Assembly (NCBI GenBank): GCA_014377525.1 | Contig: JACMPL010000010.1 | Location: 1 to 36,612 of the forward strand | From: Candidatus Saccharimonadota bacterium | Lineage (GTDB): Bacteria > Patescibacteriota > Saccharimonadia > Saccharimonadales > UBA4665 | DNA length: 36,612 nucleotides | Direction: 5' to 3' | Part shown: positions 1 to 36,612 of the stretch, in pieces | Layout of the letters: the number at the start of each line of letters is the position of its first letter | Numbering within the stretch: position 1 is the stretch's first letter | Position numbers and translations under genes: made by a program | Notes under the pieces: model-generated | Told to the model about the DNA's origin: nothing | Seen by the model: only the letters and a program-made list of their open reading frames with translations | Databases searched by the model: none

Positions 1-108
1 AACACTCAACAATTTGTTACCGGTTACTACCCAGACACTAAGTCCAATGGCAGGAACAAAAATGGCTGCTAGCAACATCGCTAACAGCCAAATCCGAATA
101 GTTCTCAT
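1..108 (-). CDS. Probable SipW-like signal peptidase I, N-terminus only (runs off window)
   Basis: Only the first 36 codons are in the window. They encode a short basic N-terminus (MRTIR) followed by a long hydrophobic segment ending in VVTGNKLLSV. That layout fits type I signal peptidases of the SipW/archaeal kind, where an N-terminal membrane helix is followed shortly by the catalytic SGSM box, which would lie beyond the left edge. The ATG follows the stop of the upstream tasA-like gene by 4 nt, so the two look cotranscribed. In Bacillus, SipW processes TasA and related proteins with this signal-peptide type, so the neighbour supports the call. The catalytic Ser and Lys cannot be seen. It could instead be another small membrane protein. 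Confidence 0.45.
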   Translation of the reverse strand, partial: MRTIRIWLLAMLLAAIFVPAIGLSVWVVTGNKLLSV

Positions 109-112
109 GTAG

Positions 113-680
113 CTAATTAACCATTTTGGCGCCAAAGCTGATATCGATGTTATCAAGAGCACCGCCGGGCCCAGTCGCCGTGTCGGCCGCCAAACTTACT
201 TGGATGGCGTTACATCGTCGTATTGCCGGCGTATAGCGTCTTATCGAGCGACATGCCACCGGTAGCTTGGGCAGCGATCAGTTGTGCCAGTGTGAAGCTG
301 ATCATCGAGGAAGAACCAAACATGACGGTAACTTTACTAAAATCAACGTTTTGGGTATTCGTCGGGGTTCTGCTGACGGCAACTTTTAAGAACAGCTGTA
401 TGCCGCCAGCATTCGGGAGGTGAGTTCTGTAGCACACTAGGGCTAGCGGTGCTACCAGGAATGAGGTTCGCAAAGGAAAACCCTGGTTGGCTAGTTGTAA
501 AATTCAAACCGTCCTTGCTAATTTTGAGATTAGCAGTCGCGGTTCGGATAGTGTTACCAGAAAGGATATCGTCCTGGCTCTGGAGGGCGGCGTAGGTCGC
601 GCCGATCGCAATAATACTAACAGCTAGCAGACACTCAGTGCTCAGTCTATTGGTTTGATAGAGGAAACTATTGTCTGCAT
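113..680 (-). pseudogene. TasA/camelysin (CalY)-like secreted protein, broken by three frameshifts
   Basis: Translation starts at an ATG preceded by AAGGAG but stops after 12 codons. Three single-base shifts, near 645, 416 and 212, are needed to read one protein through to a TAG at 113. The joined product has a SipW-type signal peptide (LLAVSIIAIGATYAAL), then GNTIRTATANLKIS, a region resembling the NLIPGS turn of the family, LFLKVAVSRTP, and an ending of DNIDISFGAKMVN. These are the usual landmarks of TasA/CalY-type spore-coat or matrix-fibre proteins of about 190 residues. It lies 4 nt ahead of a probable SipW peptidase. All three shifts are corrected by removing or adding one base, so assembly error is as possible as true decay. 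Neighbouring genes are intact. Confidence 0.6.
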
Positions 681-710
681 GATTGGCTCCTTAGTTGGTA
701 CTGCCAATCA
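680..710 (-). promoter_or_regulatory. Hairpin at the tasA-like start codon
   Basis: An 8-base perfect inverted repeat (TGATTGGC / GCCAATCA, arms at 703-710 and 680-687) encloses a 15-base loop. In the mRNA the downstream arm ends on the A of the ATG, and the AAGGAG ribosome site falls on the loop/stem border (687-692). Folding would hide the initiation region, or the repeat could be a DNA operator. The function is inferred. Confidence 0.45.
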
Positions 711-735
711 TGTGGCCTGGGTCGTTAGGTGTCAA
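707..735 (-). promoter_or_regulatory. Promoter of the tasA-like gene
   Basis: A perfect TTGACA -35 (735..730) is followed after 17 nt by CATGAT (712..707, 4/6 to TATAAT). The predicted start gives a leader of about 20 nt carrying the AAGGAG site, and the hairpin arm at 703-710 overlaps the -10. Confidence 0.5.
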
Positions 736-838
736 AAATTTTGCGGCTACTTATTAACTTTTAGCCTGCGAACCTGCTGATCATAATCGGCTTCACCGAT
801 GAAACAGACTGGCTTCGGCCAATTAATACTAGTTAATG

Positions 839-2398
839 TTACCGTTTTGCTGCCGGACTGATATCGGCCATATGCTTAGCAACGACGCGTAATATGTCAT
901 CACCATAACTCTCAACTTTCGCTTTGCCGAAGCCTGGCAATGAAAGCAGCTGAGAACTGGTGCTGGGCGGATTTGCCGCGATCGCCGTAAGCGCACTGTT
1001 ATGCGCGATCATAAAAGGAGCCACGGCATCAGCGGCGGCCCGGGCTAGCCGCCAAGTTTTGAGGGCATCAAATAATTCGTCATCGATATCGATAGTCGGA
1101 CTGCCCGCCGTTTTACTAGGAGCCACTACCTCATCGAGGATATCTTCGGTTTTGACAGACAAACCAGCTGAATCGATTCGAATCCGGCGATCAAATTCGT
1201 GAATTTCAGGGTGCATCGAAAACGCCGTTCGATTAACGCCTTGTAAATACAAGCCATCAAGACTTCGTACTCGTGACAGTGCCACGTACCCCATCCCCGG
1301 CGTAAAGGCTTTACTGAGGTCAATTTCGGCGGCGTCTAGGCTCATGCCTTGACTTTTGTGAATCGTAATCGCCCAAGCCAGACGCAGCGGGAGTTGGGCG
1401 ACTTCAGCTTTGACTTTACCGTCTTCACTGAAATTCCAACTATATGGCTCGACATGTATGATTCTACCCGACATTAACCGTACGACCGGTTGGTCACCAC
1501 GAAAATCAATCACCTGCCCGCGGCTGCCGTTAGCAAACCCCTCGGCAAAATTATTAGCAACGAACATTACCTCGGCGCCGACTTTAAGTTCTAGTAATTC
1601 CGGCGCCAGCACGCTTTTGACCAATGATTCAATCCGCTGCTTATTGCCCTTAAATTGCATTTGTGACGATTTAATCTTGGTGGTGAGCGCTTTGAGATGG
1701 CGCTGATTAATCGCATCGACATCAATATTATGTGCATACAGTCGGGTCACGGTGACGTCTGATGGCACGGTTTTCTGCATTCGACCACCCAGCAAGCGGC
1801 GATGTTCGTCGGTGATATCACCACTGCGCATCGCTTCTAATAATTCGAGCAGGCCATCGCTTTCGGCCTGACGATGTTGCTCGGTAATATAACAAATAGA
1901 CATATCGAGTTCTTCCCAAGCCGCCGATGTATACACGAAGTCGACCAATGAATTATCGCGGCTGATCGGCGGTAACTGGAAAAAGTCACCGACTAAAATG
2001 ACTTGCATGCCACCGTACGGCAGGTCATTCAAACGGAGTAATTTAGCGGCTTTATTGATCATATCGAGTCGAGCACCGTGCAACATCGACACTTCGTCGA
2101 TCACTAAGATATCCGTGGCATTGTAGCGCTTGGTCAATTTTTCGTTATCCGTTAGCCAGCGCTCATCGTGCGCCGTTAGCTCGTCGCGAATACCAAGCCC
2201 AGACCAGGAGTGAATCGTCGTTCCACCGATGTGCGTGGCGGCAATACCGGTACTAGCTGTCACGGCAATTCGTTTGCCTTTGGCTTTGGCACGGCGAATA
2301 AATTCATTGAGGACGTACGTCTTACCGGCACCAGGAGGTCCCGTCAAAAAAACGTTTTTGCCGCTCATCATAACGGTTAATGCTTGTTTCTGTCTCAT
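839..2398 (-). CDS. Pif1/RecD2-like superfamily 1B DNA helicase with C-terminal HRDC domain
   Basis: An ATP-dependent 5'-3' DNA helicase, probably acting on stalled forks or structured DNA. Walker A (GPPGAGKT) is at about residues 20-27 and Walker B (VIDEVSM) at about 100-105. VGDFFQLPP follows, and the late motif AWAITIHKSQGMSLD is the Pif1 signature. The last ~75 residues (DDELFDALKTWRLARAAADA to the C-terminus) form an HRDC nucleic-acid-binding domain, as in RecQ and RNase D. I chose the ATG at 2398 (519 aa) because family members begin MxQxQALxxMxxGxNVFLTG and a GGAG lies just upstream; a GTG at 2407 adds three residues. The gene follows the DUF4868 and small membrane genes on the same strand. 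Confidence 0.85.
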   Translation of the reverse strand: MRQKQALTVMMSGKNVFLTGPPGAGKTYVLNEFIRRAKAKGKRIAVTASTGIAATHIGGTTIHSWSGLGIRDELTAHDERWLTDNEKLTKRYNATDILVIDEVSMLHGARLDMINKAAKLLRLNDLPYGGMQVILVGDFFQLPPISRDNSLVDFVYTSAAWEELDMSICYITEQHRQAESDGLLELLEAMRSGDITDEHRRLLGGRMQKTVPSDVTVTRLYAHNIDVDAINQRHLKALTTKIKSSQMQFKGNKQRIESLVKSVLAPELLELKVGAEVMFVANNFAEGFANGSRGQVIDFRGDQPVVRLMSGRIIHVEPYSWNFSEDGKVKAEVAQLPLRLAWAITIHKSQGMSLDAAEIDLSKAFTPGMGYVALSRVRSLDGLYLQGVNRTAFSMHPEIHEFDRRIRIDSAGLSVKTEDILDEVVAPSKTAGSPTIDIDDELFDALKTWRLARAAADAVAPFMIAHNSALTAIAANPPSTSSQLLSLPGFGKAKVESYGDDILRVVAKHMADISPAAKR

Positions 2399-2440
2399 AC
2401 GCTCCACATGTTATCGATATATTAGTATGCGTGTCGTTTC

Positions 2441-2641
2441 TTATTTTTTCGTAATGCTCAAAAGTCCCTGCGCTGCTCCAGACTGCAGTACATTGATGCC
2501 GGCAAGCACGTTCGTGACCGGGGCAATCACTGGTAGAACGACGCCGACGCCGAATAAGGCGATGGCTCCGACCGCATTAAAATTACGGTACAATTTGAGA
2601 CCACGTTCACCAATTCCTGATTTTTTCTGCTTCTCGGCCAT
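2441..2641 (-). CDS. Small membrane protein, function unknown
   Basis: A 66-residue protein with a basic, polar N-terminus (MAEKQKKSG) and a hydrophobic stretch over roughly residues 22-50 containing Gly, Val and a Pro. It could form one bent or two short membrane helices and ends in ITKK. No family is recognised. The ATG at 2641 sits exactly 6 nt after a TATACT hexamer (2653..2648), so it should be translated from a leaderless mRNA; a GTG one codon upstream is possible but less likely. The gene begins 32 nt after the DUF4868 gene ends and precedes the Pif1 helicase gene. Its position next to a KwaB-like protein recalls the membrane partner KwaA, but it is far smaller, so this is only a hypothesis. 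Confidence 0.6.
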   Translation of the reverse strand: MAEKQKKSGIGERGLKLYRNFNAVGAIALFGVGVVLPVIAPVTNVLAGINVLQSGAAQGLLSITKK

Positions 2642-2647
2642 CACACC

Positions 2648-2653
2648 AGTATA
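2648..2653 (-). promoter_or_regulatory. -10 element, leaderless start of the 66-aa membrane protein gene
   Basis: TATACT ends 6 nt before the ATG at 2641, placing +1 on the A of the start codon. The hexamer lies just past the stop of the DUF4868 gene. The -35 is poor (TAGTCG at 17 nt spacing). Confidence 0.5.
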
Positions 2654-2673
2654 TAACCGCCGGCGAAAAACGA

Positions 2674-3756
2674 CTACAGGACTTCTTTGAGAAGTTTGGC
2701 TTCTTCGTCCTCCTCAAGCTTCAACAACTTCTTTTTGACAATTTCGTAGCGCTGCCCCGTCATGTTCGATTCCATGTAATCATCGTTCAAAAGATTGATA
2801 AACTTCGTCATGTCTTTTTCGTCCATAATGATGATCGCTCCAGATTCGTCCTGCATCAAGTTAATTTCGAGATCGTCGGCGTGGCTCATCATTTCTTCTT
2901 GATTAACGAGACTCGGCTCAATTTTCTGAAGCTTCTTAATGAGACTTTTTTTACCTTTGACGAGCGTATTCATGTCTAAGCCCTCGTCGAAACTAAGACG
3001 GAAATTTGCTTCGATTTCGGCGACTTTTTGCTTGGCGATACTGGCTTCTTTGGCGTCATAGCCAAATAATTGTTTGAGCTTGGTCTGGTTAAACACGTAC
3101 ATGTCTTGGTCGAGCAGTAGCAACTGCGAATCGGTGGGAATCCGAACGGCTGCTTCGGCGTCAAAACCCATAAATTTTCCATTTTTGATCATCCAGCCAG
3201 TCTTGCCGCGCATAATATTCGACTGCGGTAAAACTTTGAAAATATAAAATGGTTTTTTGAGACCGTCATGTGACACGCGGGCCATAATACCCTTAATGCG
3301 TTTGAAATCATGTTCTTCCTCGACAAACATTTCCATTTCGTGCTCTTGCGTCTTGACCCAATTAATAACTTCTCTGGCTTTATCGACATTACTCAGCAGT
3401 GTTCGTTGGAGCACTTTGTCTTCGGCTTCGGCTTCCTCGAAACTCCGAACAATCATGCCATCGGCCGCGCCCTCCAAAACTTGCTCGAGCATTTCGTCAA
3501 TAAAGATCGGCTCAAGCTGCTTATCGAGCTCTTTTGCCATGTTCGTTTTGTAAACGACGTAATTCTTATTTATCAGGAATAAATCGATTTTAAGCTCATC
3601 TTTGAACTGGACGAGATTATTAGCCCAGGCAAAGACATCAGACTCGGCGTAGCTGGCCAGTGCTTCCTGCTCTGGTGCGAGAATATCGTTTGGTAGTGCG
3701 TGACTAGTCGTAGTCAAACTTGTGTCGTCGGTGATACTATCAGTGTTGCTATCCAT
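2674..3756 (-). CDS. DUF4868 / Kiwa KwaB-like protein
   Basis: A 360-residue acidic cytoplasmic protein. The central part reads as a DUF4868 domain (Pfam PF16162 from memory), the domain of KwaB in the Kiwa anti-phage system. The landmarks are IKGIMARVSHDG then KPFYIFKVLPQSNIMR, a W-containing segment GWMIKNGKFMGFD, SQLLLLDQDMYVFNQTKLKQLFGYD, and a helical region ending in EANF. The N-terminal ~170 residues and C-terminal ~90 residues are charged and helical, with no signal peptide or membrane segment. KwaB is known to act with the membrane protein KwaA; no full KwaA is seen here, only a 66-aa membrane protein 32 nt downstream. I prefer the ATG at 3756; a GTG at 3777 would add seven residues. 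The family call is from remembered sequence pattern. Confidence 0.6.
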   Translation of the reverse strand: MDSNTDSITDDTSLTTTSHALPNDILAPEQEALASYAESDVFAWANNLVQFKDELKIDLFLINKNYVVYKTNMAKELDKQLEPIFIDEMLEQVLEGAADGMIVRSFEEAEAEDKVLQRTLLSNVDKAREVINWVKTQEHEMEMFVEEEHDFKRIKGIMARVSHDGLKKPFYIFKVLPQSNIMRGKTGWMIKNGKFMGFDAEAAVRIPTDSQLLLLDQDMYVFNQTKLKQLFGYDAKEASIAKQKVAEIEANFRLSFDEGLDMNTLVKGKKSLIKKLQKIEPSLVNQEEMMSHADDLEINLMQDESGAIIIMDEKDMTKFINLLNDDYMESNMTGQRYEIVKKKLLKLEEDEEAKLLKEVL

Positions 3757-3876
3757 TGCTCGCTTTCTGTGGCGCACATACTGCGCTTTTATTAGTTATT
3801 TTAAACATAATCATCATTCTACTAAATTATGTGGCCTAATACTGCTGTAAAACTTATCATCGCTGCCCGGTTGGGA

Positions 3877-4659
3877 CTACTCGAAGCGTAGCGGCGTCAT
3901 AACTACTCGGCTAAACACCGGGTGAGTTTCGGTCGAGCGAGCCGGGTCATAGCTATAGCCATGAGCGCTAAATCGCATCAGTTGCTTAGGCTTTTCTACT
4001 CGATGATCGATCATCCAACGAGCCATAACGCCACGCATAATCTTGCTATAAATTGGTACCGTTCCGACAATACCGTTTGGCTTGGTATCAAGAAATACTG
4101 GCGTAATTATCGAGCACGGCAAATCCGTAATAACCGGTCGGGCGTACTCGTCGGAACTAAGGCAGCATACCCAATCGACTTGGCTGGAATCAACATAACT
4201 TGCTAGCTTACGGCCCCAAAATTCATACAGGTTTCGATGGCGGCCAAACCTGATCTTGGCACTCATTTCAAGCCGATATGGTTGGGTGCCGTCGAATGGC
4301 CGAACTAGGCCGTACAGGCCGCTAGAAATGAGTAGATGCTTGTTCGCCCAGTCGGCTTCGCTGCGATTCATCGTTGACGCCCGCAGACCTTTGTAGACAT
4401 CGCCAGTATACGTCCAAAGTGCAGCTTTACCGGTTTTATCTATATTCCAATCAGAATAATACTGAGCGACAGCTTGAGCGATCGTTGCGCTGACATGCAT
4501 TGTTTTCATAATTTTATTGTCGGTGTAGCTCGCAATCTTAGTTGCGATTACGGCGGCCTCAGGTAGGAATAGTGGTGTCTCGCCCGCAATATCAAATGGC
4601 GTGACTGCCATAAAATTCATAGTTTTTGACGGAGCCAGGAGTATCAGACAGCCAGGCAT
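3877..4659 (-). CDS. yaaA: YaaA family peroxide-stress / DNA-binding protein (DUF328)
   Basis: 260 aa, the normal length for the YaaA/DUF328 family. Motifs visible in order are LILLAPSKTMNF at the N-terminus, ALWTYTGDVYKGL, HLLISSGLYGLVRPFD and YRLEM, all hallmarks of the family. In E. coli, YaaA lowers intracellular iron and limits oxidative DNA damage under peroxide stress; related folds bind DNA. The start is the ATG 2 nt after the rnhA stop, so the two genes should be read from the rnhA promoter. The linkage to RNase HI suggests a shared nucleic-acid maintenance role, but that is inference. No clear terminator is seen in the 100 bp before the next gene. Confidence 0.9.
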   Translation of the reverse strand: MPGCLILLAPSKTMNFMAVTPFDIAGETPLFLPEAAVIATKIASYTDNKIMKTMHVSATIAQAVAQYYSDWNIDKTGKAALWTYTGDVYKGLRASTMNRSEADWANKHLLISSGLYGLVRPFDGTQPYRLEMSAKIRFGRHRNLYEFWGRKLASYVDSSQVDWVCCLSSDEYARPVITDLPCSIITPVFLDTKPNGIVGTVPIYSKIMRGVMARWMIDHRVEKPKQLMRFSAHGYSYDPARSTETHPVFSRVVMTPLRFE

Positions 4660-4661
4660 TG

Positions 4662-5093
4662 TTAGCGATTTGGTAGATATTTAAGTCGAGCTTCATTGGC
4701 CCAATGATCGGCCATTTCGTTGCCCGGATCATTGTTGTGGCCCCGCACCCAGGTCAGTTTTGCCTGGCTAGCTTTATACAGCGGACAAACTTCTTGGACA
4801 ATATCAAGATTTTTAATTTCACCACCTTTTTTCTTCCAGCCGTTCTTTTCCCATGGCAATGACCATATAGTAATCACCTTAATCCAAAATTCGCTGTCGC
4901 TGAATATTTCACAGGGTTCGCCGTTGGCATCTTTGAGCGCCGCTATGATCGCAAAGCCTTCCATTCGGATATTCGTCGTTTTGCGGCCGCTTGACTCGCC
5001 ACCAAGTACACAAACCTCGTTATTTTTAATGACTGAATAGCCGCCATTTCCGGGGTTGGGGTCACAGCTTCCATCGGTATAATAAATTATCAT
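4662..5093 (-). CDS. rnhA: Ribonuclease HI
   Basis: 143 aa. Cuts the RNA strand of RNA-DNA hybrids (R-loops, primers). All four catalytic acids are in place: Asp7 in YTDGSCDPNPG, Glu45 in RMEGFA, Asp66 in FSDSE, and Asp129 in GNEMAD, with the supporting His119 in RGHNN. A basic, Trp-rich handle region (residues ~77-95, WEKNGWKKKGG) corresponds to the substrate-binding protrusion. The ATG at 5093 lies 7 nt behind a TATACT hexamer, so the mRNA is probably leaderless. First gene of a two-gene unit with yaaA. Confidence 0.95.
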   Translation of the reverse strand: MIIYYTDGSCDPNPGNGGYSVIKNNEVCVLGGESSGRKTTNIRMEGFAIIAALKDANGEPCEIFSDSEFWIKVITIWSLPWEKNGWKKKGGEIKNLDIVQEVCPLYKASQAKLTWVRGHNNDPGNEMADHWANEARLKYLPNR

Positions 5094-5100
5094 CCCGCTT

Positions 5101-5106
5101 AGTATA
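5101..5106 (-). promoter_or_regulatory. -10 element, leaderless promoter of rnhA-yaaA
   Basis: TATACT at 5106..5101 with 7 nt to the rnhA ATG, giving an expected leader of 0-1 nt. No good -35 is seen at 16-18 nt spacing. Confidence 0.5.
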
Positions 5107-5204
5107 CCCTGATGGGCTCGCTAGATACTAGCCTGTTCAATAATTTTTGAGTGAACTATGCTATTTTATACTCTGTACGCTAATTTTTGGGTTGTTTTTT
5201 GCGC

Positions 5205-5210
5205 TATACT
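5205..5210 (+). promoter_or_regulatory. -10 element, leaderless promoter of the tubby/LURP-one-like gene
   Basis: TATACT with exactly 6 nt (TAAAAA) before the ATG at 5217, so +1 falls on the start codon. The upstream region is T-rich without a clear -35. Confidence 0.5.
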
Positions 5211-5216
5211 TAAAAA

Positions 5217-5846
5217 ATGGATTATTCATCATACAAACAACTTGAGTTTAGACGTAAATTTTTTAAATTATTTGGGGCCGAGATTGCCGTATTCGACGGA
5301 ACGACCGATGCAACTATTGGCTTTATAAAAATGAAGGCTTGGAAGCTCAAAGAGGATATTCGATTATTTCGTGACAGCACGCAGCAGCAAGAGATTATGG
5401 CCATTCACGCTCGTAATATCATCGATTTTGGTGCGACATATGATGTTATCGATAGTGCCTCGGGGACAGCGCTATTTTCGTTGCGCCGGAGTGGCATTCG
5501 CTCAACCTTCGTGCGCGGACATTGGGTTATCCAAGATTCCCGCGAAGCCCCGTTAGCTGAAATTCTAGAAACGAGTAGTGCCCTGGCGCTGGCCCGACGC
5601 TATTTTGGCATTATTCCCTACGTTGGTGGGATTTTAGATTTAGCATTTGCCTTCGTGCCACAAACTTTTGCGATATACCATACGGCTGACGGCAGTAGCC
5701 AACTTGCGGCGACTATCACCCATCGTAAGAATCCGTTTATCGTCAAAATGCAGCTGGACCGGTCCGTCGCAAAAGTTGAAATTGATGCGCGTATTTCGAT
5801 TGCTGCGACTGCCCTACTAAGTGTAATCGACGCAACTAAAAGCTAA
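5217..5846 (+). CDS. Tubby C-terminal / LURP-one (scramblase-like) domain protein
   Basis: 209 aa, one of only three + strand genes. The pattern KMKAWKLKEDIRLFRD, then QEIMAIHARNIIDFGATYDVID, SGTALFSLRRSGIRSTFVRGHWVIQD and LAEILETSS matches the repeated beta-strand layout of the phospholipid scramblase / LURP-one / tubby-like C-terminal barrel. In this superfamily the barrel binds lipids or nucleic acids; the bacterial role is unknown. A hydrophobic stretch at about residues 130-155 (RRYFGIIPYVGGILDLAFAF) probably corresponds to the central buried helix rather than a true membrane span. The ATG at 5217 follows a TATACT hexamer by 6 nt. The stop codon overlaps that of the convergent SanA-like gene by 4 nt. 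Confidence 0.65.
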   Translation: MDYSSYKQLEFRRKFFKLFGAEIAVFDGTTDATIGFIKMKAWKLKEDIRLFRDSTQQQEIMAIHARNIIDFGATYDVIDSASGTALFSLRRSGIRSTFVRGHWVIQDSREAPLAEILETSSALALARRYFGIIPYVGGILDLAFAFVPQTFAIYHTADGSSQLAATITHRKNPFIVKMQLDRSVAKVEIDARISIAATALLSVIDATKS

Positions 5847-6493
5847 AATATTGGTTCAGGTCCGCCAAGTACGGCCGGCACTGGTCTAACCATTAACTCA
5901 ATCACAGCTTTATCGGTCGATATAAACTCGCGGGCGATATACATCAGCGCACTATCCCGTCCTTGGCGCTGCGCCGCAACGCCAATTGTCGTAATTCCAA
6001 GATGGTTACAGGTCATAACAGCCCGCGGCAAATGATAGCCCTGCGTAATGACAGTTGCACTAGAAATGCCGAATATAACACTGGCCCGGTAGCAAGTGGC
6101 ATAGGTGTTATAGCCGGCATAATCTTCGACAATATCTTTTCGCGGTACCCCTAACATTTGAGCGTAGCGTGCCATGGCCGCTGGTTCATTATAATGGCTG
6201 GTTCGGTTGTCACCGCTCATTAAAATTTTGCGCACTCGCCCCTCTTTATACAAAGTAACTCCTGTTACAATTCGGTTGCGTAAATATTCGGTAGGTTGAC
6301 CGTTTGGCAGCACGCCAGCGCCAAAAATAATCGCGACGTCGCGTTTTGGTACTGATATTAGGCTGATAATATTTGCATCGTAACGTGCATGAGAAGTTGC
6401 TATTTTGGCATATATTGTTGGCCCCACAATAAGTAAAACTACAAAAATAACCGTTAGTAATCCAGCCGGTACATATCTGAAGCTTCGAATCAT
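5843..6493 (-). CDS. SanA/YdcF-like DUF218 membrane protein
   Basis: 216 aa with one N-terminal membrane helix (residues ~10-30) and a DUF218 domain outside or at the membrane. Domain landmarks are VAIIFGAGVLPNGQPTEYLRNR, KILMSGDNRTSHYNEPAAM, DIVEDYAGYNTYATCYRA and VITQGYHLPRAVMTC, all typical of the SanA branch, which in enterobacteria affects vancomycin sensitivity and envelope integrity. The biochemical activity of the family is not settled. The ATG directly abuts the stop of the upstream DUF2177 gene (0 nt gap), so both are read together. The end overlaps the + strand tubby-like gene tail-to-tail by 4 nt, leaving no room for a terminator between them. Confidence 0.85.
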   Translation of the reverse strand: MIRSFRYVPAGLLTVIFVVLLIVGPTIYAKIATSHARYDANIISLISVPKRDVAIIFGAGVLPNGQPTEYLRNRIVTGVTLYKEGRVRKILMSGDNRTSHYNEPAAMARYAQMLGVPRKDIVEDYAGYNTYATCYRASVIFGISSATVITQGYHLPRAVMTCNHLGITTIGVAAQRQGRDSALMYIAREFISTDKAVIELMVRPVPAVLGGPEPIF

Positions 6494-6883
6494 TTACGAG
6501 AGAATCAAGAAAGAAACTGTCGAGACTAAGCCAGTGATGAAAGTTCCCCAAATCATATCAACGATCGTCACTTGATAAGGCCATTTTTTGAGCGTTGACT
6601 GGTTCGTGAGGTCGTACGTGGCATACATGACGAGCCCGAGCAGCGCACCATGGCCGATGGCGTAACTGAGCGAATTTTGGCCAAGAGCCGGATTGATAAC
6701 AAACACGACCATACCAATAATGTAGAGTACGTAGAACAGTATTGCCGGCTTGAGATCGGCCTTGGGCGCAAGTATGTAACCTAAGTATTTCTTATAAAAT
6801 TTGCCGGCAACTGCGACAAGCCAGACCGCGTCTATCGCACCGAAGAGTACGACTGCTAGCAAAAAGTGTTCAACAAACTTCAT
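6494..6883 (-). CDS. DUF2177 integral membrane protein
   Basis: 129 aa with about four membrane helices: residues ~5-25, ~45-65, ~73-92 and ~105-127. The N-terminal pattern EHFLLAVVLFGAIDAVWLVAVAGKFY and the GHGALLGLVMYATYDLTNQSTLKKWP loop are characteristic of DUF2177 proteins, which have no known activity. The start is an ATG 7 nt after a TATAAT hexamer, so the transcript is probably leaderless. It is the first gene of a two-gene unit with the SanA-like protein, suggesting a common envelope role. Confidence 0.85.
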   Translation of the reverse strand: MKFVEHFLLAVVLFGAIDAVWLVAVAGKFYKKYLGYILAPKADLKPAILFYVLYIIGMVVFVINPALGQNSLSYAIGHGALLGLVMYATYDLTNQSTLKKWPYQVTIVDMIWGTFITGLVSTVSFLILS

Positions 6884-6890
6884 ATTTTCT

Positions 6891-6896
6891 ATTATA
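6891..6896 (-). promoter_or_regulatory. -10 element, leaderless promoter of the DUF2177/SanA-like unit
   Basis: Consensus TATAAT at 6896..6891, 7 nt before the ATG at 6883. No recognisable -35. Confidence 0.5.
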
Positions 6897-6940
6897 CTCT
6901 GCGCACCGTTCAGAGCCGCATAAAAAATATTACAAAAGTC

Positions 6941-7735
6941 TTACTTTGTTAAGCAATGTCTGCAAGTGTTCTCTATGAACCCAACCTTACTATGAAGAGC
7001 GTGCCTTGTTGCTCGAAGTACTGAAAGCCCAAGTAATGCTCGCTCATCCTCAGATGCAGCGCGCTCATACGGATTCTTTTGCAATAGACTAGCCGCCACG
7101 GTCTGCGTTCGCCAGTAGTCAACAGCACTTTCAATATCGTCATATTCAACTTTTTCATGCTGCGTTCGTACATTTTCCTTTAGAACATCAAGAACTTCTG
7201 ATGAATCAGAATCATAATCGACTACCTCGCCTTCCTCATCGTGTAGACTGTCATCTTCGCAGGCACAGCACGTCACAATTGGCTCATCATCTTCGTCTTT
7301 GTACTGATACATTTCGCACAAAAACAGAATTTTATCATCAGTCCAATATGTGAAGTTTAGTGACTTTTCGAAGGTGACTAATCCGACCTGCTCTTGCGCA
7401 GTTGCCGGATCAACAGTTTCATCGGAACTATCTTCAAGAAATTTCACTGCTACCGGCAGTGGTGGTTCACTATTTTCACTCGTTAAAGAAACTCCAAAAT
7501 TATAGCGAACTATCGCTTTTGTATTGTTAGACCTGAAACGAACAGCACTGAATTTATAATCTACTTCGAGCCGATCGAACGGTTCATTTTGGTCAGCCAC
7601 CACATCGCCGAAACCGACACTGAAATACGTTCTATCAGCTTCACCTCTTCTAAACTGGTAATCCATGGCTGCAAGATTACGCATCTCTACTTCTAGTTTA
7701 CGCACTGGCGACTGCTGATTAGGATTTGAGGTCAT
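6941..7735 (-). CDS. Acidic hypothetical protein overlapping glyQS
   Basis: 264 aa, no family recognised. Soluble, with a strongly acidic middle (residues ~140-185, rich in Asp and Glu) between an N-terminal beta-rich part (residues ~25-90) and a helical C-terminus. Cys pairs occur at VTCCACED and at the very end (CRHC), so a metal site is possible but unproven. The first 17 nt overlap the end of the glyQS gene in another frame, suggesting translational coupling; no Shine-Dalgarno or -10 hexamer is seen before this ATG. I cannot say whether it is linked in function to glycyl-tRNA synthesis. Confidence 0.65.
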   Translation of the reverse strand: MTSNPNQQSPVRKLEVEMRNLAAMDYQFRRGEADRTYFSVGFGDVVADQNEPFDRLEVDYKFSAVRFRSNNTKAIVRYNFGVSLTSENSEPPLPVAVKFLEDSSDETVDPATAQEQVGLVTFEKSLNFTYWTDDKILFLCEMYQYKDEDDEPIVTCCACEDDSLHDEEGEVVDYDSDSSEVLDVLKENVRTQHEKVEYDDIESAVDYWRTQTVAASLLQKNPYERAASEDERALLGLSVLRATRHALHSKVGFIENTCRHCLTK

Positions 7736-9143
7736 TTTGGGAATTATTCAAAAATTTACTCAAATCAGCAACGCCCACTCGTTGCTGTTTGGTTGTGTCA
7801 CGGTCGCGCACCGTTACAGTGTCGTCCTCGAGCGTATCAAAGTCGATAGTGACGCAGTAGGGCGTGCCGATTTCGTCTTGGCGACGGTAACGTTTACCGA
7901 TATTACCGTTGTCATCCCACATGACAGCGCCGAATTCTTTTTTGAGCACAGCGAACACTTCGCGGGCCTTGGCAACGAGTTCTGGCTTGTTCTTGAGCAG
8001 CGGACTGACGGCGACTTTAACGGGCGCCAAATGCGCTGGAAGCTTGAGGTAGCTGCGCTCTTCACCATTGACTTCATCGGTTGTGTAAGCGGCGCAGAGC
8101 ACTGCCATAATGGCCCGCTCCAAGCCAAAAGTTGGTTCAATAACATGCGGCGTAAAGGCCGGACTGCCATCTTTGGGGCGATAATCCATACTTTTCTTGC
8201 TGACACGTTCGATATTCTTAAGGTCAAAGTCGGTACGATAAGCCAATCCTAATAATTCTTCGCGGCCGATTGGAAAATCAAATTCAAAGTCGATAGTTCG
8301 TTTACTGTAATGCGCCAGGTCGTCACTGTCGACTTCTAATTCGTGTACGCTAGCGTCCGGTAGGCCGAGAGCCCGGCACCAACCATGGATTAGTCCGACC
8401 CATTTTTCAAACTCGGCTTCCCAGTTTTTAGGATCAACGAAATACTCGATTTCCATTTGTTCGAATTCGCGGGAACGGAAAATAAAATCTCGCGGACTAA
8501 TTTCATTCCGGAAAGCTTTGCCCTGCTGGCCAATTCCAAACGGTAAGTCTGGGTAAAAACTATCGACGACGTTTTTGAAGTTCGTAAAAATACCCTGGGC
8601 AGTTTCCGGGCGGAGGTATGACACACTACTTGGGTCAAACGACATAAGCTCGTACTTATCGGCGTCGCTGTCTTCTACTTCGTTGCCCATACTATCGACC
8701 GGTAGGCCAACTTTGCTAACCTCACCGCCCTGGTTTGGGCCGACGAAAGTCCGGAACATCATATTGAACTGGCGAGCCTCACCGAAGGTATCTTTTTGGC
8801 CACAATTCGGGCAGCGCGACAGGTCAATTTTATCGGCTCGGAACCGGCCCTTACAGTTTGAACACTCGACTAGTGGATCGGTAAAAGTATCAACGTGACC
8901 ACTTGCCTGCCAGACTTTTTGGTTCATCAGAATTGCGGCGTCGACGCCGTACATGTCTTCGCGGTCGTCAACGAACATTTTCCACCACAACTGCATAATG
9001 TTGCGCTTGAGAGCGACACCCAACGGGCCGTAATCCCATGTACCGCTTAGTCCACCGTAGACATCGCTGCCTGGATAAATAAAGCCCCGGCGCTTACATA
9101 AGCTGACAATATCTTCTAATTTTACCGGTTTTTGGTCACTCAT
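7719..9143 (-). CDS. glyQS: Glycyl-tRNA synthetase, dimeric class II type
   Basis: 474 aa. Joins glycine to tRNA-Gly. This is the single-chain alpha2 enzyme (as in Thermus, Mycoplasma and eukaryotes), not the alpha2beta2 glyQ/glyS form. Seen are DIVSLCKRRGFIYPGSDVYG at the N-terminus, a zinc knuckle (Cys94, Cys97, Cys111, Cys114), YLRPETAQGIFTNFKNV, class II motif 2 FRNEISPRDFIFRSREFEQME, motif 3 around TFGLERAIMAVL, and the anticodon-binding domain (LAPVKVAVSPLL onward). I start at MSDQ (9143) because the upstream in-frame ATG at 9161 lies ahead of the TATAAT hexamer at 9158..9153. Immediately downstream of recO. Confidence 0.95.
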   Translation of the reverse strand: MSDQKPVKLEDIVSLCKRRGFIYPGSDVYGGLSGTWDYGPLGVALKRNIMQLWWKMFVDDREDMYGVDAAILMNQKVWQASGHVDTFTDPLVECSNCKGRFRADKIDLSRCPNCGQKDTFGEARQFNMMFRTFVGPNQGGEVSKVGLPVDSMGNEVEDSDADKYELMSFDPSSVSYLRPETAQGIFTNFKNVVDSFYPDLPFGIGQQGKAFRNEISPRDFIFRSREFEQMEIEYFVDPKNWEAEFEKWVGLIHGWCRALGLPDASVHELEVDSDDLAHYSKRTIDFEFDFPIGREELLGLAYRTDFDLKNIERVSKKSMDYRPKDGSPAFTPHVIEPTFGLERAIMAVLCAAYTTDEVNGEERSYLKLPAHLAPVKVAVSPLLKNKPELVAKAREVFAVLKKEFGAVMWDDNGNIGKRYRRQDEIGTPYCVTIDFDTLEDDTVTVRDRDTTKQQRVGVADLSKFLNNSQNDLKS

Positions 9144-9152
9144 AATGGTTCG

Positions 9153-9158
9153 ATTATA
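9153..9158 (-). promoter_or_regulatory. -10 element, near-leaderless promoter of glyQS
   Basis: TATAAT at 9158..9153, 9 nt before the ATG at 9143, predicting a leader of about 3 nt. It lies 20 bp past the recO stop, and the -35 position (TAGGTT) overlaps the recO stop codon. Confidence 0.5.
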
Positions 9159-9178
9159 CATGACCGACCGCTACCAAC

Positions 9179-9883
9179 CTATTGATAGCCTTCCATCATA
9201 ATGACTGGCTGAAACAAGTTTTGGATGATCGGCGCGACGGTTGGCAGAAAATCTATAACTCCCTTTACTTGCTGTAATACCACTGGCGAATTATCGCTGA
9301 ATAGTAACCGCAGCACTTTGATGTGATCTGCTTCCAGGCGACCACGCTCATGAACCATGCAGGCCATCGTGTCAAAATCAAAATTATAGGTCGTATCAGC
9401 GTCGAGCGAATCACCGCCGGTATCTGTTATGAGGTTTGGCATGTGGCCGGCAAAGCGCACCAAATGGGCCTGAAACCAGACGCGAATCAACCCGATATCG
9501 ATGGCCGGATTGTTTAATGCCGCGAACGACGTTTCAAGCAGCTCATAATACTGCGGCTCGGGGGCGTCTTCAGTAGCCTTATGCATCAGCTTGATCAGAT
9601 CATAGCCAAGCATCGTACGCTCAATATTTTCGACGATACGTCCATAGTGGGTTTCTAGTCGACTTGATATCAACGTACCGATTTCGCCTCTGCCCTTCAA
9701 ATATGTGATTTGGCTGGTACTGAATAACTCGATACCGCCGGCGTTTTTGCTCTTAGCTTTGCGTACTCCGCGGGCCATCAGCCGGAGCTTGCCCTGGTCG
9801 GGCGTCAGCAGTGTGATAATTCGGTCGGCTTCGCCGTAGTCTGTTCGGGCTAAGACGATTACCGAAGCTTGTAGCTGGTTCAT
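9179..9883 (-). CDS. recO: DNA repair protein RecO
   Basis: 234 aa. Recombination mediator that loads RecA onto SSB-coated gaps together with RecR. The N-terminal OB fold is clear (SVIVLARTDYGEADRIITLLTPDQGKLRLMARGVRKAKSK split by the usual turns), followed by the helical domain. The canonical Cys4 zinc site of many RecO proteins is not evident: only one Cys remains, in the FDTMACMVHE region. The ATG overlaps the TGA of the receiver-like gene by 4 nt (ATGA), so translation is coupled to the degenerate two-component-like pair upstream. Confidence 0.85.
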   Translation of the reverse strand: MNQLQASVIVLARTDYGEADRIITLLTPDQGKLRLMARGVRKAKSKNAGGIELFSTSQITYLKGRGEIGTLISSRLETHYGRIVENIERTMLGYDLIKLMHKATEDAPEPQYYELLETSFAALNNPAIDIGLIRVWFQAHLVRFAGHMPNLITDTGGDSLDADTTYNFDFDTMACMVHERGRLEADHIKVLRLLFSDNSPVVLQQVKGVIDFLPTVAPIIQNLFQPVIMMEGYQ

Positions 9884-10263
9884 ACGTGCGTGGGTGCCAG
9901 CTCGGTAACGCTCGAGAGCAAGCTTGCTAAGCTGGTTTGCGGCTTGTACAAATAACCCTGAATGCCCAGTTCATCACGGAGTAATTGCCAATTATCCGTA
10001 AATTCTCCGGCTGGTACGCTGGTGTGTATCAGCACTGGAATATTCTGCCAATCTTTGTACGATCGAAACTCGTACAAAAATTCCATGCCGGAATGACCGA
10101 TCAACTGTAACTCGGTAATTACCATATCGGGCGATGATTCGTCGGCCGCGAATATTGCCGACTGGGCGCTAGCACAAATCACCACGGCGTGACCGTCCGA
10201 CTGCAATGCCCGTTGGTAAATTTCGGCCAAAATTTTGTCTGGTTCAATGACAAGAATACGCAT
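9880..10263 (-). CDS. Degenerate response-regulator receiver domain
   Basis: 127 aa, a stand-alone CheY-like fold. The acidic pocket is partly kept (Glu7/Asp9), as are the switch Thr81 and the catalytic Lys107 (YLYKPQT). The phosphorylatable Asp, expected after PDMVIT, is Glu51 instead (PDMVITELQL). A Glu at this position commonly mimics the phosphorylated state, so the protein may be permanently active or serve as a binding module. Its ATG shares one base with the stop of the kinase-like gene, and its stop overlaps recO by 4 nt. No output domain is attached. Confidence 0.75.
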   Translation of the reverse strand: MRILVIEPDKILAEIYQRALQSDGHAVVICASAQSAIFAADESSPDMVITELQLIGHSGMEFLYEFRSYKDWQNIPVLIHTSVPAGEFTDNWQLLRDELGIQGYLYKPQTSLASLLSSVTELAPTHV

Positions 10264-10973
10264 TAGAATAATTGCATTTGATGATTCGGCTGTAGGACGG
10301 TTCCCAGGCCGTACAAGCGGTGGTGGCGTGATACTTGCAATCTAAGTTGCATGGCCCGCAAAATCGCATCGGCCACAAAAACACCAGCCCCTGCCGTATG
10401 CGTCAGCGTCGTCAGTGGCTGACGAGTATGCCCATAGAGTTTTCGGCCCTGCTCTAAAACCTGAGATGACAGCTGCTCGCTGTCGGCATACAATCCGGCG
10501 ACAATACCATAACGGCAGCGATGAGTCGCCAGTTGCAGCTTTAGCTGCGGCGTTTCCAGTGCTGGTAATGCTTCGATGAGCGCCGTTCCCAGACTAACGA
10601 GTGCCGATTGCAGCCCGAGTCGGTTTATCATGACCGGACCATAGCGGCCGCCAATGTTCAGTTCCAGGGCGACGCCATAATTTTTGGCAATCCCGCTCAG
10701 CTCATGGCTAGCGTCATACAACACCGAAGAAACCGATACCGATTCGAGTTCCATGGTGTGCTTTTCAGCGGCCATCTGAACACCAAGAACATAGTTATCA
10801 ATTAGGCTAAGAGCCGATTGAGCAGTTACCTGTACATCGGCCGACAGTGGCTGTCCGGTCATTTGGGAGATCTCTGAAAGTCGGGCGATTTGGAGGAGCG
10901 GCAATTTCAACTGCTCAGCAATATTGAGTAAAAGTTGTTGCGACAAAAGAGGCGCGGTTGCCGAATATGCCAT
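10263..10973 (-). CDS. Degenerate histidine-kinase-like protein
   Basis: 236 aa, soluble. Residues ~15-75 resemble a DHp helical hairpin (NIAEQLKLPLLQIARL), but the phosphoacceptor His of the HExxP box is absent. The rest resembles a worn GHKL ATPase: NRLGLQSALVSLGTALIEA at the N-box position and a Gly-rich GAGVFVADAILRAMQL like the G2 box, without a convincing DxGxG. It is probably unable to autophosphorylate. It is followed by a receiver with Asp replaced by Glu, so the pair has lost phosphotransfer chemistry together. The start was taken as ATG 10973, with GAGGGG 10 nt upstream; a GTG at 10991 is possible. The family assignment is moderate only. Confidence 0.5.
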   Translation of the reverse strand: MAYSATAPLLSQQLLLNIAEQLKLPLLQIARLSEISQMTGQPLSADVQVTAQSALSLIDNYVLGVQMAAEKHTMELESVSVSSVLYDASHELSGIAKNYGVALELNIGGRYGPVMINRLGLQSALVSLGTALIEALPALETPQLKLQLATHRCRYGIVAGLYADSEQLSSQVLEQGRKLYGHTRQPLTTLTHTAGAGVFVADAILRAMQLRLQVSRHHRLYGLGTVLQPNHQMQLF

Positions 10974-11003
10974 GAACTGTGTACCCCTCACTTACTATCC
11001 ATG

Positions 11004-11009
11004 AGTATA
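11004..11009 (-). promoter_or_regulatory. Possible -10 element of the kinase-like/receiver-like/recO unit
   Basis: TATACT at 11009..11004 predicts +1 near 10997, which gives a 24-nt leader carrying GAGGGG before the ATG at 10973. No good -35. Confidence 0.35.
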
Positions 11010-11056
11010 TAGTACTGCCCCCATAAAGTGCACAATTTTTTAGAATATTTTTTGGA

Positions 11057-11719
11057 TTATGGCGAGAAGGTGACGTTAGGCAGAATATTCTCGTTGAAGT
11101 CTTTACCATAGCCGGTACCCTCTGTCCAGATTTCTAGCACTTTATCGCGCAGCGGCAAGATCACCATGCTACCAGTTTTGGCATCAGTTACTTGACCCTC
11201 AATGCGAACTCCGATCACGCTTGGAACCCTCGGCAAATTGTACGGCGCAACCGTTGCCTTACCAGTCAGAACTTTAGACTGATATACCTGCAAGACATCG
11301 GTATATTTGCGGTTGATCACCTGCATGCGGAGCGCATAGGTAGATCCAGGGTCGATTACTGAAGGTATAATCGCTGGATAGAAATAACCGTTGATCGGAT
11401 AGGTATCGCCGCCTGAATCTTGCACGTAGCCACTCCAAGTTTTCGGGTACGATAATTGTAAGCTACCGAACGGTTCTGGGCCAGTATATACACGAAGTGG
11501 CTTCTTTTCTGATTCGACGAATTCCTTGTCCTTGGAAGTTCCTTCTTGTTGCTTTGCTAACACGACGGCAGCGGCAACTTTTTTGTCGGTATTTAGTTTG
11601 TAGTCCTGACGAGACAGATAAGCCCAGGCACCGAAACCGCCAGCGCCAAGTAGAAAGAGGATGGCAAAAATGAATGGAATGAGGAGTACATTCAGTCCGC
11701 CATTTTGGTTATGCTTCAT
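11057..11719 (-). CDS. Single-pass membrane-anchored exported protein, unknown
   Basis: 220 aa. A short cytoplasmic N-terminus (MKHNQNGG) precedes one hydrophobic helix (residues ~9-33, ending AWAYLSRQ) and a soluble, probably extracellular domain rich in beta strands. That domain contains PEPFGSLQLSYPKTWSGYV, a pattern seen in lipoprotein-like PsbP/Mog1 folds. No enzyme motif is visible. The ATG at 11719 was chosen, 55 codons inside the open frame, because a strong promoter (TTGCGT-17-TAGGAT) ends 7 nt before it and lies within the longer frame. No Shine-Dalgarno is present, as expected for a leaderless transcript. Confidence 0.65.
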   Translation of the reverse strand: MKHNQNGGLNVLLIPFIFAILFLLGAGGFGAWAYLSRQDYKLNTDKKVAAAVVLAKQQEGTSKDKEFVESEKKPLRVYTGPEPFGSLQLSYPKTWSGYVQDSGGDTYPINGYFYPAIIPSVIDPGSTYALRMQVINRKYTDVLQVYQSKVLTGKATVAPYNLPRVPSVIGVRIEGQVTDAKTGSMVILPLRDKVLEIWTEGTGYGKDFNENILPNVTFSP

Positions 11720-11726
11720 ACATCTA

Positions 11727-11755
11727 ATCCTATCTAAAATTAGGCTGATACGCAA
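11727..11755 (-). promoter_or_regulatory. Leaderless promoter of the exported-protein gene
   Basis: TTGCGT (11755..11750), a 17-nt spacer, and TAGGAT (11732..11727), with 7 nt to the ATG at 11719. Both boxes and the spacing are good, so this is one of the better-supported promoters here. Confidence 0.6.
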
Positions 11756-11813
11756 GTTATCCGACGTGCCATAGCTATTAGCGTATCGATTAGCACGGGA
11801 TTTGCCGTCAGAC

Positions 11814-12302
11814 TCAACGATAGTTGTACAAAAATACGCCGGCGAGCTCGGAATTAATCTTTTTCTCTGGTATTTTAAAGGCAAAACTCACGAGCTTAAC
11901 CGGCTTATGATTATATTGCAGAATTCTTTTATCCAGTTTATCCATATACCTAGGCAGCAGGAAAGCAAAAATTGCAGCCGATTGTGGCCAGTCAGTCTGC
12001 CAAAAGTCGCCACAAACAACCCTAACCTGTTTTTTGTAGCGGCGCGTCCGAGCCCACGCTATCAGCGCCATAATCGGGTTAAGTTCGTAGCCAACAGCGT
12101 TGTAGCCTGCCCTGGCGGCCGCGATTAATACTTTGCCGTCGCCGCAGCCAAGTTCCAGCAGCGTCTCGCCGGGCTTGAGCTTGGCGAGCGTCAAAGCCGC
12201 TGTAACTTGCGGACTGAGCGTCGGCAAGTATGGTGCGCCCACCAGCAAGACACCACCGAAACAGATAGCCAATAGTGCAACGCCAATATATACAAATATC
12301 AT
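11814..12302 (-). CDS. Membrane-anchored FAM173-like SAM methyltransferase
   Basis: 162 aa. An N-terminal membrane helix (residues ~2-24) leads into VGAPYLPTLSPQV, then the SAM-binding motif LLELGCGDGKVLIAAARAG and the post-I acidic residue in AVGYELNP. CGDFWQTDW follows. This order (helix, P-Y-x-P-T, compact Rossmann core) resembles the FAM173/ATPSCKMT group, whose eukaryotic members methylate lysine; the bacterial substrate is unknown. Its ATG shares one base with the xseB stop (TAATG), so it is translated as the tail of the flippase-xseA-xseB unit. Confidence 0.75.
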   Translation of the reverse strand: MIFVYIGVALLAICFGGVLLVGAPYLPTLSPQVTAALTLAKLKPGETLLELGCGDGKVLIAAARAGYNAVGYELNPIMALIAWARTRRYKKQVRVVCGDFWQTDWPQSAAIFAFLLPRYMDKLDKRILQYNHKPVKLVSFAFKIPEKKINSELAGVFLYNYR

Positions 12303-12505
12303 TACAGTTCTAGATTTGCCTTAAGCTGCAGTACGGTATTCTCGGCTGCCTGCAGCCGCTTTTCTAGTTCGACGCTGAGCGCCAGGCCCTGTTCGTATAG
12401 TTTTACTGCCACATCGACGTCGACCGTTTCGCTCTGCAGTGACGACATGACGGCCTCGAATTCTCGGCTGAGCTCGATGTATGTTTTTGGTAAATTACTG
12501 GCCAT
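12302..12505 (-). CDS. xseB: Exodeoxyribonuclease VII small subunit
   Basis: 67 aa, the usual size. The pattern SREFEAVMSSLQSETVDVDVAVKLYEQGLAL followed by a charged coiled coil is typical of XseB, several copies of which bind each XseA chain. It starts 2 nt after the xseA stop with AGAGGG about 8 nt upstream, so it has an internal Shine-Dalgarno. The stop overlaps the methyltransferase ATG by one base. Confidence 0.93.
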   Translation of the reverse strand: MASNLPKTYIELSREFEAVMSSLQSETVDVDVAVKLYEQGLALSVELEKRLQAAENTVLQLKANLEL

Positions 12506-12507
12506 AG

Positions 12508-13656
12508 TTAACCCTCTTTCTTTATCATTATTTCGACTGTTCCGGATGCTAGTTCGATTGATAATCGCTCGGCCGAAGCAATCGCCGCAGTGCTTCTTAC
12601 TACTTTGCCCCTAGCGCCATCTACGCCATTAGCACGTACGATTGCGTATCCTCGTTGTAAGATCGCCAATGGATTAAGCGCCCGCAGCAGTAACGTTCTG
12701 GCGGCTTGTTTTTCGCGGTAGTTCGTAAACAACCGGCCGATGATCGCCTGCATTTCTTTACTATTTTCGATGATATCCGCTCGATTTTCATGCAGGACGT
12801 CATGAACTAAATCGTCGAGCAGCAATCTGGCTTGTTGAACGTTCTCAAGCATCGTAACCCTACTCGGCACTAGTAGTTCAGCCGCGTTGCTTGGGGTGCT
12901 GGCCCGGACATCGGCCGCAAGTTCAGCGAGGCTGATATCAACCTCGTGCCCGATCGCAACCATAGTTGGAACCCTACTGGCCGCAACCGCTCTCGTTACC
13001 TGCTCAGTACTAAAAGCAGCCAAGTCATCACTGCTACCACCGCCCCGAATAATAATGATAACTTCTGGTGGATTTGCCATTGCATTTATGTGTTCGATCG
13101 CCCGTGTAATCTGTAAAATTGCTGGTTCACCCTGCACTTGTACATCCACAAAATGTATGTCTATGCCGCCCCAGCGAGCTCCGAGTACTTTGATAAAATC
13201 AGCATAAGCGGCCGATTGGCCCGATGTCACCAGTCCAATACGCTGCGGCGGATACGGCAGCTGTCGCTTACGGGTGACGTCAAATAGGCCTTCGGCCTGC
13301 AGTTTGACTTGTAATAACTCTTGGGCTCGTTTGATAGCACCTTCGCCCGTCGGCTGAATCGATTGAGCCGTAACGCTAAAGCCGTAGAGATTATGTAGCT
13401 TAGGGGTGCCCCTGACATTAACTAGCATGCCATCTTCGAGTGGCCCGGGTAGCTGATAAATCGTCGCAAAAAATTTAACGCTAGCGCCCTCATCCTTGAG
13501 ATCAAAATAAACCCATTTATTTTTGCTGACACGTAAGTTAGCTAATTCACCAGTGATCGTAACCGATGGAAAAGCATAGCCGAAGGTTTGGTTCAGGAGT
13601 GCGACAAATTCACTGACGCCAATGATTGGTTCCTCCGAAGGAACGCTAGGGAACAT
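12508..13656 (-). CDS. xseA: Exodeoxyribonuclease VII large subunit
   Basis: 382 aa, shorter than the ~450 of E. coli, with the loss mostly in the C-terminal coiled-coil region. It degrades single-stranded DNA from both ends with XseB. The N-terminal OB fold is present (VTITGELANLRVSKNKWVYF begins it), followed by the catalytic core: RIGLVTSGQSAAYADF, IIIIRGGGSSDDLAAFSTE, and GHEVDISLAELAADVRASTPSNAAEL. Those residues match the conserved metal-dependent nuclease motifs. The ATG lies inside the end of the upstream flippase-like gene (11-nt overlap), implying coupled translation. Confidence 0.93.
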   Translation of the reverse strand: MFPSVPSEEPIIGVSEFVALLNQTFGYAFPSVTITGELANLRVSKNKWVYFDLKDEGASVKFFATIYQLPGPLEDGMLVNVRGTPKLHNLYGFSVTAQSIQPTGEGAIKRAQELLQVKLQAEGLFDVTRKRQLPYPPQRIGLVTSGQSAAYADFIKVLGARWGGIDIHFVDVQVQGEPAILQITRAIEHINAMANPPEVIIIIRGGGSSDDLAAFSTEQVTRAVAASRVPTMVAIGHEVDISLAELAADVRASTPSNAAELLVPSRVTMLENVQQARLLLDDLVHDVLHENRADIIENSKEMQAIIGRLFTNYREKQAARTLLLRALNPLAILQRGYAIVRANGVDGARGKVVRSTAAIASAERLSIELASGTVEIMIKKEG

Positions 13657-14713
13657 GACGCTCCGAGCGCGGCGACATTTCCCCGCGGCGAATTGCTTTC
13701 TGATACAGGTAGTAGCCTGGTGGAACCTGAATGAGCGTATTGACCACCCGGTACATCACCGTTACCGGCAGGCTCACACCTGGTGGAATGCCGGCGCTGG
13801 CTAGAACGGCCGTCATGAGCGCCTCGTATATACCAACACCACCCGGCAACACTGACACGAGCCCAGCGAAGTTAGCAACCGCATAGGCGATAATGATCGC
13901 ACCGAAGTTTACCATCTCACCAAATGCCAGGTAGACTACGTATATCGCCATTACTTCAGTTAGATTCGTCAAAAAGGCATACCAGAACGGTCCGCGCAGC
14001 TGCCGCCAACTACTTTTAAGTACCTGGTAATTATCATGGAAATCGTCAAACGTTTGGCGGGCACCATTGATGCTGATCGTTTCAGGGTGGTTAGGGCGAA
14101 CAAGCTGAATCAATCGATTAACAGCTTTGGTCGCGGCCGTAAACGAAGCATTGATGCGTTGTTTACTGCCGACGATATATCCGAACACCAGCGTGCCAAC
14201 AAGTACAATTGCCGACAGGAATGCGGCGACAAAAATTAGTAGGCCATTCACTTTGCCGACAGCGCTCAACATAATCAGCCCGATCAAAATCAACAGTTCG
14301 AATGATAGGAACGTCAGTGCCAATTTCATGACTTGTACTAGGGTCGCCTTGGCGCCAGAAATTTCAGCACCCTTACGCAGCCGCAGCCCGAAATACGAGA
14401 TTCCAGTTACGCCCCCACTCGGGAATACATGATTTACAAAATTCAGTTCAAGAGATGTTCTAAACAAAGACTTGTAGGACAGCTCATTGCCAACGATGCT
14501 GAATAGCCGTTGGTACAGGCGCGTTTGGGCATGATAATTGATCGCTTCGACAGGAATTATCAAAAGTAAAATTAGAACATTTATTTTTGAAATATTATCA
14601 AGCGTATTGATTAACTGATCGCGGCTGAAAAACACCAGCAGTACAAGCGCTAGCAGCGTAACGATATTGAGAATAATTTTCCAATTGCGCTTTAAAAACG
14701 CAGCATTTACCAT
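13646..14713 (-). CDS. Flippase-like UPF0104 / LPG-synthase transmembrane-domain protein
   Basis: 355 aa with about 8 membrane helices. The landmarks LELNFVNHVFPSGGVTGISYFGLRLRKG and AVANFAGLVSVLPGGVGIYEALMTAVLASAG are those of the UPF0104 / MprF-N-terminal flippase family (AglD-like). These proteins move or help synthesise lipid-linked sugars or aminoacyl lipids across the membrane; the C-terminal synthase domain of MprF is absent. The start was placed at ATG 14713 because TATACT ends exactly 6 nt upstream and would be swallowed by the longer frame. The gene overlaps xseA by 11 nt and heads the unit. Confidence 0.88.
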   Translation of the reverse strand: MVNAAFLKRNWKIILNIVTLLALVLLVFFSRDQLINTLDNISKINVLILLLIIPVEAINYHAQTRLYQRLFSIVGNELSYKSLFRTSLELNFVNHVFPSGGVTGISYFGLRLRKGAEISGAKATLVQVMKLALTFLSFELLILIGLIMLSAVGKVNGLLIFVAAFLSAIVLVGTLVFGYIVGSKQRINASFTAATKAVNRLIQLVRPNHPETISINGARQTFDDFHDNYQVLKSSWRQLRGPFWYAFLTNLTEVMAIYVVYLAFGEMVNFGAIIIAYAVANFAGLVSVLPGGVGIYEALMTAVLASAGIPPGVSLPVTVMYRVVNTLIQVPPGYYLYQKAIRRGEMSPRSERHVP

Positions 14714-14719
14714 TCGTCT

Positions 14720-14725
14720 AGTATA
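14720..14725 (-). promoter_or_regulatory. -10 element, leaderless promoter of the flippase-xseA-xseB unit
   Basis: TATACT at 14725..14720, 6 nt before the ATG at 14713; a weak TTACTA lies 17 nt farther upstream. It is back-to-back with the + strand promoter at 14789, and a small inverted repeat (AGCGC / GCGCT, 14748-14766) lies between them. Confidence 0.5.
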
Positions 14726-14788
14726 CAACGGGAAAGCCTCGGTAGTAAGCGCAAAAAGCTCGCGCTATGCCATGGGCGACTGACAGGT

Positions 14789-14794
14789 TACACT
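14789..14794 (+). promoter_or_regulatory. -10 element, leaderless promoter of the Trm11-like gene
   Basis: TACACT with exactly 6 nt to the ATG at 14801. The -35 region is weak. Confidence 0.45.
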
Positions 14795-14800
14795 AGTCAC

Positions 14801-16045
14801 ATGCAAAGTTTACTCATATTCGGTCGTCAGCCAGAACTCGGTCTCGCCGAAATACAAAGCCTCTACGGTTCGACGGCCGTTCGACCGGTCGGCGACAACA
14901 ATCTTGGCGCCATCGTCGACGTCGATCCTTGCCTGCTGACGTTTGACCGTCTTGGTGGTGCAATGAAGTTCTGCAAAGTCTTAACCGTCCTCGACACTAC
15001 CAATTGGAAACAAATTGAAAAATTCCTGTTGCAGGTCGCGCCCAGCCATTCCGAATCAATGCCGGAAGGCAAAATGAAGCTCGGGCTGAGCGTCCACGGT
15101 ATCGATGTAAACATCCGTGTCATGGAAGCAACCGGCTTGAATATCAAGAAAGCAATCCGTAAAACTGGTCGGTCTGTCCGCTTGGTACCGAACAAAGAGT
15201 TACAGCTCAACACTGCCCAGGTCAGGCACAATGGGCTCACAAAACCGACTGGATGGGAACTAGTATTCATAAAAGATGGAAACCAGACGATCGTCGCCCA
15301 AACCGTCAAAGTGCAGGACATCGATTCCTATTCCTACCGCGACCGTGACCGTCCCAAGCGCGATGCCCGCGTCGGCATGTTGCCCCCCAAACTGGCACAA
15401 ATTATTATTAACTTAGCCGTCGGAAAGCTGACCGAGTCGACCATGCAAAATATTTGTGATATTCCGGCCGATAACGAAGTTCCCCGCCCAATTCTCGGTG
15501 GCACGGTGCTCGATCCGTTCTGCGGCACCGGCGTCTTACTGCAAGAATCACTGCTTATGGGCTACAAAGCCTACGGCACAGACCTCGAGCAAAGAATGGT
15601 CGACTACAGCGCCGCCAACCTCGACTGGCTAGCCGACAAATACCGCACGAATGTCGAAGATTACCGCCTAGAAAAAGCTGATGCCACCAGTTTCACCTGG
15701 ACCGCACCGATCAACTGGGTTGCCTGCGAAACCTATCTCGGACGACCGTTTACCACCACGCCAACCGGCGAAATCCTTGCCCAAACTATGGGTGACTGTA
15801 ATCTTATTATCAGCAAGTTTCTGCGCACAATCTATGGCCAAATTCCGTCCGGTACCCGCCTCTGTTTAGCCGTGCCTGCTTGGCAAGTTAAGGCTGGCCA
15901 ATTCCGTCATCTGCCACTTGTTGACCAGATTAGCGAAATGGGCTATAATCAGGTAAGTTTTGAGCACACCGAAGGCAATCCGCTCCTCTATTACAGAGCA
16001 GATCAGATCGTCGCCCGCGAGCTCATCGTCATAACAAAACGGTAG
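14801..16045 (+). CDS. Trm11/TrmG10-like RNA methyltransferase (THUMP plus Rossmann MTase)
   Basis: 414 aa. Residues ~1-170 form a ferredoxin-like/THUMP RNA-binding region. The linker YRDRDRPKRDARVGMLPPKLAQIIINLA and the SAM motif TVLDPFCGTGVLLQESLLMGYKAYGTDLEQRMV (read in two pieces) are diagnostic of the Trm11/TrmG10 branch, which makes N2-methylguanosine at tRNA position 10. The catalytic motif IV, normally D-P-P-Y, reads instead CETYLGRPF, so either the chemistry is altered or this branch uses a variant motif. The gene is 34 bp upstream of rpmA on the same strand, and the start follows a TACACT box by 6 nt. Confidence 0.75.
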   Translation: MQSLLIFGRQPELGLAEIQSLYGSTAVRPVGDNNLGAIVDVDPCLLTFDRLGGAMKFCKVLTVLDTTNWKQIEKFLLQVAPSHSESMPEGKMKLGLSVHGIDVNIRVMEATGLNIKKAIRKTGRSVRLVPNKELQLNTAQVRHNGLTKPTGWELVFIKDGNQTIVAQTVKVQDIDSYSYRDRDRPKRDARVGMLPPKLAQIIINLAVGKLTESTMQNICDIPADNEVPRPILGGTVLDPFCGTGVLLQESLLMGYKAYGTDLEQRMVDYSAANLDWLADKYRTNVEDYRLEKADATSFTWTAPINWVACETYLGRPFTTTPTGEILAQTMGDCNLIISKFLRTIYGQIPSGTRLCLAVPAWQVKAGQFRHLPLVDQISEMGYNQVSFEHTEGNPLLYYRADQIVARELIVITKR

Positions 16046-16079
16046 CTACAATTCGTAGTCGCCCACCTAAGGAGATTCT

Positions 16080-16352
16080 ATGTCACATGTGAAAGCTGGC
16101 GGTACCGCCAAAAACGTCCACGATAGTCCCGGCCAACGCCTCGGAGTCAAGCTTTTCGGCGGTCAAAAAGTCAAAGTCGGCCAAGTCATCGTTCGCCAAG
16201 TCGGCATGAGCAAGCGTGGTGGCGTCGGCACTAGCGTCAGTCGCAACTTTACGATTCACGCCGCAAAAGATGGCATCGTCACCTTCTCAAGCCGCAAAAT
16301 TCGCACCTTCTCCGGCCGTTCGGTTCGCCGCACTGAAGTTACTGTCGTTTAA
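16080..16352 (+). CDS. rpmA: 50S ribosomal protein L27
   Basis: 90 aa. Part of the 50S subunit near the peptidyl transferase centre and tRNA acceptor ends. The N-terminus (MSHVKAGGTAKN, then DSPGQRLGVKLFGGQKVKVG and VIVRQVG) is clearly L27, while the middle (SKRGGVGTSVSRNFTIHAAKDGIVTF) is diverged from the usual HPGxNVGxGxDHTLFA form. The N-terminus has no cleavable leader of the Firmicutes type. A strong Shine-Dalgarno (AAGGAG, 6 nt spacing) precedes the ATG, in contrast to the leaderless neighbour. A TACAAT box at 16047-16052 may add a promoter. A strong terminator follows. Confidence 0.9.
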   Translation: MSHVKAGGTAKNVHDSPGQRLGVKLFGGQKVKVGQVIVRQVGMSKRGGVGTSVSRNFTIHAAKDGIVTFSSRKIRTFSGRSVRRTEVTVV

Positions 16353-16366
16353 TAACGATTCCCGAA

Positions 16367-16399
16367 CTAAAAGAACCGCCCATGAAGCGGTTCTTTTAG
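16367..16399. terminator. Bidirectional intrinsic terminator between rpmA and the 271-aa gene
   Basis: A 13-bp perfect stem (CTAAAAGAACCGC / GCGGTTCTTTTAG) with a 7-nt loop. The T-rich side reads out on both strands, so it can end rpmA transcripts (+) and those of the convergent unknown gene (-). Confidence 0.88.
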
Positions 16400-16424
16400 T
16401 AGCTATTGATCATTATTCAACACT

Positions 16425-17240
16425 TCACATACTGCGGTAATCTTCAAAATTACCACGCACGACGTAATGACCTACATGCTTGCCTGCTTCTCTACGCTTT
16501 TGCATGAGCTCACCGGATCGAGCAATCATAGGAACGTCGATGCCTTCACCGCCTGCAGTTTGAGCGGCTCTATCCCACGCTAGCTGATAGTTTCTAGTTT
16601 TTGGGTCAGTGGATTTTGCTGAGGACCCCAGCGTCCATCGGGTAAATTTATCTTTACCAGATACGTAGCCCTTTACTTCGTCTTTTATTATAGATTGCCA
16701 ACTAGTGTCAGGATTTTTAGAATCGGCTGACTTAGCGTCTATGTAGCCTTCGACTTGCTGGATAGAAGTCATCGTGAGGTTACCAACGACGTCTTTTTCG
16801 ACGGATGACAACATATCCATTACAGGTTGAGCCGTTCGGACATCATTTGCTAACATCTCGACAAGCTCTCGCGCTCCACCTGTGCGCGTAACCTGACTTT
16901 TTGCAATTTCCCACTTCACGTTGCGTTCCGTATCAGTACCAGTTGCTAGTGCGCCATCTCTCATCGCCCGACTCATATCTTCCAAAGTCTGGTATGAAGA
17001 TTTACGTGCTCCGGATGATGTCTCCTGATCGCCCAACGCAATAATTTCGCCGATCACATTATCGACGATACGTTTTCCTTGTTCTTCAGATGGTAGCGAC
17101 ATAATATTTGGGTCTGACAGTAGCGTGGCAACTCGTTCTACAGCTGGGTAAGCTGCTACAGTCGGTTCCAGATTAGCAGTGACTGGTGCACCAATCAGTA
17201 CTTGTTCTAGAAATGGTAATGAGTTTTGTGTTGGTTTCAT
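16425..17240 (-). CDS. Hypothetical protein in an isolated transcription unit
   Basis: 271 aa, no family recognised. Soluble and mostly helical by appearance: the N-terminal ~45 residues are Pro/Val/Leu-rich, and the middle has many charged helices (EDMSRAMRDG, VTRTGGARELVEMLANDV). The C-terminus is basic (MQKRREAGKHVGHYVVRG). No signal peptide or membrane segment. The ATG sits 6 nt after a -10 (TATTTT) that pairs with a perfect TTGACA at 17-nt spacing, the best promoter in the window. Terminators flank it on both sides, so it is transcribed alone. The gene looks somewhat more AT-rich than its neighbours, so recent acquisition is possible but unproven. Confidence 0.7.
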   Translation of the reverse strand: MKPTQNSLPFLEQVLIGAPVTANLEPTVAAYPAVERVATLLSDPNIMSLPSEEQGKRIVDNVIGEIIALGDQETSSGARKSSYQTLEDMSRAMRDGALATGTDTERNVKWEIAKSQVTRTGGARELVEMLANDVRTAQPVMDMLSSVEKDVVGNLTMTSIQQVEGYIDAKSADSKNPDTSWQSIIKDEVKGYVSGKDKFTRWTLGSSAKSTDPKTRNYQLAWDRAAQTAGGEGIDVPMIARSGELMQKRREAGKHVGHYVVRGNFEDYRSM

Positions 17241-17246
17241 ACTATT

Positions 17247-17275
17247 AAAATAGCATAATATTTGTTATTTGTCAA
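17247..17275 (-). promoter_or_regulatory. Strong leaderless promoter of the 271-aa gene
   Basis: TTGACA (17275..17270), a 17-nt spacer, and TATTTT (17252..17247), with 6 nt to the ATG. The perfect -35 with ideal spacing predicts high expression from an mRNA starting at the AUG. Confidence 0.7.
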
Positions 17276-17318
17276 TATTGGGTCTTTGAAATATCGTCAC
17301 TACCCTGTCAAACGTTAT

Positions 17319-17345
17319 AAAAAAAACCGCACGTGCGAGCGGTCT
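17319..17345 (-). terminator. Intrinsic terminator after the pyrG-side response regulator
   Basis: On the - strand ACCGC, an 8-nt loop and GCGGT (17343..17326) are followed by a run of seven or more T. It ends transcription from the receiver gene (and pyrG read-through) before the 271-aa gene promoter. Confidence 0.75.
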
Positions 17346-17367
17346 TTGAAAAATTAATGCACTAGCA

Positions 17368-17793
17368 CTAGTTCATACTAAGATGATATTTGATGCGTTC
17401 GACAACATCTGCAATAACAACCTGTGATTTAACGAGATAATCATCGACACCGAGACTTTCGGCACGAGCTTTGTCGCTATCTTGACTGAGGGCGGTTAAC
17501 ATAATGATTTTGAGATTAGCAGTTTCTGGGGTGTTCCTCAAAATATCGAGCACATCAAAGCCACTGACTTTCGGCATCATGACATCAAGCAGTACGAGAT
17601 CTGGATGAAAACTCAGGGCTGAGGCTAACGCCTCTTCTCCATTTGAAACGCGGCGAATATCGAAATTTTCCGCCTGGAGCCTCATGACATAAACATTTGC
17701 GAGTGCGTCGTCGTCTTCTACGAGTAGAATTCGGTGTGGGTGTACACCAGGTTGGTTGGTTGGTATAGAAGATAGTGGTGTTGTTGAATCCAT
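17368..17793 (-). CDS. Receiver-only response regulator
   Basis: 141 aa, a canonical CheY-like receiver with no output domain. The acidic pocket (LVEDDD), phosphorylation site Asp70 (PDLVLLDVMMP), Thr100 (IMLTA) and Lys122 (DYLVKS) are all present, so it should accept phosphate from a kinase that is not in this window. An unstructured ~18-residue N-terminal tail (STTPLSSIPTNQPG) is unusual for CheY. The start at 17793 is set by a promoter, TTGATC-17-TACCAT, ending 7 nt upstream; ATG 17802 and TTG 17829 are alternatives. It lies downstream of pyrG but has its own promoter and a terminator. Confidence 0.85.
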   Translation of the reverse strand: MDSTTPLSSIPTNQPGVHPHRILLVEDDDALANVYVMRLQAENFDIRRVSNGEEALASALSFHPDLVLLDVMMPKVSGFDVLDILRNTPETANLKIIMLTALSQDSDKARAESLGVDDYLVKSQVVIADVVERIKYHLSMN

Positions 17794-17800
17794 ACTGCTC

Positions 17801-17829
17801 ATGGTACAGGAACTGTGGTAATTGATCAA
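17801..17829 (-). promoter_or_regulatory. Leaderless promoter of the receiver gene
   Basis: TTGATC (17829..17824), a 17-nt spacer, and TACCAT (17806..17801), with 7 nt to the ATG at 17793. It lies between the pyrG stop (17847) and the receiver gene. Confidence 0.5.
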
Positions 17830-17846
17830 CCTTGCCTACCGATAAT

Positions 17847-19460
17847 CTAAGCTTGGCTGGTAACGGCGGCTTTTATAAAACCGGCGAACATTGGGTGCGG
17901 ACGATTTGGGCGACTTTTAAACTCTGGGTGGAACTGGCTAGCCATCATGAATGGGTGATCAATAGCTTCGATAATTTCGACGAGACCATTATCTGGATTT
18001 ATACCACTGGCCATGATGCCCCAGCTAGCGAAGTCACCAAGGTAGGCGTTGTTGCACTCGCCGCGGTGACGATGGCGCTCAACAATTTCGGTGACGCCAT
18101 AAGTTTCTGCAGCCAGTGATCCAGCAGTAATATCACAGTTGTAATCACCGAGCCGCATTGTGCCGCCGGTCATGGCTTTGTCGGCCTGTCCGTCCATGGT
18201 GTTAATAACTAAATCAGGTGCAGCTGCATCAAGTTCAAAGGTCGTAGCGCCAGTCAATCCGGCGTTGCGCGCAGCCGCAATAACAGCCATCTGGAGTCCA
18301 AGACATAGTCCTAAATACGGTTTTTTGGCCTCAAGAGCATATTGCGCAGCCCGGATCTTGCCCTCAAGGCCGCGTTGGCCAAAACCGCCAGGCACTACGA
18401 TACCGTCGTACTGGTCGAGCACAGTGGCAACATCGGCCGTGCCATCGTCAAATTGTTCAGCGTCAACCCAAGAAATTTCGATGCTTGAATCGTTCCACAT
18501 TGCGGCCGATTTGAGCGCTTCAAAAACAGACATATAGGTATCGGTATTATCGAGATACTTTGCAATGACGCCGATGTGAACCGTTTTGTCATACTTGGTG
18601 GTTGCTCGCTTAACTACATCACGCCAGGCCGCCATGTCTGCACTCGGTGCATCTAAGCCGAGCCGTTTTACGATAACATCAGCTAGTCCACTATCTTCGA
18701 GAGTCAACGGTACTTGATAGATGCTGCTGGCGTTTGGCAATAGCGCGATTGCCTCTGGGGCGACTCCGGTAAATAAACTTAACTTTATTTTGACGGATGG
18801 ATTTGATGGTTGCTCGCTGCGGGCGACCAAGATGTCTGGTGCGATTCCAAGTCCACGTAAATCACGTACGGAATTCTGAGCTGGCTTGGTTTTAGTTTCT
18901 TGGCTAGCACCGAGATACGGTAAGTACACGACATGAACATATGCGCAATTAGCGCTGCCGACGCGGATACCGAATTCTCGAATCGCTTCGATGAAACTGA
19001 GGGACTCGTAATCGCCGACGGTGCCACCAATTTCGACGATGTGGACATCGAAGCCTTTGCCAGCTTCTTGGATGTAATCTTGGATGGCGCCAGTCAGATG
19101 CGGAATAATTTGAACGTCTTCGCCCTGGTACTTGCCGGCTCGCTCATCTTGAATGACTTTGAGCAGCACACGGCCAGCCATTAGGCTGCTGGCCTGGGTT
19201 AATTCTTCGTCGATAAAGCGCTCGTAATGGCCGAGGTCGAGATCGGTTTCGGCGCCGTCACGGGTCACGAAACACTCACCATGCTCACGCGGGTTGAGCG
19301 TGCCAGCGTCAACGTTTAGGTACGGATCACACTTTTGCAGATTTACTTTGAGCCCGCGGGCTTTGAGAATATTAGCAATGGAGGCGGCGGTGATGCCTTT
19401 GCCAAGGCCAGAAAGAACGCCTCCGGTTACAAACACATACTTCGTCGGCTGCTTTGCCAC
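17847..19460 (-). CDS. pyrG: CTP synthase
   Basis: 537 aa, normal length. Converts UTP to CTP using ATP and glutamine. The N-terminal synthetase domain starts KYVFVTGGVLSGLGKGITAAS and includes the KCDPYLNVDAGTLNPREHGE segment. The C-terminal glutaminase domain has the oxyanion and nucleophile region (GGFGQRG, then YLGLCLGLQMAV with the catalytic Cys) and a late His/Glu pair (SQFHPEFKS). The start codon is GTG, 6 nt after a clear AAGGGAG ribosome site, so it is not leaderless and probably relies on transcription from upstream (ctpA side). Confidence 0.97.
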   Translation of the reverse strand: MAKQPTKYVFVTGGVLSGLGKGITAASIANILKARGLKVNLQKCDPYLNVDAGTLNPREHGECFVTRDGAETDLDLGHYERFIDEELTQASSLMAGRVLLKVIQDERAGKYQGEDVQIIPHLTGAIQDYIQEAGKGFDVHIVEIGGTVGDYESLSFIEAIREFGIRVGSANCAYVHVVYLPYLGASQETKTKPAQNSVRDLRGLGIAPDILVARSEQPSNPSVKIKLSLFTGVAPEAIALLPNASSIYQVPLTLEDSGLADVIVKRLGLDAPSADMAAWRDVVKRATTKYDKTVHIGVIAKYLDNTDTYMSVFEALKSAAMWNDSSIEISWVDAEQFDDGTADVATVLDQYDGIVVPGGFGQRGLEGKIRAAQYALEAKKPYLGLCLGLQMAVIAAARNAGLTGATTFELDAAAPDLVINTMDGQADKAMTGGTMRLGDYNCDITAGSLAAETYGVTEIVERHRHRGECNNAYLGDFASWGIMASGINPDNGLVEIIEAIDHPFMMASQFHPEFKSRPNRPHPMFAGFIKAAVTSQA

Positions 19461-19534
19461 ACTTAACTCCCTTAATCTTTGTTGCTCTAATGCTACCCTA
19501 TTTTGCGCACTTTTGGCAAGCAGAAGCTGTCGGT

Positions 19535-20797
19535 TTATTTCTTCTGGAGGTATGTCTGAGCTGCTTGCAGCTGCGTATCAGTCATAGCTTTGGCATCTGC
19601 ATCCGAAATTGTGATTTTATCGTCCGGGTCGATTCCCTTTTTATTGATGTTCTGACCGTTTGGTCGGTACCAGCTTGCGACGGTCACTTTGAGCTGCGAA
19701 CCATCTTTGAAATTGATGAGCTGTTGCACAACGCCCTTGCCGTAGCTCTTTTCGCCGATGATGCGGGCGGCTCCGTTATCATGAAGGGCTCCGGCGGTGA
19801 TTTCAGAAGCACTGGCACTGCCGCCGTTCATTAGGACGACTGTCGGAATACCGTTTAGGATGTTATTACCCTTGGAATTGTAAGTTTGCTCAACAACGCT
19901 GCCCCGCTTTTCTTGTAACACTGTCTTACCTTCTGGGAGCCAGAGGCTGGAAATATCAACGGCCGAATCAAGTAATCCACCAGGATTATTGCGTAGATCG
20001 AGAATGATGCCAGTCACCTTTTTGGCGGCAAAATCTTGTGCAGCTTTTTGAGCTAACTGCGTGGTGTCTTCGCCAAATCCAGTTATACGCATATAGCCAA
20101 TGTTACCGTCTTTGATTTCCGAAGTGACTGTTGGCAGCGCAATGACTTCACGAGTAATACTGAGATCAATTTGCTGTGATTTGTCACGAACAATTTTGAG
20201 TTTGACAACCGAGCCAGCTGGGCCACGAATTTTGCTGATGGCATCGTCGAGTGTTAGATCGGTCGGATCCTGACCGTTGATTTCTACGATAATGTCCTTT
20301 GCCTTAAGCCCGGCTTTGGCAGCCGGGAAGCCGGCAATCGACTCGTCGACCGTTAAATTCTTGTCAGCGTTACGGCTTAACCGCGCACCGATACCGGCAA
20401 AAGAATTATTAAGTTGATCGTTAAAATCTTTGGCTTCTTTAGCGGTAAAATAAACAGTGTACGGATCGTTGGTCGACTTAGCTAGGCCGTGTTTGAGGCC
20501 ATCGAGCAGTTCTGTTTCGCTAACTTTACCGTTGTAATTAGCTTTGAGCGAATTATAGACATTCGTGACGCTACTATAATCGACTTTGTCAGGAAGATTA
20601 TTAGCTTTGGAAGGACTGCCACTGACAGCAGATAACTTGATGGTACCGTTGCCAACGTTTAAGCCAAGGCTAAAAACGGCAAATACGGCGACAATTGTTA
20701 GTAGCCTAGCCCGGAGACCAAAGCCCATACGCCGAGGCTTTCTCGATTTTGAGGCCTGAAGCATTTGAGACTTCTGCTCTGTTTGTTTGATTCCCAT
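19535..20797 (-). CDS. ctpA: S41-family C-terminal processing peptidase
   Basis: 420 aa. Membrane-anchored serine protease: basic N-terminus, one helix at about residues 30-50, then the CtpA N-domain (YNSLKANYNGKVSETELLDGLKHG in pieces), a PDZ domain (GARLSR through GPAGSVVKLKIVRD) and the S41 core. The Ser/Lys dyad is visible as NGGSASASEITAG (Ser near 329) and GEKSYGKGVVQ (Lys near 354). The C-terminal peptidoglycan-binding domain of some CtpA proteins is absent. The start at 20797 is set by TATAAT 9 nt upstream; longer frames would run through the promoter. It is downstream of the CHAP hydrolase, in an envelope-remodelling cluster. Confidence 0.92.
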   Translation of the reverse strand: MGIKQTEQKSQMLQASKSRKPRRMGFGLRARLLTIVAVFAVFSLGLNVGNGTIKLSAVSGSPSKANNLPDKVDYSSVTNVYNSLKANYNGKVSETELLDGLKHGLAKSTNDPYTVYFTAKEAKDFNDQLNNSFAGIGARLSRNADKNLTVDESIAGFPAAKAGLKAKDIIVEINGQDPTDLTLDDAISKIRGPAGSVVKLKIVRDKSQQIDLSITREVIALPTVTSEIKDGNIGYMRITGFGEDTTQLAQKAAQDFAAKKVTGIILDLRNNPGGLLDSAVDISSLWLPEGKTVLQEKRGSVVEQTYNSKGNNILNGIPTVVLMNGGSASASEITAGALHDNGAARIIGEKSYGKGVVQQLINFKDGSQLKVTVASWYRPNGQNINKKGIDPDDKITISDADAKAMTDTQLQAAQTYLQKK

Positions 20798-20806
20798 TAG
20801 ATCCTT

Positions 20807-20835
20807 ATTATAGCAAGCCATCCCGGTCATGCCTA
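20807..20835 (-). promoter_or_regulatory. Near-leaderless promoter of ctpA
   Basis: TAGGCA (20835..20830), a 17-nt spacer, and TATAAT (20812..20807), with 9 nt to the ATG at 20797. Confidence 0.5.
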
Positions 20836-20893
20836 GCTGTAGACGGTATTATCTTAGTCGGTACTCAGCAGTATCTCAGCCAGATTGACGGTA

Positions 20894-22018
20894 TTAGAAG
20901 TGAATAAACACTAGGTTGCCAACTGCAACATTTGAGCGCGTCGAGTATCTCCCGTCAAGCGCAGCGTTGTACTGGCTTAAGTTAAACGTGCCGTCGCTGT
21001 TAACGGATTCGACGTACATGGCGTGACCATAAGCACCGTTGTTGCTGATAGCAACCGCACCAGCCTCGGGTGTTGAATTGACTTTATAGCCGGCTTGGCG
21101 GGCGTTATCATCCCACTGGTTCGCATTACCGATTCCGCCCCAATACGGCATGTTACGACCGGATGCGGCGACTCGGAAAGCAGTGTAACTGACACACTCG
21201 CGGTTGTACATTCCCCAACTATCAATGACCGTATCTTGACCAATATTACACCACCTACTGGGGTAGCCACCGCCACAAGTAGGGCCGGTACCAGCGCTGC
21301 CAATAAATCGGGCATTGGCAGCAATTTGCGCTTTACGAAGGTCGGCTATCTTGCCGGAATTAGCAGCGATCTGATTATTGTAAGCCGCCTGTTGACCCTG
21401 ATTATACGCCAATAGTTGCGCTTGTTGATACTGGGCTGCGCTCAGTTGATCGTTCTGTGTTTTCTGGGACGCAACAAGCTGGTCAAGTTCTGATTTCTGC
21501 TTCTGTAGTTGGGCCTGAATCGCATTAATATCTTTAATCGTATTATTAAGTTGGTTTTGAACTGCCGAACGATATTCCTCTTTGTCGATATAATCACTGA
21601 GGTTTTTACTCGTCGCTAATTGCTCGATAGTAGTCGCCTGACCGTCGAGATACATGGCCTTGATACTTGCTGATAGCGAAGCCTTTTTGGCGATAATATC
21701 GTTTTGATTAGCCACGATTTTTGTTTGGGTGTTGGCTTGCTCAGATACATTAGCCGAAATTTGCGATCGGACGGCGCTTATCTGGCCATTAAGTTGGTCG
21801 ATTGCCTCTTGATAGCTACCGGCCTGAGATTGCAACCCGGACACCAGTCCCTGGGCACTGTTGCTATCGGACTGCAATGAGTTTATTTGTTGATCATAAA
21901 TATCGGCGTGCACGATCGACACGATGCTAAACGCGCTGACTACGATCAGGCCAATGGCCACGAGGCGAGCGCGCTGGAACAAGACTGGAGATGGTTTTTT
22001 GTTTTGTTTTATTTGCAT
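20894..22018 (-). CDS. PcsB/CwlO-type coiled-coil CHAP peptidoglycan hydrolase
   Basis: 374 aa. A signal peptide (residues ~15-38, ending SIVHA) exports it. A long coiled coil (residues ~40-230, rich in Gln, Asn and Ser) is followed by a short GTGPTCGGG linker and a CHAP amidase/endopeptidase domain. Catalytic Cys275 (NRECVSYTAF) and His332 (YGHAMYVESV) are present, with a later polar residue in FNLSQYNA. This is the architecture of PcsB/CwlO, which FtsEX switches on across the membrane, and ftsE-ftsX lie directly upstream. The start is uncertain: ATG 22018 best fits a signal peptide, but ATG 22063 has a TACAAT box 4 nt upstream and would add 15 residues. Confidence 0.88.
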   Translation of the reverse strand: MQIKQNKKPSPVLFQRARLVAIGLIVVSAFSIVSIVHADIYDQQINSLQSDSNSAQGLVSGLQSQAGSYQEAIDQLNGQISAVRSQISANVSEQANTQTKIVANQNDIIAKKASLSASIKAMYLDGQATTIEQLATSKNLSDYIDKEEYRSAVQNQLNNTIKDINAIQAQLQKQKSELDQLVASQKTQNDQLSAAQYQQAQLLAYNQGQQAAYNNQIAANSGKIADLRKAQIAANARFIGSAGTGPTCGGGYPSRWCNIGQDTVIDSWGMYNRECVSYTAFRVAASGRNMPYWGGIGNANQWDDNARQAGYKVNSTPEAGAVAISNNGAYGHAMYVESVNSDGTFNLSQYNAALDGRYSTRSNVAVGNLVFIHF

Positions 22019-22187
22019 AGTTTTTGTTTTGTTTATGCTTATGTCGAGAATACCACTATTCATGCTAATTGTAAACTGCCCTCTGCTACTTAAGTATTAC
22101 TGATGTAAGAAGTTTTTATGAACGCATTCGCCGGTCTGCATCTCTTAATTTGACGATACAATACTGCACTGCAAGTTGTGGAATTTG

Positions 22188-23129
22188 TTATTTCGTTTTG
22201 AATTTGAGATATCGCCGCGTAGCAATGACTGAAGATACGACTCCGATTATTGTACCAACCATAAGCTGCAATCCCAAAAGTTTCCAAAAATTTTCGCTAA
22301 AAAAGGTGCTGGCGTAGTTGATATCAAGGAGACCAAGACTGGTTGCCTGCAGTGCGTTGTTCGATGCTAGGAATAAGCCATTGATGATCAATAACGACAA
22401 CACTGCCGCAAGGATACCGTAAATAGCACTTTCGACGATAAATGGTCCGCGGATGTAGGATGTTTTGGCACCGAGCAACCGCATAATAGTAATTTCGTCG
22501 CGGCGGTTGAATATCGCCATTTGAATCGTGTTAAAAATGATGAGCGCACAGATAACCGTGAATATAGCTACGGCGGTAACACCGATTTTACGTAGCGTGT
22601 TCGTGGCGCCGGTAATCTTGTCGATCGCTTGTTTACGGTCGCCCGAATAGCTCGCCTCGTCGGACTGCAAAGCTTTGTTATCAGTACTGCTTAAGAAAGT
22701 TTTAAGATCTTGAATTCGATTGAGGTCATTTGGCTTGACCAAAATCGTAGCCGGTATCGGATTATTCGTTTGGCTGACAGCAATCAGTAAAGCTTGGTTA
22801 CCAGCGTTCTGATTGATGTATCGCTGCAGGGCTGTTTTTTTGTCGAGGTACTGTACGCTTTTAGTGTTTGGCAGTTTAGTAATTTTACTAACGAGGTTCT
22901 GGTTCTGAACTTCGGTATTAGTATCTTTGAGATAGACTGAAATATCAATCCGGTTCGTAATACTGGCTATGGTATTCGTGAATGTTGCATTCGCGATCAC
23001 CGAAAATAGCACGATTGTCAGCGTTACGACCATCACCGCGATCGCCGCTACCGCTAGTGACAAATTACGAATAAAATTGACTATTCCAGTGTGAATGATA
23101 CGGAGGAAGGTAATCCATTTACGCTTCAT
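22188..23129 (-). CDS. ftsX: Cell-division ABC-like permease FtsX
   Basis: 313 aa. Four membrane helices (residues ~20-45, ~185-210, ~235-260, ~285-305) with a large extracellular loop between the first two, the FtsX layout. The N-terminal segment (RIIHTGIVNFIRNLSLAVAA) and the loop IDISVYLKDTNTE match the family, as does the cytoplasmic NRRDEITIMRLLGAKTSYIRGPF coupling region. With FtsE it transmits ATP hydrolysis to a periplasmic or cell-wall hydrolase. It has a Shine-Dalgarno (GGGGAG, 7 nt spacing) and starts 48 nt after ftsE. Confidence 0.95.
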   Translation of the reverse strand: MKRKWITFLRIIHTGIVNFIRNLSLAVAAIAVMVVTLTIVLFSVIANATFTNTIASITNRIDISVYLKDTNTEVQNQNLVSKITKLPNTKSVQYLDKKTALQRYINQNAGNQALLIAVSQTNNPIPATILVKPNDLNRIQDLKTFLSSTDNKALQSDEASYSGDRKQAIDKITGATNTLRKIGVTAVAIFTVICALIIFNTIQMAIFNRRDEITIMRLLGAKTSYIRGPFIVESAIYGILAAVLSLLIINGLFLASNNALQATSLGLLDINYASTFFSENFWKLLGLQLMVGTIIGVVSSVIATRRYLKFKTK

Positions 23130-23177
23130 GCTGCACTCCCCTGACCAGTTATTTTTATTTGCATTATAATAATTCTA

Positions 23178-23861
23178 CTAAATTTTATAATCGGCATTTG
23201 CTCGGTCGCTGACAACCTTACCATTTTGCAGTGTCACGACGCGGCGCTTTAATTTGTTGACCACCTCGACGTTATGCGTCGTTAAGAGCACCGTCGTACC
23301 ATAACGATTGATTTTTTCGAGCACTTTGATGACATCCCAGGCGTGCTTCGGGTCGAGGTTACCGGTTGGCTCATCGGCGATCAAAATGCGTGGCTGACGG
23401 ACGATGGCGCGAGCAATAGCGACGCGTTGGCGCTCGCCGCCAGAGAGTTCCATTGGCATCCGCTTTTCTTTACCGGTCAGATTAACAATCTCCAAGACTT
23501 TAGGAACGGTATGTTTGATCTCTTTGTTTGAGACGCCGACAATTTCGAGCGCAAAAGCTACGTTCTCAAACACATTTTTATTTGGTAGCAGTTTGAAGTC
23601 TTGAAAGACGACGCCGATTTTGCGGCGCAACAATGGAATATCTTTGTCGCGTAGCTTGTCGTAGTCGATACCACCGATAATAATTTTACCGGATGTAGGA
23701 CGCTCTTCGCGGGTCAGTAACCGAAGTAGCGTCGTTTTGCCGGCACCACTCTGCCCTACAACAATCACAAACTCCTTCGCTTCAACGTGCAGGGAAATTC
23801 TATCGAGTGACGGGCCAAGGCCTCGGTTGTACGTTTTGCTTACCCGGTCGAGAAGAATCAT
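23178..23861 (-). CDS. ftsE: Cell-division ATP-binding protein FtsE
   Basis: 227 aa. ABC ATPase partner of FtsX. Walker A GQSGAGKT at residues 36-43, Q-loop VFQDFKLLPNKNVFENVAFAL split by the usual turn, signature LSGGERQR, Walker B ILIADEPTGNLD and the H-loop LLTTHN are all intact. The N-terminus MILLDRVSKTYNRG is typical. The ATG at 23861 lies 7 nt after TACAAT, so transcription probably begins at the start codon; the GTG at 23867 lies upstream of the predicted +1. First gene of the ftsE-ftsX-CHAP-ctpA series. Confidence 0.95.
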   Translation of the reverse strand: MILLDRVSKTYNRGLGPSLDRISLHVEAKEFVIVVGQSGAGKTTLLRLLTREERPTSGKIIIGGIDYDKLRDKDIPLLRRKIGVVFQDFKLLPNKNVFENVAFALEIVGVSNKEIKHTVPKVLEIVNLTGKEKRMPMELSGGERQRVAIARAIVRQPRILIADEPTGNLDPKHAWDVIKVLEKINRYGTTVLLTTHNVEVVNKLKRRVVTLQNGKVVSDRANADYKI

Positions 23862-23868
23862 TAGCACT

Positions 23869-23898
23869 ATTGTACCATCACTAACTGCATCCTGCCAG
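23869..23898 (-). promoter_or_regulatory. Leaderless promoter of ftsEX
   Basis: CTGGCA (23898..23893), an 18-nt spacer, and TACAAT (23874..23869), with 7 nt to the ATG at 23861. Confidence 0.5.
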
Positions 23899-23908
23899 GA
23901 CGATGAGA

Positions 23909-24787
23909 CTATTGAGCAGTAGGATAGATCGTAACAGTCAAGGCGTCGTGGTCAGAGCCTTTTTGTTTGAGGCGCTCTGGGTTTACTGCATAGACGCCTC
24001 GAGTCATGATGTGATCAAGCTGTACAAGGGGTAATCCGGCAAATCTAAACGTTGGCTGACGAAGTGGATGAGCATCACTAAAACCAGCTTTTTCGAGACG
24101 GTTTAAAAGATTACCGTTGGCCATTTCATGAAGGCGGGTGCCGAGGCTTTTAACTCGTTTTACCGGAGCATGCTCAGCAGCAGCATTAAATAATGAAGAC
24201 CCTGTTAAACGCGCCGATATAGATTTGGAGTGCATAACATTCAAGTCACCGGCTAGTGTCGCCGATAGGCCGTCAATAGGCTTATTTTCTTGGTGCGCAA
24301 TGATTGCGACGTCTTCTAGAAATGCTTGAGCCATGCCTTCTCGCGCTCCAGTGGTTCGATCATCAAAATGAGCTCCGTAAATAGGCATTGGTGAGGCGCA
24401 CTGTAATTCGACTACTGCTCGGAGAGCGTTTCGGGTACCCAACCTCACTTGTGTAACGTTCATATTAAACCGTGGCCGAGTTAGCAAAACGGCATACTGC
24501 TCGAAGTTGCTAGGAACATCTGTACGCGTTTTATCAGTATCGTCGTAGTTGGTAATTGCGACGTTATAACCTTCAGCTGCTGCAAAATCACGGATTCGCC
24601 CATCTATTTCGTCTTGAGGTAATTTCCAATATTTACTATCACCGTTACCTGTTGCATAACCTTCCGACAAAAAAATAAAATCAGCATCAAACGATTTAAT
24701 TCCTTCGTAGATGTTACTTTCGACTGGCGGTAGTCCAAGACCTTTTGCAACATTCCAACAAGCAACTTCAATAGATTTTGGCGACAC
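23909..24787 (-). CDS. Endonuclease/exonuclease/phosphatase (EEP) family protein
   Basis: 292 aa. A DNase I-like metal-dependent phosphoesterase fold: Asn in ACWNVAKG, Glu in FLSEGY, His in YGAHFDD, GDLNVMHS, and the closing pair LDHI and GSDHDALTV are the expected active-site motifs. No signal peptide or membrane span, so it acts in the cytoplasm; the substrate (nucleic acid, phospholipid or phosphoinositide-like) cannot be told. The start was chosen as GTG 24787, with GGAG 6 nt upstream; a TTG at 24799 is also open. It has its own TATAAT promoter just past prfB. Confidence 0.82.
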   Translation of the reverse strand: MSPKSIEVACWNVAKGLGLPPVESNIYEGIKSFDADFIFLSEGYATGNGDSKYWKLPQDEIDGRIRDFAAAEGYNVAITNYDDTDKTRTDVPSNFEQYAVLLTRPRFNMNVTQVRLGTRNALRAVVELQCASPMPIYGAHFDDRTTGAREGMAQAFLEDVAIIAHQENKPIDGLSATLAGDLNVMHSKSISARLTGSSLFNAAAEHAPVKRVKSLGTRLHEMANGNLLNRLEKAGFSDAHPLRQPTFRFAGLPLVQLDHIMTRGVYAVNPERLKQKGSDHDALTVTIYPTAQ

Positions 24788-24809
24788 GACTAACTCCAAT
24801 TAGGATCTT

Positions 24810-24838
24810 ATTATACACTTAAATATTAATTAATGCAA
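24810..24838 (-). promoter_or_regulatory. Promoter of the EEP-family gene
   Basis: TTGCAT (24838..24833), a 17-nt spacer, and TATAAT (24815..24810), with +1 near 24803. A leader of about 15 nt carries GGAG before the GTG at 24787. It lies directly after the prfB stop. Confidence 0.55.
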
Positions 24839-24841
24839 TAA

Positions 24842-25927
24842 TTAGGTTTCGAGCGTGTGCTCGAGATAAGCGTTGATCAGCGCAACGAGATTGCCGTCGA
24901 GCACGGCATCGGGGTCGGAGGTTTCGTACCGCGAGCGTAGGTCTTTGACTTGCTTATACGGGTGCAGGACATAACTGCGGATCTGGTTGCCCCATTCGGC
25001 TGATTGATTCGGCCCTTTTAATTCGCCGAGCTCCTCTTGGTGTTGCTCTAGTTGTAACTGCGCTAGGCGCGACCGCAGAATCGTCATGGCGGTTTCTTTA
25101 TTCTGGAGCTGGGAGCGTTCGTTTTGGATGGCGACAACAAGTCCAGTTGGTAAATGGGTAATCCGCACGGCCGAATCGGTAGTGTTGACGCTCTGGCCGC
25201 CATGGCCACCGGCGCGGTAGACGTCGATTTTGAGTTCTTTTTCGTCGATAACGAGTAAATCGGGTTTATCGATTTTAGGCATGACTTCGACTTTAGCAAA
25301 GCTAGTTTGGCGGAGATTATCGCTGTTAAATGGGCTTAAACGCACCAAACGGTGCACACCATGCTCACCCTTTAGTTTACCGTAGGCGAAGCTACCAGAA
25401 ATTTCGAGGGAAATACTTTTGATGCCAGCCTCTTCACCGGCTGATTCATCGATGGTTTGGCATTTCCATTTGCTATGCTCGCAGTAGCGAACATACATTC
25501 GCAGTAACATTGCCGCCCAATCCTGGGCATCGGTACCACCGGCTCCAGCGTGAATGCTGAGAATACAGTCAAAATCATCATACGGGCCGTTGAGCTTAAG
25601 CGTTTCTTTGAGCGAATCATATACGATGTTTAATTCGGCTAACTGCTGAGCGATTTCGGCGTCCATACTAGCGTCTTTAAGGGCTGCTATTCCGGTGATA
25701 TCGGTGACGGCTGCTTGTAGCATCGTCCACGGCTCAACTCGCGATTCGAGCTTGGCAATTTGCTTCATTACGTCCTGCGCATGTCCAGTGTCCTGCCAGA
25801 AACCGGCCTGCTCAGAGACAGCTCGTAGCGCTTGCAATTCGGTTTGCAGCGAAGGCACACCTAACCGTAGCACCGCTTCGTTGATGGATTGCTGCAGTGA
25901 TTGAGCTCGTTTATGCTGTTCGCTCAT
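24842..25927 (-). CDS. prfB: Peptide chain release factor 2
   Basis: 361 aa. Recognises UAA and UGA and triggers peptide release. The codon-reading tripeptide SPF is at about 198-200 and the catalytic GGQ at about 243-245 (GGHGGQSVNTTDSAVRITH), with the RF2-type AGAGGTDAQDWA motif upstream. The frame is continuous: the in-frame UGA programmed frameshift used by many prfB genes for autoregulation is absent. The chosen ATG (25927) lies 2 nt after the M16 peptidase stop; no Shine-Dalgarno is obvious. Its presence indicates a standard code with UGA as stop. Confidence 0.95.
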   Translation of the reverse strand: MSEQHKRAQSLQQSINEAVLRLGVPSLQTELQALRAVSEQAGFWQDTGHAQDVMKQIAKLESRVEPWTMLQAAVTDITGIAALKDASMDAEIAQQLAELNIVYDSLKETLKLNGPYDDFDCILSIHAGAGGTDAQDWAAMLLRMYVRYCEHSKWKCQTIDESAGEEAGIKSISLEISGSFAYGKLKGEHGVHRLVRLSPFNSDNLRQTSFAKVEVMPKIDKPDLLVIDEKELKIDVYRAGGHGGQSVNTTDSAVRITHLPTGLVVAIQNERSQLQNKETAMTILRSRLAQLQLEQHQEELGELKGPNQSAEWGNQIRSYVLHPYKQVKDLRSRYETSDPDAVLDGNLVALINAYLEHTLET

Positions 25928-25929
25928 AG

Positions 25930-27237
25930 CTATTTTACGTTTAGAGAAATTTCTGCCCACAGTGGCTCAAGCTGGGCTTGCAACTCGGCTGCAAACTTCT
26001 CGCCACAGTTGCCGAGTACGCCGAAACCCCAAAGATTTTCGGTGAACATGCCTCGAGCGACTTCGACAATTTGATCTTTGGTAACGGCCTTTATACGGCT
26101 CGGGATCTGGTAATAGTTCTCGATAACTTCGTCGAAGAAGTAACGGTTCGAGTAACCGGCCGCCGTGCCGCCAACTGTTTGAGCGCTGCGTTGAAAACGA
26201 CCAAGCGCATACTGTTTAGTGGCTGCTATTTCGGTCTTGTCAATCTCACCTTTTAGGACTTTTCGAAGTTCGCTTACCGTGATGTCTAGCAGCGCTGCGG
26301 CGTTTTTTTCGGATACCTGCGCACCGAACCACCAGTTGCTGGCATCTCTGGTTTGTGAAAGTCCTGAACTCATGCCATAGACGAGCCCGCGTTCGCGGGC
26401 AGTACCAAGAATCTTGGAATACAACGTCTCGGTGAGCATGGTATTCACCAAGTTCAGTGCATCAGTTTGCGAATCGCTCATCCGGTAATTCATGAATGTG
26501 TCGATGTAAAAATATAAGTTTTCGACGGTGTCGTTAGGTACGTATATTGGCGCACTGATGGTTGATGGGCACTCGCTCGGTAAGTCGAACCGTGGGCCGA
26601 CATGCGGTAACGCAATATCTTCGAACAGTTTTTCGATTATTTTCTTACGAGTATCAGTGAGGTTTCCAGCTACCACAAAGCGCATGTTCGGCGCGTGATG
26701 AGTGCGTTTATAATGTTCGCGGACATCGTCAACGGTGACATTGCCCATAATTTCCAATCGTTCGGCGTCGGTTTTAGCGATCAGCCCCAGGCCCTTGCGC
26801 ATTTCTAAGCTCAGGCGGCGGAAATGATTGTTGGAGCGGGCCGCCATCTCTTCTTGAACATTACCAAACTCAGCCTGAAATTCTTCTTCTAGGAACGATG
26901 GTTTGGAGATAGCGATGAGTAGCAGTCCAAGTACCCTGTCCCACTCGAAATCCGCACATTCGGCTTCGTAAGTAATATCGTAGACGCCGGTAGAAGCATT
27001 ACTGTAGGCCCCATTCTTTTCGAGGTCAGCTTGGAAATCCCGAGCTCTGGGGTGGAGCTCATTTGCGCCAAGGAGAACGTGCTCCATCAGGTGTGGAACC
27101 TCCCATTTTTCCTGGTCGACTAGGTATTCGCCGGCCCGGAAATTTATGTCAAACGTCATGACGGAAGCATGCGGGATATGCACAAGTAAACCTTTGGCAC
27201 CATTTTGGAGGAGGATTTCTGAGACGGTATGCTTCAT
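25930..27237 (-). CDS. M16 family zinc peptidase
   Basis: 435 aa. The inverted zinc motif HLMEH (HxxEH) is near residue 49, followed about 75 residues later by the distal Glu in the EFGNVQEEM segment, so the metal site appears complete. The size fits a single M16 pair of domains (like MPP-beta or YmxG), which act as dimers. The second half (TETLYSKILGTARERGLVYGMSSG) carries the usual substrate-binding R/Y motif. No signal peptide, so probably cytoplasmic, degrading peptides. It sits 67 nt downstream of secA and 2 nt upstream of prfB. No -10 or Shine-Dalgarno is obvious before the ATG. Confidence 0.92.
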   Translation of the reverse strand: MKHTVSEILLQNGAKGLLVHIPHASVMTFDINFRAGEYLVDQEKWEVPHLMEHVLLGANELHPRARDFQADLEKNGAYSNASTGVYDITYEAECADFEWDRVLGLLLIAISKPSFLEEEFQAEFGNVQEEMAARSNNHFRRLSLEMRKGLGLIAKTDAERLEIMGNVTVDDVREHYKRTHHAPNMRFVVAGNLTDTRKKIIEKLFEDIALPHVGPRFDLPSECPSTISAPIYVPNDTVENLYFYIDTFMNYRMSDSQTDALNLVNTMLTETLYSKILGTARERGLVYGMSSGLSQTRDASNWWFGAQVSEKNAAALLDITVSELRKVLKGEIDKTEIAATKQYALGRFQRSAQTVGGTAAGYSNRYFFDEVIENYYQIPSRIKAVTKDQIVEVARGMFTENLWGFGVLGNCGEKFAAELQAQLEPLWAEISLNVK

Positions 27238-27304
27238 AACGAGCGTGATGCAGGCAGTTCACAGCGAAGCACGTACGTAGTACCCCCGCCGTTAACTAAC
27301 TCTG

Positions 27305-29914
27305 CTATTTCTTTCTCCGCTTAGCGACGGTTTTACGCTTGCGTTCAGTTTTGCGAGCTTTTTTAATTTCGGTTGGTTGCTTGGCTTTTGGCAATGGCGC
27401 TTCGGTCGTGCTATTAAAATCATCTTCCTGGAATTCGGTTTCGGCGCTCGAAATACGGTTAGCATTATCGACTGAACCACGTGCGGCCCGCGTCAACTCA
27501 GTTTCTGGAGCCTGATCGAGCTGCGATGGGTCGATTGGCTGAGCATGCAGAATCGACCTGAGAACATCGTGCCGTAATGTTAGCTGCATATCCTCGAAGA
27601 GCATTTGGCCGCGGCGACGATATTCGACCAATGGATCTTGCTGTCCAACGCTCATCCAATGAATACCTTCGCGGAGGTGATCCATATTTTCAAGGTGTTG
27701 CATCCACAGGTTATCCAAGATTTGCAAATAAATATCGCGCTCAACTTTGCGCATGATTTCGGAGCTAAACGCTAACTCACGCGAGCTATATAGCTCGTGT
27801 GCCTCGGTTTGGAGAACCTTACTAAACTTCGTAGCGTCGCTGTCGAACAGTCGGTCGAGGGTCGGTTCATCGAATGGAAATACTTCGCGTAGCACGTCTT
27901 CGAATTGGTCGGTACTGACGGCCGATGATGTTGCCATCGCCTGGGCTTCTTCATCAAGGAAAACTTTAATTCGCTTAGAAATATCTTCGGCTCGCAGAAT
28001 CTCGCGGCGCATCGCATAGGTAGCTTTACGGTGTCGATTCATGACGTCATCGTATTGGACGACATTTTTACGCTGATCAAAGTGGTAACCTTCGACTTTT
28101 TTCTGCGCACCTTCGAGAGACTTACTAATAAGGCGGTTTTCGATTGGCGTATCGTCATCGGTACCGAGTCGTTCCATAATTTTGGCAATGCGCTCGCCGC
28201 CGAAAATACGCATCAGATCGTCTTCGGTGCTTACGAAGAACTGGGTGACGCCTGGGTCACCCTGGCGACCAGAACGTCCACGGAGCTGGTTGTCGATACG
28301 GCGCGATTCGTGGCGTTCTGAACCGAGCACAAACAAACCGCCGAGCGATTTCGTTTCGTCGTTAAGCACGATGTCGGTACCACGGCCGGCAATGTTCGTC
28401 GCCAGCGTCACGGAGCCGGCTTCGCCAGCTTTGGCAACGATAGCAGCTTCGCGTTCGTTATTCTTAGCGTTCAATACCTGATGCGGAATGCCGGCCTTAG
28501 TCAGTGCTTTGCCGAGCTTTTCGTTGCGCTCGATCGATACCGTACCGATTAACACTGGCTGTCCCTTGGTGTGAAGTGCTTGAACTTCTTGAACAATCGC
28601 TCTAAACTTAGACTTTTCGGTGCGATAAATCTTATCGGTGCGATCGTTTCGGGCAATAATTCGGTTACTAGGAATCTCAACAACGTCGAGCTTATAAATT
28701 TGGTGGAATTCTTCGGCCTCGGTGAGCGCCGTACCGGTCATACCACCGAGTTTTTCGTATAGACGGAAATAGTTTTGGAACGAAATTGTCGCCAGTGTCA
28801 TACTCTCTTGCTGCACTTCGACGCCCTCTTTGGCCTCGATAGCTTGGTGGAGTCCTTCATTATAGCGGCGACCAGCCAGCAGTCGACCGGTAAACTCATC
28901 GACGATAACAACTTCTCCGTCTTTGGTAACAACGTAATCTTTGTCGCGGGTAAATAAGGCATAGGCCCGCAGCGCTTGCTGTAAATGATAAATAGTTCGG
29001 ATGTTTTCGGAGCCGTACAGATTATCGATACCGAGAATTTTTTGGACTTTTTCGACGCCCTCGTCGGTAAGAATCACAGTTTTGCGTTTCTCGTCGGTCT
29101 CGAAGTGTTCATCTTTTTTGAGCGGACGAACGACTTTTGCAAATTGATCGTAGGCCGTTCCACTGGTGACACTCGGGGCGCTAATAATAAGTGGTGTCCG
29201 GGCTTCGTCGACCAGGATAGAGTCGACCTCATCGACAATCGCATAGTGAAGCTCGCGCTGACGCAACTGATCTTCTTCGCGGACCATGTTGTCGCGAAGG
29301 TAATCGAAACCATATTCATTATTGGTACCGTAGGTGATGTCGGCGTTGTAGGCTTCGCGGCGCGTACAAGGCTTAAGACGTTTGAGGCGTGGATCTTGGT
29401 GTTCTTTGTTCTCGTATTCTGGGTCATAAATGTAACTATGGTCACCGATAATAACGGCGGCCGTCATCCCCATATAACTGTAAACTTGGCCCATCCAGCC
29501 GGCATCACGTTGGGCAAGGTAGTCGTTGACAGTAACGACGTGGACACCCTTTTCGGTCAGGGCGTTCAAATAGACCGGTGCGGTTGCAACCAGAGTTTTA
29601 CCTTCACCGGTTTTCATTTCGGCGACATTGCCTTCGTGCAGCACCATGCCGCCGATGAGCTGAACATCGAAATGACGCATCCCGAGCGAACGAGTAGCTG
29701 CCTCACGCATGACGGCGAAAGCATCAGAGAGAATAGCGTCGACCGATTCTTTTTGGAGACGCTTCTTAAGAACATTGGTTTGAGCCTTGAGTTGCGTATC
29801 GGTCAGCTTGGCATATTTGTCGGCCAATGCGTTGATCGCGATGACGCGTTTGCGAAGCCGTTTAACGGTTTTAGCCTGCGGGTCGCCCAAAACCTTTTTA
29901 AGAACAATATTCAT
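27305..29914 (-). CDS. secA: Preprotein translocase ATPase SecA
   Basis: 869 aa. Motor ATPase for Sec export. Seen in order are GMRHFDVQLIGGMVLHEGNVAEM, Walker A KTGEGKT, the TVNDYLAQRDAGWM segment, DEAD-type Walker B VDEVDSILVDEARTPLI, the helicase motif region TNIAGRGTDIVL, and RQGDPGVTQFF. The C-terminus lacks the CxC-type zinc-binding domain that contacts SecB; instead it ends in a Lys/Arg-rich tail (about 20 residues, KKARKTERKRKTVAKRRKK). The mRNA has a leader of about 42 nt from TATAAT (29968..29963), with GAGGG close to the ATG. Confidence 0.97.
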   Translation of the reverse strand: MNIVLKKVLGDPQAKTVKRLRKRVIAINALADKYAKLTDTQLKAQTNVLKKRLQKESVDAILSDAFAVMREAATRSLGMRHFDVQLIGGMVLHEGNVAEMKTGEGKTLVATAPVYLNALTEKGVHVVTVNDYLAQRDAGWMGQVYSYMGMTAAVIIGDHSYIYDPEYENKEHQDPRLKRLKPCTRREAYNADITYGTNNEYGFDYLRDNMVREEDQLRQRELHYAIVDEVDSILVDEARTPLIISAPSVTSGTAYDQFAKVVRPLKKDEHFETDEKRKTVILTDEGVEKVQKILGIDNLYGSENIRTIYHLQQALRAYALFTRDKDYVVTKDGEVVIVDEFTGRLLAGRRYNEGLHQAIEAKEGVEVQQESMTLATISFQNYFRLYEKLGGMTGTALTEAEEFHQIYKLDVVEIPSNRIIARNDRTDKIYRTEKSKFRAIVQEVQALHTKGQPVLIGTVSIERNEKLGKALTKAGIPHQVLNAKNNEREAAIVAKAGEAGSVTLATNIAGRGTDIVLNDETKSLGGLFVLGSERHESRRIDNQLRGRSGRQGDPGVTQFFVSTEDDLMRIFGGERIAKIMERLGTDDDTPIENRLISKSLEGAQKKVEGYHFDQRKNVVQYDDVMNRHRKATYAMRREILRAEDISKRIKVFLDEEAQAMATSSAVSTDQFEDVLREVFPFDEPTLDRLFDSDATKFSKVLQTEAHELYSSRELAFSSEIMRKVERDIYLQILDNLWMQHLENMDHLREGIHWMSVGQQDPLVEYRRRGQMLFEDMQLTLRHDVLRSILHAQPIDPSQLDQAPETELTRAARGSVDNANRISSAETEFQEDDFNSTTEAPLPKAKQPTEIKKARKTERKRKTVAKRRKK

Positions 29915-29962
29915 AATCCCTCAATTCCCCAGTGGTTAGTAATGCAACAAATTTCTTCGAGG

Positions 29963-29990
29963 TATTATATACGTTTTTCCGGGGAAAAGC
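29963..29990 (-). promoter_or_regulatory. secA promoter region with overlapping inverted repeat
   Basis: TATAAT at 29968..29963 predicts +1 near 29956. Directly upstream, 29971-29990 is a 20-bp inverted repeat (CGxTTTTCC-GG-GGAAAAxCG) occupying the spacer and -35 position, with no good -35. It has no T-run after it, so it suits an operator better than a terminator for hpf. Confidence 0.4.
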
Positions 29991-30004
29991 GACTACATAT
30001 CGAG

Positions 30005-30385
30005 TTAAACTATCGGGTTTTCGGGCATCTCTTTTCGAGAGAAGCGAGCAATAATGCGCCGGTGCATAGCAGGACTATGGTGCAGATCTTTGTACTTATG
30101 GACAAGCTGCTTGAGTTTTGTTTCGGCGATATCGATGGCAGCGTACATATTAACGGTACTCTCCGTGATATTGATGGTCTCGTTCGGTAGTGCTAAATTG
30201 ATTTCGCAGACGCAGTGCTTGTTCGATTTTTCTTTGACTTCTTTAAGAATAACTTCGGCGCTGGCAGATTGGCGAGCCGATCGCGGAATATACTTGTCAA
30301 TACCACCGATTTTGCGGTTTACGTACTTGCGTAGATTGTCATCGACTTCCATGTGCAGTCCCTGGATAGTAAAGTTTTGGAGCAT
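30005..30385 (-). CDS. hpf: Ribosome hibernation-promoting factor / RaiA family
   Basis: 126 aa, short form. Binds the 30S decoding region and silences ribosomes in stationary phase or stress. The N-terminus (QNFTIQGLHMEVDDNLRKYVNRKIGGIDKYI) and the basic core after VILKEVKEK match the family, as does NMYAAIDIAETKLKQLVHKYKD. The long-form dimerisation domain is absent. The ATG has a strong ribosome site (GGAGGG). A TATACT at 30447..30442 gives a ~50-nt leader carrying it; a closer TACAAT (30403..30398) would start inside the ribosome site. Confidence 0.92.
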   Translation of the reverse strand: MLQNFTIQGLHMEVDDNLRKYVNRKIGGIDKYIPRSARQSASAEVILKEVKEKSNKHCVCEINLALPNETINITESTVNMYAAIDIAETKLKQLVHKYKDLHHSPAMHRRIIARFSRKEMPENPIV

Positions 30386-30441
30386 ATGCCCTCCTTTATT
30401 GTACTTTCTTAGTTCCGCTTTTGATTCCAGCTACTACCTAT

Positions 30442-30447
30442 AGTATA
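30442..30447 (-). promoter_or_regulatory. Possible -10 element of hpf
   Basis: TATACT with +1 near 30435 would give a ~50-nt leader that includes GGAGGG. A second hexamer, TACAAT at 30403..30398, lies nearer and could give a short or leaderless transcript, so two alternative starts are possible. Confidence 0.35.
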
Positions 30448-30481
30448 CGCCCTGAATGTCGTTCTACCCGGAATTAACGGG

Positions 30482-31780
30482 CTAAATTCGGGTTCTGCCG
30501 CCCATGTAAGGGCGCAAAACTTCCGGGATCACCACATCACCTTCGGCTGTCTGATAATTTTCGATAATCGCAATTGGACCACGGCTCAGTGGTAGTGCCG
30601 TACCGTCGTTGGTATGAACAAGCTGTGGCTTAGCCTCGCCACTGCGAACGCGCGTCTGTAGGCGGCGTGATTGATAATCGGTCATGTAATCGGCGGTATG
30701 CGTTTCGCGGTAATTGTTCTGGCCAGGAAGCCAGGCTTCGATGTCGATGCCTTGAGCATTCGGCTTGCCAATGTCAGCCGTGCATTTCGTGAGAACCCGG
30801 TACGGAATGCCAAGCAGTGTCATAATCTCCTCTTGGATGGCGACTATCAAGAGGTGCTCTTGCTCGCCCTGCTCGGGGGTGCTGAGGCTCTCCATTTCGA
30901 GTTTATCAAACTGATGCATGCGGAACATGCCTTCCATATCTTTGCCGTACGTGCCGGCTTCGCGTCGAAAACTGGTAGCGTAACCAAGGTAGCGGATTGG
31001 TAATTCCGACTCGGCAAGAATTTCGTTGGCGTGCATACTGCCAAGTACGTGTTCGGCGCTGCCTTGCAGCCACAAATCTTCGTCTTCGATCTTGTATCGG
31101 TCATCACGTGGCTCCAGGCGGTCCATAGCGTCATACAATTCGGTGCGGATCATTAAAGGTGGCAGCACTGGAATAAACGGCTTGCTGCTGGCGGTTACAT
31201 TATTTTTAGTAATGACGTCTTGTAAGAATGTTTCGTCGCTCAGCTTGTCCATGACAAATTGAATTATCGCGAACTGCAATTTTACGAGGTCGCCTTTTAA
31301 GTAGGCAAAGCGCGATCCGGCGACTTTGGCCGCTCGATCTTTATCGAGCCAGCCTTTTGCTTCGGCAATTTGGGCGTGATGCTTCGGCTTAAAATCAAAT
31401 ACGGTCGGTGCACCAACGGTTTTAGAAACCACATTCTCGTCTTCGGTTGCCCCGATCGGCACATCAACTGCCGGCATATTGGGTACCCTTTTGAGTTGCC
31501 CCATAAATTTTTCTTCTATGATGGCGTTATCGGCCTCCAGCAATGACAATTCTTCTTTGAGCTGTTTGCCAGCAGCGATCTGCATATCTGTAGGGCGTTG
31601 ATTTTTGAGCGAACCGGCTTGCTCATTGCGGCGGCGGCGCAGCTCTTCGATTTGTGTCAAACGAGTTTTACGGTCGGCGTCGAGCTGTAGCAGGACTGGA
31701 ATATCGACTTCATAGCCTTTTTGGGCCGACTTTTCGGCGACCAGATCAGGATTATCGCGGATAAATTGAATATCTAACAT
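30482..31780 (-). CDS. serS: Seryl-tRNA synthetase
   Basis: 432 aa. Charges tRNA-Ser (and tRNA-Sec where present) with serine. The N-terminal tRNA-binding coiled coil (residues ~30-105) is followed by the class II core: motif 1 around LIRTELYDAM, LQGSAEHVLGSMHANEIL, motif 2 GYATSFRREAGTYGKDMEGMFRMHQFDK (in pieces), the serine-binding segment EAWLPGQNNYRETHTADYMTDYQSRR, and motif 3 LVHTNDGTALPLSRGPIAIIENYQ. The C-terminus VIPEVLRPYMGG is canonical. TACACT ends 7 nt before the ATG, predicting a leaderless mRNA. Confidence 0.97.
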   Translation of the reverse strand: MLDIQFIRDNPDLVAEKSAQKGYEVDIPVLLQLDADRKTRLTQIEELRRRRNEQAGSLKNQRPTDMQIAAGKQLKEELSLLEADNAIIEEKFMGQLKRVPNMPAVDVPIGATEDENVVSKTVGAPTVFDFKPKHHAQIAEAKGWLDKDRAAKVAGSRFAYLKGDLVKLQFAIIQFVMDKLSDETFLQDVITKNNVTASSKPFIPVLPPLMIRTELYDAMDRLEPRDDRYKIEDEDLWLQGSAEHVLGSMHANEILAESELPIRYLGYATSFRREAGTYGKDMEGMFRMHQFDKLEMESLSTPEQGEQEHLLIVAIQEEIMTLLGIPYRVLTKCTADIGKPNAQGIDIEAWLPGQNNYRETHTADYMTDYQSRRLQTRVRSGEAKPQLVHTNDGTALPLSRGPIAIIENYQTAEGDVVIPEVLRPYMGGRTRI

Positions 31781-31802
31781 AAGATGTAGTGTACCCCATC
31801 TT
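31781..31802 (-). repeat. Inverted repeat flanking the serS -10 element
   Basis: AAGATG (31802..31797) and CATCTT (31786..31781) are perfect inverted 6-mers separated by 10 nt that contain the TACACT -10. The downstream arm abuts the ATG. Suggestive of an operator; function unproven. Confidence 0.35.
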
Positions 31803-31817
31803 ATCTGACGATGACAG
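31788..31817 (-). promoter_or_regulatory. Leaderless promoter of serS
   Basis: CTGTCA (31817..31812), an 18-nt spacer, and TACACT (31793..31788), with 7 nt to the ATG at 31780. Confidence 0.5.
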
Positions 31818-31859
31818 TGTAACGACGGCAGTACTGTACTGATCTACGTTATATCTGAA

Positions 31860-32645
31860 TTATTTTCGAGCTTGCAATGCCTTGAGCGTTAGCTCGGTGC
31901 GCGCTTTAGCGTACGTACAGTAATCGCACGGGCCGCCCATCGCCGCATCACCGATCGGTGGCATATTGTCACTATCCATGCATTTCTTCATTTTTAGCAA
32001 TGTTGGCTCGACCCAAGCGTCGCTGCCGGTGTACGGAATCACTTTGGTGCGGAATTCCACCCGATCGTTAAAAGCGTCGAGGTCAGCTCGGCCGTTGGCG
32101 TACACAAAATACCCGGTGTTCTGTACGGTTAGCCCGTTATGGCGCAGCAGCCACTGATACACTTCCATCTGGCGTTTGTAACTGATCTGCCAATCACTGT
32201 CAATACTGACTTCGCGGTCTTTGGAAGTTGCTTTGTAGTCGACGACGATCACTTCTCCGGCAAGATTCACCCATAGGTCATCGACTGCCCCGAAGACGTG
32301 TAAATTTGTCGGTTCGTGAACGGCCACGACCCCAACAAAATTTTCACGCCAAGTGTTTAGCCGATTGTCGGCGTACGGAATCGCATCGACTTTATACTCG
32401 AGCATCAACGGATGTGGTTGTTTTTGAGCACGGTAGCCATCGAATTCTTTTTTGAACAGTTCGTCGATAGCCTTATTGATATTGAACGGTGGACTACTCG
32501 GCCGCGTGATTTTGAGCCGTACATCAAGCCAGAAGCAGCGCGGGCACTGCATAAATAGTTCGATTTTGGACCTCGAGACCTTGAACGCTACCGTTTGACC
32601 CGGTTTATATGGCGCTGAGCGCTCCCTCCAATATGCATGTGCCAT
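31860..32645 (-). CDS. PD-(D/E)XK nuclease, Cas4/AddB-like with probable Fe-S cluster
   Basis: 261 aa. The N-terminal VSRSKIELFMQCPRCFWLD is the Cas4/AddB-type opening. The catalytic core follows: Asp in VFGAVDDLWV, then the D-x-K pair in VIVVDYKATSK and the downstream QMEVYQWLL helix. One or two Cys near residue 35 and three late Cys (KKCMDSD, then CDYC near the end) match the four-Cys iron-sulphur arrangement of Cas4 and AddB. Relatives cut or resect DNA ends. No cas1/cas2, helicase partner or CRISPR array is in the window, so this is a stand-alone copy, perhaps a repair nuclease. The ATG lies 7 nt after TATACT. Confidence 0.8.
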   Translation of the reverse strand: MAHAYWRERSAPYKPGQTVAFKVSRSKIELFMQCPRCFWLDVRLKITRPSSPPFNINKAIDELFKKEFDGYRAQKQPHPLMLEYKVDAIPYADNRLNTWRENFVGVVAVHEPTNLHVFGAVDDLWVNLAGEVIVVDYKATSKDREVSIDSDWQISYKRQMEVYQWLLRHNGLTVQNTGYFVYANGRADLDAFNDRVEFRTKVIPYTGSDAWVEPTLLKMKKCMDSDNMPPIGDAAMGGPCDYCTYAKARTELTLKALQARK

Positions 32646-32652
32646 TGGCTCT

Positions 32653-32658
32653 AGTATA
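32653..32658 (-). promoter_or_regulatory. -10 element, leaderless promoter of the PD-(D/E)XK nuclease gene
   Basis: TATACT at 32658..32653, 7 nt before the ATG at 32645. It overlaps the space just past the RNA methyltransferase stop. No clear -35. Confidence 0.45.
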
Positions 32659-32678
32659 GCAGCCAGATTAGCGTAGAA

Positions 32679-33950
32679 TTACTGATTATTTCGTTTCAGA
32701 ATCGCTAGCGTCTCGATGTGCGGCGTTTTAGGAAAAAAATTATAAATCTCAAACGTCTCGATTTCGTAGGCTTCTAGTAGCAGGGCTAAGTCCCTAGCCT
32801 GCGTTGCGGGATTACAACTAAGATACACAACTTGCGGCGGCATGACTTCGAGCACCCGCTCGATTACTTTTTTATGCAGTCCGGCCCGCGGTGGATCAAA
32901 AATAACAGGCTTCGTCGCAACGATGTAGTCGAGAGCACTTTCCGATGGTGCTTCATAAATATTTACATCGAGTCCGCTGCCCTCAGCATTAACGCTCATC
33001 ATTTCGACGCTCGCCGGATCGAGCTCTATCAGATCGACGGCCGCAGTTGCAACCGATAGACCGATGCTGCCTGCTCCAGCGTACATATCGACGATACTCT
33101 CGGCGGTAACATGCCCCTTGATAGAAGTAAGCGCCTTCTCGAATACCGGAATATTGACCTGGAAGAAGGCATCGACGTTGTAGCGAAATGCTTTACCAAG
33201 TAATTCGTCTGATAACAAACAATTGCCAAGTTCATAGAGTAGTTCTGTCGGCACACTGGCTGGAGAGCGTGGGTTGGAGTGATAAACTTTAAGTCCTTTG
33301 ACGCCAGTTGGTAGTTTGAGCTTAGTAAATTTTTGTAATTTTGTGTACAGTGCGGCGACAACTTGTCCTCCCGCGCTAACGCGGACAATAATTGTTTTTA
33401 GATCACCAGCACGAGTACCGAGTTCGCTAAGCTGGGCGGCAATTGCGCCAGCAGCAGCGTCGATTTCTGGCATAGCTAAGCTACTACCAGTCACAATTTG
33501 CTTACCATGCGTTCCTCGTTGATGCAGTGCTAAATGTAGGCCATCGTCGTCACCCCAAAACGAGTACTCCATTTTATTACGGTAATTCCAATCGCGGTTA
33601 TCGTGCGAGACTAACCCTAAATCTGGTAATGGCACCTTTTCGTGCGCAAATAGTTCGGTAACGATCTCAGCCTTGTACTTATTTTCGGCATTACTGCTCA
33701 TCATCTGCCATGGGCTAGTCGAAAGATAATTAGCATCTCGCGGCGTTTCACGCTCTGCGGAAGGCTTAATTATTTCTTCGGCAATCGCTTCGGCATAGGA
33801 ACTTTTTTCTTTGATTATGCGAGTCTTGAGAGTCTCACCAGGTAGCGCGTTCCAAACAAATACCTTGCGGCCATCAGCAAGCTCAGCTAGCCCCTGGCCA
33901 CCATGAACCAGCTTGGTCACGGTAACGGTCTCGTAGATTGCTTGTTTCAT
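32679..33950 (-). CDS. RlmD/RlmCD-like RNA (uracil-5) methyltransferase
   Basis: 423 aa. An N-terminal TRAM domain (residues ~5-60, VTKLVHGGQGLAELADGRKVF at its start) is followed by the TrmA/RumA core: motif I VDMYAGAGSIGLSVA, motif IV IFDPPRAGLHK, and the catalytic Cys in VYLSCNPATQARDLALL. These enzymes make 5-methyluridine in 23S rRNA or tRNA. The cysteines that hold the [4Fe-4S] cluster in RlmD and RlmCD (CxxCxxC near residue 80) are replaced here (YLSTSPWQ), so the cluster is absent. The ATG overlaps the HAD gene TGA by 4 nt, implying coupled translation; the ATG at 33962 is an upstream alternative. Confidence 0.88.
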   Translation of the reverse strand: MKQAIYETVTVTKLVHGGQGLAELADGRKVFVWNALPGETLKTRIIKEKSSYAEAIAEEIIKPSAERETPRDANYLSTSPWQMMSSNAENKYKAEIVTELFAHEKVPLPDLGLVSHDNRDWNYRNKMEYSFWGDDDGLHLALHQRGTHGKQIVTGSSLAMPEIDAAAGAIAAQLSELGTRAGDLKTIIVRVSAGGQVVAALYTKLQKFTKLKLPTGVKGLKVYHSNPRSPASVPTELLYELGNCLLSDELLGKAFRYNVDAFFQVNIPVFEKALTSIKGHVTAESIVDMYAGAGSIGLSVATAAVDLIELDPASVEMMSVNAEGSGLDVNIYEAPSESALDYIVATKPVIFDPPRAGLHKKVIERVLEVMPPQVVYLSCNPATQARDLALLLEAYEIETFEIYNFFPKTPHIETLAILKRNNQ

Positions 33951-34579
33951 ACTTGATTCCATTCTTCAATGACACTTAAGAGCTGTTTTGGCTGACGAAC
34001 AACGATGGTTGGAGCATGGGCGGCTAACATTTCTGGCGTATTAAAGCCCCAACCAACAGCAATACATGGCATATTTACCTGCTTAGCTGCTTCAACATCA
34101 CGTATTTCATCACCGATATACATAGCCTCGGTAGCGGCTATGTTGTTGCGACGAAGGATTTTACGCAGAACGCGTGCCTTACCGTACAGCCCAACACCAC
34201 CATAAATTTGATCAAAATTATTACCGATGCCATGTTGTACCAAAAATCGTTCAATATTCTTTTTGCTGTTACTACTAACAATCACTAAGACATAACGTTC
34301 GTTATAAAGCGTTTGCAATATTTCCGCTATTCCTGGGAACGGCTCGACTTGGTTGATTCGTTTGGTCATCAGATATTTGCCTCTGTGTATCATATATGGC
34401 CACTTCCATTTCGGTATATTGAAATTTCTAGCCACCTGTACCAGGCTAAGCGTTCGCATTTGAGACATCTCCGCATCGGAAACAAGGCCGGGTCTTTTAG
34501 CAAGTTCGTGAGAGATTTCGGCTATTAGCTGAAAACTATTAGCGATCGTACCATCAAAATCAAAAATTATTACTTTCAC
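33947..34579 (-). CDS. HAD-superfamily phosphatase, phosphoglycolate-phosphatase-like
   Basis: 210 aa. HAD motif 1 is DFDGT with nucleophile Asp7 and acid/base Asp9; motif 2 is VSSNS; a Lys at GLYGKARVL and motif 4 IGDEIRDVEAA complete the site. A helical cap (residues ~15-85) makes it a subclass I enzyme like Gph or PpaX. The substrate is not predictable. The start codon is GTG, with TAAACT ending exactly 6 nt upstream, a leaderless GTG start. It is coupled by ATGA to the RNA methyltransferase gene, which may point to nucleotide or RNA salvage, though this is inference. Confidence 0.88.
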   Translation of the reverse strand: MKVIIFDFDGTIANSFQLIAEISHELAKRPGLVSDAEMSQMRTLSLVQVARNFNIPKWKWPYMIHRGKYLMTKRINQVEPFPGIAEILQTLYNERYVLVIVSSNSKKNIERFLVQHGIGNNFDQIYGGVGLYGKARVLRKILRRNNIAATEAMYIGDEIRDVEAAKQVNMPCIAVGWGFNTPEMLAAHAPTIVVRQPKQLLSVIEEWNQV

Positions 34580-34585
34580 TGTTAC

Positions 34586-34591
34586 AGTTTA
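34586..34591 (-). promoter_or_regulatory. -10 element, leaderless GTG start of the HAD/RlmD-like unit
   Basis: TAAACT at 34591..34586, 6 nt before the GTG at 34579, so +1 would be the G of GUG. The -35 is poor. Confidence 0.4.
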
Positions 34592-34630
34592 CACAAATCT
34601 CGATGTGCGCGAAACAACAAAATCAACAAA

Positions 34631-35116
34631 TCAGTTCTCGATTGGCTCGTATGGAATGTGGCAAGCACCGCGCCCAGTGCGCTCAGTAAACTTCTGGTGG
34701 TATTGCTCAGCTTGATAGAACGGACCGGATAGTTCAATTAGCGTCACTATCGGCTCGTTCCAATCGCCCTGCGCATCGTCGCGGGTAGCTTCGGCAACAT
34801 TTTTTTGATCGTCGGTTACATAAAAAATTTCTGAGCGGTAACTGTCGCCGACATCGGGGCCCTGACGGTTAAGCTGCGTTGGATTGTGCATCCGAAAAAA
34901 GTGCTTACAAAGCGTTTCATAACTGATGACAGTTGCATCAAATTCGAGCAAAATAGCTTCGGCATGGCCAGTTGTGTGGCTGCAAACGTCTTCGTACGTC
35001 GGGTCTTCTAAATCACCGCCGGTGTAGCCGACTGAACTTTTTGTAATGCCTGGAACTTGGTCAAAGTAGAACTGGACGCCCCAGAAGCAGCCAGCTGCAA
35101 ATATAGCTTGTTGCAT
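34631..35116 (-). CDS. msrA: Peptide methionine-(S)-sulfoxide reductase
   Basis: 161 aa. Repairs oxidised methionine (S form). The catalytic Cys10 is in AAGCFWGVQ; VGYTGG, YEDVCSHTTGHAE and DVGDSYRSEIFY are all typical of MsrA. A late Cys (GRGACHIP) is the likely resolving residue. No MsrB domain is fused. It starts 2 nt after the DUF427 stop and should be transcribed from the same promoter. Together with yaaA it adds to oxidative-stress functions in the window. Confidence 0.95.
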   Translation of the reverse strand: MQQAIFAAGCFWGVQFYFDQVPGITKSSVGYTGGDLEDPTYEDVCSHTTGHAEAILLEFDATVISYETLCKHFFRMHNPTQLNRQGPDVGDSYRSEIFYVTDDQKNVAEATRDDAQGDWNEPIVTLIELSGPFYQAEQYHQKFTERTGRGACHIPYEPIEN

Positions 35117-35118
35117 TA

Positions 35119-35418
35119 TTAGGCTACCTGTACTCCGCGCCAGAACGCGACGTAGTCGGTGAAATCTTTTTTGGTTTGCTCAAAGGCACTTGGTGTCGGC
35201 TTTGGGTAATACCAAGCAGCGTCATTATTAGTCTGGCCGTTTGCGGAAATGTTGTAGTAGTTTGCTTCACCCTTCCAATGGCAGGTGGTATGCATGTCAC
35301 TCGGACTCAGTAACTCGGCTTTGACAGATGATTTTGGAAAATACCAATTGCCTTCTATATAAATCAGATCTGCCTTGTCGGCTTCGGCAATAACAGTGTC
35401 GTTCCAAATTGCTTTCAT
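35119..35418 (-). CDS. DUF427 family protein
   Basis: 99 aa, a single small beta-rich domain. The pattern KAIWNDTVIAEAD, VEGNWYFP-like (here IEGNWYFPKSSV), CHWKGEANYYNI and AAWYYPKPTPSA is the standard DUF427 signature. The activity is unknown. A strong ribosome site (AAAGGAG) precedes the ATG, so it has a leader; TATGAT or TATATT near 35440-35451 may be the -10. It heads a two-gene unit with msrA. Confidence 0.92.
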   Translation of the reverse strand: MKAIWNDTVIAEADKADLIYIEGNWYFPKSSVKAELLSPSDMHTTCHWKGEANYYNISANGQTNNDAAWYYPKPTPSAFEQTKKDFTDYVAFWRGVQVA

Positions 35419-35531
35419 ATTATTCTCCTTTACTTGGTAAATATAATCATAACGGCTTTGTACTATTTTACTAGTTAAATACTTTACAGGTTACCGAACA
35501 CCGATTTGAACTATTTGAAAAATAGAAAGAT

Positions 35532-36104
35532 TTAGTCTTTTTTTTGATCGGCTCTTAATTGCCTAAAGAGTTTGGCGTAAGAAATTAATTCATCATATAG
35601 CTTCTGAACACTGGATGTATAGCGCGTCAGGTACTCCGGCTTAAGGGTACCTGTGTCTTCAAAAAGATCTTGAATATGTGGAAAATAAATATCCCAGGAG
35701 AGCACGACAAGTCCCGTTTCGCGGACAGCTGGCACTAGTGATTCAACTGCTCTGACGCCTCCCCAAGCACCGGCACTTGTGCCAGCGATAGCAACCGGCT
35801 TGTGGTTGTAGGTTTGGAGTTCACTATCTAACATTCGCTTGAGTGAACCTGGAAAACTATGATTATACTCGGGTGTCACTATAAAAAACGCGTCGGCCCT
35901 CTCAGTAATAACTGAGTACCGCGGATCTTTGCCTTCTGGATCATTGCCATCACCAATAAATTTAAAATCTTGCGGGTCAACTAAAATAATTTCAACGTTT
36001 TGGAGCGATCGACCAAACTCTGCAATAAAGTTTGCTGCCTTATGCGACTGACGCTGTTCTCTTGTTGTTCCGATTAGTACTGCAATTGTGATTGGCTCGT
36101 TCAT
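35532..36104 (-). CDS. NADPH-dependent FMN reductase family protein
   Basis: 190 aa. Flavodoxin-like fold. The FMN phosphate loop is GTTREQRQSHKAANFI, and TPEYNHSFPGSLKRMLD is the second FMN-binding and dimer motif; GTSAGAWGGVRA forms the third loop. It reduces FMN, quinones or azo/chromate compounds with NAD(P)H. The C-terminus is helical and charged. TATACT ends exactly 6 nt before the ATG at 36104, so translation should be leaderless. It begins 20 bp after the receiver gene stop. Confidence 0.93.
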   Translation of the reverse strand: MNEPITIAVLIGTTREQRQSHKAANFIAEFGRSLQNVEIILVDPQDFKFIGDGNDPEGKDPRYSVITERADAFFIVTPEYNHSFPGSLKRMLDSELQTYNHKPVAIAGTSAGAWGGVRAVESLVPAVRETGLVVLSWDIYFPHIQDLFEDTGTLKPEYLTRYTSSVQKLYDELISYAKLFRQLRADQKKD

Positions 36105-36110
36105 ACCTTA

Positions 36111-36116
36111 AGTATA
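36111..36116 (-). promoter_or_regulatory. -10 element, leaderless promoter of the FMN reductase gene
   Basis: TATACT at 36116..36111, 6 nt before the ATG at 36104. It lies 8 nt past the receiver-gene stop, showing the two genes can be transcribed separately. Confidence 0.5.
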
Positions 36117-36124
36117 CACGCTAT

Positions 36125-36544
36125 CTAGGCATCAAGGTCGATTGACTCGGTTTGGGCGGCTGGTTTTAGAATACCATCGACTAATTGATCGAGTTGATCG
36201 TTTGAAAGATTTGCTTTGACGGCGTAGCCTTCGATCCCCTGAGCTCGTAGTCCGATTGGCGCATCTGATTCATTTAGATTTGAGATAACTAGAACCTTGA
36301 TGTCTTTGCCCCATTCGGTCATGCGCATCACTTTTAAGATCTGGTCACCAGCTAGTTTTGGTAGCATGATGTCAAGTAGCACTAAGCTTGGGCGCTCTTT
36401 CTCGATAAGCGATAATGCCTCTAGGCCATCGTGAGCCACAAAGCATATGTAGCCTAGTAATTCCAGACGGATTTTATAGATGTCGGCGAGGCTAACCTCG
36501 TCTTCAACAATTACGATTTTTGACCATGAGCTGAATTCATCCAT
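36125..36544 (-). CDS. Receiver-only response regulator
   Basis: 139 aa, CheY-like with no output domain. The acidic pair Glu14/Asp15 (IVEDE), phosphorylation site Asp58 (PSLVLLDIMLP), Ser88 (VISN) and Lys110 (GYAVKAN) are present, so phosphorylation chemistry is intact. It has an acidic C-terminal tail (TESIDLDA). No kinase is next to it in the window. TTGCAA-16-TACTAT ends 7 nt before the ATG at 36544, predicting a leaderless mRNA. Confidence 0.88.
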   Translation of the reverse strand: MDEFSSWSKIVIVEDEVSLADIYKIRLELLGYICFVAHDGLEALSLIEKERPSLVLLDIMLPKLAGDQILKVMRMTEWGKDIKVLVISNLNESDAPIGLRAQGIEGYAVKANLSNDQLDQLVDGILKPAAQTESIDLDA

Positions 36545-36551
36545 ACTGCTT

Positions 36552-36579
36552 ATAGTAACCTTAATTTTCTCGATTGCAA
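36552..36579 (-). promoter_or_regulatory. Leaderless promoter of the right-edge receiver gene
   Basis: TTGCAA (36579..36574), a 16-nt spacer, and TACTAT (36557..36552), with 7 nt to the ATG at 36544. Confidence 0.5.
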
Positions 36580-36612
36580 ACTTCTTGAACTACTATCTGT
36601 CAAAGCTTAAAA

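What the first reader, a model, noticed from the sequence alone, without database searches (positions are those of the whole stretch)
2441..3756. Candidate minimal Kiwa-like pair: DUF4868 (KwaB-like) protein plus a 66-aa membrane protein
The 360-aa protein shows a DUF4868/KwaB-type pattern, and 32 nt downstream lies a small membrane protein. In Kiwa, the membrane protein KwaA senses infection and KwaB (DUF4868) is the effector partner. Here the membrane partner would be about a third of the KwaA size and no KwaA is present, so this could be a reduced, undescribed form of the system in a small-genome host, or a housekeeping use of DUF4868. The membrane gene has its own leaderless -10, so the two may be separately controlled.
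Basis: partly seen in the sequence, partly recalled or inferred. Interest (0 to 1): 0.65.

Follow-up and report, generated by a model that had tools for sequence, protein, structure and literature searches.

The report
KwaA-free core KwaB gene of Saccharibacteria
A protein from the family of the Kiwa antiviral effector KwaB is here not part of a small defence pair: it is a single-copy chromosomal gene found in about two thirds of sampled Saccharibacteria, without the membrane sensor KwaA, and the small membrane gene beside it is an occasional extra.

Summary
The genes are real. The 360-aa protein (2674-3756, minus) is a genuine full-length KwaB/DUF4868 homologue by HMMs, by fold and by alignment. 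The 66-aa gene (2441-2641, minus) is a real small membrane-protein gene. The 'minimal Kiwa pair' reading is not supported. KwaB has an orthologue in 192 of 295 genomes of the class, one copy each. It was not found outside the class, and a KwaA model hits 1 of 295. That exception, G104, carries a true kwaA-kwaB operon beside restriction genes as well as the core copy. The core copy lies in a conserved housekeeping block (recO-glyS-rnhA-kwaB-pif1-bglB/yvcK-mraZ-mraW), and some relatives keep the block without kwaB. It diverges about as fast as its neighbours. The small gene recurs directly after kwaB in two further loci, but four same-genus genomes and most others lack it, and homologues occur far from kwaB. 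Four phage contigs carry core-type KwaB without KwaA. Best reading: a KwaB-family DNA-binding protein fixed in the core genome, working without KwaA, probably in genome maintenance; standing KwaA-free immunity is the main rival. Function is inferred and untested.

The parts
2674..3756 (-). core KwaB-like gene (360 aa, ATG start; a GTG 21 nt upstream is possible)
   Evidence: PF16162 46.5 bits, PDLC00233 5e-14, AlphaFold2 model pLDDT 86 whose only significant PDB matches are KwaB chains, E down to 8.9e-14; single-copy orthologues in 192/295 class genomes
2441..2641 (-). small membrane protein gene (66 aa), optional neighbour of kwaB, no known family
   Evidence: homologues directly after kwaB in L146 and L155/G172; no Pfam, PADLOC or NCBIfam match; hydrophobicity
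839..2398 (-). Pif1-family helicase with C-terminal HRDC domain, the commonest close neighbour of kwaB
   Evidence: PF05970 PIF1 4.5e-33, HRDC 2e-18; family profile matches solved PIF1 structures at 2e-101; within 5 kb and same strand in 60 of 81 non-redundant KwaB loci
4662..5093 (-). RNase HI-type gene, second commonest neighbour of kwaB
   Evidence: PF00075 1.1e-30; within 5 kb of kwaB in 57 of 81 loci, 55 on the same strand
3877..4659 (-). yaaA-like peroxide stress protein gene between rnhA and kwaB in this genome
   Evidence: PF03883 1.8e-62; found near kwaB in only 5 of 81 loci
7719..9883 (-). glyS (480 aa) and recO-like gene, part of the conserved block around kwaB
   Evidence: ORFs, named here from sequence resemblance; GlyS in 31 and RecO in 22 of 81 loci

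Best explanation
A KwaB-family protein that is a vertically inherited core gene of much of the Saccharibacteria and works without KwaA. Shown: family membership and fold, single copy, wide presence within the class, absence of KwaA, position in a housekeeping gene block, divergence like its neighbours. Inferred: by analogy with Kiwa KwaB (DNA-binding, not a nuclease, forms homodimers; PMC12904381) it is a cytoplasmic DNA- or RNA:DNA-binding protein used in chromosome replication or maintenance in the same functional neighbourhood as Pif1 helicase and RNase HI, though not strictly dependent on Pif1. The 66-aa membrane protein is an optional accessory, perhaps tethering it to the membrane in a few lineages. 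The first part is about 90% likely, the specific maintenance role about 45%.
For: KwaB profile and fold. 192/295 class genomes, one copy each except one genome with two; none in sampled Patescibacteria outside the class; 370 relatives in GTDB species genomes, the 80 kept carrying Saccharibacteria or unspecific names. KwaA in only 1 of 295 genomes; no KwaA-like 4-TM gene beside any of 109 core loci, while the scan recovers the true Kiwa control (two other hits look like a different membrane family). Conserved block, and clean absence of kwaB from the same block in L213-L219. Divergence comparable to Pif1, YvcK and BglB on the same genome pairs, and correlated with Pif1 (r=0.60, permutation maximum 0.12). 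Two genera without a close Pif1 keep kwaB at unchanged relative rate. G104 carries a KwaA-KwaB Kiwa operon next to restriction-modification genes in addition to its core copy.
Against: No function was measured. The gene is absent from many families of the class and from several genomes whose relatives have it, so it is not universally needed. The Pif1/RNase HI linkage is part of a block that also exists without kwaB (L213-L219, L225-L227), so it may be plain synteny. KwaB alone is reported to have antiphage effect independent of KwaA (PMC11514479, citing a preprint), which fits the immunity rival. Correlation with GlyS divergence is weak (r=0.16).
Confidence: 0.45

Rival explanations
1. KwaA-free standing immunity: the protein binds incoming phage DNA and blocks its replication or late transcription as Kiwa KwaB does, but is made constitutively and fixed in the chromosome; phage-borne copies would be decoys or superinfection blockers.
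For: KwaB family and fold; report that KwaB acts against phage independently of KwaA (PMC11514479); core-type KwaB on four phage contigs.
Against: Near-constant single copy, housekeeping neighbourhood and housekeeping-like divergence are unlike patchy defence genes; Kiwa is reported in about 1.8% of genomes (PMC11514479).
Confidence: 0.27
2. Minimal Kiwa pair: the 66-aa membrane protein replaces KwaA as sensor and recruits KwaB to the membrane.
For: Same order kwaB - small gene - pif1 in the window and in L155/G172, and kwaB - small gene in L146, with gaps of 32, 7 and 12 nt.
Against: Absent from four same-genus genomes and nearly all others; clear homologues far from kwaB or in genomes without it (G109, G140, G075, G078); no similarity to KwaA models; one hydrophobic stretch rather than KwaA's four.
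Confidence: 0.06
3. Functional module with Pif1 helicase and RNase HI: KwaB is a dedicated partner of Pif1 in R-loop or fork processing.
For: Pif1 within 5 kb and always same strand in 60/81 loci, downstream in 49 and upstream in 11; RNase HI in 57/81.
Against: Pif1 is present without KwaB in many genera and KwaB without Pif1 in others; no change of KwaB rate where Pif1 is missing (ratio to RNase HI 1.54 against 1.52); the block exists without kwaB.
Confidence: 0.15

Closest known systems
Kiwa KwaB (PDB 9mrx, 9mtn, 9nyu, 9o0i; PF16162, PDLC00222-00237)
   Same: Full-length profile match and two-domain fold: Foldseek E 8.9e-14 over 329 columns; shared C-terminal LLNDDYxxSxxTxxxY motif.
   Different: No kwaA, no defence island, single-copy core gene; 13-16% identity to solved KwaB; TM-score only 0.40-0.49, which may reflect domain orientation; below the NCBIfam equivalog cut-off.
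Kiwa operon of a Saccharibacteria genome (G104; L050:4983-6483)
   Same: Contains a KwaB homologue (PDLC00233 2.9e-18) in the same class of bacteria.
   Different: Has an overlapping kwaA (PDLC00213 3.5e-25) beside a cytosine methylase, restriction enzyme, helicase and Vsr; about 20% identical to the core copies and on a very long branch.
KwaB-like genes on IMG/VR phage contigs (L233-L236)
   Same: Core-type sequence with DVFQWAN motif, 32-39% identical to bacterial core copies, no KwaA beside them.
   Different: In co-directional phage gene blocks with terminase, lysin and VRR-NUC/Holliday-resolvase-like genes; extra conserved N-terminal segment; long branches.

Membership tests
KwaB/DUF4868 protein family (PF16162) | profile score over the curated cut-off | tested here: met
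   46.5 bits against 26.3
KwaB/DUF4868 protein family (PF16162) | KwaB fold over the whole length | tested here: met
   only the six KwaB chains match significantly, E 8.9e-14 to 3e-12, 319-335 columns, TM 0.40-0.49
Kiwa system | KwaA membrane protein encoded beside KwaB | tested here: not met
   no KwaA in own genome or beside any core copy; G104's second copy is the positive control
Kiwa system | NCBIfam KwaB equivalog NF041623 | tested here: not met
   56.3 bits against cut-off 200
Kiwa system | patchy distribution and defence-island context | tested here: not met
   192/295 genomes, one copy each, housekeeping block
Kiwa system | protection against phage | not testable with these tools
   needs an experiment
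Kiwa system | DNA binding by KwaB | not testable with these tools
   reported for Kiwa KwaB (PMC12904381); core copies have pI about 4.8, like the Kiwa copy in G104 at 4.9, which decides nothing
Pif1 helicase family (window 839-2398) | PIF1 profile match | tested here: met
   PF05970 4.5e-33, solved PIF1 structures 2e-101 with the family profile

The most novel reading that the evidence does not exclude
An antiviral effector family, KwaB, has a KwaA-independent core-genome form in Saccharibacteria that serves chromosome biology, and phages carry their own copies of this form. Kiwa would then be only one use of a wider DNA-binding family.
Probability: 0.45. Interest if true: 0.65.

Novelty: new variant of a known kind. 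Interest (0 to 1): 0.5.

Why it matters
Annotation tools would flag this gene as a Kiwa defence component in most Saccharibacteria, which is probably misleading. If the core form is a genome-maintenance protein, it offers a view of what KwaB did outside defence, in bacteria with very small genomes where each retained gene is informative. If instead it is standing immunity, it would be a rare antiviral protein fixed as a core gene. G104, with both forms in one genome, and phages with their own copies make the question testable. I found no paper in the held library that describes this.

Tried and rejected
Sequence search of the protein alone against PDB found nothing; the profile reached KwaB only at E 0.18-0.94, so the fold search was needed. 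P0001 against INPHARED phages and the G104 Kiwa KwaB against plasmids and IMG/VR gave no match. I first thought the small gene unique to this genome (greedy ORF picking); a direct tblastn and profile search corrected that. I considered Pif1 as an obligate partner and rejected it on distribution and rate. Other hydrophobic small ORFs after kwaB (12 of 107 loci) are mostly unrelated sequences, so no general analogue of the small gene. A host for the phage contigs could not be fixed: their terminase is only 26-39% identical to those in Saccharibacteria genomes. The 2025 Cell paper on Kiwa is not held; its content is taken from reviews.

Full report
What is there. The minus strand holds, in order of transcription, rnhA (4662-5093), a yaaA-like gene (3877-4659), a 360-aa ORF (2674-3756), a 66-aa ORF (2441-2641) and a Pif1-HRDC helicase (839-2398). 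The contig otherwise looks like ordinary chromosome (ORFs resembling secA, pyrG, serS, prfB, ftsX, xseA, named from sequence resemblance only).

Family. The 360-aa protein matches PF16162 above its cut-off and PADLOC KwaB models nearly end to end, but reaches only 56 of 200 bits for the NCBIfam KwaB equivalog. An AlphaFold2 model from 60 orthologues (pLDDT 86, pTM 0.78) has as its only significant PDB matches six chains from three KwaB entries (E 8.9e-14 to 3e-12). TM-scores are 0.40-0.49, so the match covers the whole length but the two domains are probably oriented differently.

Distribution. With a profile of 60 orthologues, 192 of 295 sampled genomes of the class have it, always one copy except G104 (one search gives the same picture with PF16162). 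In 380 genomes drawn from the phylum, all 24 hits shown are in the window's own order. A GTDB scan found 370 relatives; the 80 best are all labelled Saccharibacteria/Saccharimonadia, Patescibacteria or just 'bacterium'. A KwaA model credibly hits only G104 (1.6e-24; the next hit is 2.9e-4). In G104 the second KwaB is preceded by an overlapping kwaA and by cytosine methylase, restriction enzyme, helicase and Vsr genes: a true Kiwa next to restriction genes, beside an ordinary core copy elsewhere in the same genome (L051). A scan for 4-TM neighbours recovers that KwaA; its only two other hits (L160, L165) look like another membrane family.

Neighbourhood. In 81 non-redundant loci with flanks, Pif1 lies within 5 kb in 60 (59 within 2.5 kb, all same strand, 49 downstream and 11 upstream) and RNase HI in 57; BglB, GlyS, YvcK, MraZ, MraW and RecO recur. 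Seven KwaB-negative relatives of family f2 keep much of this block without kwaB (L213-L219), and three genomes of other families keep parts of it (L225-L227). So kwaB sits in an old housekeeping region and was cleanly lost, or never entered, in some lineages. This supports vertical inheritance, but it also means linkage to Pif1 is weak evidence of partnership. Two genera largely lack a close Pif1 and keep kwaB, at an unchanged rate relative to RNase HI (1.54 against 1.52) and MraW (1.32 against 1.25). Divergence of KwaB correlates with Pif1 (r=0.60), BglB (0.71), YvcK (0.52) and RNase HI (0.46), but poorly with GlyS (0.16).

The small membrane gene. It is a real gene: homologues 30-33% identical lie 12 nt and 7 nt after kwaB in L146 and L155, and in L155 pif1 follows, exactly as in the window. 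G172 has the same arrangement and appears to be the same genome or a near-identical one. All KwaB copies with it lie in the clade of the window's family, in two places, with relatives in between that lack it. But it is absent from the other four genomes of the genus, and confident homologues in G109, G140, G075 and G078 are away from kwaB or in genomes without it. It is therefore an optional accessory, and the evidence does not make it a reduced KwaA. The claimed -10 is present by eye (TATACT, 6 nt before the ATG) but not supported by the promoter scan.

Phage copies. Four IMG/VR contigs of 16-33 kb carry core-type KwaB, 32-37% identical to the window's, inside phage gene blocks; terminase genes are recognisable in L233 and an endolysin in L236. 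In a quick tree they are long branches placed among or beside family f2 copies with modest support, so the direction of transfer is open. The host is unproven.

Mechanism. From reviews: Kiwa KwaB forms homodimers bound to KwaA tetramers, binds DNA, does not cut it, and blocks replication and late transcription (PMC12904381); KwaB is said to act against phage without KwaA (PMC11514479, citing a preprint). For the core form, DNA binding is an inference from family membership. I think a chromosome-maintenance role is the most likely (0.45), standing immunity second (0.27), a dedicated Pif1 partnership 0.15, a minimal Kiwa pair 0.06. The claim that it is a KwaA-free core gene of this lineage, not a Kiwa system, I hold at about 0.9.

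Limits. Gene calling in neighbours was by simple ORF picking. Sampling was 295 of the class. KwaA was sought genome-wide with one of about fifteen models, plus a scan of neighbours. Many genomes are MAGs, so single absences can be gaps. No function was measured.

Noticed in passing
L050:84-6483 (genome G104): Probable complete Kiwa operon (kwaA-kwaB, overlapping) beside a cytosine methylase, type II restriction enzyme, helicase and Vsr gene in a Saccharibacteria genome, in addition to its core KwaB copy.
   Followed up: partly
L233:4920-6056, L234:4857-5954, L235, L236:4926-6023 (IMG/VR contigs): Phage contigs encode full-length core-type KwaB with a conserved N-terminal extension and no KwaA; host not identified.
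   Followed up: partly
L193-L196, L198 (G109, G140, G075, G078, G124): Family of about 65-aa basic membrane proteins with a C-terminal N-x-AQAGGFE-type motif, scattered in Saccharibacteria in unrelated contexts, no Pfam match for the window's member.
   Followed up: partly
upstream of pif1 in L112, L114, L115, L133, L177, L179 and others: TATAAT-like boxes sit about 8-15 nt before the pif1 ATG (56 of 68 starts have one within 30 nt), suggesting very short or leaderless transcripts in this lineage.
   Followed up: no
P0001 residues 63-335: Weak match to phage family phrog_11123 of unknown function (E 1.6e-6), which may be a KwaB-like family of known phages.
   Followed up: no
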